The position numbers and the translations under genes are program-made. A DNA stretch of 50,837 nt from Rhodocyclaceae bacterium (lineage in GTDB: Bacteria; Pseudomonadota; Gammaproteobacteria; Burkholderiales; Rhodocyclaceae), in the NCBI GenBank assembly GCA_020445765.1, contig JAGRFY010000004.1:1025-51861 (forward strand), in the 5' to 3' direction. The notes under the pieces are model-generated. The model made no database searches, was not told the DNA's origin, and was given only the letters and a program-made list of their open reading frames with translations. Each line of letters opens with the position of its first letter. Position 1 is the first letter of the stretch. Shown here piece after piece: positions 1 through 50,837 of this stretch.

Positions 1-85
1 CGTCGTGGAATATCCAGGCGCCCTTGCGGGTCGCCACCAGCAGTGCCCGCCGTTGGGTGTCGCCGCCATCCGTCTTCGTCGTCAT
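1..85 (-). CDS. BNR/WD40-like repeat protein, N-terminal fragment
   Basis: Only the first 28 codons are inside the window; the gene runs off the left edge. Translation from the ATG at 85-83 gives MTTKTDGGDTQ followed by RRALLVATRKGAWIFHD. A hydrophobic first strand ending in ATRKGAW near the N-terminus is typical of the secreted or cytosolic BNR/sialidase-like beta-propeller family (VGTRKGAF/ATRKGAW starts). A GGGAG ribosome-binding site lies just upstream on the minus strand, which supports this start. The family call rests on this short motif alone, so function cannot be given. Confidence 0.5.
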   Translation of the reverse strand, partial: MTTKTDGGDTQRRALLVATRKGAWIFHD

Positions 86-109
86 CGTCCGCTCCCAGAT
101 CCGTTGTCA

Positions 110-131
110 CGGGGTCGCAGCTGCGACCCCG
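110..131. repeat. 22-bp perfect palindrome between two minus-strand genes
   Basis: The left arm CGGGGTCGCAG is followed directly by its exact reverse complement CTGCGACCCCG, with no spacer. It lies in the 79-base gap between the stop of the NMNAT-like gene and the start of the BNR-like gene, both on the minus strand. It could be a protein-binding operator for the downstream gene or, as RNA, a tight hairpin acting as a weak terminator. There is no T-tract on either side. Confidence 0.7.
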
Positions 132-164
132 ATGATAGTGACGAACGAGCCCGACCGAAATCGA

Positions 165-1706
165 CTACGCGACGAACGCGCGCAGCGCGGAGAGCAGATC
201 GGCCGTCGTCGCGGGCGCCTGGCGTCCACCGCCGGCCAGCGCCCAAAGGCCTTCGATGGCCGGTGGCAAGTCCTGCTCCGCGGCGGCGAAGCGCCGCCCC
301 ACAGCGGCGGCGGCCCAGCCGGCGGCGCGCCCGGGCAGTCCCGGATCCTGCCGTGTCGATCCGCCAGCCCAGGCCGCCCACAACGCCTCGACGCCGGCCA
401 GCGCCAAGTCCGCATGCCCTGCGATCAGCCCTGTCGCGATGCAGTCGCCGCTGAGCGTGCCCGGATCCAGCGCCGGATCGCCCCAGCCCGAAGCGTGCTC
501 GAAATCCACCACGCCGACGCGCTCGCCGTCGACGCGTACTGCGGCCGCGACCGCGTGCATCCAGATCAGTCCCGGCCCGCCCGCTGCCGCGCTGGCATCC
601 AGCAGTGTCGAAAATTCCGGCCGCATCGTGCTCGCCGCGCCGAGCTGGCGACAACGCTCGCCTCCGTGGGCGCGATCTTCGTCGTCGCTGTTGCGCAGAT
701 GCCCCGGCTGCAACTGCCGGCAGGCCGCAAGAAACCAGCCGACACGGCTCAGGGCCGACGCCACCGACCGCCCGGCGGCCAGCTCGCCGGCCAGACTGCG
801 GCACGCGGGCAGCACCTCGTCGATCACCAGCACGCCCTTGCGGCGCTCGAACAAGACCTCATCGGCGATCTCGAGCAGGTGCCCCGGGCAGGCACGCAGG
901 GCCGCCAGCGCCCTTCGTTCGACCTTCAAGGCCCGGCGTGGCTTGCGCGCCATGTCGTGGCCGCCGTCGTCGCCTTCGGCGTCGCCGGCGTAGCGGGCCA
1001 GTAGCTGACGGCCGTCGGCCATGCGCAGGCGGAAGACCGGGTCGATGCGGCTGCGATCGACACAGGCGATATCGGCGACTTCGCCGATCGCGGCCTCGTC
1101 GAGGCGGGCGACCAGCCGATCGGCGGCGAGATCGCAGACCTCGCGCACGCCGTCGCGGCACAACCGCCATACCCGCTCGCGCTGTTCGGCGCTGAGCGCT
1201 TCGGGCAGGCCGGCGATGAATTCTTCGCGCCCGGGTTCACCGCGGGCGATGCAGCGCCGCAGGCCCGTCGCCCGCACCTTGATGCCGGCGGTCGGCGCCG
1301 CCACCACCTCGACCTCGACACCGCGCTCGCGGCCCTGCCGCGGCAGATCCTCGAAGCGGGCATCGCCGTCGGCGAGATCCTGCTCACCGATGCAATACAC
1401 CAGACGATCGCCCGGGTCGGTATGCGTCAGGTAATCCAGCGCATGGGCGACTGCGGTGTGCGGTGCGATCTCGGTGCGCACGCCTTCCAGTCCTTCGAGA
1501 TAGATCTGCCAGATCTGCTGCGACAGACGGGCCTCCAGGGACAGCGTGGTGCCGGGAATGCCACGATTGCGGTTGGTGATGACGATCACCACCTCGTCCA
1601 CATCGGGGCGCCCCGCGAGGAAACGGACCGCGGCGAGATGCGCGCCATGAGGCGGCTGGAAGGCGCCCGGAAAGAGCGCGATGGTCTTCGTCTGGATTCG
1701 GCTCAT
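165..1706 (-). CDS. NMN-adenylyltransferase-like protein fused to a degenerate APH-like phosphotransferase domain
   Basis: This is a 513-residue protein starting at ATG 1706-1704. Residues about 8-180 are a nucleotidyltransferase of the NMNAT/NadM type: the phosphate-binding motif GAFQPPHGAH is at 14-23 and a VRATGLR segment stands where the ISxTxxR motif is expected. These enzymes join NMN or a related phosphate to AMP from ATP. The C-terminal half resembles aminoglycoside/choline kinase-fold proteins and keeps VVDFEH (Asp401) and WGDPALD. In the catalytic loop, the usual HGD...N is replaced by W382-M383-H384 and Ala, so kinase activity is doubtful. NadR also fuses NMNAT to a kinase, but of the P-loop type. 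The cognate substrate is unknown. Longer upstream reading gives low-complexity Arg-rich sequence and was not used. Confidence 0.75.
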   Translation of the reverse strand: MSRIQTKTIALFPGAFQPPHGAHLAAVRFLAGRPDVDEVVIVITNRNRGIPGTTLSLEARLSQQIWQIYLEGLEGVRTEIAPHTAVAHALDYLTHTDPGDRLVYCIGEQDLADGDARFEDLPRQGRERGVEVEVVAAPTAGIKVRATGLRRCIARGEPGREEFIAGLPEALSAEQRERVWRLCRDGVREVCDLAADRLVARLDEAAIGEVADIACVDRSRIDPVFRLRMADGRQLLARYAGDAEGDDGGHDMARKPRRALKVERRALAALRACPGHLLEIADEVLFERRKGVLVIDEVLPACRSLAGELAAGRSVASALSRVGWFLAACRQLQPGHLRNSDDEDRAHGGERCRQLGAASTMRPEFSTLLDASAAAGGPGLIWMHAVAAAVRVDGERVGVVDFEHASGWGDPALDPGTLSGDCIATGLIAGHADLALAGVEALWAAWAGGSTRQDPGLPGRAAGWAAAAVGRRFAAAEQDLPPAIEGLWALAGGGRQAPATTADLLSALRAFVA

Positions 1707-1798
1707 CAGCGCAGTGCACCCCGCCGGCGCACGGGGTCGGTCGGGTTGATCGGCATGCCGTGGCTCCTGTGATGCCCGAAGCCCGGTACGAGACGCCT

Positions 1799-2305
1799 TC
1801 AGGGGGCGATCCTGGATTCTACGTCGTCGACGCCGTCGAGCAGATTCAGTTCGTGGCGGCGCCGGGTCTCGTAGATGATCGAGGTCTCGATGCGGGTGAC
1901 GCCGGGGCGGCTGGTGAAGTGATCGAGGGCCAGGTCCTTCAGGTGCCGGGTATCGCGCGCGACGACGTGCACGACGAGATCGTAGCGGCCGGTGATCAAA
2001 TGAGCGGAACGGACCTCCGGGCGTTCGATTACCTCGTCGAGGAAGCGGTCGACGTCGGCGCGCTGGTGCTTTGCCAGCTCGATCATCAGCAGGGCTTCGA
2101 GCCCGACCCCAAGCGCCCGCGCATCGACCTCGGCATGGGTGCCGGTCAGCACCCCCTCGCGCCACAACCGGCGCAGCCTGTCATGCACGCTGGATGGGGC
2201 GAGATGAACCGACGCGGCGATCTGCTTGACGGCCAGCCGCGCATCGTTCTGCAACAGGCGCAGGATCTCGGCGTCTATTCGGTCGATTCGGCTGTTGGGC
2301 AACAT
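1799..2305 (-). CDS. Lrp/AsnC-family transcriptional regulator
   Basis: A 168-residue protein with the family's usual length and layout. The N-terminal winged helix (DAEILRLLQNDARLAVKQIA, then a recognition helix with APSSVHDRLRRL) is followed by an alpha-beta RAM ligand-binding domain. The RAM domain contains the typical segment AHLITGRYDLVVHV, where amino-acid effectors bind at the dimer interface. The ATG at 2305-2303 fits the family N-terminus; an upstream in-frame start would add about 39 residues unlike the family. It is divergent from the methionine gamma-lyase gene, 95 bases away. Regulators in this position commonly sense the substrate amino acid, here plausibly methionine, and control the lyase; that assignment is inference. 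Confidence 0.93.
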   Translation of the reverse strand: MLPNSRIDRIDAEILRLLQNDARLAVKQIAASVHLAPSSVHDRLRRLWREGVLTGTHAEVDARALGVGLEALLMIELAKHQRADVDRFLDEVIERPEVRSAHLITGRYDLVVHVVARDTRHLKDLALDHFTSRPGVTRIETSIIYETRRRHELNLLDGVDDVESRIAP

Positions 2306-2350
2306 TTTCCGTAAATCATTCGGTTGTTGATCGAACGGATCGAAGGAAGA

Positions 2351-2404
2351 ATGAAGGATATGCCAAAAGACCTGACAATGTTCGACGATCGGGAGACCCC
2401 GTGA
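2351..2404 (+). CDS. Possible Met-rich leader peptide overlapping the methionine gamma-lyase start
   Basis: This 17-codon ORF reads MKDMPKDLTMFDDRETP. An AAGGA-type Shine-Dalgarno (2343-2347) sits just before its ATG, though spacing is short at 3 bases. Its TGA stop overlaps the GTG start of the lyase gene as GTGA (2401-2404), an arrangement typical of translational coupling. Three of its 17 residues are Met, the substrate of the next enzyme. It may be a translated leader or only a chance ORF in the 5' untranslated region. No clear attenuator hairpin was found between it and the lyase. Confidence 0.3.
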   Translation: MKDMPKDLTMFDDRETP

Positions 2405-3594
2405 GCGCTGCATCCCACCCACTTGGCTTCGCCACCCGGGCGATACACCATGGCCACGACGCCTACGCCGGCGAGGGTGCGCTGAATCCGCCGCTCCACA
2501 TCAGCGCAACCTATACCTTTCCGACCGTCGAGGAAGGAGCCGCCCGCTTCGCCGGCGAGGCCCCCGGTCACATCTATTCGCGCGTCGGCAACCCGACCAC
2601 GCGCCTGCTCGAAGCCAGGCTGGCCGATCTCGAAGGCGGCGAAGACGCCCTGGTGACCGCGTCGGGGATGGGTGCGATCGCAGCGCTGATGTGGACCATC
2701 CTCGCACCCGGCGACGAGTTGATCGCCGATCGAACCCTGTACGGCTGCACCTTCAGCTTCTTCAATCACGGGCTCGCCCGTTTCGGTGTGCAGGTGACCC
2801 ACGCCGACCTGACCGATCCGGGCGATCTGGCGGCCAGAATCGGCCCCCGCACCCGGGCCGTGTTCTTCGAGACGCCGGCCAATCCGAACATGCGCCTGGT
2901 GGACATCGCCGCCGTGGCCGACGTCGCCCGGCGGCACGGCGTGGCGGTGATCGTCGACAACACCTACTGCACGCCCTACCTGCAGCGTCCGCTGGCCCTG
3001 GGCGCCGATTTCGTCGTGCACTCGGCGACCAAGTATCTCGGCGGCCACGGCGATCTGCTGGCCGGTGCGGTCATCGGTCGGCGCGAAGCCCTCGAGAGCG
3101 TCCGCGCGGTCGGGCTCAAGGACATGACCGGGGCGGTACTGTCCTCGCAGGACGCCTTTCTGGTGCTGCGAGGCCTGAAGACACTGTCGCTGCGGATGCA
3201 GCGGCACAGCGAGAACGCCCGGGCGATTGCGGCATGGCTGGCGACCCGCGACCAGGTGTCGGCGGTGCATTATCCCGGGCTCGCGTGCTTCCCCCAATTC
3301 GAGCTCGCACAACGACAGATGTCGCTGCCGGGCGGCATGCTGGCCTTCGAACTGGCCGGTGGGCTCGACGCCGGCCGGCGCTTCATGAACGCGCTGCAAC
3401 TGGTGACCCGGGCGGTCAGCCTCGGCGACGCCGAAAGCCTCGCCCAGCACCCGGCCAGCATGACCCACTCCACCTATACGCCGGATGAGCGACGCGCCCA
3501 TCTGATCGGCGAAGGCCTGATCCGCATCTCGGCCGGCCTCGAGGACGCCGACGACCTGCTCGCCGACATCGCGCAGGCGCTGGCGGCCACCTGA
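2401..3594 (+). CDS. megL: Methionine gamma-lyase (PLP enzyme, Cys/Met metabolism family)
   Basis: This 397-residue enzyme splits L-methionine into methanethiol, ammonia and 2-oxobutyrate. Its length matches MGL (about 398). It carries the PLP-binding Lys at 211 in SATKYLGGHGD, the YSRVGNPT phosphate-binding segment, and the DNTYCTPYLQRP strand. Cys116 in LYGCTF is the active-site cysteine that separates MGL from cystathionine gamma-synthase and beta-lyase, and it falls at exactly that position here. The start is GTG, with GGGAG at 2391-2395 as ribosome-binding site. An Lrp-type regulator is divergent upstream and ilvA is convergent downstream, which also yields 2-oxobutyrate. A related O-acetylhomoserine sulfhydrylase is a less likely alternative. 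Confidence 0.9.
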   Translation: MSAASHPLGFATRAIHHGHDAYAGEGALNPPLHISATYTFPTVEEGAARFAGEAPGHIYSRVGNPTTRLLEARLADLEGGEDALVTASGMGAIAALMWTILAPGDELIADRTLYGCTFSFFNHGLARFGVQVTHADLTDPGDLAARIGPRTRAVFFETPANPNMRLVDIAAVADVARRHGVAVIVDNTYCTPYLQRPLALGADFVVHSATKYLGGHGDLLAGAVIGRREALESVRAVGLKDMTGAVLSSQDAFLVLRGLKTLSLRMQRHSENARAIAAWLATRDQVSAVHYPGLACFPQFELAQRQMSLPGGMLAFELAGGLDAGRRFMNALQLVTRAVSLGDAESLAQHPASMTHSTYTPDERRAHLIGEGLIRISAGLEDADDLLADIAQALAAT

Positions 3595-3604
3595 GCGCGG
3601 CGCC

Positions 3605-5125
<1,521 letters not shown>

Positions 5126-5341
5126 GGCCGGTTCGCTGTCGCAAATAAACGGTCGACAGTAGCAGCGCCACCGCCGCGGCAGCAAGGCACGGGCGCGCGC
5201 GAGGCGGCACCTTCGCCACCATGACAACGGTCACGCCGAACCTCGCGTACCGCCCGCGGTCCGATTCAAGGCCGGCGCCCGTGCGCCGATGTTTGCATCA
5301 GGAGGCGCAGCGCGCGCATCTCCAGCCGAGGGACTTGCCGA

Positions 5342-5815
5342 ATGCCGATGCCGATCCGAACCACGCCGCCCCCCTGCCGCGTCGCCCGCGACGGCTGCTG
5401 GCGCGCTCGTGCGTGGCGCATCTTCGGCAGCATCTGCGTCGCCATCGGCATCGCCAACGCCTTCATCCCACTGCTGCCGACCACGGTCTTCCTGATCATC
5501 GGCGCCTGGGCCTGGGGCAAGGGTGCGCCCGAATGGCGCCAGCGGCTGCTCGACCATCCGCGCTATGGGCCACCGCTCAGGCTCTGGCTCGAGCACCGTG
5601 CGATCTCCCCTCGCGGCAAGCGCATGTGCCTGCTCGGCCTCGCCGTCTCGGGCCTGCTGAGCAGCTGGCTGCTCGACTTCGCGGTGCTGCCGACGACTGC
5701 CCTGTTCGCCTTCCTGGCCCTGCTCGGCGCCTGGATCGCGACCCGCCGGGAGGCGATTGCGGACGCTCGCGTGCCAACGCCGGCCATCGCCCGCGAGGAA
5801 GCCGGCCAGGGCTGA
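5342..5815 (+). CDS. YbaN/DUF454-family inner-membrane protein
   Basis: A 157-residue membrane protein. The diagnostic DUF454 pattern is clear: a first hydrophobic segment ending in FIPLLPTTVFLIIGAWAWGKGAPEW, then LLDHPRYGPPLRLWLEHRAISPRGK, then two further hydrophobic segments (about residues 95-135). The family function is unknown; E. coli YbaN is a small inner-membrane protein. The start at 5342 has GAGGG about ten bases upstream, and a second ATG lies two codons in. The N-terminal 25 residues are basic and variable. It is divergent from ilvA, with a 216-base gap that must hold both promoters. Confidence 0.88.
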   Translation: MPMPIRTTPPPCRVARDGCWRARAWRIFGSICVAIGIANAFIPLLPTTVFLIIGAWAWGKGAPEWRQRLLDHPRYGPPLRLWLEHRAISPRGKRMCLLGLAVSGLLSSWLLDFAVLPTTALFAFLALLGAWIATRREAIADARVPTPAIAREEAGQG

Positions 5816-5928
5816 CGCCCGGGCGCCGCGACAGACGGCGACATTGAGCCGATGCGGACGACGGTTCTTCGCTACGCTGCGCGGCATCGACGTACACGGG
5901 CAATTTCGCCTGCCAGGGAGCGACAGCG

Positions 5929-6279
5929 ATGACCATCCAGCGCCACGGCACGACCAAACGCCATTCCGACGTGGTCACCCACAACGGCGTGCTCTACACC
6001 GTCGAGGTGCCGAGCAGCGAACACGCCGACATCGTCGTCCAGACGCGGGAAGTGCTGGCCAGTCTCGACACCTTGCTGGCCCGCGGCGGATCGGACCGCA
6101 GCCGGATTCTGATGGCGACGATCTACCTCACCCACATCGCGGATTACGCGCGGATGAACGGCGAGTGGGACCGCTGGCTACCGGATGGCAGCGCGCCGTG
6201 CCGCTGCTGCGTCCAGGTTGCACAGCTGGCCCGTGAAGGCTGGCGGATCGAGATCGCGCTGACCGCGGCCTGCGACTGA
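5929..6279 (+). CDS. RidA (YjgF/YER057c/UK114) family protein
   Basis: A 116-residue protein of the RidA family. RidA itself hydrolyses 2-aminoacrylate and 2-aminocrotonate, the enamine intermediates released by PLP dehydratases such as IlvA. The C-terminal half has the conserved sequence APCRCCVQVAQLAREGWRIEIALTA; its Arg aligns with the substrate-carboxylate-binding Arg105 of RidA, and its last strand carries the VEIE-like motif. It also has the ILMATIYLTHIADYARMNGEWDRW core. GGGAG eight bases before the ATG supports the start. It lies about 0.8 kb from ilvA, which suits such a role, but it is more divergent than typical RidA, so it may belong to one of the Rid1-7 subgroups. Confidence 0.88.
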   Translation: MTIQRHGTTKRHSDVVTHNGVLYTVEVPSSEHADIVVQTREVLASLDTLLARGGSDRSRILMATIYLTHIADYARMNGEWDRWLPDGSAPCRCCVQVAQLAREGWRIEIALTAACD

Positions 6280-6365
6280 GCCGGCCGTTTTGCGCGCCGG
6301 GCGATGCTGCGGCGCGGCGTCCAGTCCGATAAAATGGCGGGTTCCTTCGACCGGTTGCATCGTCA

Positions 6366-9300
6366 ATGACCCAACGCCTTCGCGAGATCCCCTACAACTA
6401 CACCTCGTTCTCGGACCGCGAGATCGTCATCCGCCTGCTCGGCGTGGAGGCCTGGCGGATCGTCGACGAACTGCGAAGCGAGCGCGTCACCGGGCGTTCG
6501 GCGCGGATGCTTTATGAGGTGCTGGGCGACATCTGGGTGGTGATCCGCAACCCCTATCTGCAGGACGACCTGCTGGCCAACGACAAGCGCCGCGCGGCAC
6601 TGGTCGGCGCGCTGCGCCATCGTCTTCGCGAGGTCGAGAAGCGCCGGCAGGAGTCGGCCGGCAACGATCCGGAGCGCAGCGCCAAGGTGGTCCAGCTGGT
6701 GCTCGCGGCGCAGGAGGCGGTCGATCGCTTCGAGCGCCAGTTCGACGAGACCGAAGCCTTGCGCCGCCAGGTGCGCCACACCCTGGCGCGGCACACCCGC
6801 AAGGACAACATCTGCTTCGACGGCCATGCCAGGGTCGCCCATGTCACCGACGCCACCGACTGGCGTGTCGAATATCCATTCGTCGTGCTCTATCCCGACA
6901 GCGAGGATGAGGTCGGACCGCTGGTGCGGGATTGCATCGCACTGGGCCTGACCATCATCCCGCGCGGTGGCGGCACCGGCTACACCGGCGGTGCGGTGCC
7001 GCTGGACCCGCGCTCGGCGGTGATCAACACCGAGAAGCTGCTGGCGATGGGACCGGTCGAGGAGATCGTGCTGCCGGGCACGGCCGGCCCGATGGACCGG
7101 CCCTACGCGACCATCCGCACCGGCGCCGGGGTCGTCACCGCCCGTGTCGCCGAGGCCGCGGCAGCCGCCGGCCGGGTGTTCGCAGTGGACCCGACCTCGG
7201 CCGAAGCCTCGTGCATCGGCGGCAACATCGCGATGAACGCCGGCGGCAAGAAGGCGGTGCTGTGGGGTACAGCGCTCGACAATCTGGCGTGGTGGAAGAT
7301 GGTCACGCCGGACGGCAACTGGCTCGAGGTCGAGCGGCTCGATCACAATTTCGGCAAGATCCACGAGCAGGAAACCGTGCATTTCCGGCTCAGGCGCTAC
7401 GACGCCGACGGCGTCCGGCTGCTGTCCGAGGAAGTGCTGTCGATGCCTGGCGCCTCGTGCCGCAAGGAGGGACTCGGCAAGGATGTCACCGACAAGTTCC
7501 TCGGTGGCGTGCCCGGCGTGCAGAAGGAAGGCACCGACGGCCTCATCGTCGCCGGCCGCTGGGTGCTCCACCGCATGCCGCCGGCGACCCGCACGGTGTG
7601 CCTCGAATTCTTCGGACAGGTGCGCGAGGCGGTGCCGGCGATCGTCGAGATCACCGACTACTTCAAGCCGGGCGGCGGCGGCCACGGCCTCGACGTGCAG
7701 TTGGCGGGCCTCGAGCACCTGGACGAGCGCTACGTCAAGGCGGTGGGCTACACCACCAAGGCCAGACGCCACGGCCGGCCGAAGATGGTGCTGATCGGCG
7801 ACATCGTCGGCCACGACGAGGATGCGGTGATGCGCGCCGCCTCCGAGGTCATCCGCATGACCAACGCGCGCGGCTCCGAAGGCTTCATCGCGGTCAGCCC
7901 CGAGCAGCGCAAGCGCTTCTGGCTCGATCGCTCGCGTACCGCGGCGATCTCGCGCCACACCAACGCGTTCAAGATCAACGAAGACGTGGTGATCCCGCTG
8001 CCGCGCATGGGCGACTATTGCGATGGCATCGAGCGCATCAACATCGAACTGTCGACCGGCAACAAGCTGGCGCTGTGCGACGCCATCGCCGAGTTTCTGC
8101 AGAAGGCGCTGCCGCTGGCCGCCGGCGATGCCGACCTGCCCGCCGAGGAACTCGTCGGCGACCGTCGCCAGGCGGCGCTCGACTACGTGCAGCAGGTGCG
8201 CCGCCGCTGGGCCTGGCTGCTCGACAACCTCGACCTGCCGCTGGTGGAGGCCGAGAGCCGGTTCGCCGACTATGGCATCGAGGCAGCCGAACTGTCGAAC
8301 CGGGCGGCCGAGCCGGTGCTGTTCCACCGCCTGCAGGACTACTCCGTGCGCACCTCGTGGAAGTCCGAACTGCAGCCGCGGCTGAGCAAGATCTTCGATG
8401 GCGAGCTGTTCCGGCCCACCCGCGAGGCGATTGCCGAGATCCACGCCCGAGTGCTGCGAGGCCGCGTCTTCGTCGCGCTGCACATGCACGCCGGCGACGG
8501 CAACGTGCATACCAACATCCCGGTGAACTCCGACAACTACGAGATGCTGCAGACCGCGAACCGGGCGGTCGCGCGGATCATGCAGCTGGCCCGCTCGCTC
8601 GGCGGCGTGATCTCGGGCGAACACGGCATCGGCATCACCAAGCTCGAATTCCTGACCGACGACGAGATGTCCGGCTTTCGCGCCTACAAGAACAAGGTCG
8701 ATCCCGACGGACACTTCAACCGCGGCAAGCTGATGCCCGGCGCCAACCTGGACGGCGCCTATACGCCCAGCTTCAACCTGATGGGCCACGAGTCGCTGAT
8801 CATGGAACAGACCGAGATCGACGACATCGCCGGCGACATCAAGGACTGCCTGCGCTGCGGCAAGTGCAAGCCCGTATGCACGACCCACGTGCCACGGGCC
8901 AATCTGCTCTACAGCCCTCGCAACAAGATCCTGTCGACCTCGCTGCTGATCGAAGCCTTCCTCTATGAAGAGCAGACCCGGCGAGGCATCTCGCTGGCCC
9001 ACTGGGCCGAATTCGAGGACGTCGCCGATCACTGCACGGTGTGCCACAAGTGCGAAAAACCGTGCCCGGTGGACATCGACTTCGGCGACGTGACGATCAA
9101 GATGCGCAACCTGCTGCGCCGCGAGGGCAAGCGCTCGTTCAATCCGGGCAAGGCCGCGGCGATGGCCTTTCTGACCGCCAAGGACCCGACCACGATCAAG
9201 CTGATCCGCAAGGCGATGATCGAATGGGGCTATCAGGCCCAGCGCCTCGGTCACCGGGCCGGCAAGGCCCTCGGCCTGATCCGGGAACAGGTCGCGACGC

Positions 9301-10256
9301 CGCCGGCCAGCCTCGGCAAGGCACCGATCAAGGCCCAGGTGATCCATTTCATCAACAAGCCGATGCCGGGCGGCCTGCCCAAGCGCACCAGCCGTGCCCT
9401 GCTCGACATCGAGGACGACAAGGTCATTCCGGTGATCCGCGACCCGAAGGTGGCGCGGGACGACTCTGAAGCGGTGTTCTACTTTCCCGGCTGCGGGTCG
9501 GAAAGATTGTTCAGCCAGGTCGGCCTCGCGACCCAGGCGATGCTCTATCACGTCGGCGCGACCACAGTGCTGCCGCCGGGCTATCTGTGCTGCGGCTATC
9601 CGCAGACCTCGGCCGGCCAGGAGGACACGGGACAGAAGATCACGACCGACAACCGGGTTCTGTTCCACCGCGTCGCCAATACCTTGAACTACCTCGACAT
9701 CCGCACCGTCGTCGTTTCCTGCGGCACCTGCATGGATCAGTTGCTGCAATACCAGTTCGAGAAGATCTTTCCGGGCTGCAGGCTGGTGGACATCCATGAG
9801 TTCCTGATGGAAAAGGGGGTGGCACTGTCCGGCATCGAAGGCGTGCGCTACATGTACCACGAGCCTTGCCACACGCCGATGAAACACCATGACGGCACCC
9901 GGGTGGCCAACGTGCTGATGGGCACGCAGGTCGACCTCAACGACCGCTGCTGCGGCGAATCCGGTACGCTGGCGGCAACCCGGCCGGACATCTCGACCCA
10001 GGTTCGATTCCGCAAGCAGCAGGAACTCGAAAAAGGCGCCGCGGCATTGCGCGCCGGCGTCGCGACGACACCGGTGAAGGTGCTGACTTCGTGCCCGAGC
10101 TGTCTGCAGGGCCTGTCGCGCTATGCCGACGATGCGGGCGGGCTCGAGGCCGACTACATCGTCGTCGAGGTGGCGAAACACCTGCTGGGCGAGAACTGGA
10201 TGTCCGACTACGTCGAACGGGTCAACGCCGGCGGCATCGAGCGGGTGCTGCTGTAG
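6366..10256 (+). CDS. Fused FAD-linked oxidase / Fe-S oxidoreductase (DUF3683 type)
   Basis: A 1,296-residue protein built as one chain from parts that are separate in glycolate or D-lactate oxidases. Residues 1-150 are the DUF3683 N-terminal region ([18 protein letters not shown]). A PCMH-type FAD domain follows, with [16 protein letters not shown] near 199, then an FAD-oxidase C-terminal domain ending near [14 protein letters not shown] and GEHGIG. Two 4Fe-4S motifs come next, [11 protein letters not shown] (about 828) and [14 protein letters not shown] (about 890). The last part has cysteine-rich CCG segments: FPGCG near 1040, [26 protein letters not shown] and SCPSC. It probably oxidises a 2-hydroxyacid and passes electrons to quinones; the substrate is unknown. 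Length and start match betaproteobacterial homologues. No strong Shine-Dalgarno is visible. Confidence 0.92.
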
Positions 10257-10279
10257 TCCGGATGTGTCCGGGCGGCGTG

Positions 10280-10504
10280 CTACTGGCAGGCCTGCGGGCC
10301 GCGGGGCCGCGCCAGGGCCTCGCGCACGGCAACGGCGATACCTTTCAGCTCGCCATGGCGAGCGGTCTCGACGACCCGGAAAACGTTCTCCCGATAGGCC
10401 GCGTTCGACAGCAATCGCGGCACATCGACGGGCATGCCACAGTGTGCGCGGGCAAGCTCGTCGAGGCGCGACAGCATGACTCGAAGCTCGGTGGTTAGGC
10501 TCAT
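10280..10504 (-). CDS. Small uncharacterised protein (74 residues)
   Basis: Reads MSLTTELRVMLSRLDELARAH and ends in a charged helix. Codon use is like the neighbours, with G or C in most third positions, and the composition is that of a small soluble helical protein with one Cys near the start and one near the end. I do not recognise the family. The ATG at 10504-10502 was chosen because a good promoter (10515-10544) would start RNA only about 3 bases before it, which excludes the longer reading frame. It is convergent with the DUF3683 gene, 23 bases away. It could be a regulator or partner protein, but nothing in the sequence says so. Confidence 0.55.
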   Translation of the reverse strand: MSLTTELRVMLSRLDELARAHCGMPVDVPRLLSNAAYRENVFRVVETARHGELKGIAVAVREALARPRGPQACQ

Positions 10505-10514
10505 GATGCAGTGC

Positions 10515-10544
10515 AATATACGTTTGCAGGCAATATTGAGCCAA
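10515..10544 (-). promoter_or_regulatory. Sigma70-like promoter for the 74-residue protein
   Basis: On the minus strand, TTGGCT (10544-10539) and TATATT (10520-10515) are separated by 18 bases. They match the -35 consensus at 4 of 6 and the -10 consensus at 5 of 6. The surrounding block is AT-rich in an otherwise GC-rich region. The predicted RNA start, near 10508, is almost at the ATG, so the transcript would be nearly leaderless. Confidence 0.5.
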
Positions 10545-10635
10545 TTACATCGGCGCAGCTGTGTGAATTTGTACCGCACTGCAGCATTTTGGCCACAGGA
10601 TTGGCAGCCGGCACGCCTTCGCCGTGCAACGGCTT

Positions 10636-10664
10636 TTGTGGCGAGCCGGCCGATCGATTATATT
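10636..10664 (+). promoter_or_regulatory. Sigma70-like promoter for the MFS-ggpPS genes
   Basis: TTGTGG (10636-10641) and TATATT (10659-10664) are spaced by 17 bases and followed by an AT-rich run. The -10 matches at 5 of 6, the -35 at only 3 of 6. It is the best plus-strand promoter before the MFS gene. It may need an activator, which would fit osmotic control of the downstream osmolyte gene; that last point is inference. Confidence 0.4.
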
Positions 10665-10909
10665 GGTGCAAATATTTTCTGCCTGCTGCCGCCTGCGAAT
10701 CGCGTGGCGCCGCCGTCGCCGGACGCGATCGCGCGGGACGCCGACGAGTTCACGTCCCGCCCATGAATCCTTCGGGTCGGGGTCGATCCCGCAAACCGTG
10801 CTTCGCCGCAGGCGCCCATCGAAAGGACCATGGACACTCGGCAACAGCCTGATTTCTCGGACAGCAGCCGGCAGACAGGGACACCGAAGGTCCCGTTGCG
10901 GATGCCGGC

Positions 10910-12316
10910 ATGATCAGTCACATCGTACCCATCTCCGCACTGCTCGCGGGCGTCGCTCTGCTGCTGCTCGGCAACGGACTGCTCGGGACGCTGCTGGCGG
11001 TGCGGGGCGGCCTCGAAGGCTACAGCGCGCCGGTGCTAGGCCTGATCGGCTCGGGCTATTTTGCCGGCTACCTGGTGGGCACTGCGGTCGCGCCGCCGCT
11101 GATCCGGCGGATCGGCCACATCCGCGCCTTCGCGTTCTTCGCCGCAGCCACCGCGGCGACGGCCCTGCTGCACGGTCTGCTGGTATCGGCGCCGACCTGG
11201 ATCGCACTTCGGATACTGGCCGGCACCTCGCTGGTGTCGCTCTACATGATCATCGAAAGCTGGCTCAACAGCCAGGCGGAACGGGACCAGCGCGGCAAGA
11301 TCTTCGCCCTCTACATGGTCGTGAACCTGGGCGCCCTGGCGCTCGCCCAGCAACTGCTGCGCCTCGACTCTCCGGCCGGCTTCACGCTGTTCGCGATCGC
11401 CGCACTGTTCATCTGCCTGGCGACGATGCCGGTTGCCGCGACCCGACTGACACAGCCCGCCGCAACGGCGCCGGGGCAATTCTCGATCAAGCGCCTGTGG
11501 CGGGAAGTTCCGGTCGCTGCCTCCGGCAGCCTGTTGTCCGGGCTGACGATGGGCGCCTTCTGGGGCATGGGCCCGGTCTACGCGGCACGCATCGGGCTCG
11601 ACGGCAACGGTGTCGCGCTGTTCATGAGTGCCTGCATCGTCGGCGGCGCCCTGCTGCAATGGCCGCTCGGCGCCTTCTCCGACAGCCGGGACCGGCGCAG
11701 CGCGTTGGCCATGGCAGCCCTTCTCGCCGCCCTCGCGGCGCTGCCGCTGCTGGCGGGCGACCGGCTCGGGATGTGGACAGTGGCCGCGATCGCGCTGTAC
11801 GGGGGCATGGCCTTTGCCATCTATCCGATGTCGGTGGCCCATCTGGTCGATCACCTCGAGGCCGACGACATCGTCGGTGGTTCCAGCCTGTTGCTGTTGC
11901 TGCATGGCATCGGCGCCGCCATCGGGCCGGTGCTCGCCGGGGCATTGATGGCACCACTCGGTGCCAGGGCGCTGGGCATCCATTTCGCGCTGGCGCAGCT
12001 GTTGCTTGCCCTGATCGCGTGGATCGCGACCCGTCGCGGGGCAGAGCAGATCGCCGAACCGGCGCATTTCGTGCCGATGCTGCGGACCACGCCGACCGTG
12101 CTCGAGATCATGCCGACGCCGGAGGACTTTCCGCCGGCCTCGCACGGCGACGACCCGGTGACGACCGACGTCCCGGTCGCAGGAACGGTGGCCGACGACG
12201 ATGCCGCCGGCAGCGCGGACGGCGACGCCCCGTCAGTTGATGCCGACGCTCAAGGCGGCGAGCCGCCATTCGGCGACGGCACGACGCACGAGACGGCAGC
12301 ACGACAGAACGAATGA
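10910..12316 (+). CDS. MFS transporter, YcaD-like subfamily
   Basis: A 468-residue inner-membrane protein with twelve hydrophobic segments spread over residues 5-385. The conserved stretch ESWLNSQAERDQRGKIFALYMV and the pairing of LRILAGTSLVSLYMIIESW with GPVLAGALMAPLG are typical of the YcaD/small-metabolite MFS subfamily. The last 80 or so residues are an acidic, low-complexity cytoplasmic tail rich in Asp, Ala and Gly, which the family does not usually have. The gene lies 50 bases upstream of the glucosylglycerol synthase gene on the same strand, so the two may be co-transcribed. The substrate is unknown; export or uptake linked to osmolytes is possible but not shown by the sequence. Confidence 0.88.
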   Translation: MISHIVPISALLAGVALLLLGNGLLGTLLAVRGGLEGYSAPVLGLIGSGYFAGYLVGTAVAPPLIRRIGHIRAFAFFAAATAATALLHGLLVSAPTWIALRILAGTSLVSLYMIIESWLNSQAERDQRGKIFALYMVVNLGALALAQQLLRLDSPAGFTLFAIAALFICLATMPVAATRLTQPAATAPGQFSIKRLWREVPVAASGSLLSGLTMGAFWGMGPVYAARIGLDGNGVALFMSACIVGGALLQWPLGAFSDSRDRRSALAMAALLAALAALPLLAGDRLGMWTVAAIALYGGMAFAIYPMSVAHLVDHLEADDIVGGSSLLLLLHGIGAAIGPVLAGALMAPLGARALGIHFALAQLLLALIAWIATRRGAEQIAEPAHFVPMLRTTPTVLEIMPTPEDFPPASHGDDPVTTDVPVAGTVADDDAAGSADGDAPSVDADAQGGEPPFGDGTTHETAARQNE

Positions 12317-12366
12317 GCGCGCGCCGCTGGCGACGCGGCACAGAATCGAATGTACGGAGATAAGCC

Positions 12367-14670
12367 ATGTTGCTAGCGACAGACCTCGACGGCACCTTCC
12401 TCGCCGGCGATCCGGTGGAGCGCAACCGCCTCTACCAGCTGATCGCGGCCCATCCCGAGATCAAGCTGGTATTCGTCACCGGGCGCGGCCTCGAGGTGGT
12501 CATGCCACTGCTCGCCGACCCGACCATTCCGTCACCCGACTACCTGATCTGCGACGTCGGCGCGACCGTGGTCGAGGGGCCGTCGCTGACCCCGGTGCAG
12601 CCGATCCAGTCGCAGATCGACGTCCTGTGGCCCGGCGAGAGCACGATCGCCGAGGCGATGTCCCGCTATCCCCGACTCGAGCGCCAGGAGGTGCCGCAGC
12701 AGCGTCGTTGCTCCTACCTGTGCACGCCGCAGGACCTGCCGCCCGATATCGACGCAGTTGCCGAGCGCCTGGGCTGCAACGCGCTCTACTCGCAGGACCG
12801 CTACCTCGACATCCTGCCGCCCGGCGTCAACAAGGGCAGCACCTTGCAGCGGCTGGTCGCGCAACTCGGCGTCGATCCGGAACAGGTGCTGGTCGCCGGC
12901 GATACGCTGAACGACCTCGACATGCTCGAAGCCGGCTTCAAGGGCGTGTGCGTCGGCGAATCCGAGGCCGGGCTGCTGACGGCCACCCGCGACCGCGCGC
13001 GCATCCACCACGCCCGGCGCACCGGCTGCGGCGGCATCCTCGACGCCGTCGTGCACTTCAACTTCCTCGGCCCCGGCGGCGTCGAGGCCGCCACGCGTCC
13101 GGCATCGGAGACCGGCCGCTCCGAGCTGGTGATGGTCTACCACCGCCTGCCCTACGAAGAATCCTGGGAGGACGGCCAACTGGTGAGACGCCGGCACAGC
13201 TCGCCGAACGGCATCCTGCCGACGCTGCTGTCCTTCTTCAAGGGCGGACGCAAGGGCGCCTGGGTGGCATGGTCGATCCATGAACCGGAACGAGGCGTTC
13301 CGTTCGAGACCCACACCGGCGTCGATCCGCGCAGCTACCCGAACCTGGTGTGCTCGCGCGTCGCCCTCAGCAAGCAGGACGTCGACACCTTCTACAAGCG
13401 CTTCTCGAAGGAAGCCTTCTGGCCGACGCTGCACACCTTCTGGGAGCGCGCGATCTTCCGCGAGGAAGACTGGGACGTGTTCCTCAAGGTCAATCGCCTG
13501 TTCGCCGAACGCACCGCCGCCGAAGCCGCCGAGGGCGCCACGGTGTGGATTCACGACTACAACCTGTGGATGGTGCCGGCGTTTCTCCGGGAGTTCCGGC
13601 CGGACCTGGTGATCAGCTTCTTCCACCACACCTACTTCCCGTCCGCCGATGTCTTCAACGTGCTGCCGTGGCGACGCGAGATCGTCGGCAGCCTGCTGCA
13701 ATGCGACTACGTCGGCTTCCACATCCCGCGCCAGGCCGAGAACTTCGTCGACGTGGCCCGCGGCGTCGCACCGATCAAGCGGGTCGAGGTGACCAACTGC
13801 GCACCGACCTTCCGTACCTACGGCTGCGCCGTCGGGCTCGAGGAATACACGACGGCGATCGAGGTGCATGGACGGCGCATCGGGCTCGGCGCCCATCCGG
13901 TCGGGCTCGACGTCGGCCGTGTCCGCGAAGTCCTCGCCCAGCCCGAAGCCAGCCGTCGCATGGAACGACTGCGGGAGCAGCTGAAGGGCATTCGGGTGAT
14001 CCTGTCGGTGGAGCGGCTCGACTACACCAAGGGGACGCTCGAAAAGCTGCTGGCCTTCGAGAAGCTGCTCGAGGAATACCCGGAACTGCAGGGTCGGGTC
14101 ACGCTGATCACGGTCTGCGTCCCGGCCGCCCGTGAGATGACGATCTACCGCAGCCTTCAGACCCAGATCGAACAGGCGGTGGGGCGCATCAACGGTCGCT
14201 ACTCGCGGGTCGGCTGGACCCCGGTGCAGTTCTTCTTCCGCGCCTTCCCTTTCGACGAGGTGGTCGCCTACTACGCCATGGCCGACGTCATGTGGATCAC
14301 GCCACTGCGCGACGGCCTGAACCTGGTTGCCAAGGAATATGTCGCCACCCAGGGGCTGACCGGCGGCAGCGGCGTGCTGGTGCTGTCCGAGTTCACCGGC
14401 GTCGCGGCCGAGATGCACGGCGCGATCCTGACCAACCCGCACGACCCGGCCGATCTGCGCGACAAGTGCTACTACGGCGTCACGCACCATCGCGGCGAAG
14501 CCCGTGCCAGCCTGCGGGAGCAGTTCGACATCGTCTGCAGCAACGACCTCCAGAGCTGGGCGGAAGGGTTCCTCGCCGCCGTCCGCGCGTCCAGGCAGGC
14601 CGCCCAGGGCGACCCGGGCGACGAAAGCGCCGCCGATCTTCGCTGCGAAGCGGGCGCATTGCCGGATTGA
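12367..14670 (+). CDS. ggpPS: Bifunctional glucosylglycerol-phosphate phosphatase/synthase
   Basis: A 767-residue two-domain enzyme for the compatible solute glucosylglycerol. Residues 1-250 are a HAD phosphatase (LLATDLDGTFL at the start, GDTLNDLDML later) of the sucrose-phosphatase type, expected to dephosphorylate glucosylglycerol phosphate. From about 257 on is a GT20 synthase joining ADP-glucose to glycerol 3-phosphate. The segments SPNGILPTL, SKEAFWPTLH, HDYNLW, FFHHTYFPSADVFNVLPWR and CDYVGFHIPR follow cyanobacterial GgpS rather than trehalose-6-phosphate synthase OtsA. The same phosphatase-synthase fusion is known from Azotobacter-type GgpPS. GGAG eight bases before the ATG supports the start. 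It follows the MFS gene by 50 bases and is followed by a terminator-like hairpin. Trehalose-phosphate synthase is the main alternative. Confidence 0.9.
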   Translation: MLLATDLDGTFLAGDPVERNRLYQLIAAHPEIKLVFVTGRGLEVVMPLLADPTIPSPDYLICDVGATVVEGPSLTPVQPIQSQIDVLWPGESTIAEAMSRYPRLERQEVPQQRRCSYLCTPQDLPPDIDAVAERLGCNALYSQDRYLDILPPGVNKGSTLQRLVAQLGVDPEQVLVAGDTLNDLDMLEAGFKGVCVGESEAGLLTATRDRARIHHARRTGCGGILDAVVHFNFLGPGGVEAATRPASETGRSELVMVYHRLPYEESWEDGQLVRRRHSSPNGILPTLLSFFKGGRKGAWVAWSIHEPERGVPFETHTGVDPRSYPNLVCSRVALSKQDVDTFYKRFSKEAFWPTLHTFWERAIFREEDWDVFLKVNRLFAERTAAEAAEGATVWIHDYNLWMVPAFLREFRPDLVISFFHHTYFPSADVFNVLPWRREIVGSLLQCDYVGFHIPRQAENFVDVARGVAPIKRVEVTNCAPTFRTYGCAVGLEEYTTAIEVHGRRIGLGAHPVGLDVGRVREVLAQPEASRRMERLREQLKGIRVILSVERLDYTKGTLEKLLAFEKLLEEYPELQGRVTLITVCVPAAREMTIYRSLQTQIEQAVGRINGRYSRVGWTPVQFFFRAFPFDEVVAYYAMADVMWITPLRDGLNLVAKEYVATQGLTGGSGVLVLSEFTGVAAEMHGAILTNPHDPADLRDKCYYGVTHHRGEARASLREQFDIVCSNDLQSWAEGFLAAVRASRQAAQGDPGDESAADLRCEAGALPD

Positions 14671-14692
14671 TCGCCGGCCGTCGGTGACCGGG

Positions 14693-14715
14693 CCCGGCGG
14701 AACGACCGGGTTTTT
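14693..14715 (+). terminator. Rho-independent terminator after ggpPS
   Basis: CCCGG (14693-14697), an 8-base loop and CCGGG (14706-14710) are followed directly by TTTTT (14711-14715). The stem is short but GC-only and the T-run is in the right place. It ends the MFS-ggpPS unit 23 bases after the stop codon. Confidence 0.55.
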
Positions 14716-14756
14716 GCGGTAAGCTGCCGTCATTGCCGCAACCAGACCCATCGACC

Positions 14757-17700
14757 ATGCCTGACGCCGTCCAACCGCGTGCGCCCCGCATCAGAACGGC
14801 GGGGCTGCGCACGCGGTTCCTGCTGGCGATGGTCGCAGTCGCGTTTCTGCTCGGCGGCGGCACCGCGCTGCTCGGGGTATACCAGCTGCGGAAGGCCGGC
14901 GAGGCCGAGGCGCGAGAGCTGGCTGCGAACCTGCGGAGCGCACCCGACGCCGCGAATGGCGCCGAGGCGCTGTTGGCGCGGGCGCGCACTTGGCCCCGCG
15001 TGCTGGCGGCCGGCATCTACGACAAGGCCGGCCGCTTGCTGGAAGTTGCCGTCGATTCGCCCGCCGCAGGTGATCGCGCCCTGCTCGCTGTGCCCGGCCG
15101 CCACTGGGACGTCAGCACGCCGACCGCGGACGGACGGCAACTCCGGCTGATCATCGACAGCAGCACGACGCAGGCGCACGAGCGCCGCCTGATCGCGCTT
15201 GCTGCAGCGTGGCTGCTCGCGGTGACGCTCGCCGCCGCCGCCGCGCTCCGTTTCGGCTTCGGGCGTCGGATCGCGGCCGTGGACGATGATCTGCGGCGAG
15301 CGCACGCAATCGTTGCGCGGCATGCGCGGCCGTCGGCCACAACGAGCAAGGACGCTAGCCTGGTCGAGGCAATCGAACAGATCGTCTCGAGACTCGAACG
15401 TCGCGAGCGCGAACTTGCCGACTCACGCCGCCGGGCAGCGGCGGCGTCGCAACTCAAGGACCAGTTGTCGGGCACCCTGTGCGAGGAGGTGCGCAAGCCG
15501 CTGCACCAGCTGATCGAACGCCTCGAGGTGCTTTCCCGTGCCAAGTTGCCGGGCACGGCCGGGCCGGTCGCCGCGGTCGCCCGGGCATCGTCGCAGTCGC
15601 TGCTGGCGCGCGTGGACGACATGCTCGACGTCTGTCAGCTCGAATCCGGCCATGTCGTGCTCGATCCGCAGCCGCTCGACCTGCGCCAACTGGTCGAGGA
15701 TGTGGTCGACGAGATCAGCCCTCAGGCCTATGGACGAGGTCTCGAACTCGGCCATCTGATCGCGCCCGGCTTCGCGTCGGGCTGGATCGGCGACGGGGCA
15801 CGACTGCGACAGTTGCTCTCGCGCCTGCTCGGGCATGCCATTGCGGCCACTCGACACGGCGAGATCGCACTTCAGATGTCGGTCGACAACGAGCCACGCA
15901 CGGCCGCGCCGACGGTCCGCATCGGCGTTCACGCATCCGGCGAACTGGCGACGGTCGGCGGCGAGGAAGGGCTCGGCCTGCTGCTGTGCCGGCAACTGGT
16001 GGCGCTGATGGAAGGCGAGTTCGAAGCGGACGACGGCGACGGCCTGAATTTCCGCTTGCGACTGCCGCTCGCGCCGGATCACGACATCACCCAGTTGGTG
16101 ACGCCGGGCGTCGCCCAGGGAATGGCCGTTCTGGTGGTCGAGCTGAGCCAGGTCGGACGTACCCACCTGAGGGCCGAACTGGTCGCCGAGGAAGCGACGG
16201 CGACGCTGTGCGCGAGCGCCGACGAGGCCATGGCTGCGATCCGCGCAGCCCGACAGCAGGGCCGGGTATTCGCCCTGGCGCTGGTCGATGCCGCACTGCC
16301 GCCGGATCGGCTCGCTCAGCTGCGTCGCGCTGCCGGCGCGGATGTTCGAAGCTGGGTGCTGACGCGACCGCTGAATCGAGGCCGCGAGGATGATCCGGGC
16401 GACTGGTGGGCGCAATTGGCAAAGCCATTCCGTCGCGCCCGACTGCAGGGCCTGCTGCGCCAGCTCGGCGACATCGCCGCCCGCGACGTGGTTCCTGCCG
16501 CGCCGCCGCCGATGCCGCGCGTCAATGCCCGCGTGCTGGTGGTGGACGACCACCGCACCAACCAGGTGATCGTGCGCGGCATGCTCGAGTTGCTCGGCGC
16601 CACGGTGGAACTGGCCGACGGCGCAGTCGCGGCCCTGGCGGCCCACGGCGGCTCCCGCTACGACCTGATCCTGCTGGACTGCCGGATGCCGATGATGGAC
16701 GGCTACGACACCTGTCGGGCGATTCGCGAACGGGAGGCCATCGTCGGCGGACGGACCCCGATCGTCGGCATGGACAGCGAGGCCTCCCCCGAAGACCTGG
16801 AGCGCGGGCGAGCCGCCGGCATGGACGGCCGCATCCTGAAGCCATTCACGATGGAAACCCTGGCCGACACCCTGCAACAATGGGTCGATGTCGTACCGCT
16901 GCCGGAGGCGCTGCCCACCGACAGCACGGGCGTGATGCTGCAGGCCGGGGAGGGCATCGACGGCATTGCCCTGCAACGCCTGTCGGAGGCGATCGGCGAC
17001 TGCCTCGGCCAGATCATCGAGCCGTTTCTCGAGGACATGCCGGCACTGCTTCGGGAACTGATGCGAGGCGCGGCCGAGGACGACACCGACGGTCTCAGGA
17101 TGTACGCCCAGCGAATCCGCGGCGCGGCGGGCAACCTGGGTGCCTACCTGCTTGCACGTTCGGCCGAACAGCTCGAACAGCGTGCCATCAATGGCGGTGA
17201 CTGTATCGCGCAGGTCGACAGCGTGACCGCCGAGTTCGAGCGCGTGGCCGGCGCGCTGTCCCGGCTGATGCGCGGCCATCCGACCCAGCCACCGACCGTT
17301 TCGATCGACGGCGGCCGCGTCCTGGTGGTCGACGACGACCGCAGCACACGCACGGCGCTGCGTCTCGCGCTGACCCTCGAGGGCTTCCGCGTGGTCGAGG
17401 CCGAGGACGGCGGCGCAGCGCTGGCGCGGGCCCTCGCCGAACCACCCGAGCTGGTACTGCTCGACGCCGGCATGCCGGCACCGGACGGCTTCGAGACCTG
17501 CCGCCGGCTGCGACTGCTGGCCGGCTGCAAGGAAGTGCCGGTGCTGATGCTGACGGCCATCGACGACCGACACGCGATCGCCAGCGCGTTTGCCGCCGGT
17601 GCCTCGGATTTCCTGACGACGCCGCTGCACCTGGATCTGGTGGTGCAGCGCGTACGCCACACCATCGATACCTGCCGTGCCGAGCACCACGTTCGTCATC

Positions 17701-18215
17701 TCGCCTACAGCGACGCCCTCACCGGCCTGCCCAACCGCCGACATTTCCAGGAACGCTTCGAGCAGCAGATCGCCATCGCGCAGCGCGAAAACGGCAGCCT
17801 GGCGCTGATGTTTCTCGACCTCAACCGCTTCAAGGTGGTCAACGACACCCTCGGCCACGACGTCGGCGACCTGTTGCTGCAGGCCGTCGCCGGTCGCCTG
17901 GGCCACAGCGTGCGTGGCAGCGACAACATCGCCCGGCTCGGCGGTGACGAATTCACGGTGGTGCTCGAATCGCCGGCATCGACCGCAGTGATCACCGCCG
18001 TCGCAGGAAAGATCGCCGAGGAGTTGTCGCAGCCCTACCAGATCGACGGGCACGACATCTCGGTCTCGCCGAGCATCGGCATCGCGCTGTTCCCGACCGA
18101 CGGCGACGACCCGGCGCGGCTGATGCGCCACGCCGATGCCGCCATGTACCGCGCCAAGAAATCAGGCCGGCCCTTCCTGTTCCACGGTGACGCGAATGCC
18201 GCCGATGTCTCGTGA
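14757..18215 (+). CDS. Membrane diguanylate cyclase with degenerate kinase, receiver and HPt modules
   Basis: This is a 1,152-residue protein counted from ATG 14757; a TTG eight codons upstream is possible. Two membrane segments flank a periplasmic loop of about 95 residues. A histidine-kinase-like region follows, but the H-box reads LCEEVRKPL with Glu243 where His should be, the N-box lacks its Asn, and the G1 Asp is missing. A weak receiver remnant comes next, then an intact-looking receiver (D597-D598, D641, K695). The HPt-like region has Gln785 in place of His (AQRIRGAAGNLGA). A third receiver has Thr955 in place of the conserved Lys. The C-terminal GGDEF domain is complete (1062-1066), with an RxxD inhibitory site at 1053-1056, so it should make c-di-GMP. 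The gene overlaps the convergent radical SAM gene by 54 bases. Confidence 0.9.
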   Translation: MPDAVQPRAPRIRTAGLRTRFLLAMVAVAFLLGGGTALLGVYQLRKAGEAEARELAANLRSAPDAANGAEALLARARTWPRVLAAGIYDKAGRLLEVAVDSPAAGDRALLAVPGRHWDVSTPTADGRQLRLIIDSSTTQAHERRLIALAAAWLLAVTLAAAAALRFGFGRRIAAVDDDLRRAHAIVARHARPSATTSKDASLVEAIEQIVSRLERRERELADSRRRAAAASQLKDQLSGTLCEEVRKPLHQLIERLEVLSRAKLPGTAGPVAAVARASSQSLLARVDDMLDVCQLESGHVVLDPQPLDLRQLVEDVVDEISPQAYGRGLELGHLIAPGFASGWIGDGARLRQLLSRLLGHAIAATRHGEIALQMSVDNEPRTAAPTVRIGVHASGELATVGGEEGLGLLLCRQLVALMEGEFEADDGDGLNFRLRLPLAPDHDITQLVTPGVAQGMAVLVVELSQVGRTHLRAELVAEEATATLCASADEAMAAIRAARQQGRVFALALVDAALPPDRLAQLRRAAGADVRSWVLTRPLNRGREDDPGDWWAQLAKPFRRARLQGLLRQLGDIAARDVVPAAPPPMPRVNARVLVVDDHRTNQVIVRGMLELLGATVELADGAVAALAAHGGSRYDLILLDCRMPMMDGYDTCRAIREREAIVGGRTPIVGMDSEASPEDLERGRAAGMDGRILKPFTMETLADTLQQWVDVVPLPEALPTDSTGVMLQAGEGIDGIALQRLSEAIGDCLGQIIEPFLEDMPALLRELMRGAAEDDTDGLRMYAQRIRGAAGNLGAYLLARSAEQLEQRAINGGDCIAQVDSVTAEFERVAGALSRLMRGHPTQPPTVSIDGGRVLVVDDDRSTRTALRLALTLEGFRVVEAEDGGAALARALAEPPELVLLDAGMPAPDGFETCRRLRLLAGCKEVPVLMLTAIDDRHAIASAFAAGASDFLTTPLHLDLVVQRVRHTIDTCRAEHHVRHLAYSDALTGLPNRRHFQERFEQQIAIAQRENGSLALMFLDLNRFKVVNDTLGHDVGDLLLQAVAGRLGHSVRGSDNIARLGGDEFTVVLESPASTAVITAVAGKIAEELSQPYQIDGHDISVSPSIGIALFPTDGDDPARLMRHADAAMYRAKKSGRPFLFHGDANAADVS

Positions 18216-19226
18216 CGCCGCCGCGGCACGCCCGGCATGGCGGGCACGCAACTGGCCGCAACCGGCGTCCACCTCCTGGCCTGCGGAATCCCGCAGCTTG
18301 GTGAGGATTCCCCGGCGGTACAGCGCCAGCGACATCGCCGCCGCCCGCTGCGCCGACGGACGGCTCAGGCCACGACCATCGATCCGGTTGAGCGGGATCA
18401 GGTTCAGTACCGCGTATCGGCCGGCGAGCATGGCCGCCAGCGCCTCGACCTCGTCGTCGCCATCATTGACACCCTCGATCAGCGCCCATTGCAGCTGCAG
18501 CGGATAGCGTGATCGGCGCGCGTAGTCATCGGCCAGGTCCACCAGCTCGGCCGGATCGAACTCGGCTGCACGGGGCAGCAATTCGCGCCTCAGCACCGCT
18601 TTCGTGGTATGCAGCGACAGGGCCAGCGCCGGCTTCACCGGTGACGTCGCCAGACGCGCGAACAGGCGACGATCGCCGACCGACGACACCACCAGGTTCT
18701 TGTGGCCGATCGCGCCCTGGCGGGCGATCAGTTCGATCGCCTCGAAGACATTGTCGAGATTGTGGGCGGGCTCGCCCATGCCCATGAACACGACCTTGCC
18801 GACCGGCCTCAAGGTACGCGCCAGGGCCAGTTGGGCGACGATCTCGGCACTGCCGAGCTGGCGCTCGAGGCCATCGCGACCGGTCATGCAGAACACGCAG
18901 CCGACCGCACAGCCGACCTGGGTCGACACGCACAGACCGCCCCGCGGCAGCAGCACGCTTTCGACCATCCGGCCGTCGCCGAGGGCGACCAGCAGACGCT
19001 CCGAGCCGTCGGTTGCCGGATGCCTCGCGGCCAGTCGCGCAATAGCGGCGAGGCGCTCGCGCCATGCCGGCAGGATCCGGCGCACGGCGGCCGGAAAGTA
19101 GTCGTCCGGCCGGCCGTGCCCCGATTCGGAGCCGATCGCCCGCAACCACATCCGCAGCAGGATGTCCTCGTGGCAGGGCTTGGCACCGGCAGTCCGCAGG
19201 AAGCGTCGCAATTCTTCGAGTTTCAT
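18162..19226 (-). CDS. RlmN/Cfr-family radical SAM RNA methyltransferase
   Basis: A 354-residue radical SAM enzyme. The cluster motif CAVGCVFC lies in LCVSTQVGCAVGCVFCMTG, where the first Cys matches a conserved Cys of RlmN. MGMGEPAHN, SLHTTK and the C-terminal EVDAGCGQLRA, with the mechanistic Cys that forms the protein-RNA bond, are also present. RlmN methylates C2 of A2503 in 23S rRNA and A37 of some tRNAs; Cfr methylates C8 of A2503. At 354 residues it is shorter than E. coli RlmN (384) and differs from it around FCMTG. It is a lone gene away from the usual rlmN neighbours, so it may be a paralogue. It overlaps the cyclase gene by 54 bases at the 3' end and is divergent from the RND adaptor. 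Confidence 0.87.
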   Translation of the reverse strand: MKLEELRRFLRTAGAKPCHEDILLRMWLRAIGSESGHGRPDDYFPAAVRRILPAWRERLAAIARLAARHPATDGSERLLVALGDGRMVESVLLPRGGLCVSTQVGCAVGCVFCMTGRDGLERQLGSAEIVAQLALARTLRPVGKVVFMGMGEPAHNLDNVFEAIELIARQGAIGHKNLVVSSVGDRRLFARLATSPVKPALALSLHTTKAVLRRELLPRAAEFDPAELVDLADDYARRSRYPLQLQWALIEGVNDGDDEVEALAAMLAGRYAVLNLIPLNRIDGRGLSRPSAQRAAAMSLALYRRGILTKLRDSAGQEVDAGCGQLRARHAGRAAAASRDIGGIRVTVEQEGPA

Positions 19227-19397
19227 GGATGCGCGATGCTATCACCGGCCGTGCCGGAACGACGGCTGACATCGCCGCCAAGGAGGCCGCGCTGGCCGCC
19301 CCCAAAGGCCGCAGCGCGGTGTATTCTGCCGGCAACCGGTCAGGCATGACCGATGGCCACGTGGTGGCGCAACTGCAGGATGACGGAGGAGTGGCCC

Positions 19398-20546
19398 ATG
19401 CAAGCCCGCCCGGCAGACCCGAGCCATCATCGACGCCATCCCAGCGGGCGCGCGCGACCGAGCCGGATGTCGGCGCTCCTGGTCATGGGCCTGGCCTTGC
19501 TGAACGCCTGCAGCGAGCCTCCGCCACCGGCCGAACCCGCGATCCGGAGCGTCAAGACGATGATCGTCGAAGCGCGCGCTGGCGAACGGCTGCGGCGCTT
19601 CTCGGGCCGGGTGGCGGCCGCCACCACCGCGGTGCTGAGTTTTCCGGTGGCCGGGACGGTGTCAAGAATCGCGGTCAAGGCCGGCGACACGGTCAAGCGC
19701 GGGCAAGTGCTTGCGTCGATCGATTCGCGCCCGCTCGAACTGGAGGTCGAAGGCACCCGCGCCGACCTGCGCAAGGCGGAGTCGGTACTCGAACAGCGAA
19801 GCGGCGTGCTTCGCCGGAACGAGGAGTTGCTGGCCAAGGGCTTCATCGGTGAGGCCAGTATCGAGCAGAGTCGCGCCGACGTCTCGGCAGCACGCAGCGA
19901 CGTCGCCTATCGCAAGTCGAGACTCGACCGCGCGACCCTGTCATTGCAGGACACACGCATGGTGGCCCCGTTCGACGGGGTGATCGGCGAGCGTCTGGTC
20001 CAGGCCAACGAGGAGGTCGGTGCGGGCAAGCCGGTGCTGTCGGTGCTCGGCGAGGACCGCTTCGAAGTCGAGGTCTCGGTACCGGAGGTCGCGATCGCGC
20101 AACTCGCGGTGGGCATGCCCGCCAAGGTGGTGATCGGCGCCCTGCCCGAGCTGCTCTTCGACGGTTCGGTGCGCGAGATCGGACGGGTCGCCGGCGCCGG
20201 CAACGTCTATCCGGTCAAGGTCGCGCTGGCCGACCCGCCCAGCCAGCTGAGGGCCGGCATGACCGCCGAGGTCAGCATCGCGGCCAGCGGATCGGACGAG
20301 GAACGGGAAGGCTTCCTGGTTCCGGTGTCCGCACTGAAGCCCGGCAGCGAGCCTGGCAAGGGGGACGTCTTCGTGTTTGACAGCGATGCCGGCATCGCCC
20401 GCATGACGCCCGTGCGAATCCTCTCGGTACGGGACAACGATGCCGTGGTCACCGGGCTCGAGCCCGGCCATCGGGTCATCGTCGCCGGCGTCGCGTTCCT
20501 TTCCGACGGTCAGGCGGTTCGCCTGATGGCGACATCGGTGCGCTGA
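19398..20546 (+). CDS. RND efflux periplasmic adaptor lipoprotein
   Basis: A 382-residue membrane-fusion protein that would link the inner-membrane pump to an outer-membrane channel. The N-terminus has a basic stretch, a hydrophobic segment and a lipobox LLNAC with Cys38, so it should be lipid-anchored. A lipoyl/barrel-sandwich half (FPVAGTVSRIAVKAGDTVKRGQVLASID), a helical hairpin of about 90 residues, the second lipoyl half (VAPFDGVIGERLVQANEEVGAGKPVLSV) and the beta-barrel follow. GGAGGA seven bases before ATG 19398 fixes the start. The pump gene follows after 19 bases, and no outer-membrane factor gene is adjacent, so a TolC-type protein must come from elsewhere. Confidence 0.93.
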   Translation: MQARPADPSHHRRHPSGRARPSRMSALLVMGLALLNACSEPPPPAEPAIRSVKTMIVEARAGERLRRFSGRVAAATTAVLSFPVAGTVSRIAVKAGDTVKRGQVLASIDSRPLELEVEGTRADLRKAESVLEQRSGVLRRNEELLAKGFIGEASIEQSRADVSAARSDVAYRKSRLDRATLSLQDTRMVAPFDGVIGERLVQANEEVGAGKPVLSVLGEDRFEVEVSVPEVAIAQLAVGMPAKVVIGALPELLFDGSVREIGRVAGAGNVYPVKVALADPPSQLRAGMTAEVSIAASGSDEEREGFLVPVSALKPGSEPGKGDVFVFDSDAGIARMTPVRILSVRDNDAVVTGLEPGHRVIVAGVAFLSDGQAVRLMATSVR

Positions 20547-20565
20547 CCGCGCAGGGGGGCTGGCG

Positions 20566-23500
20566 ATGGCGCTGATCACCGAGTTCGCGCTGCGCAATTC
20601 GCGCCTGACGATCCTCGCCGTGCTGTTCTTCGTGCTCGGCGGCACCCTCACCTTTCTGAATTATCCGAGCCGCGAGGATCCGTCGATCGTGATCCGGCAG
20701 GCCCAGGTCAATGCGCGCTTCCCGGGGATGGCGACGCTGCGGGTCGAGCAACTGATCACCCGCAAGCTGGAAGAGAAGATCCGCGAGATCCCGGAGGTCA
20801 AGCACATCGTCTCCGATTCCAAGACCGGCGTGTCGCTGATCAGCGTGACACTGCGCGACGACGTCGTGGCGCTCGGCCCGGTCTGGCAGGACCTGCGCGA
20901 CAAGATGAGCGACGTCGCCGGCAGCCTGCCGGCCGGCACGATCGGCCCGACCGTCAATGATCAGGTGGGCCTGACCGCGGTCGCGACGATCGCGCTGTGG
21001 GCGGATGGCTTCGACATGGCCGAACTGTCGGCGCGGGCGGGCGACATCCGCGAGACCCTGTACGCCCTGCCCGGCGTCATGAAGGTCGAACTCTTCGGCG
21101 ACCAGGAAGAGCGGGTGTTCATGGAGTTCTCGCGCGAGCGACTGGCTCAGCTCGGCATCGATCCGGACGCCGTGGTCAGCACGCTGAAATCGCAGAACGT
21201 CATCCTGCCGGGCGGATCGGTCGATGCCGCGGGCCAAGTGTTCGTGCTGGAGCCGAGCGGCAACTTCGAGTCGGTCGATCAGATCCGCGACACCCTGATC
21301 ACGATTCCGGGTAGCGGGCAGCTGCTGCGCCTCGGCGACATCATGAACCTGCGCCGAGGCCATGCCGATCCGCCTCAGAGCAGGGTCTATTTCAATGGCC
21401 GACCGGCACTGGTGCTGGGGGTCTCGGCGCTCGACGGCATCAATACGGTGGCCTTCGGCGAACAGCTCAGCCGGCGCGTGCGCGAATTGCAGGACGCGTT
21501 GCCACTGGGCTACGTGCTGGAATTCGCCACCTACCAGCCCGAGTTGATCGCGTCGACGATCGCCGGCGCCACCAACAACCTGCTGCAGACGCTCGGCATC
21601 GTGCTCGCCGTGGTCATGCTGTTCCTCGGCGTGCGTACCGGCCTGATCGTAGGCGCCTTCGTCCCGGTGACGATGCTGCTGGCGATCATCGTCATGCGCG
21701 CCTGCGACGTCGAACTGCAGCGGGTGTCGATCGCCGCACTGATCATCGCGCTGGGCATGCTGGTCGACAACGGCATCGTCATCGCCGAAGACATCCGCGT
21801 CCGCCTCGAATCCGGCGCCGACCGGATCGCGGCCGCGATCGAGTCGGGCAGGACCCTGGCGATACCGCTGCTGACCTCGTCGCTGACCACCATCCTGTTC
21901 TTCGTGCCGATGGCACTGGCCGAAGGCGGTGCGGGCGAATTCACCCGCTCGCTGGCCCAAGTCGTGACCATCGTGTTGCTCGCCTCGTGGTTCCTGTCGC
22001 TGTTCATGACCCCGGCTTTCTGCGTGTGGTTCATGAAGGTGACGCCGGCGGCCGGGGCCGACGGCGAGCGCTTCGAGGCGTCTGCCTACCGGGCCTACCG
22101 CCGGTTGCTCGAGTGGATTCTTCGCCTGCGCTGGCTGGTGCTGGCGGCGATGGCCGGCCTGTTGGCGATCGCGATCGGCGCAATGGGCCTGGTCGGCAAG
22201 GAGTTCTTCCCGCTCGGCGACCGCAACCAGTACTTGATCTACGTCGATCTGCCGGCGGGCAGCTCGATCGACAAGACCGACGAGGTGGTCCAGCGTCTCG
22301 CGTCGTGGCTGGCCGACCGGACGGCCAATCCGCAACTCGCCAGCCACGTTGCCTACGTCGCGACCGGCGGGCCGCGCTTCTTCCTGTCGCTGGCCTCGAT
22401 GGATCCGGATCCACACCGCGCCTTCCTGGTGGTCAATACGGAGACCCCGGCGCAGGTGGACGACTCGGTCGCGAAGACCCGCGCCTTCGTCCTCGAGCAA
22501 CTGCCGGAAGCCCGCGTCAGCGTCAAGAAGATGTGGATGGGCGCTTCCGAATCCGGGCTGCTGGAACTGCGCCTGAGCGGGCCCGATCGCGAAGTCCTGC
22601 GCGACCGTGCCGAGATGCTGCTGGGCGCCCTGCGTGGCATTGCCGGCATCGCCAGCGTCAAGCAGGACTGGGAGAACCGGGTCGCGAAGATTCGCGTCGA
22701 CGTGGACCAGAGCCGCGCGCGGGCCGCAGGCGTCAGCTCCCAGGACATCGCCAATGCCCTCAACATGTATCTGTCCGGCACGACCGTCACCGACTATCGC
22801 GAGGGCGACGACGTCATCCCGGTGATCATGCGCAGCGAACAGAAGGCGCGCGGCGCGCTCGGCGACCTGCAGGCGCTGTCGGTGTTCTCGCGCCAGCACG
22901 GCAGCTGGATTCCGCTGCCGCAGGTCGCCCGCATCAGCGGCGAATGGACCGATGCCCGAATCCGTCGCCGCGATCAGGCACGCACCTTGACGGTGTCGGC
23001 CAAGCATGGATCGCTGAGTGCGGCGGAACTGCTGCCGCAGCTGCAGGCGGCGATCGATTCGCTGGCGCTGCCGGCCGGGCACCGGCTCGAGATCGGCGGC
23101 GAGATCGAAGGTCAGGCAGAGGCCAACGAAAAGCTGTTCGCGGCCCTGCCGCTCTGCGTCGCACTGATCGCGGTCCTGCTGGTCTGGCAGTTCAACTCGT
23201 TCCGCCGGCCGCTGATCATCCTGGCAACGATTCCGCTGGTGTTGATCGGTGCGGTGAGCGGCCTGCTGGCGCTGAACGCGCTGTTCGGCTTCATGGTGAT
23301 GCTGGGTCTGTTCAGCCTCGCCGGCATCATCATCAACAACGGCATCGTGCTGATCGAGCGCATCGGCGAGGAGGAAGCGGCCGGCAAGCCGCCGCACCGG
23401 GCCATCGTCGACGCCTGTCTGGCCCGGCTGCGACCGATCCTGATCACCTCGCTGACGACGATCCTCGGCCTGCTGCCGCTGATTCTGTCGCGTGATCCAC

Positions 23501-23646
23501 TGTTCTACGCGATGGCCAGCGCGATGGCCTTCGGCCTCGCGGTCGGCACCGTGCTGACCCTCGGCTTCGTGCCGGCCCTGTATGCCGTGATGTACCGCGT
23601 ACCGCACTCGGCGCCCGTGGCAGGGCAAGCCGCCGGGCAGCCGTGA
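20566..23646 (+). CDS. RND multidrug efflux pump (AcrB/HAE1 family)
   Basis: A 1,026-residue inner-membrane proton antiporter of the AcrB type. It has the usual two-fold repeat: a first helix (LTILAVLFFVLGGTL), a large periplasmic porter loop, then helices 2-6, and the same again after about residue 510. TM4 carries ALGMLVDNGIVIAEDI; the pair of acidic residues in such segments forms the proton relay. The second half has NNGIVLIERIGEEEA and SLTTILGLLPLIL. Divergence from AcrB in the porter loops fits the short drug/metabolite pumps found with lone adaptors. It is coupled to the adaptor gene upstream. Substrates cannot be predicted. Confidence 0.95.
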   Translation: MALITEFALRNSRLTILAVLFFVLGGTLTFLNYPSREDPSIVIRQAQVNARFPGMATLRVEQLITRKLEEKIREIPEVKHIVSDSKTGVSLISVTLRDDVVALGPVWQDLRDKMSDVAGSLPAGTIGPTVNDQVGLTAVATIALWADGFDMAELSARAGDIRETLYALPGVMKVELFGDQEERVFMEFSRERLAQLGIDPDAVVSTLKSQNVILPGGSVDAAGQVFVLEPSGNFESVDQIRDTLITIPGSGQLLRLGDIMNLRRGHADPPQSRVYFNGRPALVLGVSALDGINTVAFGEQLSRRVRELQDALPLGYVLEFATYQPELIASTIAGATNNLLQTLGIVLAVVMLFLGVRTGLIVGAFVPVTMLLAIIVMRACDVELQRVSIAALIIALGMLVDNGIVIAEDIRVRLESGADRIAAAIESGRTLAIPLLTSSLTTILFFVPMALAEGGAGEFTRSLAQVVTIVLLASWFLSLFMTPAFCVWFMKVTPAAGADGERFEASAYRAYRRLLEWILRLRWLVLAAMAGLLAIAIGAMGLVGKEFFPLGDRNQYLIYVDLPAGSSIDKTDEVVQRLASWLADRTANPQLASHVAYVATGGPRFFLSLASMDPDPHRAFLVVNTETPAQVDDSVAKTRAFVLEQLPEARVSVKKMWMGASESGLLELRLSGPDREVLRDRAEMLLGALRGIAGIASVKQDWENRVAKIRVDVDQSRARAAGVSSQDIANALNMYLSGTTVTDYREGDDVIPVIMRSEQKARGALGDLQALSVFSRQHGSWIPLPQVARISGEWTDARIRRRDQARTLTVSAKHGSLSAAELLPQLQAAIDSLALPAGHRLEIGGEIEGQAEANEKLFAALPLCVALIAVLLVWQFNSFRRPLIILATIPLVLIGAVSGLLALNALFGFMVMLGLFSLAGIIINNGIVLIERIGEEEAAGKPPHRAIVDACLARLRPILITSLTTILGLLPLILSRDPLFYAMASAMAFGLAVGTVLTLGFVPALYAVMYRVPHSAPVAGQAAGQP

Positions 23647-23693
23647 GCGGTCCGTCCATCGACGCCGCCGGGCGAACCGGTACGCCAGGACCG

Positions 23694-26018
23694 TCAGCAG
23701 ACCCGGCGCAAGGCCTCGGCTGCCAGATAGCACTCGATCTCGGTGACCGCCTGGCCCAGCCGGGCGCCGACGTCGGCCAGCGCGGCGTTGATGCGCCCGG
23801 CATCGAGTTCGTCGTCGGCAAGCTCGATCTCGATCCGGCCCAGGGTCTGGGCGATCCTGCCGAGGCCGAGCGTCATGCACGCGCCCTTGAGCGCGTGAAC
23901 CCGTTCGCGGACTTCGACCCGCGCACCGGCCACACCGCGTTCGACGGCGATCGCGGGTCCGGCCGCCAGTGCGGCCAGCCGCGGCAATTCGATCTCCAGC
24001 AGCTCACGGTAGCACGCGGCATCGTCGCCGCAACGCCGGATCGCCGGCTCGGGATCGAGTTCGCCGACCGGAGCCCGCGGATTGCGCTGGGACTTGCCGG
24101 CGAGAAACATCGGGATCTGCCCGGAAGACTCGCCGACGCCACCCGCGATCGCGTCGAGCTGGCGCAGTACCACGCCGAGGTCGAACGGTTTCGTCAGATA
24201 GCCCCGCATGCCGAGCGCCAGGCACTGTTCGCGCTCCTCCACCAATGCGTGGGCGGTCAGCGCAAGGATCGGGGGGGCTGAATTCGCCAGGCGGTTCATG
24301 ATCGCGATCGCCGCTCGTCGACCGTCGAGGCGCGGCATCTGCAAGTCCATCAGGATTACGTCGTAGCGTCCGGGAGCAGCCATCTCGAGGGCCTCGGCGC
24401 CATCTTCCGCAGTGTCCACCCGACCGACGTGGGGCGCGAGCAACGAGGCGGCGACGCTTCGGTTGATGGCGTTGTCCTCGACCAGCAGCACCCGCATCGT
24501 CGCGATCGACGCGGTGTCGGCCGGTGACGCGTCGACACAGGGCAGCGGGGCGTCGGCCGGGACCAGCTCGAACGGCACTTCGAGCTTGAAGCTGGCGCCG
24601 CCGCCACTGCGATTGAGGGCGCTGATCCGCCCACCCATCGCCTCGGTGAGACGCCGGCAGATGGCCAGGCCGAGACCGCTGCCGCCGAAACGCCGGGTGA
24701 TCGATGCATCTTCCTGGCAGAACGGTTCGAACAGATCGTCGATACGATCCGGCGGCAAGCCTGGTCCGGAGTCGTTCACGACGATTTCGAGCCACCAGCG
24801 TGCCTTGGCCCGGCTGTCGTCGAGACGGGCACGCGCATCGACCGTGATCTCGCCGCAAGCCGTGAACTTGACCGCGTTGGCGAGCAGATTGGTGACGATC
24901 TGGCCGAACCGTGTGCAATCCCCGAAGAGCCGCGGCGGCAATGCGAGCTGGCCGGTCATGTCGATTCGCAATCCCTTGTCGGCCGCATCCCGCTCGAATC
25001 CGGCAACGCAGGACGTCAATACCCGCGATGGATCGAATGGCGCCTGCTCGAGATCGATTCGACCCGATTCGATCCGCGAGAAGTCGAGCACGTCGTCGAC
25101 CAGCCGGCGCAATTGGGCGGTCGAATCCCGCAGCATCCGGCCGAGTTCGCCGGCATCGTCGCGATGCGGTCGCTCGGACAATAGCTGGGCAATGCCCCAG
25201 ATACCGTTCAACGGCGTACGGATGTCGTGACTGATCGCCGCCAGAAACATCGATTTCGCACGGTTGGCGATGCTTGCGTGCTCGGCTGCCTGCTCGGCCC
25301 GCCGCAGCAGGTCGTTGTGCTCCGAATCGCGCTGCTCGAGCGCTTCGGCCATGCGATTGAACGAATCCGCGAGCGAGGCGACTTCACGCTCGCCGCCACC
25401 GGGTGCCCGCACCGACAGTTCGCCCGAGGCGATGGCCTCGGCGCTGCAGGCGAGACGTGCGATGCCGGCGGCCAGCCATCCACCGAGCAACCAGGAAAAC
25501 AACGCCGCCAGGCCCATGCCGATGGTCGCGGCAACGGCCGCGAGGCGCCGGGCATGGTCCAGTTCGGCTCGTGCGCTGCGATTGTCGATGCCGAGTTCGA
25601 TCGTGCCGACCTGGACGTCTCCGGCGCGAACGCCGCCAACGACATCGAAGATGCCATCCTCGTCGAGGGGCGGGTCGGCAGGATCGAAGGGATCGGCGAG
25701 GGCGCGCGCATCGCCGATTGCGAGCAGTTCGCGCCGATCGGCGTCGCGCACGCGCACGAACGAAGCCTGCCGACGCTCGACCAGGCCCTCGGCGACGACC
25801 GCGATCTTGGCAAGGTCGTAGGAAACCACGGCGTCGGCGATCGCTGCCGAGAACAGTGCCAGCGCGGTATCGGCGCTCTGTCGGAGCTGGCGCTGCTGCG
25901 CGAGCTCCATCTGGCCGAGGGCCGAGCCGATGGTCACCGTCAGCGCCACCGCCTCGATCGCCGCGATGCCGACGATCGCCTTCCAGCGGAACGAGAGTCC
26001 TTTCCCCGGCCCGCCCAT
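23694..26018 (-). CDS. Hybrid sensor histidine kinase (HAMP-HK-receiver-HPt)
   Basis: A 774-residue membrane kinase of BarA-like layout. It has a first membrane helix, a periplasmic sensor loop of about 120 residues, a second helix, HAMP, a HisKA domain with phospho-acceptor His264 (ISHDIRTPLNG), an HATPase domain (NLLANAVKFT, DSGPGL, GGSGLGLAI), a receiver with Asp558 (ILMDLQMP) and TKPF Lys, and an HPt with His708 (VHALKG). All phosphorelay residues are intact, in contrast to the cyclase at 14.8-18.2 kb. Its ATG follows the TGA of the PhnD-like gene without a gap (TGAATG), so the two are translationally coupled. The output regulator is not in the window. Confidence 0.93.
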   Translation of the reverse strand: MGGPGKGLSFRWKAIVGIAAIEAVALTVTIGSALGQMELAQQRQLRQSADTALALFSAAIADAVVSYDLAKIAVVAEGLVERRQASFVRVRDADRRELLAIGDARALADPFDPADPPLDEDGIFDVVGGVRAGDVQVGTIELGIDNRSARAELDHARRLAAVAATIGMGLAALFSWLLGGWLAAGIARLACSAEAIASGELSVRAPGGGEREVASLADSFNRMAEALEQRDSEHNDLLRRAEQAAEHASIANRAKSMFLAAISHDIRTPLNGIWGIAQLLSERPHRDDAGELGRMLRDSTAQLRRLVDDVLDFSRIESGRIDLEQAPFDPSRVLTSCVAGFERDAADKGLRIDMTGQLALPPRLFGDCTRFGQIVTNLLANAVKFTACGEITVDARARLDDSRAKARWWLEIVVNDSGPGLPPDRIDDLFEPFCQEDASITRRFGGSGLGLAICRRLTEAMGGRISALNRSGGGASFKLEVPFELVPADAPLPCVDASPADTASIATMRVLLVEDNAINRSVAASLLAPHVGRVDTAEDGAEALEMAAPGRYDVILMDLQMPRLDGRRAAIAIMNRLANSAPPILALTAHALVEEREQCLALGMRGYLTKPFDLGVVLRQLDAIAGGVGESSGQIPMFLAGKSQRNPRAPVGELDPEPAIRRCGDDAACYRELLEIELPRLAALAAGPAIAVERGVAGARVEVRERVHALKGACMTLGLGRIAQTLGRIEIELADDELDAGRINAALADVGARLGQAVTEIECYLAAEALRRVC

Positions 26019-26876
26019 TCAATCGCCTCCCGCTTGCGGAAGGCCACCCAGATCGAGGGCGCGGATCGAATCCCAGTCGCTGTCGATGGCGGCCTGAATC
26101 CCTTCGAAGCGCAAGCGCTGCAACGCGGCCCGGCCGGCTGCGCTGAGTGAGAGCGCCTGCATGCCGGCGACGAATCCTCGAATCGCATCCGCCTCGACAC
26201 CGGGCAGGGCGGCGAAGGCGTGGGGCGCATACTCGGCGCTCTTCCAGACCACCCGCAGCTTGTCGCGCACTTCCGGGCCGATTGCATCGAGGGTGCGCTC
26301 GATGCCGCCGCCGGCGACATACAGGCCTCGGGCGACGCCGAGATACACCGAATCGTGGGATGCGACATAGGCCGGCACCACCCGGATGCCGAGCCCGGCC
26401 AGCGATGCCATCGGCACGACCGTCGCGGCGAAGGCCGCAGGCGACGGAAACGCCATCTCGCGACCGTCGAGTTCCGCGACCGAGTCGAGACCGCCGTCGG
26501 CGCGGGTGACGATCAGTCCCCGCAGCCGGCGCCCCTGCTCGCGGGCGAAGGCACGGTAGCCGGGTTGGCGGCTGAACACCGTGTAGTGCAGGGGATTCAT
26601 GTAGGCAAGCTGATATCGACCCTGGCGCAGCCTGCGTTCGAATTCCGGGATGCTCGGTGCCGTCGCGAAGCGGAAGGTACAACCGGCCGTCCGCGAAACG
26701 GCTGCCAGCATCGGAATCCAGACCGCCGCGAGCTCGCTCGGTGCCTGTTGCGGCACCACACCGACGCTCAGCGGTTGCAGATTCCGGCATGCGGCGCGGG
26801 ACGTTGGAACGGCAATCAAGACAGACGCGAACAGGGCCAACAGGTGGCGCTGGGCTCGGCCGCGGGCAGCGCGCAT
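26019..26876 (-). CDS. PhnD-like periplasmic binding protein, probable sensor partner of the kinase
   Basis: A 285-residue secreted protein. A signal peptide (LLALFASVLIAVPTSRA, cut near residue 28) precedes a PhnD/phosphonate-binding-like fold with LSVGVVPQQAPSELAAVWIPML, YQLAYMNPLHYTVF and DSVYLGVARGLYVAGGG. PhnD relatives bind phosphonate, phosphite or other small anions for ABC transporters, but no transporter gene is nearby. Instead it is coupled end to start with the hybrid kinase gene, so it most likely binds a ligand and signals to the kinase. A GGAG site seven bases before the ATG supports the start. Its ligand is unknown. Confidence 0.86.
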   Translation of the reverse strand: MRAARGRAQRHLLALFASVLIAVPTSRAACRNLQPLSVGVVPQQAPSELAAVWIPMLAAVSRTAGCTFRFATAPSIPEFERRLRQGRYQLAYMNPLHYTVFSRQPGYRAFAREQGRRLRGLIVTRADGGLDSVAELDGREMAFPSPAAFAATVVPMASLAGLGIRVVPAYVASHDSVYLGVARGLYVAGGGIERTLDAIGPEVRDKLRVVWKSAEYAPHAFAALPGVEADAIRGFVAGMQALSLSAAGRAALQRLRFEGIQAAIDSDWDSIRALDLGGLPQAGGD

Positions 26877-27245
26877 GCCTGACTCCGGAGAACTGTGGAC
26901 ACGAAATTAAACGACCGGCCCTGCGCAAGCTTTACGGGGCCTTGCTGCCAGGTGCGCACAAATGCACATTGCCTATGCCGAACGCTTGTCGGCGCGCTTG
27001 CGAACGGGGCCGAGGGTCACGGGTCAACCAGGGCCTGAGGCGGCCGCGCAATCCGTCAGCGCACGGGTCACCGATGGGCGGCTGCGTCTGGCGGCCGGTC
27101 TCGGCGCGGGCCCGATTCGAACGCGGCGTCGATGCCCCGCGCCGCGTCGATCGGCGCCACCGCCGCGGTCAGGGCAGCGGCGCCGATCGGACGGAGATGC
27201 CGTCTCGCCCGCGACCGGCGCATGCTTCTTCGCCAAGCCGCCGCA
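26877..27245. other. 369-base intergenic region without a clear gene
   Basis: This lies between the start of the PhnD-like gene and the 3' end of the hydrolase gene, both on the minus strand. Small ORFs here are Arg/Pro-rich with no domain. The first 80 bases upstream of the PhnD-like start are AT-richer, with TTTAAT as a possible -10, but no convincing -35 was found. Confidence 0.5.
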
Positions 27246-28226
27246 TCAGTGCCGAGCGCGACCAAGATGACGCTTCATGAACCGTACGGCAGCGCGACGC
27301 GACGCGTAGGCATGTTCGACCGACGGGTTGATCGTCACGGTCGGCACGACGCCGGTCCTGAACACCGAGCCCTCGTCGGCGAACGGATCGAGAACTTCGA
27401 TCGGTACCATCAGACGATCCCAGGCGTGTTCCGCGCCCTCATAGACCTCGACCGTCATGATGTCACCCCATTGCGCATTGATCGCGTCACGCAGGGCCTC
27501 GCAGTGTTCCGGTCCGTTGTCGTAGCCATCCTCGCTGCCGATCTGGATCAAGACCGGCGCACCGGTCGGGAACAGAAACTGCGATCCCTTTTCCGACGGC
27601 GGGTCGAGCACCGGGATTGCAGGATTATTGATCGCGTAACAGGGCGGATAATTGGCGACGTGCGCCGCGAAACGCAAGCCTTGGCCGAATATGCCTGCAT
27701 ACAATTGCTCGGCACTGGCGAGGCTGACTGCTGCGCCCCAGGAGAATCCGAGCACCCCGATGCGGGAGGGGTCGACGTCGTCGAGCGACGTCAGGAAGGC
27801 CAGTGCCGCGAACGCGTCCGGGTAGGTCAGGATCGGCAGGGCGGGGCGATCAGCCAGGGCTTCGGCACCTCGTGCCTCCCACATATCGATCTCGAGCGTG
27901 ACGATGCCGGCCGCATTGAGTGCCTGGGCGTAGAACTCGCCACGGGCGTCGATCCCCGCCGACCCGTGCAGAATCACCACGGCCGGCAGCCGGTTCCGCC
28001 CGGCGCGGCAACGACGTTCGTCGAGCGGCATGGCGGGATACTTGAGCTTGGCCTTGATCGTGAGCTGACCCGGCGGTTGACTCGACAGGTCGACCGAGGG
28101 GAATTCGACGAACGAAATCGCCGGCGAACCATGCCGGCAGTCGCCGTCGTCCTTGTCCGCTGCTGCCGGACCCGTCGCCAGCAGCAGCATTGCGGCCACC
28201 ACACCAATCCGAATGAATTCGGGCAT
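27246..28226 (-). CDS. Secreted dienelactone-hydrolase-like alpha/beta hydrolase
   Basis: A 326-residue protein with an N-terminal signal peptide (VVAAMLLLATGPAAA, cut near residue 23). The alpha/beta-hydrolase core has VVILHGSAG, the nucleophile elbow GFSWGA with Ser162, a GSEDGYD strand supplying the acid, and GAEHAWD supplying the His. This order and the length fit secreted members of the dienelactone hydrolase family, which act on esters or lactones; no substrate can be assigned. GGAGG six bases before ATG 28226 fixes the start. A perfect 22-bp palindrome lies about 64 bases upstream of the start codon. The gene stands alone. Confidence 0.87.
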   Translation of the reverse strand: MPEFIRIGVVAAMLLLATGPAAADKDDGDCRHGSPAISFVEFPSVDLSSQPPGQLTIKAKLKYPAMPLDERRCRAGRNRLPAVVILHGSAGIDARGEFYAQALNAAGIVTLEIDMWEARGAEALADRPALPILTYPDAFAALAFLTSLDDVDPSRIGVLGFSWGAAVSLASAEQLYAGIFGQGLRFAAHVANYPPCYAINNPAIPVLDPPSEKGSQFLFPTGAPVLIQIGSEDGYDNGPEHCEALRDAINAQWGDIMTVEVYEGAEHAWDRLMVPIEVLDPFADEGSVFRTGVVPTVTINPSVEHAYASRRAAVRFMKRHLGRARH

Positions 28227-28289
28227 CTCTGACCTCCGAAACGGAATTCGAGCGGCGCGTTATTTATGGTTCGCGTCTCGCTCCGGTTC

Positions 28290-28311
28290 GGATCGGCCCG
28301 CGGGCCGATCC
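28290..28311. repeat. 22-bp perfect palindrome upstream of the hydrolase gene
   Basis: GGATCGGCCCG is followed directly by its reverse complement CGGGCCGATCC, with no spacer. It sits 64 bases before the hydrolase start codon on the minus strand. It is either a dimeric-regulator operator or a hairpin in the 5' untranslated region. It has the same size and construction as the palindrome at 110-131 but a different sequence. Confidence 0.7.
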
Positions 28312-28422
28312 CCATTGCCTCACCCGGAGGCGGAGATCGGGCCGCAGTCGCCCACCACACCTTGTGCATCGCGCATCCGGCAAGCGGAACACGTAAATTC
28401 ACCCGGCGTGTCGGCAGTTGCC

Positions 28423-28446
28423 GCCCGCACCCCGCCGGGGGCGGGC
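28423..28446 (-). terminator. Hairpin after the cytochrome lipoprotein gene
   Basis: GCCCGC-A-CCCC, a GCC loop, then GGGG-GCGGGC make a ten-pair stem with one bulged base. It begins 49 bases past the stop codon of the minus-strand cytochrome gene. No T-run follows, so termination may be weak or Rho-assisted. Confidence 0.4.
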
Positions 28447-28494
28447 ATTCGTGGTCAGATTACACCGGGCACGTCACACCGGCCAGCCGATTCG

Positions 28495-30237
28495 TCAAAG
28501 GCTCTTGAGGTATTCGACCAGTGCTTCCCGATCGTCATCCGAGAACGTCGGTCGTGCCGGATCCAGGCCTTCGAGCACGGTCAGCACGCCATCGACCGCA
28601 GCCGCCAGTGTCGGCACGCTGCCGTTCGACAGATAGGGCGCGGTGTGCGAGATGCCGCGCAGCGAGGGCACCTTGATGCCGCCGGCGAGGCCGCCCTGCG
28701 GCGCGGTGATCTCGGTAAACAGGCCCGGACCGGTCAGCTCCGCGCTCCGATGGCACGAGGAACAACCGGCCTCGCCATGGAACAGTTCGAATCCCCGTTC
28801 GGCCTTGGCTTCGTCGAAGGGACCCGGCGCGGGACTGGTGATGCTGCGCATCCAGGCCTGCAGATCGCGCAGCTTGTCGGCCGTGATGTCGTTGCCGGGT
28901 TGATCGGCCTCCGCCTGGGCAAGCGCGTCAAGCAGGGACTGCGGCGGGGTCACCGAAAGCTCGGCGGGCAGCGTGGCGGCGGCAGTACCGAAAGCGCCGT
29001 TGCCGTGCATCACCAGATCGTAGACGGCCTCTGCCTGACTTGCCAGCGCATTGTCGTTGGTGCCGTCGTCCACGAACAGGCCATCCCAGCCGAACAGGTA
29101 GCCCTGCGACGCGAGATCCACGAAATTCCAGATCGGCGGATTGTTGGTGGGATTGACGACCCCGTCCTCGAGCGCATTGTCCGGCAGGGCGCGGATGTCG
29201 AAGTTTCCGGGCCCCCAGCCCTGGAGCACCGCCGCGGTCGCACCGCCGTCGCCGAGATTCTGGACGAAGGGCGTCAGCGACAGGATCGTGCCGGCATCGA
29301 TGGCGCTGTTGGGAACGCCATCGAACTGCGGCTCGCCGATCGGCAACATCGTCGCACCGGCCGAAAGCTGGAATTCGGTCGGCGCCACCTTGACGTGGCA
29401 CAGCGCGCAGGTCAGGCCTGCCCGGACCATGTTGCCGTTGCCGTCGAACCGCGCGCGAACGCCGATCACCGCATCGTTCTGCAGCAGTACCCGCGTGGTC
29501 GCGGGATCGGCCAGCGCAGCGTCCTTGGCGGCCAGGTCGCTGCCGGTCATCAGGTCGATCACCGATTGCGGCAGTCGCGTGACATCGACCTGCACGCCGA
29601 GCGCGACGGCGTCGGCCGGCGTTACCTTGTCGAGCAGGGTATGCAGCCCGATGACATCGCCGAAGAAGGCTTCGTTGCCGAAGGTCTCGTCCATCAGCAC
29701 GCCGCGGCCGCGCGCAACGGCATCACCCTGGGTCGCCTGCAGCGTGCGCAGCGTTACCCGATAGGTTGCCTGACTGCGACGACTCAGACCCACCACGCGC
29801 TGGCTCGAATTGCGGTAGAAGCTGGCCTCGACCCGCTGCCATTCGCCGGCGTCGAAGCGGGATATCTCGCCCAGGGTCGGATGCTCGGGCGGCTGATCCG
29901 CCCGCAGGACGATCCTGATCGGCCGATCGAGGGAGACGTCGTCGCCCTTGGCGTCCTTCAGCGACACTTCGAAGGCGGCACTCGCGAAGGTCGGATCGTC
30001 GGCGCCGGTCGCGATCCTGGCGCTGGCGACCCGCAGCACGGCGTTGCCGGCGAGCGCACCCTGCGGAACGACGACCGTGACCGTGCCGGACGCATCGCTG
30101 AACGTACCACCGTCCACTGCACTCACGTCTGCCTCGATGATGTCCGACGAACCGCTGCCGCCGCCGCACGCCGCCAGCCCGGCGATTGCGAAGAATCCAG
30201 CCAGCCTCGCCACGTGACCTGCCCCTTTTCCGATCAT
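28495..30237 (-). CDS. Lipoprotein cytochrome c with two CxxCH sites
   Basis: A 580-residue exported protein. The N-terminus ends in lipobox LAAC (Cys24) followed by GGGSGSSD, so it is a lipoprotein. Residues about 40-110 form a beta-rich domain with GTVTVVVPQGALAGNAVLRV, like ZU5-type domains. Two heme-binding motifs follow, CALCH at 277-281 and CSSCH at 492-496. The C-terminus has PSLRGISHTAPYLSNGSVPTLAAAVD, typical of diheme cytochrome c peroxidase/MauG relatives. The two hemes are farther apart than in simple peroxidases, and the ZU5-like front part is unusual. It probably carries or uses electrons in the periplasm. AGGAG seven bases before ATG 30237 supports the start. Confidence 0.82.
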   Translation of the reverse strand: MIGKGAGHVARLAGFFAIAGLAACGGGSGSSDIIEADVSAVDGGTFSDASGTVTVVVPQGALAGNAVLRVASARIATGADDPTFASAAFEVSLKDAKGDDVSLDRPIRIVLRADQPPEHPTLGEISRFDAGEWQRVEASFYRNSSQRVVGLSRRSQATYRVTLRTLQATQGDAVARGRGVLMDETFGNEAFFGDVIGLHTLLDKVTPADAVALGVQVDVTRLPQSVIDLMTGSDLAAKDAALADPATTRVLLQNDAVIGVRARFDGNGNMVRAGLTCALCHVKVAPTEFQLSAGATMLPIGEPQFDGVPNSAIDAGTILSLTPFVQNLGDGGATAAVLQGWGPGNFDIRALPDNALEDGVVNPTNNPPIWNFVDLASQGYLFGWDGLFVDDGTNDNALASQAEAVYDLVMHGNGAFGTAAATLPAELSVTPPQSLLDALAQAEADQPGNDITADKLRDLQAWMRSITSPAPGPFDEAKAERGFELFHGEAGCSSCHRSAELTGPGLFTEITAPQGGLAGGIKVPSLRGISHTAPYLSNGSVPTLAAAVDGVLTVLEGLDPARPTFSDDDREALVEYLKSL

Positions 30238-30382
30238 TTCGGTCTCCTGCCGATGTCAAAAAAAACTTGCCGAGCCGCCGGAAGATTTCCCGAACGGCAG
30301 CGGCAAGCTAACAGGCTGCAACGGCGGCAGAATGTAACCTGGGTCACCCGGATCCGGCACGCTCGGGCATGCGGCCCGGAAC

Positions 30383-30401
30383 CAGCCGGTGTTCCCGGCT
30401 G
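30383..30401 (-). terminator. Hairpin directly after the BON lipoprotein gene
   Basis: CAGCCGG, a 5-base loop and CCGGCTG form a perfect seven-pair stem that begins one base after the minus-strand stop codon. There is no clear T-run, but the position fits a transcription end between the BON and cytochrome genes. Confidence 0.45.
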
Positions 30402-30402
30402 A

Positions 30403-30858
30403 TCACTTGCTGGCAAGTACCAGCTTGTTATGGACTCCCTTCACGCCGTCGACCGACTCGGCCAGTCGTTCCGCCTGGTCACGGGCAGCATCGTCGGGCG
30501 CAGTACCCGACAGCGTGACTTCCCCGTCCTTGGTGTCGACGTTGATCTCGAGGGCATCGATCCGCTCGTCGTTGATCAGTTCCGCCTTGACCGCTGTCGT
30601 GATGGCGGCGTCGGTCACGATCTGGCCGGCGTCGGACAAGGTTTCCTTCACCGCCTCGCCTGCGCGCTCTGCACCGCGCGCGATGGCATCGCCGGCTTCG
30701 GCCATTTCGCGCTTGGCATCAGCCGCGGCGTCGCGGGATTCGGCGACCGCATGGTCCACCTTCTGGCCCGCGGTCTGGTCTTCGCTGCCACACGCAGCGA
30801 GCAGCATCGCGCTGCTGACGAGACTGGCAAACGCAATCTTTCGGAACGGCATGTCCAT
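30403..30858 (-). CDS. BON-domain lipoprotein
   Basis: A 151-residue lipoprotein. The signal ends in LLAAC with Cys23. Residues about 30-75 are a charged Ala-rich helix (VDHAVAESRDAAADAKREMAEAGD), and the C-terminal 70 residues form one BON domain (VKAELINDERIDALEINVDTKDGEVTLSG). BON domains, as in OsmY, bind membranes or lipids and are often induced by osmotic stress, which would suit the osmolyte gene elsewhere in the window. AAGGAG eight bases before ATG 30858 supports the start; a second Met is two codons in. It is upstream of the cytochrome gene on the same strand but separated from it by a hairpin. Confidence 0.88.
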   Translation of the reverse strand: MDMPFRKIAFASLVSSAMLLAACGSEDQTAGQKVDHAVAESRDAAADAKREMAEAGDAIARGAERAGEAVKETLSDAGQIVTDAAITTAVKAELINDERIDALEINVDTKDGEVTLSGTAPDDAARDQAERLAESVDGVKGVHNKLVLASK

Positions 30859-31147
30859 GGCTGTTTCTCCTTCTGCTCTGTTGATCGTTGATTTTCGGGT
30901 CGGAAGCAGCGGATCGGGCGACGTGTCGCGCTCCCTCTTCGCTCATCCACGACTGCATTTTCGCGATCACCGGCCTTGCGGACTGTAGGCCGCCTCCGGA
31001 CGTTTCGTAGGACTCGGCGAAGTGTCGTTGCCGGACGAATTGACGTCTGCACCGGCGACGCCCACGATGACGCCTGATTCGCCCGTATTCACTCCGCACC
31101 GGTGCAGTAACGCGGTGCGGGCCGCCTGGCTTCACGGAATTGCGCCC

Positions 31148-31615
31148 ATGTCGATCCATTGCAGACGCACCGCACGACTCGCGCGCGGCTGGCACCCTCT
31201 CGCGTGCGCTGTCGGCGCACTCACCGCCGCCTGGCTGTCGTCGGCCAACGCCGCCGACAATCCCCTTGCACACAGCCGCTGGACCGCGGTGGGGTCGGCG
31301 CGATGCCCCGACGCCATCTATTTCGGCGTGCGCCGCTACCTGTTCCTGAACCGCTGCCATGCGCCAGCCGCGGACGGCGTCGTCGAGCGCGGCACCTACC
31401 GTCTCGACAGCGGTCGCATCGAGCTGCGCGAACGCGAGCCATCGACCACTCGCGGGATCGACGGCATCGGTCCTTCGCTTCGCACGCTCGAGGTCGAACA
31501 CCTCGGCGCGGATCGGCTGGTATTGCGCGCAGATGGGCGATCGATCGAATTCAGGCGCTCGAGGCCGACAAGGCTGCTGCCGGCCGCGGCCGGTCGCAAG
31601 ACGATGTCCGATTGA
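31148..31615 (+). CDS. Secreted uncharacterised protein (155 residues)
   Basis: A signal peptide (HPLACAVGALTAAWLSSANA) precedes a small beta-rich domain with NPLAHSRWTAVGSARC, a second Cys in LFLNRCHAP and repeated short strands (GTYRLDSGRIELRERE, LVLRADGRSIEFRR). The two Cys may form a disulfide. The pattern resembles small periplasmic lipocalin-like folds, but I do not recognise a family. ATG 31148 was chosen because it places the signal peptide correctly; an upstream start at 31022 would bury it. It is convergent with the SNF2 gene, 9 bases away. Confidence 0.65.
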   Translation: MSIHCRRTARLARGWHPLACAVGALTAAWLSSANAADNPLAHSRWTAVGSARCPDAIYFGVRRYLFLNRCHAPAADGVVERGTYRLDSGRIELREREPSTTRGIDGIGPSLRTLEVEHLGADRLVLRADGRSIEFRRSRPTRLLPAAAGRKTMSD

Positions 31616-31624
31616 ACACCGCTT

Positions 31625-34600
31625 TCAGGCGCGTCGGCGACGCGCCGGCAGCGGCGCGAACAGTTCGGCGAGGTCGCGGTCGCCGAAGCCGGCGTCGCCA
31701 CCGTCGGATTCGGTCAGAATTGCGGCCGCGAGCGCGGCCTTGCGTTGCTGCATGGCCAGGATGCGTTCCTCGATCGAACCACCGACCACCAGCTTGTATA
31801 CAAACACCGGCTTGTCCTGCCCGATCCGGTGCGCCCGGTCGGTGGCCTGCGCCTCGATCGCCGGATTCCACCACGGATCGTAATGGATGACGGTATCGGC
31901 TGCCGTCAGGTTGAGACCGACACCGCCTGCCTTCAGGCTGATCAGAAAGACCGGCGCCTCGCCCTGCTGGAAGCGGCGCACCGGGGTCTCGCGATCGACG
32001 GTGTCGCCGGACAGTCTCAGCCAGCCGATGCGGCGCCGTGCCAGCTCGTGCTCGATCAGGTCGAGCATCGCTGTGAATTGCGAGAACACCAGCACGCTGC
32101 GACCTTCGTCCACCAGTTCCGGCAGCATCGACATCAGCAATTCGAGCTTGGCCCGTTCACGCACGCCGGCAGCCGCCTCGCCGCCGAGCAGGCGCGGGTC
32201 GCAGCACACCTGCCGCAGCTTGAGCAGCGCATCCAGGATTACGATGCGACTGCGGGCGAAGCCGCGCGCCGCCACTTCGTCGCGCACCCGCGCATCCATC
32301 GTCGCCCGCACGGTCTCATAAAGGTCCCGTTGACGGCCCTCGAGTTCGACGCTGCGCACGACCACCGTCTTCGGCGGCAGCTCCGAGGCGACGGCGTGCT
32401 TGCGCCGCCGCAGGACGAACGGCGCGACGCGACGCGCCAGCAGTTCGGCGCGCGTGCGATCGCCCTGGCGTTCGATCGGGCCACGCCAGCGCGCGGCGAA
32501 GTCCGCGGCATCGCCGAGCAGGCCCGGCATCAGGAAATCGAACTGGGCCCATAGTTCGCCGAGATGATTCTCGAGTGGCGTACCGGTCAGGCACAGCCGC
32601 TGGGCGGCGTCGAGCGAGCGCACGACCCGAGCTGCCTGACTGGCGGCGTTCTTGACCGTATGCGCCTCGTCGAGGATCAGGCATTGATAGGCATGCTCGG
32701 CGAGACGCTCGCGATCGCGCCACAGCAGCGGATAGGTGGTCACGCACAGGTCGTGGTCGGGAATCCGGGCGAAGGCCGCAGAACGGGCGTTGCCCCGCAA
32801 TTCGAGCACGCGCAGCGTCGGCGCAAAGCGCGCGGCCTCGTCCCGCCAGTTGAACGCCAGCGAGGTCGGCACCACCACAAGGGCGGGCTGCCGCAGTCGG
32901 CCAGCCTGCTTCTCCGCGAGCAGATGGGCAAGCACCTGCACGGTCTTGCCCAAGCCCATGTCGTCGGCCAGGATACCGCCAAGGCCCTGCCGCGCAAGCC
33001 ACTGCAACCAGTCGAGACCGCGGCGCTGGTACGGGCGCAGAGACGCCGCCAGCTCCGCCGGCGGCCTCGTCACGAGCGGCTGCCCGGCGTCCCGAAGCCT
33101 GGTCAACCAGCCTTTCAGCGTGTCCCGCCCGGCCACCTGCCAGTCGGCATCGAGCGCAGCGTCGAGGCGCCACGCGTCGGGCCCCGACAGCCGCAGGCAC
33201 GCCGTCGGCCGGTCGAACAGGTCAATCAAGGTCAGCGCCAGTGGCTTCAGGCGTTGCGCCGGCAGGGCCACCCGGGACCCGTCCTCGAGCGCCACCACGA
33301 GCGTTTCGTCGTCGTCGATCGAGGCCACCGCCCGCGGGTCGAGCCAACGCGGATCGTCACGAAATGCCGCGTGCAGCAGCGGGGCAAGCTCGACCCGGCG
33401 CGCCTCCACTTCGATCCCGAGCGCCAGCTCGAACTCGTGCCCTTCCGTTACCGAAATGTCGGCAAGCCAGCCGGTGGGCACCAGCACGCGATGTCGAAAA
33501 TCGCGCGGGCAGGCCAACTCCCAGCCGGCATCAGCGAGGGCGGGCGCGACCTCGCTCAGCAGCCGCTGCCATGCCTGCTCGCTGGCCAGCCCGTAGAGGC
33601 CGGCCGGCAGTTCACCGACCGTGTCGAGCCAGCCGCTGCGGATTGGCGCAAAGCCAGCCGCAGTCAGTGCGGCCATCGCCGCGTCCTCGATGGCACGGTC
33701 ACGCCGCACCCGGATTCGACGCCCGTCGGCAGTGTTGGCGAGTTCGGTCCGGCTGCCCGGCGTGAAGCTGGCACCGCCATATTCGAACATCGGGAGCGCA
33801 TAGTCGTAGGGCAGAGACCCGCCGGCGGCGCTGCGGGGATAGTCGCGATGGCTGCGCCATCGGCGACAGTACAGCGTCGATAGGGCCAGCACCGGTCGAC
33901 AGACGGCACTTACCGGCACCGGTTCCGACTCGTCGAGCCGGGGCAGCGGCAGCTCCGAACTCACTGCCGACATCGCCGCGGCCACCAGCGGCAATTCGGA
34001 GCGGGCCAGCGGCGGCAGGCGCAGCACCTCCGCGACCAGCGCAGGCGCCGGCAAGACGATGCGACCGGCCTCACCGGCCTCGGCGTCGAAGTACATCATC
34101 GGCCGGGTGCGGGCCATCAGCGCACATGGCGGCTCGACATCGACCACAGCCACCATGCCCTGCTCCTGGCTGCGCCAGCCCAGCATCCCGTTGCGGTCCT
34201 CGCCGGCGCTCAGCAGCCGCGTCCGGCCGGCGCGGTCCGCCGCGCACAGGCGGCCGGTGGCCAGTGCCGCGCCGGCCAAGGCGGCACCGTCCACGCCGTC
34301 GAGCCGCGCGACACCCGGGTGAGGCTGACGCCGGCCGCCGCTGCGGAAGCGGCGCAGGACGTCGAGATCGTCGTCACGAAGGAATGCTGGCGGCTTCAAC
34401 AGCGCCGCCTCGAGGTTGCGCCACTCGCGGGCACCGGCTGCCGGAGTGCCGTCGCCGCCCGCGCGCGCCTTGAGCAGCACCAATTCCAGATCGGGCGAGT
34501 GTGCGGCCCTGCGCACAACGTAGAAGAGGGCTTCGCCACCGCCTTCCGCAGGCGACGCCTCCGGCTTCCCGGCGAGGCGGGACGTCAGCCCGCGCGACCA

Positions 34601-34939
34601 GTCGACGACCTCCTTGCGCGGTCGTGAGCTGACCGCATCGGGGCGGCGCGCAGCCATCAACGCCGCCGCCGCATGCTTGCAGCGATTGACCACCGGGCAG
34701 TTGCAGCGGGTGGTCAGTTCGAGACTGCGCTGGCCGAGGAATTCGCGTGTCTCGACCCGCACCCTCACCAGGAAGGGTTCGCCGCTGCCGCCGCCGACCT
34801 TCGCGCTCAACAGATTGCCACTGGCCTCCAGCGCGGCCACCCGATCGACGAATGCCCTGGCCTGCTGCAGCGCAGCCGCAGAAAAGTACTCGCCGAGCCG
34901 CTCATCGTCGAGTTGGCGAATGAGACTGTCGAAGTGCAC
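31625..34939 (-). CDS. SWIM-domain SNF2/Rad54-family ATPase
   Basis: A 1,104-residue DNA-dependent ATPase of the SNF2 type. A SWIM zinc finger sits near the N-terminus (CNCPVVNRCKHA, starting at Cys79). A long middle region follows, then the helicase core: Walker A ADDMGLGKT with Lys665, DEAH at 757-760 in CLILDEAHTVKN, LTGTPLENHLGELW, and the second half with VFSQFTAMLDLIE and QATDRAHRIGQDKPVFVYKL. Such proteins move along DNA to remodel protein-DNA complexes or help RNA polymerase. The start is GTG 34939-34937, with AGAGG five bases upstream; longer reading enters the sirtuin gene. It follows the sirtuin gene by only 26 bases, so the two form an operon. Confidence 0.92.
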   Translation of the reverse strand: MHFDSLIRQLDDERLGEYFSAAALQQARAFVDRVAALEASGNLLSAKVGGGSGEPFLVRVRVETREFLGQRSLELTTRCNCPVVNRCKHAAAALMAARRPDAVSSRPRKEVVDWSRGLTSRLAGKPEASPAEGGGEALFYVVRRAAHSPDLELVLLKARAGGDGTPAAGAREWRNLEAALLKPPAFLRDDDLDVLRRFRSGGRRQPHPGVARLDGVDGAALAGAALATGRLCAADRAGRTRLLSAGEDRNGMLGWRSQEQGMVAVVDVEPPCALMARTRPMMYFDAEAGEAGRIVLPAPALVAEVLRLPPLARSELPLVAAAMSAVSSELPLPRLDESEPVPVSAVCRPVLALSTLYCRRWRSHRDYPRSAAGGSLPYDYALPMFEYGGASFTPGSRTELANTADGRRIRVRRDRAIEDAAMAALTAAGFAPIRSGWLDTVGELPAGLYGLASEQAWQRLLSEVAPALADAGWELACPRDFRHRVLVPTGWLADISVTEGHEFELALGIEVEARRVELAPLLHAAFRDDPRWLDPRAVASIDDDETLVVALEDGSRVALPAQRLKPLALTLIDLFDRPTACLRLSGPDAWRLDAALDADWQVAGRDTLKGWLTRLRDAGQPLVTRPPAELAASLRPYQRRGLDWLQWLARQGLGGILADDMGLGKTVQVLAHLLAEKQAGRLRQPALVVVPTSLAFNWRDEAARFAPTLRVLELRGNARSAAFARIPDHDLCVTTYPLLWRDRERLAEHAYQCLILDEAHTVKNAASQAARVVRSLDAAQRLCLTGTPLENHLGELWAQFDFLMPGLLGDAADFAARWRGPIERQGDRTRAELLARRVAPFVLRRRKHAVASELPPKTVVVRSVELEGRQRDLYETVRATMDARVRDEVAARGFARSRIVILDALLKLRQVCCDPRLLGGEAAAGVRERAKLELLMSMLPELVDEGRSVLVFSQFTAMLDLIEHELARRRIGWLRLSGDTVDRETPVRRFQQGEAPVFLISLKAGGVGLNLTAADTVIHYDPWWNPAIEAQATDRAHRIGQDKPVFVYKLVVGGSIEERILAMQQRKAALAAAILTESDGGDAGFGDRDLAELFAPLPARRRRA

Positions 34940-34965
34940 GCGACCTCTGGCTCCCGGCGACCCGT

Positions 34966-35730
34966 CTACCAGCCGAGGCGGACGCCGAGCGCGGCAAAGG
35001 CGTCGGCAGCACCGAGGCGCAGGCGCACGTCCACGAGGTCGCTGACTTCGCTGTCGCCGGGATTGATCTCGACGGTCGGCCAGCCCATGCGCGCCGCCCA
35101 CCACACCGGCGCTGCAACGTAGGGAAAGACGCTGGTGGTTCCGATCGTGAATACCAGATCGAATCCGCCAGCGAGCGCCTGCTCCAGCCGCTGCAGGCCA
35201 TCCACCGGCAACTCTTCGCCGAACAACACGACGTCCGGCCGCAGCCGGCCGCCACAGCGCGGGCAGATGGGGGGAATCATCAGCCCGCTGTAGTCCTCGA
35301 CCTGGCGGGCGCTCTCGCAATCGACGCAGCGAAGCCGGTGCAACGTGCCATGGATCTCGAGTACGTCGGTCGAGCCGGCAGCCCGGTGCAGGCCATCGAC
35401 GTTCTGGGTGAACACCATCACCCGTTCCTTCTCACGGCCGAGTCGCGCGATCGCATAGTGCGAGCGATTCGGCCCGGCGCCACGACAGTTGGCCTCGATC
35501 TGGGCCAGATATTTCCAGGTGATGTCGGGCCGCTCGGCCATCATCTTGCCCGACAGCGCGACTTCGATCGGCACCCCGTCGTCGGTGTGCACGTCGTCGT
35601 ACAGCCCACCGATGCCGCGATAGGTCGGCAGGCCGGAATCGGCCGAGATGCCGGCACCGGTGACGAACAGGATGCGCTGCGCCCGTTCACACAGCCGGGC
35701 GACGTGGTCGAGGTCGGAGTCTGCACTCAT
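34966..35730 (-). CDS. Sirtuin, NAD-dependent protein deacylase
   Basis: A 254-residue Sir2-family enzyme that removes acyl groups from lysine using NAD. The NAD-binding loop GAGISADSGLPTYRG, the TQNVDGLH motif, the catalytic His in EIHGTLH, the zinc site LRCVDC...ICPRCGG and the IGTTSVFPYVA segment are all present. Length and zinc cysteines fit the small bacterial CobB/class III type. It lacks the longer helicase, TIR or Sir2-like fused parts of phage-defence sirtuins. It shares an operon with the SNF2 ATPase downstream (26 bases). The ATG at 35730 follows a weak ribosome-binding site. Confidence 0.93.
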   Translation of the reverse strand: MSADSDLDHVARLCERAQRILFVTGAGISADSGLPTYRGIGGLYDDVHTDDGVPIEVALSGKMMAERPDITWKYLAQIEANCRGAGPNRSHYAIARLGREKERVMVFTQNVDGLHRAAGSTDVLEIHGTLHRLRCVDCESARQVEDYSGLMIPPICPRCGGRLRPDVVLFGEELPVDGLQRLEQALAGGFDLVFTIGTTSVFPYVAAPVWWAARMGWPTVEINPGDSEVSDLVDVRLRLGAADAFAALGVRLGW

Positions 35731-35781
35731 GGTTTCTGGCGGCTCGCAGCCGACCGCCGCAGAACGGCGCCGTCGCGGCGC

Positions 35782-36423
35782 TCAGCGTCGGAACAGGGCC
35801 TCGCGACGATCGAGGATCTCCTGGTAGGCCTTGCGGTCGGCCGCGTAGCGCTCCCTGATCGCCTCCATCAACCGCAGCTTGGATTCGATCACGCTATCCT
35901 GCGCGATGATCTCCAGGTCGTTGTCGTTGATCGATTTCGCAAGATCCGGTGGCAGTTCGGCCTTCTCGTAGAATTCCCGCTCCTGGCGCAATCGCGCCTG
36001 TTCTTCCAGCAGACGCTCCTTGAAACGGCGCGCCTTGGCGAGATCCTGCTCGACGTCGTCGAGCGCCCGCGTCTCGATCGCGTCGATGTCCTCGAGGCTG
36101 CGGTAGGTCTCGAGCAGGGCGCGCTCCTTCAGTCGAATCGAACGAATCCGATCCTGCTCGATACGTCTGCGGCGCTCCTCAAGCCTTCGCGCCTCGCGCT
36201 GCTCGCGTGTCAGCGGCGCTTCGACTTCGCGAATCACGAGTCCCTGCGGGCTGAGTACGCGATACGCGCTGCCATAGCATTGGGCGGGAAGCACGTCGGC
36301 GCAGATCTGTCGTCCGCCGACATCGTCGCAGCAAAAGACATCGGCCTCGACCGCCGGGGAGACCAACAGCGCCGAGTAGGCCAGCAACGCTGCGACGAGC
36401 TCAGTCCTGACGCGCGATGCCAT
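35782..36423 (-). CDS. Periplasmic coiled-coil protein, uncharacterised
   Basis: A 213-residue protein. The signal peptide ([20 protein letters not shown]) is followed by a short Cys-rich domain ([21 protein letters not shown]) that resembles DUF4124-type periplasmic modules, then about 130 residues of highly charged heptad-like helix ([20 protein letters not shown] onward). It likely forms an extended coiled coil in the periplasm. Its start, ATG 36423-36421, overlaps the end of pyrE by 23 bases, so the two are coupled, although the functions look unrelated. I do not recognise a specific family. Confidence 0.75.
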
Positions 36424-37048
36424 AGGTCTCCCGGTAGCGGCGGACCGCGTCGAGATGGTCCTGCAGATCACCGGTATTCGACAGGTGCCCGATGAGGTCG
36501 TCGAGACTGGCAACCGCGACCACCGGCACGCCGTAGGCGAGTTCGACTTCCTGCACGGCCGACAATTCGCCCTGGCCGCGCTCCATGCGATCGAGCGCAA
36601 TGACGACACCCGCCAGGCTGGCACCGGCCGCCGCGATGATGCGCACCGACTCTCGCACCGAGGTGCCCGCCGAGATCACATCGTCGAGCACCAGAACGCG
36701 CCCTTCGAGCGGGGCACCGACCAGGGTGCCGCCTTCGCCGTGGTCCTTGGCCTCCTTGCGATTGAAGCAGAAGGGCAGGTTGCGACCCATCTCGGCAAGC
36801 TTCAGCGCCGTGCCGGCGACCAGCGGAATGCCCTTGTAGGCCGGGCCGAACAGCACGTCGCACTCGATCTTCGAAGCGATTATCGCGCGTGCGTAGAATT
36901 CGCAGAGCTGGCCGAACGATTGGCCGTCGTCGAACAGTCCCGCATTGAAGAAATAGGGCGACAGGCGCCCTGCCTTTGTTCGGAACTCACCGAAGCGCAG
37001 GACGCCCTTGTCGCAGGCAAGGCGAATGAATTCGCGACTAAACTCCAA
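36401..37048 (-). CDS. pyrE: Orotate phosphoribosyltransferase
   Basis: A 215-residue enzyme that joins orotate to PRPP to give OMP in pyrimidine synthesis. It has the PRPP-binding motif [13 protein letters not shown], the [11 protein letters not shown] loop and the family N-terminus ([31 protein letters not shown]). The start appears to be TTG 37048-37046, because a TGA stop lies two codons upstream and no ATG fits the family. A weak start of this kind would lower expression. It is divergent from the exonuclease III gene across only 32 bases; pyrE next to an exonuclease III or crc-type gene is a common proteobacterial arrangement. Confidence 0.96.
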
Positions 37049-37080
37049 GCTTCAAAATTTCCAACCGGGCAGAAGGACGC

Positions 37081-37863
37081 ATGTTACGCATCATAACCGC
37101 TAACCTCAACGGAATCCGCTCGGCATCTGCGAAAGGGTTCCTCGATTGGTTGTCGAAGCAGCGGGCAGATGTCGTCTGCGTGCAGGAACTGAAGGCCCAG
37201 GCCGCCAATCTGAGCGACGAGATGCGCTGTCCCGGTGGCATGACAGGCCATTTCTCGCATGCCGACAAGAAAGGGTACAGCGGTGTTGGGCTCTACCTTG
37301 CAAGGCCGGCCGAGCGCGTCGTCGAAGGACTGGGCCACGGCGAGTTCGATCCGGAGGGCCGCTATATCCAGGCCGACTTCGACGGACTCTCGGTGGTCTC
37401 GCTGTACCTGCCTTCGGGATCGAGTTCGGAGGAGAGGCAACAGGCCAAGTATCGCTTCATGAACGACTTCCTGCCGCACATGTCGGCGCTCAAGGCGAGC
37501 GGGCGAGAGATCGTCGTCTGCGGTGACTGGAACATCGCCCACCGCGAGATCGATCTCAAGAACTGGAAGTCGAATCAGAAGAATTCGGGCTTTCTGCCTG
37601 AGGAGCGCGCCTGGCTCGGCCGCGTGTTCGAGGAACTCGGCTATGTCGACGTCTATCGGCGACTGCATCCGGAAGCCACGGGCGAGTGCTACACCTGGTG
37701 GTCGAACCGCGGCCAGGCCTGGGCGAAGAACGTCGGCTGGCGCCTCGACTACCAGATCGCCACCCCCGGCATCGCCGAGCGGGCGCGAGTGGCCGCGGTC
37801 TACAAGGCTGAACGCTTTTCCGACCACGCACCGTTGACCGTCGACTACGATTGGCCGAGCTGA
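37081..37863 (+). CDS. xthA: Exodeoxyribonuclease III (AP endonuclease)
   Basis: A 260-residue DNA-repair nuclease that cuts at abasic sites and digests DNA 3' ends. It has the metal- and phosphate-binding residues of the family: TANLNGIRSA, VQELKA (Glu), VCGDWNIAHREIDL (Asp and Asn), GWRLDYQIATPG and FSDHAPLTVDYDW (His). Length fits the roughly 255-270 residues of ExoA/XthA. AAGGA sits just before the ATG. The related protein Crc keeps this fold but lacks catalytic residues; here they are present, so nuclease is the better call. Confidence 0.95.
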   Translation: MLRIITANLNGIRSASAKGFLDWLSKQRADVVCVQELKAQAANLSDEMRCPGGMTGHFSHADKKGYSGVGLYLARPAERVVEGLGHGEFDPEGRYIQADFDGLSVVSLYLPSGSSSEERQQAKYRFMNDFLPHMSALKASGREIVVCGDWNIAHREIDLKNWKSNQKNSGFLPEERAWLGRVFEELGYVDVYRRLHPEATGECYTWWSNRGQAWAKNVGWRLDYQIATPGIAERARVAAVYKAERFSDHAPLTVDYDWPS

Positions 37864-37891
37864 CGACAACCTCGCCGAGGACGCGAACAGG

Positions 37892-38503
37892 ATGGAAATC
37901 GATACCTGGCTGATCTACCTGCTGGCCGTCACCGGTCTGTCGCTGACGCCCGGGCCGAACAGCCTGCTGGCACTGAGCCACGGCGCCGTTCACGGTCATC
38001 GCCGCACCCTGGTCACGATCGCCGGCGGAACCGTCGGCTTCGTGCTGCTGATGGCCTTGTCGATGGCGGGCATCGGTGCCCTGCTCGAGGCCAGCGCAGA
38101 TGCCCTGGCAATCATGAAGGTCATCGGCGGCGCCTATCTGATCTGGCTCGGCGTACAGCTCTGGCGCGCGCCGCCGCTGCAACTCGAGCTCGCCGTCGGC
38201 GCGGCGCGGGTTTCGCGCGCGCGCTTGTTCATGCAAGGTTTCTTCGCGGCCGCGTCGAACCCCAAGGTCCTGCTGTTCTACGGCGCATTCCTACCCCAGT
38301 TCGTCGACCCCTCGCGTCCGATCCTCGCACAGTTCGCGATCATGGCCGCGAGCTTTGCGGTGGTCGAGGCGTTGGTCGAATATCAGTTGGCTCGGCTTGC
38401 CCATCGCGTCAGGCCCTGGCTGCAACGAGCCGGTCGCCGTTTCAACCGCGCCTGCGGCGGGCTGTTCATGCTGCTGGGTGCGGCCTTGCCGATCAGTCGC
38501 TGA
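37892..38503 (+). CDS. LysE/RhtB-family exporter
   Basis: A 203-residue inner-membrane protein with six hydrophobic segments. The conserved GLSLTPGPNSLLALSHGAVHGHRR near the N-terminus, VIGGAYLIWLGVQLWR in the middle, and GFFAAASNPKVLLFYGAFLPQFVDP are hallmarks of the LysE/RhtB amino-acid exporter family, which moves amino acids or analogues out of the cell. GAGGA ten bases before the ATG supports the start. It follows the exonuclease gene by 28 bases and precedes the PAP2 gene on the same strand. The amino acid exported cannot be told. Confidence 0.93.
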   Translation: MEIDTWLIYLLAVTGLSLTPGPNSLLALSHGAVHGHRRTLVTIAGGTVGFVLLMALSMAGIGALLEASADALAIMKVIGGAYLIWLGVQLWRAPPLQLELAVGAARVSRARLFMQGFFAAASNPKVLLFYGAFLPQFVDPSRPILAQFAIMAASFAVVEALVEYQLARLAHRVRPWLQRAGRRFNRACGGLFMLLGAALPISR

Positions 38504-38557
38504 GCGGCGGAGCATGCGGCAGCGGCGCTTCCGGACCGATATCGCCGGCGGTACCGG

Positions 38558-39196
38558 GTGACCCGACCCGATCCGGTCGGCGTGATCTGCCTGCTGGCGG
38601 CACCGGCGTTGCTCGCCGCGGGCGGCCTGTGGCTGTGCCCGGGCGGTGCATGTCGGCTGCCCGCCGTCGATGCCACCCTGCTTGCGGCGGCAAACGCGAT
38701 CCGCGGCCCGTTTGTCGATGCCGTTGCCGCTTGGGCAACCTGGCTCGGTTCGCTGTTCGTGCTCGGGCCACTCACCGTGCTGGTCGCGGCGCGACTGTGG
38801 CTCGGCGGCCGGGCTTGCGACGCGCTTGCGCTGGTGCTCTCGCTGGGCGGCGCGACGGCCCTCGGCCAGCTCGTCAAGCTCGCGCTGGCCCGCCCCAGAC
38901 CGACCCTGTTCGCCGCCGTCGGCGAACTGCCGAACAGCTGGTCCTACCCGAGCGGGCACGGCATCCAGGCGGCGGCCGCGCTGGTCGCACTGGCGCTGCT
39001 GTTGCCGGATCGGCTGCGCCGGGCCGGCCTCGTGGTGGCGGTCGCGGTGGCCACGCTGGTGGGCGCGACCCGCGTCTATCTGCAGGTGCACTTTCCGACC
39101 GACGTGCTGTTCGGACTGGTCGCCGGCGGAATGTGGTCGACAGCAGTCTGGCGCCTGGCGCAGGCCGCGAATCGCCCGCCCGGCTGGCGCGGCTAA
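38558..39196 (+). CDS. PAP2-family membrane phosphatase
   Basis: A 212-residue membrane enzyme. The three phosphatase motifs are present: KLALARPRP (Lys-x6-Arg-Pro), YPSGH, and TRVYLQVHFPTD, with the usual first Ser of motif 3 replaced by Thr. Five or six hydrophobic segments surround them. The family removes phosphate from lipids such as undecaprenyl pyrophosphate or phosphatidic acid; BacA/PgpB-like roles are plausible. The start is GTG 38558, 54 bases after the LysE stop. The short N-terminal loop has two Cys (CPGGAC) that may pair in the periplasm. Confidence 0.9.
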   Translation: MTRPDPVGVICLLAAPALLAAGGLWLCPGGACRLPAVDATLLAAANAIRGPFVDAVAAWATWLGSLFVLGPLTVLVAARLWLGGRACDALALVLSLGGATALGQLVKLALARPRPTLFAAVGELPNSWSYPSGHGIQAAAALVALALLLPDRLRRAGLVVAVAVATLVGATRVYLQVHFPTDVLFGLVAGGMWSTAVWRLAQAANRPPGWRG

Positions 39197-39255
39197 AGCT
39201 CGCCGTCGGCCCGCCGTAGAAATGAGGCCGCGTTGCTTCCCACGCCGAACCATAC

Positions 39256-40341
39256 ATGCTGATCGACCCGCACCTGTACGAATCGAAGATTCTCGTCTGC
39301 GATGACTCGTCGAGTCACGCGACGATGCTGCAGGGCCTGCTGCGCAGCGAGGGGGTGCGTCGCGTCGAGGTGGTGACCGATTCGCGTCGGGTGCTGCCGA
39401 CGATTTCCGGGCACGGCGATTTCGCGTTGCTGGTGCTCGATCTCGACATGCCCCACCTCGACGGCTTCGAAGTGCTCGAATTGCTGCGCAGCGAACTCGG
39501 CGAACATGAGCAGATTCCAGTCGTCGTGATCACCGGTGTGGCCGGCGAGGACGCCTGCCTGCGGGCGTTGAAGATGGGGGCCAACGACTTCATCCGCAAG
39601 CCGTTCGACCATACCGAGGTGGTCCTGCGGGTGCGCAACACATTGCGCCTTCACGACATGGTGGTTCGCCAGCGGGAGGTCAATCGGGATCTCGAACGCC
39701 AGGTCCGGATGCGGACGGACGACCTCGAGCGCGCCACCGACACCTTCGTGCACAAGCTCGGCCAGATCTGCGAGATGTGCGACAAAGGTGCTGGCGAGCA
39801 CATTCGACGGGTCGGCCGATTCGCCGGCATGCTCGCGCGACTGGCCGATCTGCCCACCCAGACCGCCCATCTGGTCGAGCAGGCGGCACCGCTGCACGAC
39901 GTCGGCAAGGTCATGCTGCCGGTGGAACTGCTGTTGAAGCCCTCGGCGCTGACCAACCAGGAGTTCGAACAGGTCAAGCGGCACGCCGACGCCGGCAGCG
40001 AGCTGCTCGACGGACCGGATTCACCACTCGTGCGCATGGCTTCCGAAATCGCGGCGAGTCACCACGAACGCTGGGATGGCAGCGGCTATCCCAACGGACT
40101 GCGCGGCGAGGAGATTCCGATCGAAGGGCGCATCACCGCGATCTGCGACGTCTTCGACACGCTGATCTCGGCGCGTCCATACAAGGATCCGTGGTCGGTC
40201 CAGAATGCGATCGACTATCTGATCGAGCAGTCCGGCCGGCAGTTCGATCCACGTCTGGTCGAGCTGTTCGTCTCTGCACTGGCGCAGATCGAGGAAATCC
40301 GCGACAGCGTCGATCGCCCGGCCGTCGGCACGGACGCCTGA
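39256..40341 (+). CDS. Response regulator with HD-GYP phosphodiesterase domain
   Basis: A 361-residue two-domain protein. The receiver (residues about 10-130) has KILVCDDSSS, the phospho-acceptor Asp in LLVLDLDMPHLDGFE and Lys in IRKPF. A coiled linker leads to the HD-GYP domain with HDVGK and HHERWDGSGYPNGLRGEEIP, the full metal-binding and GYP signature. It should break down c-di-GMP when the receiver is phosphorylated and so oppose the diguanylate cyclase at 14.8-18.2 kb. No partner kinase is adjacent; the hybrid kinase at 23.7-26.0 kb is a possible one. A hairpin shared with the DUF2502-like gene ends the transcript. Confidence 0.94.
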   Translation: MLIDPHLYESKILVCDDSSSHATMLQGLLRSEGVRRVEVVTDSRRVLPTISGHGDFALLVLDLDMPHLDGFEVLELLRSELGEHEQIPVVVITGVAGEDACLRALKMGANDFIRKPFDHTEVVLRVRNTLRLHDMVVRQREVNRDLERQVRMRTDDLERATDTFVHKLGQICEMCDKGAGEHIRRVGRFAGMLARLADLPTQTAHLVEQAAPLHDVGKVMLPVELLLKPSALTNQEFEQVKRHADAGSELLDGPDSPLVRMASEIAASHHERWDGSGYPNGLRGEEIPIEGRITAICDVFDTLISARPYKDPWSVQNAIDYLIEQSGRQFDPRLVELFVSALAQIEEIRDSVDRPAVGTDA

Positions 40342-40347
40342 TCCGCG

Positions 40348-40368
40348 CGCCCCGTACCGACCGGGGCG
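40348..40368. terminator. Bidirectional hairpin between convergent genes
   Basis: CGCCCCG, a 7-base loop and CGGGGCG form a perfect seven-pair stem. It lies in the 41-base space between the ends of the HD-GYP gene (plus) and the DUF2502-like gene (minus). No long T-run is seen on either strand. Confidence 0.5.
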
Positions 40369-40382
40369 GCACCGGGAACCAC

Positions 40383-40685
40383 TCAGCAGTTGCCTTTCTT
40401 TGCCTGGCCCGGCGGGCAATGTTTCGGCCCCCGCGCGGGCGCGTCGCAATGGCCGCGAAAGTCCTTGTGGTTCTGGAATCTCGGACAGTTGTCCTGCCAC
40501 CAGGCCGGATCGCGCCAATGCTCGCCGTCCCAGTAGCGGCCATCCGGATGTCGCTCGCCGATGTGGATGCGTACGCCCGGTAGCCGAATTTCGACATCGA
40601 CGCCGACATCCGCGGCCTGCGCCGGCGACCCAAGCCACAGCCAAGCGGCGCCGGACACCACGGCGCGAACCAGTTCTGCCCTCAT
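40383..40685 (-). CDS. DUF2502-like (YpeC-type) periplasmic protein
   Basis: A 100-residue secreted protein. The signal peptide (AVVSGAAWLWLGSPAQA) precedes the DUF2502 signature: a VRIHIGERHPDGRYWDGEHWRD core like the IGDRDxxGxYWDGGHWRD of YpeC, then WWQDNCPRFQNH. A basic, Cys-containing tail (GPKHCPPGQAKKGNC) replaces the Arg/His-rich tail of the enterobacterial protein. Function is unknown; relatives are induced by envelope stress or copper. GGAGG six bases before ATG 40685 fixes the start. Confidence 0.8.
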   Translation of the reverse strand: MRAELVRAVVSGAAWLWLGSPAQAADVGVDVEIRLPGVRIHIGERHPDGRYWDGEHWRDPAWWQDNCPRFQNHKDFRGHCDAPARGPKHCPPGQAKKGNC

Positions 40686-40797
40686 CGAAATCCTCCAGGA
40701 CGATGCTTCCGGCGGTGGCCGGATGCGGCACCCATGGTGCGCCAGCCGGGCCACCGAAGCAAAGATTGTCCGGCATCAAGAAGCCTTCTCGCCGCCC

Positions 40798-40825
40798 TTG
40801 TCGCGGCATGGCGCGGGACTATCTT
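40798..40825 (+). promoter_or_regulatory. Possible promoter for the Hsp20 gene
   Basis: TTGTCG (40798-40803) and TATCTT (40820-40825) are spaced by 16 bases, each matching the sigma70 consensus at 4 of 6. A sigma32 heat-shock promoter was looked for and not found with confidence. The predicted leader is about 55 bases and ends in AGGAG before the ATG. Confidence 0.35.
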
Positions 40826-40885
40826 TGGAGTGAAGAGACCACCAACGACGTGGCCTCTGGGGTGGAACCCGAATAGGAGACTGTC

Positions 40886-41299
40886 ATGAACACGCTGAAA
40901 CCATTTGATCCGGTCGAGGATTTCTTCCGCGGCTTCTTCGTCCGTCCGGTGGAATTCGGCAAGGACGACCAGATCGCGCCGATGCGCGTCGACGTGCGCG
41001 AGAGCGCCGAGGGCTACGAGGTGCATGCCGAAATGCCCGGCGTCAGAAAGGAAGACATCCAGGTGAATGTCGAAGGGCCTGTGGTCTCGATCTCGGCCGA
41101 GCGACGTCAGGACAAGGAACAGCGCGAGGGTGATCGCGTGATTCGCAGCGAGCGCCACTTCGGCAGGATCGCGCGCAGCTTCCAGCTCGGCGCCGAACTG
41201 GATGCCGAGCGGACCGTCGCACGCTTCGCCGACGGTGTGCTGACCCTCAAGCTGCCACGCAAGGACGTGCAGCCGAAGCAGAAGATCGCCATCGAGTGA
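40886..41299 (+). CDS. Small heat-shock protein (Hsp20/alpha-crystallin)
   Basis: A 137-residue chaperone that holds unfolded proteins. The alpha-crystallin domain runs from about residue 33 (MRVDVRESAEGYEVHAEMPGVRKEDIQV) to the C-terminal VLTLKLPRK, and the IxI-like tail QKIAIE allows oligomer assembly. The N-terminal arm is short (NTLKPFDPVEDFFRGFF). AGGAG six bases before the ATG is a good ribosome-binding site. It is followed by a 13-pair hairpin before the convergent proline iminopeptidase gene. Confidence 0.96.
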   Translation: MNTLKPFDPVEDFFRGFFVRPVEFGKDDQIAPMRVDVRESAEGYEVHAEMPGVRKEDIQVNVEGPVVSISAERRQDKEQREGDRVIRSERHFGRIARSFQLGAELDAERTVARFADGVLTLKLPRKDVQPKQKIAIE

Positions 41300-41327
41300 T
41301 GCAGCACCCGGAAGAGGTGGGCAGTGT

Positions 41328-41358
41328 CCGTGGCCGACGGCTCGACCGTCGGCCACGG
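41328..41358. terminator. Strong hairpin between hsp20 and proline iminopeptidase genes
   Basis: CCGTGGCCGACGG, loop CTCGA, then CCGTCGGCCACGG form a perfect 13-pair stem between two convergent genes. No T-run follows, so it is either a Rho-assisted terminator or a stability structure for the hsp20 mRNA. Confidence 0.55.
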
Positions 41359-41513
41359 TCGTTCGCGACATGGTCAGTGGCGCTGCGCAGGGCCGGCAGC
41401 TCGCGGATGGCTCGGAATCCGGCCCCTGCGCCGGGCATCGACCGCCAGGCGACTGCCCGGGTTTCCCGTAGCCGGGCACGGCAATCGTCCGGCCGCAGAA
41501 GGCTGCAGGGCCC

Positions 41514-43161
<1,648 letters not shown>

Positions 43162-43785
43162 ATGAACGATGGATTCAATCATTTGCTCGCGGTGTTCTTC
43201 GGCTACTTCGCGATCATGAATCCGCTCGCCAACACGGCGGTCTTCGTCGGCTTGACCGGCGACCTGGACGACAGCGCGCGGCGTATCGTCGCCCGTCGCT
43301 CGCTGCTCATCACGTTCGCGATCGTCTTCGTCTTTGCGGCCCTCGGGAAAACGATCTTCCATTTCTTCGGTGTCACCTTGCCGGCACTGCGCATCGCCGG
43401 CGCCATCCTGGTATTCGTCATCGGCTATCACATGCTGCACGGCGAGGCATCCTCGCTGCACGATCACGGCAATGCATCGGCCGAGGACATGGCGATCTCG
43501 CCGCTGGCGGTGCCGCTGCTCGCCGGGCCCGGCACGATCGCGACGACGATGAGCTTTGCCGCCGCCGGGGACTGGCTGTCGATCGCGATCACCGTAGGCG
43601 TATTCGCCCTGATGTGCCTGATTACCTACCTATGCTTCGTGTTCGGCGAATCACTGCTCGCTCGCGTCGGCACCGGTGGCCTGAAGATCGTCACGCGACT
43701 GATGGGGCTGATTCTCGCGGTGATCGGCGTGCAGATGGGAATCGAGGGGATCGCGGGCGCTCTGCCGCTGCTGCGCGGCGGCTGA
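43162..43785 (+). CDS. MarC-family membrane protein
   Basis: A 207-residue protein with six hydrophobic segments. The conserved FFGYFAIMNPLANTAVFVGLT near the start and SPLAVPLLAGPGTIATTMSFA in the middle identify the MarC/UPF0056 family, along with LGKTIFHFFGVTLPALRIAGAILVFVIGYHMLHG. Its function is unknown; the old link to multidrug resistance has not held up. GGGGAG before ATG 43162 fixes the start. An in-frame extension to 42925 adds 79 residues unlike the family and was rejected. Confidence 0.93.
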   Translation: MNDGFNHLLAVFFGYFAIMNPLANTAVFVGLTGDLDDSARRIVARRSLLITFAIVFVFAALGKTIFHFFGVTLPALRIAGAILVFVIGYHMLHGEASSLHDHGNASAEDMAISPLAVPLLAGPGTIATTMSFAAAGDWLSIAITVGVFALMCLITYLCFVFGESLLARVGTGGLKIVTRLMGLILAVIGVQMGIEGIAGALPLLRGG

Positions 43786-43806
43786 ATCGATCGCCATGCG
43801 GCGGCA

Positions 43807-44124
43807 TCAAGAGGCGACGGCCGCGGCCGCTTCGTCGCGTGTGTAGAAGCGACCCCGCCGGACGAAGCCCGATGTGATCGTCGCCTTGACTGCGATCACT
43901 CGGCCGCTGGCCTGGCGCGCGACGACGACTTCGTCCGGCAGGCCGTCGAGCAGATGGAACGGCGCCGGCTGGCCGGTGACGAAGCGCGACGCATAGACAC
44001 GACCGGTCTCCGCATCGCGGAATGCCGGCCGGAAGCCTTCTTCCCGATTGCCGGCGCTGACCCCGGCAGGCCCATGAAACAAGCGGTTTTCCTGTCCCAG
44101 CCTCGCGTTTGTCATCGCGTTCAT
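43807..44124 (-). CDS. Small uncharacterised protein (105 residues)
   Basis: A soluble protein with RLFHGPAGVSAGNREEGFRPAFRDAETGRVYASRF, then PAPFHLLDGLPDEVVV and a C-terminal FVRRGRFYTRDEAAA. The sequence is well-structured and codon use matches its neighbours, so it is a real gene of a conserved-looking hypothetical family, but I cannot name it. A GGGGGG ribosome-binding site lies before ATG 44124; a second in-frame ATG is at 44115. It is convergent with the MarC gene, 21 bases away. Confidence 0.7.
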   Translation of the reverse strand: MNAMTNARLGQENRLFHGPAGVSAGNREEGFRPAFRDAETGRVYASRFVTGQPAPFHLLDGLPDEVVVARQASGRVIAVKATITSGFVRRGRFYTRDEAAAAVAS

Positions 44125-44442
44125 CGTGCCCCCCGTCGTCACACCGTCCGATGCCTGACAGGCTGCGCCCGCAGATCGATCGATACTGGGACGAAGCCTG
44201 GTGATCTCATGGATATTCGGTGGGGAAACGCCGACTGCCACGGCATGCCGGATCTCCGGTTCCCGCGCGGCTGCCCTCGGTCGCCGCGAAGTCGTCTCCC
44301 GCGAGTGGGCCGACGGCGCATGCTGCGGGGCTCGACTTGACCGAGATCAACCCGCGTGCAGGGCATTCGGCGCGGTGTGCGGCGCCCTTCTATAAAGCAG
44401 ACAGGGCCCCCGAGCCAACGACACCCATCTTTAGGAACCACC
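44125..44442. other. 318-base divergent region
   Basis: It lies between the 105-residue gene (minus) and the Cys-rich small gene (plus). TATAAA at 44391-44396 is a good -10 for the plus-strand gene, but the -35 region is weak. No gene of its own was seen. Confidence 0.5.
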
Positions 44443-44643
44443 ATGAGCTTCCTCGATTCCCCGATCTCCCGCTGCGAGGCAAAGCGGACCATCGTGCTGA
44501 CCGATCAGACCCAGGCCCAATGCGCCCTCGAACACGGCTGCGAACCCGGCACACGCTGCCCCCTGTGCGGCTGCTTTGTCGACGTCAGCGGATTGTCGGA
44601 TCAAACCTTGCGTGAAGTGCGCGAATCCGAAGCCAAGCCCTGA
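44443..44643 (+). CDS. Small cysteine-rich protein (66 residues)
   Basis: It reads MSFLDSPISRCEAKRTIVLT, then a Cys cluster CALEHGCEPGTRCPLCGCF, and ends in a short acidic helix. Six Cys in 66 residues, one pair as CPLC, suggest a zinc ribbon or redox-metal site. AGGA before the ATG and a TATAAA box upstream support expression. I do not recognise the family. It is not secreted, as no signal peptide is seen. Confidence 0.6.
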   Translation: MSFLDSPISRCEAKRTIVLTDQTQAQCALEHGCEPGTRCPLCGCFVDVSGLSDQTLREVRESEAKP

Positions 44644-45719
44644 CCTTCCCAGGCGCTCGGCCGACAAGCGTACGAGGCGAGCGTCAAGGCGCACGACCGC
44701 TGAGCGAGCGTACGCGGCGATTGCCGGCGATCGGCGCCAAGTCCGAGTTCGTCCGCCCGCACTTGCGGTAGGGCTCCGGGTGATCGCGGCTGCTTGCTGC
44801 TGATCGACCGCAAGGGTGTGCGCACCGGCCGGTTCGCACGCGACGTACATCAGCGCTCACGTCGGCAATCCACCTGCGACTGCGCGTTGGCCATGGTCGA
44901 GCAGCGCCGCAGGCCGGGCATCGCCGGCGCCCGGTTCCGGCTGACGATCGGCCCCGCCGCTCACCGTCTGCGCCCCCATCACGTCGCCTGCTCGCACAGC
45001 GATCCGAGTTGCGTGCCTTTGTGTTTCGATTTCGCCGAGTAGGGCCGACGGCGGATTGCGGCCAGCATCGACCCCCGCACCCGAAAGGTCGGCCCGGTAT
45101 CGATTCAGCGCGACAATCGCAGCCGATTCATGAAAATGTAATTTCGGAAAGAAGTCCCGACGGCGACCGACTCGACGAACGGTGCGCCGTCGATTCTTGC
45201 ATTATTGGTTTTGTTCAATAATGTGAATAGAGTGGCTTCCCGCAATCAATGGAAGACATCGGATATTCGGGTCAGTGTGCTGGACCAATTGCCCGATCGA
45301 GATCAATCAAATCGTGCGTGCGCCGCACCCGGCAATGCGGCATTTGGACGAAATGTCTGGCAGAACGCCTTGTTTTCTGAACGAATTCCGGGTTATCGCC
45401 GCTTGCGCGGCGACCAGCGCGAAGTCCTCGCGATCACCCGTCAGGCCGTACGTGGCTTCACAGCCACGCTCCGGTCTTGTTCGACTCGGCTTTCAGCCTC
45501 GGCAACTCAATGCCCGTGCGTCGTCGCCGCCAAAACTGTGGAAAATTGATTCATCACCGCATCGACACAACGATAACGCTTCAAGCCCGCCGAATTGTTG
45601 GACTGCTCGGCGTCGGACAACGCGGGCAAGGGCGACCAAACCATTGAAGGGCCCAAACGGAGCAGACGCGAGTCGCGCCCAAACCGTGGCGCGAAATACT
45701 TAATAGGGGAACCATCGTC
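44644..45719. other. 1,076-base gene-poor, partly AT-rich region
   Basis: No gene could be called with confidence. The left part (44644-45042) is GC-rich and holds only short ORFs; one from TTG 44794 to 45042 is Cys-containing but has no support. From about 45100 the base composition drops: 45181-45240 is 26/60 G+C. Overlapping ORFs at 45205-45549 and 45275-45703 do not look coding. The stretch contains an 8-bp inverted repeat at 45200-45223 and a seven-pair hairpin at 45451-45468. It precedes a lower-G+C secreted hydrolase gene, so it may be that gene's regulatory region or the remains of transferred DNA. Confidence 0.5.
45200..45223. promoter_or_regulatory. Operator-like inverted repeat
   Basis: CATTATTG, an 8-base spacer and CAATAATG are exact reverse complements. 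The AT-rich dyad in a GC-rich genome has the size of a binding site for a dimeric repressor. It lies about 500 bases before the hydrolase gene, so its target is uncertain. Confidence 0.45.
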
Positions 45720-47069
45720 ATGAAGTCCGTTGCCGCAATTATGCTTGTCGTCGCAAGCACGTTCGGGTCCGTTCCTGCACAGGCAGGGCCGGATTGGAAA
45801 ACGATCGTACCGGTCGAAGACCCGTTATTGACGGACGGATCGGATGATCATCTGTTGATCGACGCAAACGGCGAACTCGTATTCGACCGGGCGGGTCGCA
45901 CGCTGGCGCCGCGGTGTGCCGTGCCAGCCGTTCCCGTCAAGGACGAACAGGGCAACACGCGCCTCAATCCGAACCCGTTCAAGTTCTTCGTGCAACCCGG
46001 AGACCCTTCCAGACTGGTCGTCTTTCATACCGGCGGTGGCGCATGCTGGAACGGCCTGACCTGCGCCAGTTCTCTCGGCGAGCGCCGAGGGACCTACAAT
46101 ATCGCATTGGCCGAAACCTCCGAAACGCTGCTGCAGGCCGGCGGCATTCTCGATGCAATGGACGCCGCCAATCCGTTTGCGGACTGGACCAAGGTTTATA
46201 TTCCCTATTGCACCGGCGATGTCGGTTGGGGAAATGTCGATACTCTGTACACGGTGATCGGTGCCGGTGGCGTGCCGGTACCATTTGTGATCTCCCATCG
46301 TGGTTACGCCAATATTCGTGCCGTTACGCAGTGGCTCAAGGCCTACAAGATCGAAAATGGCACGCCTGAAAAGGTTCTGGTGGCCGGCGCCAGCGGCGGC
46401 GGCTATGCGGCGATCGGTACCCTCCTGCCCGAAGTGATCGACGCGCTGGGTGAAGACACCGATTACTTCCTGATCGGTGACAGCGCAAATGGGGTCGTCA
46501 CCAATCAGTTCCTCGCCGATGCAGGCGCGAACTGGGGTTTTGGCGGGACACTGCCCGAACACGTCCTCAATTCGGTGACCCAAGGCGCGCCGTGGCTTCC
46601 CGTGCGTGTGTACAACAACACGGCAAGGCGTTATCCAGAACTGCGCCTCGGACAGTTCCAGAACGCGTTCGACCCGGTGCAGGCCAGAGTTCTGACGATC
46701 ATGAAGTTCCCAGACGATCCGCTTGCGTGGAACGACCCGGACCTGATCGGCCAGTCCCTGCTCGAATGGACCGGTGCGATGCGCGCCTACACGCTGGCGT
46801 CGGCCCTCAATCCGCACTACCGCTTCTATACCGCGGCCGGCTACGAGCACATGGTGCTGCAGACGATTCCGCTCGAAGCAGGATTCGGATTCTGTTCGGA
46901 TGAATTCTCGAAGGAAAGCTCTGCAGCCTCCCTCCGTGGCCAGGTCCGGTTGCGGGACTGGGCCAAAGACATGGTCGATCGGGGGGGTAGGCTGTGGCGC
47001 ACGGGCGAATGGAAGAATGCGACGTGCTCACCCTATTGCGACGTTCCGCCTTCCTGCCCGCTCCCGTAG
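45720..47069 (+). CDS. Secreted pectinacetylesterase-family hydrolase
   Basis: A 449-residue exported serine hydrolase. The signal peptide (AIMLVVASTFGSVPAQA) is followed by VVFHTGGGACWNGLTC, VYIPYCTGDVGWGN and GASGGGYAAIGTLLP (nucleophile Ser225), the core motifs of the pectinacetylesterase/Notum group. Asp254 and His377 may complete the triad. Several Cys (CTGD, FCSDEF, CSPYCDVPPSC) suggest disulfides. Family members remove acetyl or other acyl groups from sugars or lipids; no pectin genes are nearby, so the substrate is open. G+C is lower than in neighbours (32/60 at 46201-46260), a possible sign of transfer. GGGGA precedes the ATG by nine bases. Confidence 0.85.
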   Translation: MKSVAAIMLVVASTFGSVPAQAGPDWKTIVPVEDPLLTDGSDDHLLIDANGELVFDRAGRTLAPRCAVPAVPVKDEQGNTRLNPNPFKFFVQPGDPSRLVVFHTGGGACWNGLTCASSLGERRGTYNIALAETSETLLQAGGILDAMDAANPFADWTKVYIPYCTGDVGWGNVDTLYTVIGAGGVPVPFVISHRGYANIRAVTQWLKAYKIENGTPEKVLVAGASGGGYAAIGTLLPEVIDALGEDTDYFLIGDSANGVVTNQFLADAGANWGFGGTLPEHVLNSVTQGAPWLPVRVYNNTARRYPELRLGQFQNAFDPVQARVLTIMKFPDDPLAWNDPDLIGQSLLEWTGAMRAYTLASALNPHYRFYTAAGYEHMVLQTIPLEAGFGFCSDEFSKESSAASLRGQVRLRDWAKDMVDRGGRLWRTGEWKNATCSPYCDVPPSCPLP

Positions 47070-47080
47070 GCGATTGGCCG

Positions 47081-47126
47081 AACGGAACGGGTGCGCCGGG
47101 TCCGCGCCCGGCGCACCCGTTCCGTT
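47081..47126. terminator. 20-bp perfect hairpin between convergent genes
   Basis: The left arm 47081-47100 (begins AACGGAACGGG), a 6-base loop TCCGCG, and the right arm 47107-47126 (ends CCCGTTCCGTT) pair perfectly over 20 bases. It lies between the hydrolase (plus) and ohr (minus) stop codons and should act in both directions. It is the strongest hairpin in the window. Confidence 0.8.
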
Positions 47127-47187
47127 TCGCTGGACAGGCAGCGTCGCGGTACCGCGTGATATCAGTTGCCAGGCCAGGCGAGGACGA

Positions 47188-47625
47188 CTAGCCGCCGACG
47201 ACTTCCAGCGCAACATCGACGTTGTTGCGCGTCGCGTGGGAATATGGACAGATCTGCTCGTGCGCCTGCTGAACCAGTGCCTCCAGGTCTCTCTGGGGCA
47301 AACGACGGTCTTCGACACGCAACCTGACCGCAAGGCCGAAACCGCCGCCTTCGCGCGGTCCGATCGAGACCGAACACGTCACCGAGGCACCGGTGGCGTC
47401 CTTCTTCTGCTGTTTGGCAACGAAGTCAATGGCGCCGCCGAAGCAGGCCGCGTAGCCCGCTGCGAACAAGTCCTCCGGCGTCGTCGCACCGGCCTTGCCG
47501 GGGCCACCCATCGCCTTCGGCACCGAGAGGTCCACGCTGACCAGGCCGTCGGCCGACTGCGTGTGTCCGTTGCGGCCGCCCTTCGCAGTCGCACTGGTGG
47601 TGAAGACGGGATCGATCTTGTCCAT
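47188..47625 (-). CDS. ohr: Organic hydroperoxide resistance protein (Ohr)
   Basis: A 145-residue peroxidase of the Ohr/OsmC family that reduces organic and lipid hydroperoxides. Both catalytic cysteines are in place: Cys61 in GYAACFGGAI and Cys126 in QICPYSHATRNN. TPEDLFAAGYAAC and the C-terminal NVDVALEV are typical, and the PYSHATR motif distinguishes Ohr from OsmC. AAGGAG eight bases before ATG 47625 is a good ribosome-binding site. No OhrR repressor gene is visible next to it. Confidence 0.96.
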   Translation of the reverse strand: MDKIDPVFTTSATAKGGRNGHTQSADGLVSVDLSVPKAMGGPGKAGATTPEDLFAAGYAACFGGAIDFVAKQQKKDATGASVTCSVSIGPREGGGFGLAVRLRVEDRRLPQRDLEALVQQAHEQICPYSHATRNNVDVALEVVGG

Positions 47626-47793
47626 GGCATATGCTCCTTTGGGGGATGGAATGGCGTCCTCGGTGCGAGAACCGGTTGGCGCCGGCTTCTGGCGGCCGGC
47701 GCTGCGTCCTTGATTCTAGGAAACGGCCGCAGGCCGCGCAATCGGGCCACCCGAGGACGACGCCGGCGGTCCGGCATGCGCCTTGGCGCGGGA

Positions 47794-48054
47794 CTACCGC
47801 TCGCCGGCGTCGGTCCACGGCAACTGCCCGTCATCGTACGGATCCAGTTCGGACAGCCGGGCGTGGGCAGGCCGCAGCAGGGTCGAGACCCGATCCGGCT
47901 CTGGCACCTCGACCAGCGAAAGGATCGGCACCGTGATGCGATGTCCGTTCGCCTGCCACCCGCGATGGCGAACGTCGCGGTGCAGATCGTCGATCTCCGA
48001 CCCGTTGGCGGCGCCTGCCAGCGACACCATCGCGGCCACGGACTGCTGCAGCAC
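47794..48054 (-). CDS. Small uncharacterised protein (86 residues)
   Basis: It begins at GTG 48054, 8 bases after the stop of the secreted 222-residue gene, and reads LQQSVAAMVSLAGAANGSEIDDL then HRDVRHRGWQANGHRITVPIL. Third codon positions are mostly G or C, and the residues make sense for a soluble acidic protein, so coding is likely although no ribosome-binding site is clear. I do not recognise the family. It probably shares a transcript with the gene before it. Confidence 0.5.
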   Translation of the reverse strand: MLQQSVAAMVSLAGAANGSEIDDLHRDVRHRGWQANGHRITVPILSLVEVPEPDRVSTLLRPAHARLSELDPYDDGQLPWTDAGER

Positions 48055-48062
48055 CGGTCGAT

Positions 48063-48731
48063 CTAGTTCCCCGGGGCCATCAGGGCGTTCACATCCTGCG
48101 CAGTGAAATGCACCATCAGGTGTTCATGGGGTTTGCCAGCGGCCATGATCCAGGCATTGAGCGGATGATCGAGCGCGTAGGCCGTCGCCATTGCAGCCTG
48201 CTGTTCACTGAACGGCAGCGGCAAGACCATCACGTGTGGCGTCATCTGGACGATGCCGTCGCTCTCGGCATCCGGCTTCGCCTTGTCGACGGACAGCGAG
48301 GCCGCTCCGATATCGACCGCACTCCTGCTGACGTTCATGCCGGCCAGCATCCAGACCAGGCCGGGCTCGGACGGCAGCGGCTTGCTGCCGGACCACAGCG
48401 CCTGGATGAACGACCACGCGTTGCGATCGAGGCACATCGGATCCCGATACGGTAGCGCCGGCTTGCCGACGCGGATCGAAAACGATCCGCTGGCGATGCA
48501 GGTGTAGGAGCCGCTGCCGTAGCGGGCGAGCACCAGTTCGCCATCCGGCGACCAGCCATAGATCGACGCATTTGCGGTCACCGACGGCGGCGCCGCCTGG
48601 ACCGCATCGGCGATCGTCTCGGCAACCCAGGCCTTGTCGGCCGCATAAGCCGTGGCGCCGACGCCTGCGATGGGCAGCGCGACGCAGATCGAAACGAGTT
48701 GCCGTGTCGCGCGCCAGTCGAACCTGTTCAT
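48063..48731 (-). CDS. Secreted uncharacterised protein (222 residues)
   Basis: A signal peptide (LVSICVALPIAGVGATAYA) is cut before ADKAWVAETIADAV. The mature part contains SIYGWSPDGELVLARYGSGSYTCIASGSFSIRV, a conserved-looking region with DPMCLDRNAWSFIQALW, and FSEQQAAMATAYALDHPLNAWIMAAGKPHEHLMVHF. Two Cys may pair. It lies in the periplasm or outside the cell. I cannot name a family. GGGAGG seven bases before ATG 48731 fixes the start. The 86-residue gene follows at once. Confidence 0.75.
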   Translation of the reverse strand: MNRFDWRATRQLVSICVALPIAGVGATAYAADKAWVAETIADAVQAAPPSVTANASIYGWSPDGELVLARYGSGSYTCIASGSFSIRVGKPALPYRDPMCLDRNAWSFIQALWSGSKPLPSEPGLVWMLAGMNVSRSAVDIGAASLSVDKAKPDAESDGIVQMTPHVMVLPLPFSEQQAAMATAYALDHPLNAWIMAAGKPHEHLMVHFTAQDVNALMAPGN

Positions 48732-48987
48732 GATCGTCCCTCCCGCGAAATTGGGTGGAGGTCGTACTGCGAGCCGCGGATCGCGGTTCTGACCCGGCCG
48801 GCCGCAATTTCACGATAGTCCACAGCGGCCGGATGAGCGCCACCCGATCGGCCGCAGCCGAGGCCTGCGCCGCCCACCGGCACCGTCGACGGTGGCCAGC
48901 CTACCGATCACCGAGGCCGGAAGCGGGCTACGCCAGGCGCGACGAACATCGTCCGGCGCCGGGGCAGGACAGTCCCAGCCGCGAGCG

Positions 48988-50837
<1,850 letters not shown>

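Follow-up and report, generated by a model that had tools for sequence, protein, structure and literature searches.

The window analysed here, a stretch of 50,837 nucleotides from a Rhodocyclaceae bacterium, carries at positions 14757..18215 (+) a gene for a protein of 1,152 amino acids. Its open reading frame, translation, Pfam matches and predicted fold characterise the product as a putative diguanylate cyclase on a pseudokinase scaffold. Pfam recognised HATPase_c (29.4 bits), Hpt (36.0 bits) and GGDEF (169.7 bits) domains and Response_reg in two stretches; the HisKA score, 22.2 bits, was under the 26.9 cut-off. The predicted fold had a mean pLDDT of 78.1 and still displayed the expected secondary structure for each domain, with the DHp helices reaching a pLDDT of only about 55-68; because its pTM is 0.38, the arrangement of the domains in the model is uninformative. 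Three residues named in the original prediction as substitutions for a kinase His, an HPt His and a receiver Lys were all found at the positions given, in the contexts TLC[E]EVRKPL (Glu243), YA[Q]RIRGAAGNLG (Gln785) and FLT[T]PL (Thr955).

Conservation was scored in an alignment of 51 proteins, consisting of 48 intact HK-HPt-REC-GGDEF-EAL relatives and three members of one clade, namely the window protein and its orthologues from two congeneric genomes (L011 and L012). The searches gave matches in 10 of 61, 31 of 395, 5 of 6, 7 of 399 and 14 of 369 genomes, these sets overlapping. A paralogue that lacks GGDEF (L002) was excluded before counting, as were the window itself (L134), two loci that match L012 and L011 in position (L042 and L043, respectively) and three partial loci (L044, L047 and L050); L044 has the His, and there is no GGDEF motif in its kinase frame. 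A further 42 loci (L045, L046, L048, L049 and L051-L088) were left out of the alignment. The HisKA His is present in all 44 intact relatives that have the region, and the HPt His and an EAL-type motif in 48 of 48. The combined losses described below occur in 3/3 clade members and 0/48 intact relatives. No independent loss was seen among these 48 other relatives, a set limited to strong matches (E <= 1e-60 to 1e-180), a threshold that could miss more decayed homologues.

The N-terminal input region (residues 1-199; 14757..15353, +) was delimited by hydropathy, Pfam and dN/dS. Two hydrophobic stretches, at about residues 20-42 and 143-168, flank a short segment that is presumably extracytoplasmic. 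Pfam found no HAMP domain in any of the three clade members; an intact sister (L092) has one. This region is the least conserved part of the protein, with a dN/dS of 0.38-0.56 and an identity of 0.51-0.54 within the clade.

The kinase part, delimited by alignment, follows as a pseudo-HisKA or DHp domain (residues 200-300; 15354..15656, +) and a pseudo-HATPase (residues 310-440; 15684..16076, +). At the H-box position, where Glu243 replaces the phospho-His, the three members have E/E/D and every intact relative that has the region His. The N-box Asn (column 360) is replaced by His/Gln/His in the clade and is Asn in 47 of the 47 intact relatives that have the region. The G1/F-box/lid stretch is deleted in the clade and a G2 remnant is kept, in agreement with the earlier claim that the N- and G1-boxes are broken. 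In L011 and L012 the HATPase_c score is under the Pfam cut-off, and no HisKA match was found at 0.01. A kinase fold that is still recognisable and has lost its catalytic residues fits the description of pseudo-histidine kinases in PMC12632262. The DHp domain has also acquired residues of its own: of the 56 columns without variation among the six closest intact genes, 28 have changed to a single new residue common to the three members, a pattern that looks like remodelling, not noise.

The pseudo-HPt domain (residues 735-838; 16959..17270, +; alignment) keeps 6 of 7 near-invariant columns, the His alone being gone; position 785 is Q/R/Q in the clade. The members are without the H-box His, the N-box Asn with the G1/F/lid stretch, and the HPt His of a hybrid kinase with an internal phosphorelay. 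According to PMC12632262, the His is missing from 0.9% of HisKA domains and from 0.9% of Hpt domains. In the source genome the His is present in the 30 best-scoring of 76 HisKA matches, a choice that favours intact domains, and in 21 of 22 Hpt matches, the sole exception being the window protein. Chance is an unlikely explanation for the missing residues.

Three receivers accompany these domains. The Thr and Lys of a receiver normally couple phosphate to conformation. REC1 (residues about 452-580; 16110..16496, +) was placed by alignment columns and by a receiver-like strand-helix pattern in the model, though Pfam did not recognise it. It varies across the family, and 17 of the 48 intact relatives do not have it. 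At the second acidic position the three members all carry Leu, and L013 and L014, the nearest intact genes, carry Asp. Because the acidic pair, the Asp and the Lys are all still present in these two genes, we rejected the notion that REC1 was already dead in the intact sisters. REC2 (residues 590-712; 16524..16892, +; alignment) is the receiver that had been called intact. It does retain D597, D598, D641 and K695, but none of the three members still has the switch Thr673 (D/G/G, against T or S in 48/48 intact relatives). REC3 (residues 852-970; 17310..17666, +; alignment) keeps D859, D860, D903 and T933 and has Thr for Lys955 in every member (T/T/T); one intact row has Arg at this Lys. All eight retained residues of REC2 and REC3 are present in 3/3 members, and each receiver lacks one or more of DD, D, T/S and K: the second acid in REC1, T/S673 in REC2 and K955 in REC3.

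A linker helix (residues 959-984; 17631..17708, +), seen in the model and alignment, joins REC3 to the GGDEF domain; its length equals that in the nearest intact genes, and 3 of 4 near-invariant columns within 957-985 are kept. The GGDEF domain (residues 976-1140; 17682..18176, +; Pfam 5.6e-50) is apparently sound, in line with the original prediction. The motif at 1062-1066, the metal and substrate residues D1021, K1026, N1029 and D1030, and the I-site R1053xxD1056 are present in 3/3 members. The window protein stops 12 residues past this domain, where its relatives run on into EAL. All three members end 9-13 residues after column 1143 and thus are not bifunctional GGDEF-EAL proteins. We found no EAL remnant by tblastn in the window (best E 0.21) or in the examined stretches of G001 and G002 (E 0.12, 0.19 and 0.42). 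With no remnant and the same end in every member, we rejected the idea that a frameshift or a mis-assembly conceals an EAL domain further downstream. The deletion of the ATP lid, the loss of EAL and the loss of Thr673 had escaped the original prediction.

The three members group as one clade (support 1.0) with a long stem branch (0.68-0.69), and intact same-genus genes are its sister group (support 0.997). They come from genomes of different species, at least two of them metagenome-assembled, and their frames are open over about 1,140-1,150 residues at 77-78% identity; L013 and L014 are 46-51% identical to the window protein. Each genome has one copy at E <= 1e-60, except for a fourth congener, G004, which has none at this threshold. 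A radical-SAM neighbour gene is common to the clade locus and the intact genes in G003 and G005, which, with the single copies, argues for conversion in place. The single copy per genome, the tree and the shared neighbours led us to reject the possibility that the genes are paralogues, a call tempered by incomplete genomes (G000, 94%; G002, 89%; G003, 80%). Within the clade the losses at residues 243, 785 and 955 are shared, which is what the original prediction had proposed to check. It had also held that orthologues with intact His would indicate recent decay in one strain. Such orthologues do exist across the family, including two same-genus genomes, but none lies inside the clade, which points to a conversion that is specific to the lineage and older than decay in a single strain would be.

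Within the clade, dN/dS is 0.08-0.23 across all cytoplasmic domains, indicating purifying selection on the dead domains as well. Values are lowest for REC2 (0.075-0.096); those of the other domains are HPt (0.09-0.15), GGDEF (0.11-0.17), REC1 (0.13-0.18), REC3 (0.13-0.21), HisKA (0.14-0.17) and HATPase (0.20-0.23). Three intact pairs gave 0.06, 0.06 and 0.13 for GGDEF and 0.04-0.09 for HisKA; the higher HisKA value of the clade suggests that constraint there is partly relaxed. Of the near-invariant columns, GGDEF keeps 39 of 40 and the kinase core, DHp plus CA, keeps 23 of 47 (Fisher p 2e-7, the columns not being independent). When the six closest intact genes are taken as the reference, GGDEF retention is not exceptional: 82/108 of their invariant columns are kept there, 52/64 in REC2, 24/31 in REC1, 30/44 in HPt, 58/88 in REC3, 38/60 in CA and 22/56 in DHp. 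The losses common to three species' genomes, the purifying selection and the retained GGDEF columns argue that this is a repurposed and probably synthesis-only cyclase on a pseudokinase scaffold; the original prediction, too, had proposed a pseudokinase scaffold in place of simple decay.

The gene descends from a bifunctional hybrid kinase of a widespread type. Judging from the domain order of that kinase, HisKA would phosphorylate a receiver and an HPt would hand the phosphate on to the last receiver, the one expected to steer the GGDEF-EAL pair. The alignment and tree place the pattern of loss and retention in the common ancestor of the clade. This ancestor lost the kinase His, the N-box, G1, the lid, the HPt His, the entire EAL domain and one switch residue per receiver; it retained the domain folds, the Asps that accept phosphate and the active site of GGDEF. 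The encoded protein is most likely a dimeric diguanylate cyclase, anchored in the membrane and capable of synthesis only. Its remodelled DHp/CA/REC/HPt scaffold would take up an input from the sensor region, or from a partner docked to it, and transmit it conformationally to the REC3-linker-GGDEF module, while the I-site would provide product feedback. Conformational control is plausible from the sequences, and we put the chances of the whole account, an in-place conversion to a synthesis-only cyclase controlled in this way by a dead phosphorelay scaffold, at about even. The retained Asp641, Asp903 and acidic pairs count against a purely conformational device, which would not need them.

Those same residues are what a response regulator served in trans would keep. 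Here the phosphate on Asp641 (or Asp903) would come from another kinase, leaving the dead kinase part to act only as a membrane anchor and dimer frame. K695 and T933 are likewise kept in 3/3 members, REC2 is under the strongest constraint of any domain, and the 76 HisKA matches of the genome could include the donor. However, REC2 is without Thr673 and REC3 without Lys955 in every member, and the HPt that would join them has no His. The original prediction had offered the kinase at 23.7-26.0 kb of the window as the partner. It is present in G002 (64%) and G088 (52%) and has no match at E <= 1e-80 in G001, G003, G004, G005 or G261, a threshold that leaves room for weaker paralogues. Since G001 (listed as 100% complete) is one of the three clade genomes and keeps the cyclase, this kinase was rejected as an obligate partner. 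We regard phosphorylation in trans as rather unlikely.

A cyclase that is constitutively on, the ancestral protein having been fixed in the synthesis state on a switchless dimerisation scaffold with I-site feedback as its sole limit, strikes us as less probable still. EAL and the relay residues are jointly absent from 3/3 members, and the 44 intact rows long enough to cover the H-box have both; the I-site is kept, and the partial relaxation of HisKA would also fit. Yet a switchless frame requires neither purifying selection over all cytoplasmic domains nor a new shared set of DHp residues. Simple decay, with the gene on course to disappear as a pseudogene, could draw on the several lost catalytic sites and the lost domain, the long stem and the absence of a copy from G004, but the long open frames in three genomes, the low dN/dS of every cytoplasmic domain and the near-complete GGDEF columns make it very improbable.

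Returning to conformational control, we tentatively suggest, with somewhat less than even confidence, that in one lineage a complete multi-step phosphorelay was turned, at its own locus, into a relay that works without phosphate: the pseudokinase and pseudo-HPt would have been remodelled to bind a new ligand or partner and would relay its state to the synthesis-only cyclase through conformation. The kinase, HPt, receivers and opposing enzyme are all affected within one protein, and their loss is placed on one branch. The genus still contains intact orthologues, which in two genomes adjoin the shared neighbour gene; if the relay does work without phosphate, this intact form would be a natural control. 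As c-di-GMP output is easy to measure, the re-use of a signalling scaffold without its chemistry is directly testable.

Pseudo-histidine kinases and pseudo-receivers are already known, and their way of signalling is poorly understood; the mechanism of pseudo-receivers in bacteria is called a mystery in PMC12632262. Among the literature matches listed, mostly outside subscription journals, none described a cyclase joined in one protein to a kinase and an HPt that both lack the His. The closest known forms are the intact HisKA-HATPase-REC-HPt-REC-GGDEF-EAL relatives from within the family, order and class, L013 and L014 among them. They have the same domain order, GGDEF active site and I-site, and they possess what the window clade lacks: the phospho-His residues, the N-box, the Thr and Lys of the receivers, and EAL. 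DivL of Caulobacter is also a histidine-kinase fold with its phospho-His replaced, a pseudokinase reported in PMC4211667 to be without kinase or phosphatase activity and still to dimerise and bind a phosphorylated response regulator. DivL, however, has Tyr for His and is reported to act towards CckA, whereas the window clade has Glu or Asp and a deleted lid, and its dead kinase is followed in the same chain by an HPt and a GGDEF output. PleD likewise combines a receiver, a pseudo-receiver and a cyclase in one chain; these are its three domains, and it is activated by receiver phosphorylation (PMC12632262). In a search for the closest solved chains, residues 852-1140 of the window protein matched it at about 6e-54. 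Unlike PleD, each receiver of the window clade is without one of the five defining residues, and a kinase and an HPt precede. Finally, the window protein resembles DgcR-type cyclases in that a coiled-coil linker helix joins REC to GGDEF; according to PMC8041772, DgcR is switched through modification of the Asp of a normal receiver, whereas REC3 of the window protein lacks the Lys.

The ORF at 14757-18215 (plus strand) translates to a 1,152-residue protein in which E243, D641, K695, Q785 and T955 all lie where the original prediction placed them. Pfam identified HATPase_c (29.4 bits), Hpt (36.0 bits) and GGDEF (169.7 bits) domains together with two receiver stretches; HisKA, at 22.2 bits, fell slightly under the cut-off. 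A further receiver-like domain, REC1 (16110-16496, plus strand; residues about 452-580), was unrecognised by Pfam and was placed from alignment columns. Near the N-terminus lies a short segment with a hydrophobic stretch on either side (two in total). An AlphaFold2 model, with a 25-row alignment as input, has a mean pLDDT of 78.1 and a pTM of 0.38, at which the domain arrangement is unreliable. The model predicts fold-typical secondary structure for every domain, with pLDDT of only about 55-68 in the DHp helices, and a helix, 959-984, that would connect REC3 with GGDEF.

Homologues were gathered at each taxonomic rank from genus up to class, with thresholds of E 1e-60 to 1e-180, which favour strong, hence intact, homologues. 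The 51-row alignment holds 48 intact relatives of domain order HK-HPt-REC-GGDEF-EAL and a window group of three proteins, 77-78% identical: the window protein and its counterparts L011 (genome G001) and L012 (G002). The HisKA His is present in 44/44 intact rows reaching the region and reads E/E/D in the window group; the N-box Asn (47/47 intact rows) reads H/Q/H, and in the alignment all three have a deletion covering the ATPase G1/F/lid stretch. The HPt His (48/48) has become Q/R/Q, and the REC3 Lys, found in 47 of the 48 intact rows with one Arg, is T/T/T. The predicted loss of the H-box and HPt histidines (Glu243, Gln785), the broken N- and G1-boxes and Thr955 in the last receiver were all borne out. 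Substitution at 243, 785 and 955 is shared within the window group but not by the intact relatives, which keep the original residues apart from the one Arg. One receiver (D641, K695) had been thought intact; this proved incorrect, as the REC2 Thr or Ser of 48/48 intact rows is D/G/G in the window group. REC1 is absent from 17 of the 48 intact rows and variable among the others. L013 and L014, the nearest intact genes (from same-genus genomes G003 and G005), keep its acidic pair, Asp and Lys; the second acid is Leu in all three window group members. By alignment, each of the three receivers of this clade lacks one of its five defining residues and retains its phospho-acceptor Asp. At the conserved HPt Lys the window group has Arg, as do L013 and L014, so this change is older.

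An EAL-type motif follows GGDEF in 48/48 intact rows (one reads EVL) and is missing from the window group; tblastn detected no EAL remnant in the window, where the best match had E 0.21, nor in the stretches fetched from G001 and G002. HAMP is absent from the Pfam matches of all three proteins and present in the intact sister. The intact relatives include minor variants: L135 carries Arg in place of the REC3 Lys and a Gln within its I-site, and L138 and L139 have GSDEF instead of GGDEF.

In trees built from REC2 to GGDEF, the window group is monophyletic (support 1.0) and has the intact G003/G005 pair as its sister (0.997); its stem measures 0.68-0.69 substitutions per site, its tips 0.06-0.12. 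Five genomes of the genus have one cyclase match each, and the sixth, G004, has none (E <= 1e-60). The intact gene in G003 and G005 adjoins the same radical-SAM gene as the window's (71% identity), and in G003 the 28.5 kb gene (77%) lies close by as well. From these sequences, the losses of the window group appear to be a single event, the gene having been converted in place.

The radical-SAM gene (18162-19226, minus strand) was matched in 7 of 8 genomes tested; the exception is G001 (no match at E <= 1e-60), where the cyclase directly adjoins HlyD. In G002 the gene order of the window (radical-SAM, HlyD, RND, kinase, 28.5 kb gene) recurs on a contig other than the cyclase's. Its cyclase starts its own contig and its radical-SAM gene is near a contig end, so the two are probably adjacent. 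The trehalose gene adjoins the window cyclase, whereas in G003 and G005 it does not share a contig with the intact homologue and in G088 about 250 kb separate the two; the neighbourhood is therefore only partly conserved. That fused gene (12367-14670) has a phosphatase-type (HAD) domain preceding a glycosyltransferase family 20 domain, and occupies two separate frames in G002. The cyclase 3' end overlaps that of the convergent radical-SAM gene by 54 bases (18162-18215); the intact, EAL-bearing gene of sister G005 stops shortly before the matched end of the radical-SAM gene. G004 retains a radical-SAM gene (63% identity), and the surrounding 17 kb stretch (L124, G004:C13:182000-199000) has no cyclase homologue at E <= 1e-12. 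The assembly of the window's genome spans 4.84 Mb in 210 contigs (94% completeness), its closest named relatives being metagenome-assembled Rhodocyclaceae (isolates HKST-UBA163 and HKST-UBA165); at least 2 of the 3 window group members are metagenome assemblies.

Pairwise dN/dS (Nei-Gojobori) was calculated per domain among the three members. Values were 0.14-0.17 for HisKA, 0.20-0.23 for HATPase, 0.13-0.18 for REC1, 0.08-0.10 for REC2, 0.09-0.15 for HPt, 0.13-0.21 for REC3 and 0.11-0.17 for GGDEF, compared with 0.05-0.29 across the same domains of L013/L014. HisKA is looser than in three intact pairs (0.04-0.09), GGDEF somewhat so (0.06, 0.06 and 0.13), and the input region is highest (0.38-0.56). 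Synonymous distances, 0.4-0.9 outside the input region, may be partly saturated, so that true ratios would be lower. Among columns with conservation of 95% or more across the intact rows, the group keeps 39/40 in GGDEF, which supports the predicted integrity of that domain, 22/28 in REC3, 6/7 in HPt (the sole loss being the His), 20/27 in REC2, 12/24 in HATPase and 11/23 in DHp. Columns are not independent, and Fisher p is nominally 2e-7 for GGDEF versus DHp plus HATPase and 0.002 for the kinase core versus REC2, HPt and REC3. Against the six nearest intact genes the spread is narrower: GGDEF 82/108, REC2 52/64, REC1 24/31, HPt 30/44, REC3 58/88, HATPase 38/60 and DHp 22/56; in DHp, 28/56 columns have changed to one new residue common to all three. 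This pattern, in which change on the stem gave way to conservation in three genomes, with dN/dS of 0.08-0.23 in the cytoplasmic domains, fits re-use rather than continuing decay, in agreement with the original prediction.

The sequences document residue losses, kept residues, a single origin and purifying selection in the window group. From family knowledge, neither autophosphorylation nor HPt transfer would be expected, because the His residues are missing, nor c-di-GMP breakdown, because EAL is missing. The putative cyclase may make c-di-GMP as a dimer held via DHp and linker helices, be switched either by a protein that docks to it or from its input region, and be subject to I-site feedback. 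These data leave room for phosphorylation at Asp641 or Asp903 by another kinase: both residues are kept and the genome has 76 HisKA matches, of which the best 30 made up the genome-wide control, but REC2 and REC3 each lack one switch residue in all three genomes. The proposed partner, a hybrid kinase (23694-26018; Pfam HAMP, HisKA, HATPase, receiver and weak Hpt) adjoined by a phosphonate-binding-type periplasmic protein gene (26019-26876), was not supported as the partner: it is patchy in the genus, present in the window's genome and G002 and without a match at E <= 1e-80 in G003, G004, G005 or G001, itself a window group genome.

Pseudo-histidine kinases are an accepted concept (PMC12632262). 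The studied example DivL is without kinase or phosphatase activity, dimerises and binds DivK~P (PMC4211667). A Caulobacter hybrid kinase also has a kinase domain without the conserved His, and the passage describing it names no fused cyclase (PMC11481889). For REC-GGDEF enzymes a coiled-coil register mechanism is known (PMC8041772); by alignment the REC3-GGDEF linker of the window protein matches the nearest intact genes in length, which would suit such a mechanism. Compared with these systems, the window protein appears to be new in combining a pseudokinase, pseudo-HPt and pseudo-receivers ahead of an apparently sound cyclase, and to derive from a bifunctional enzyme through loss of its EAL half.
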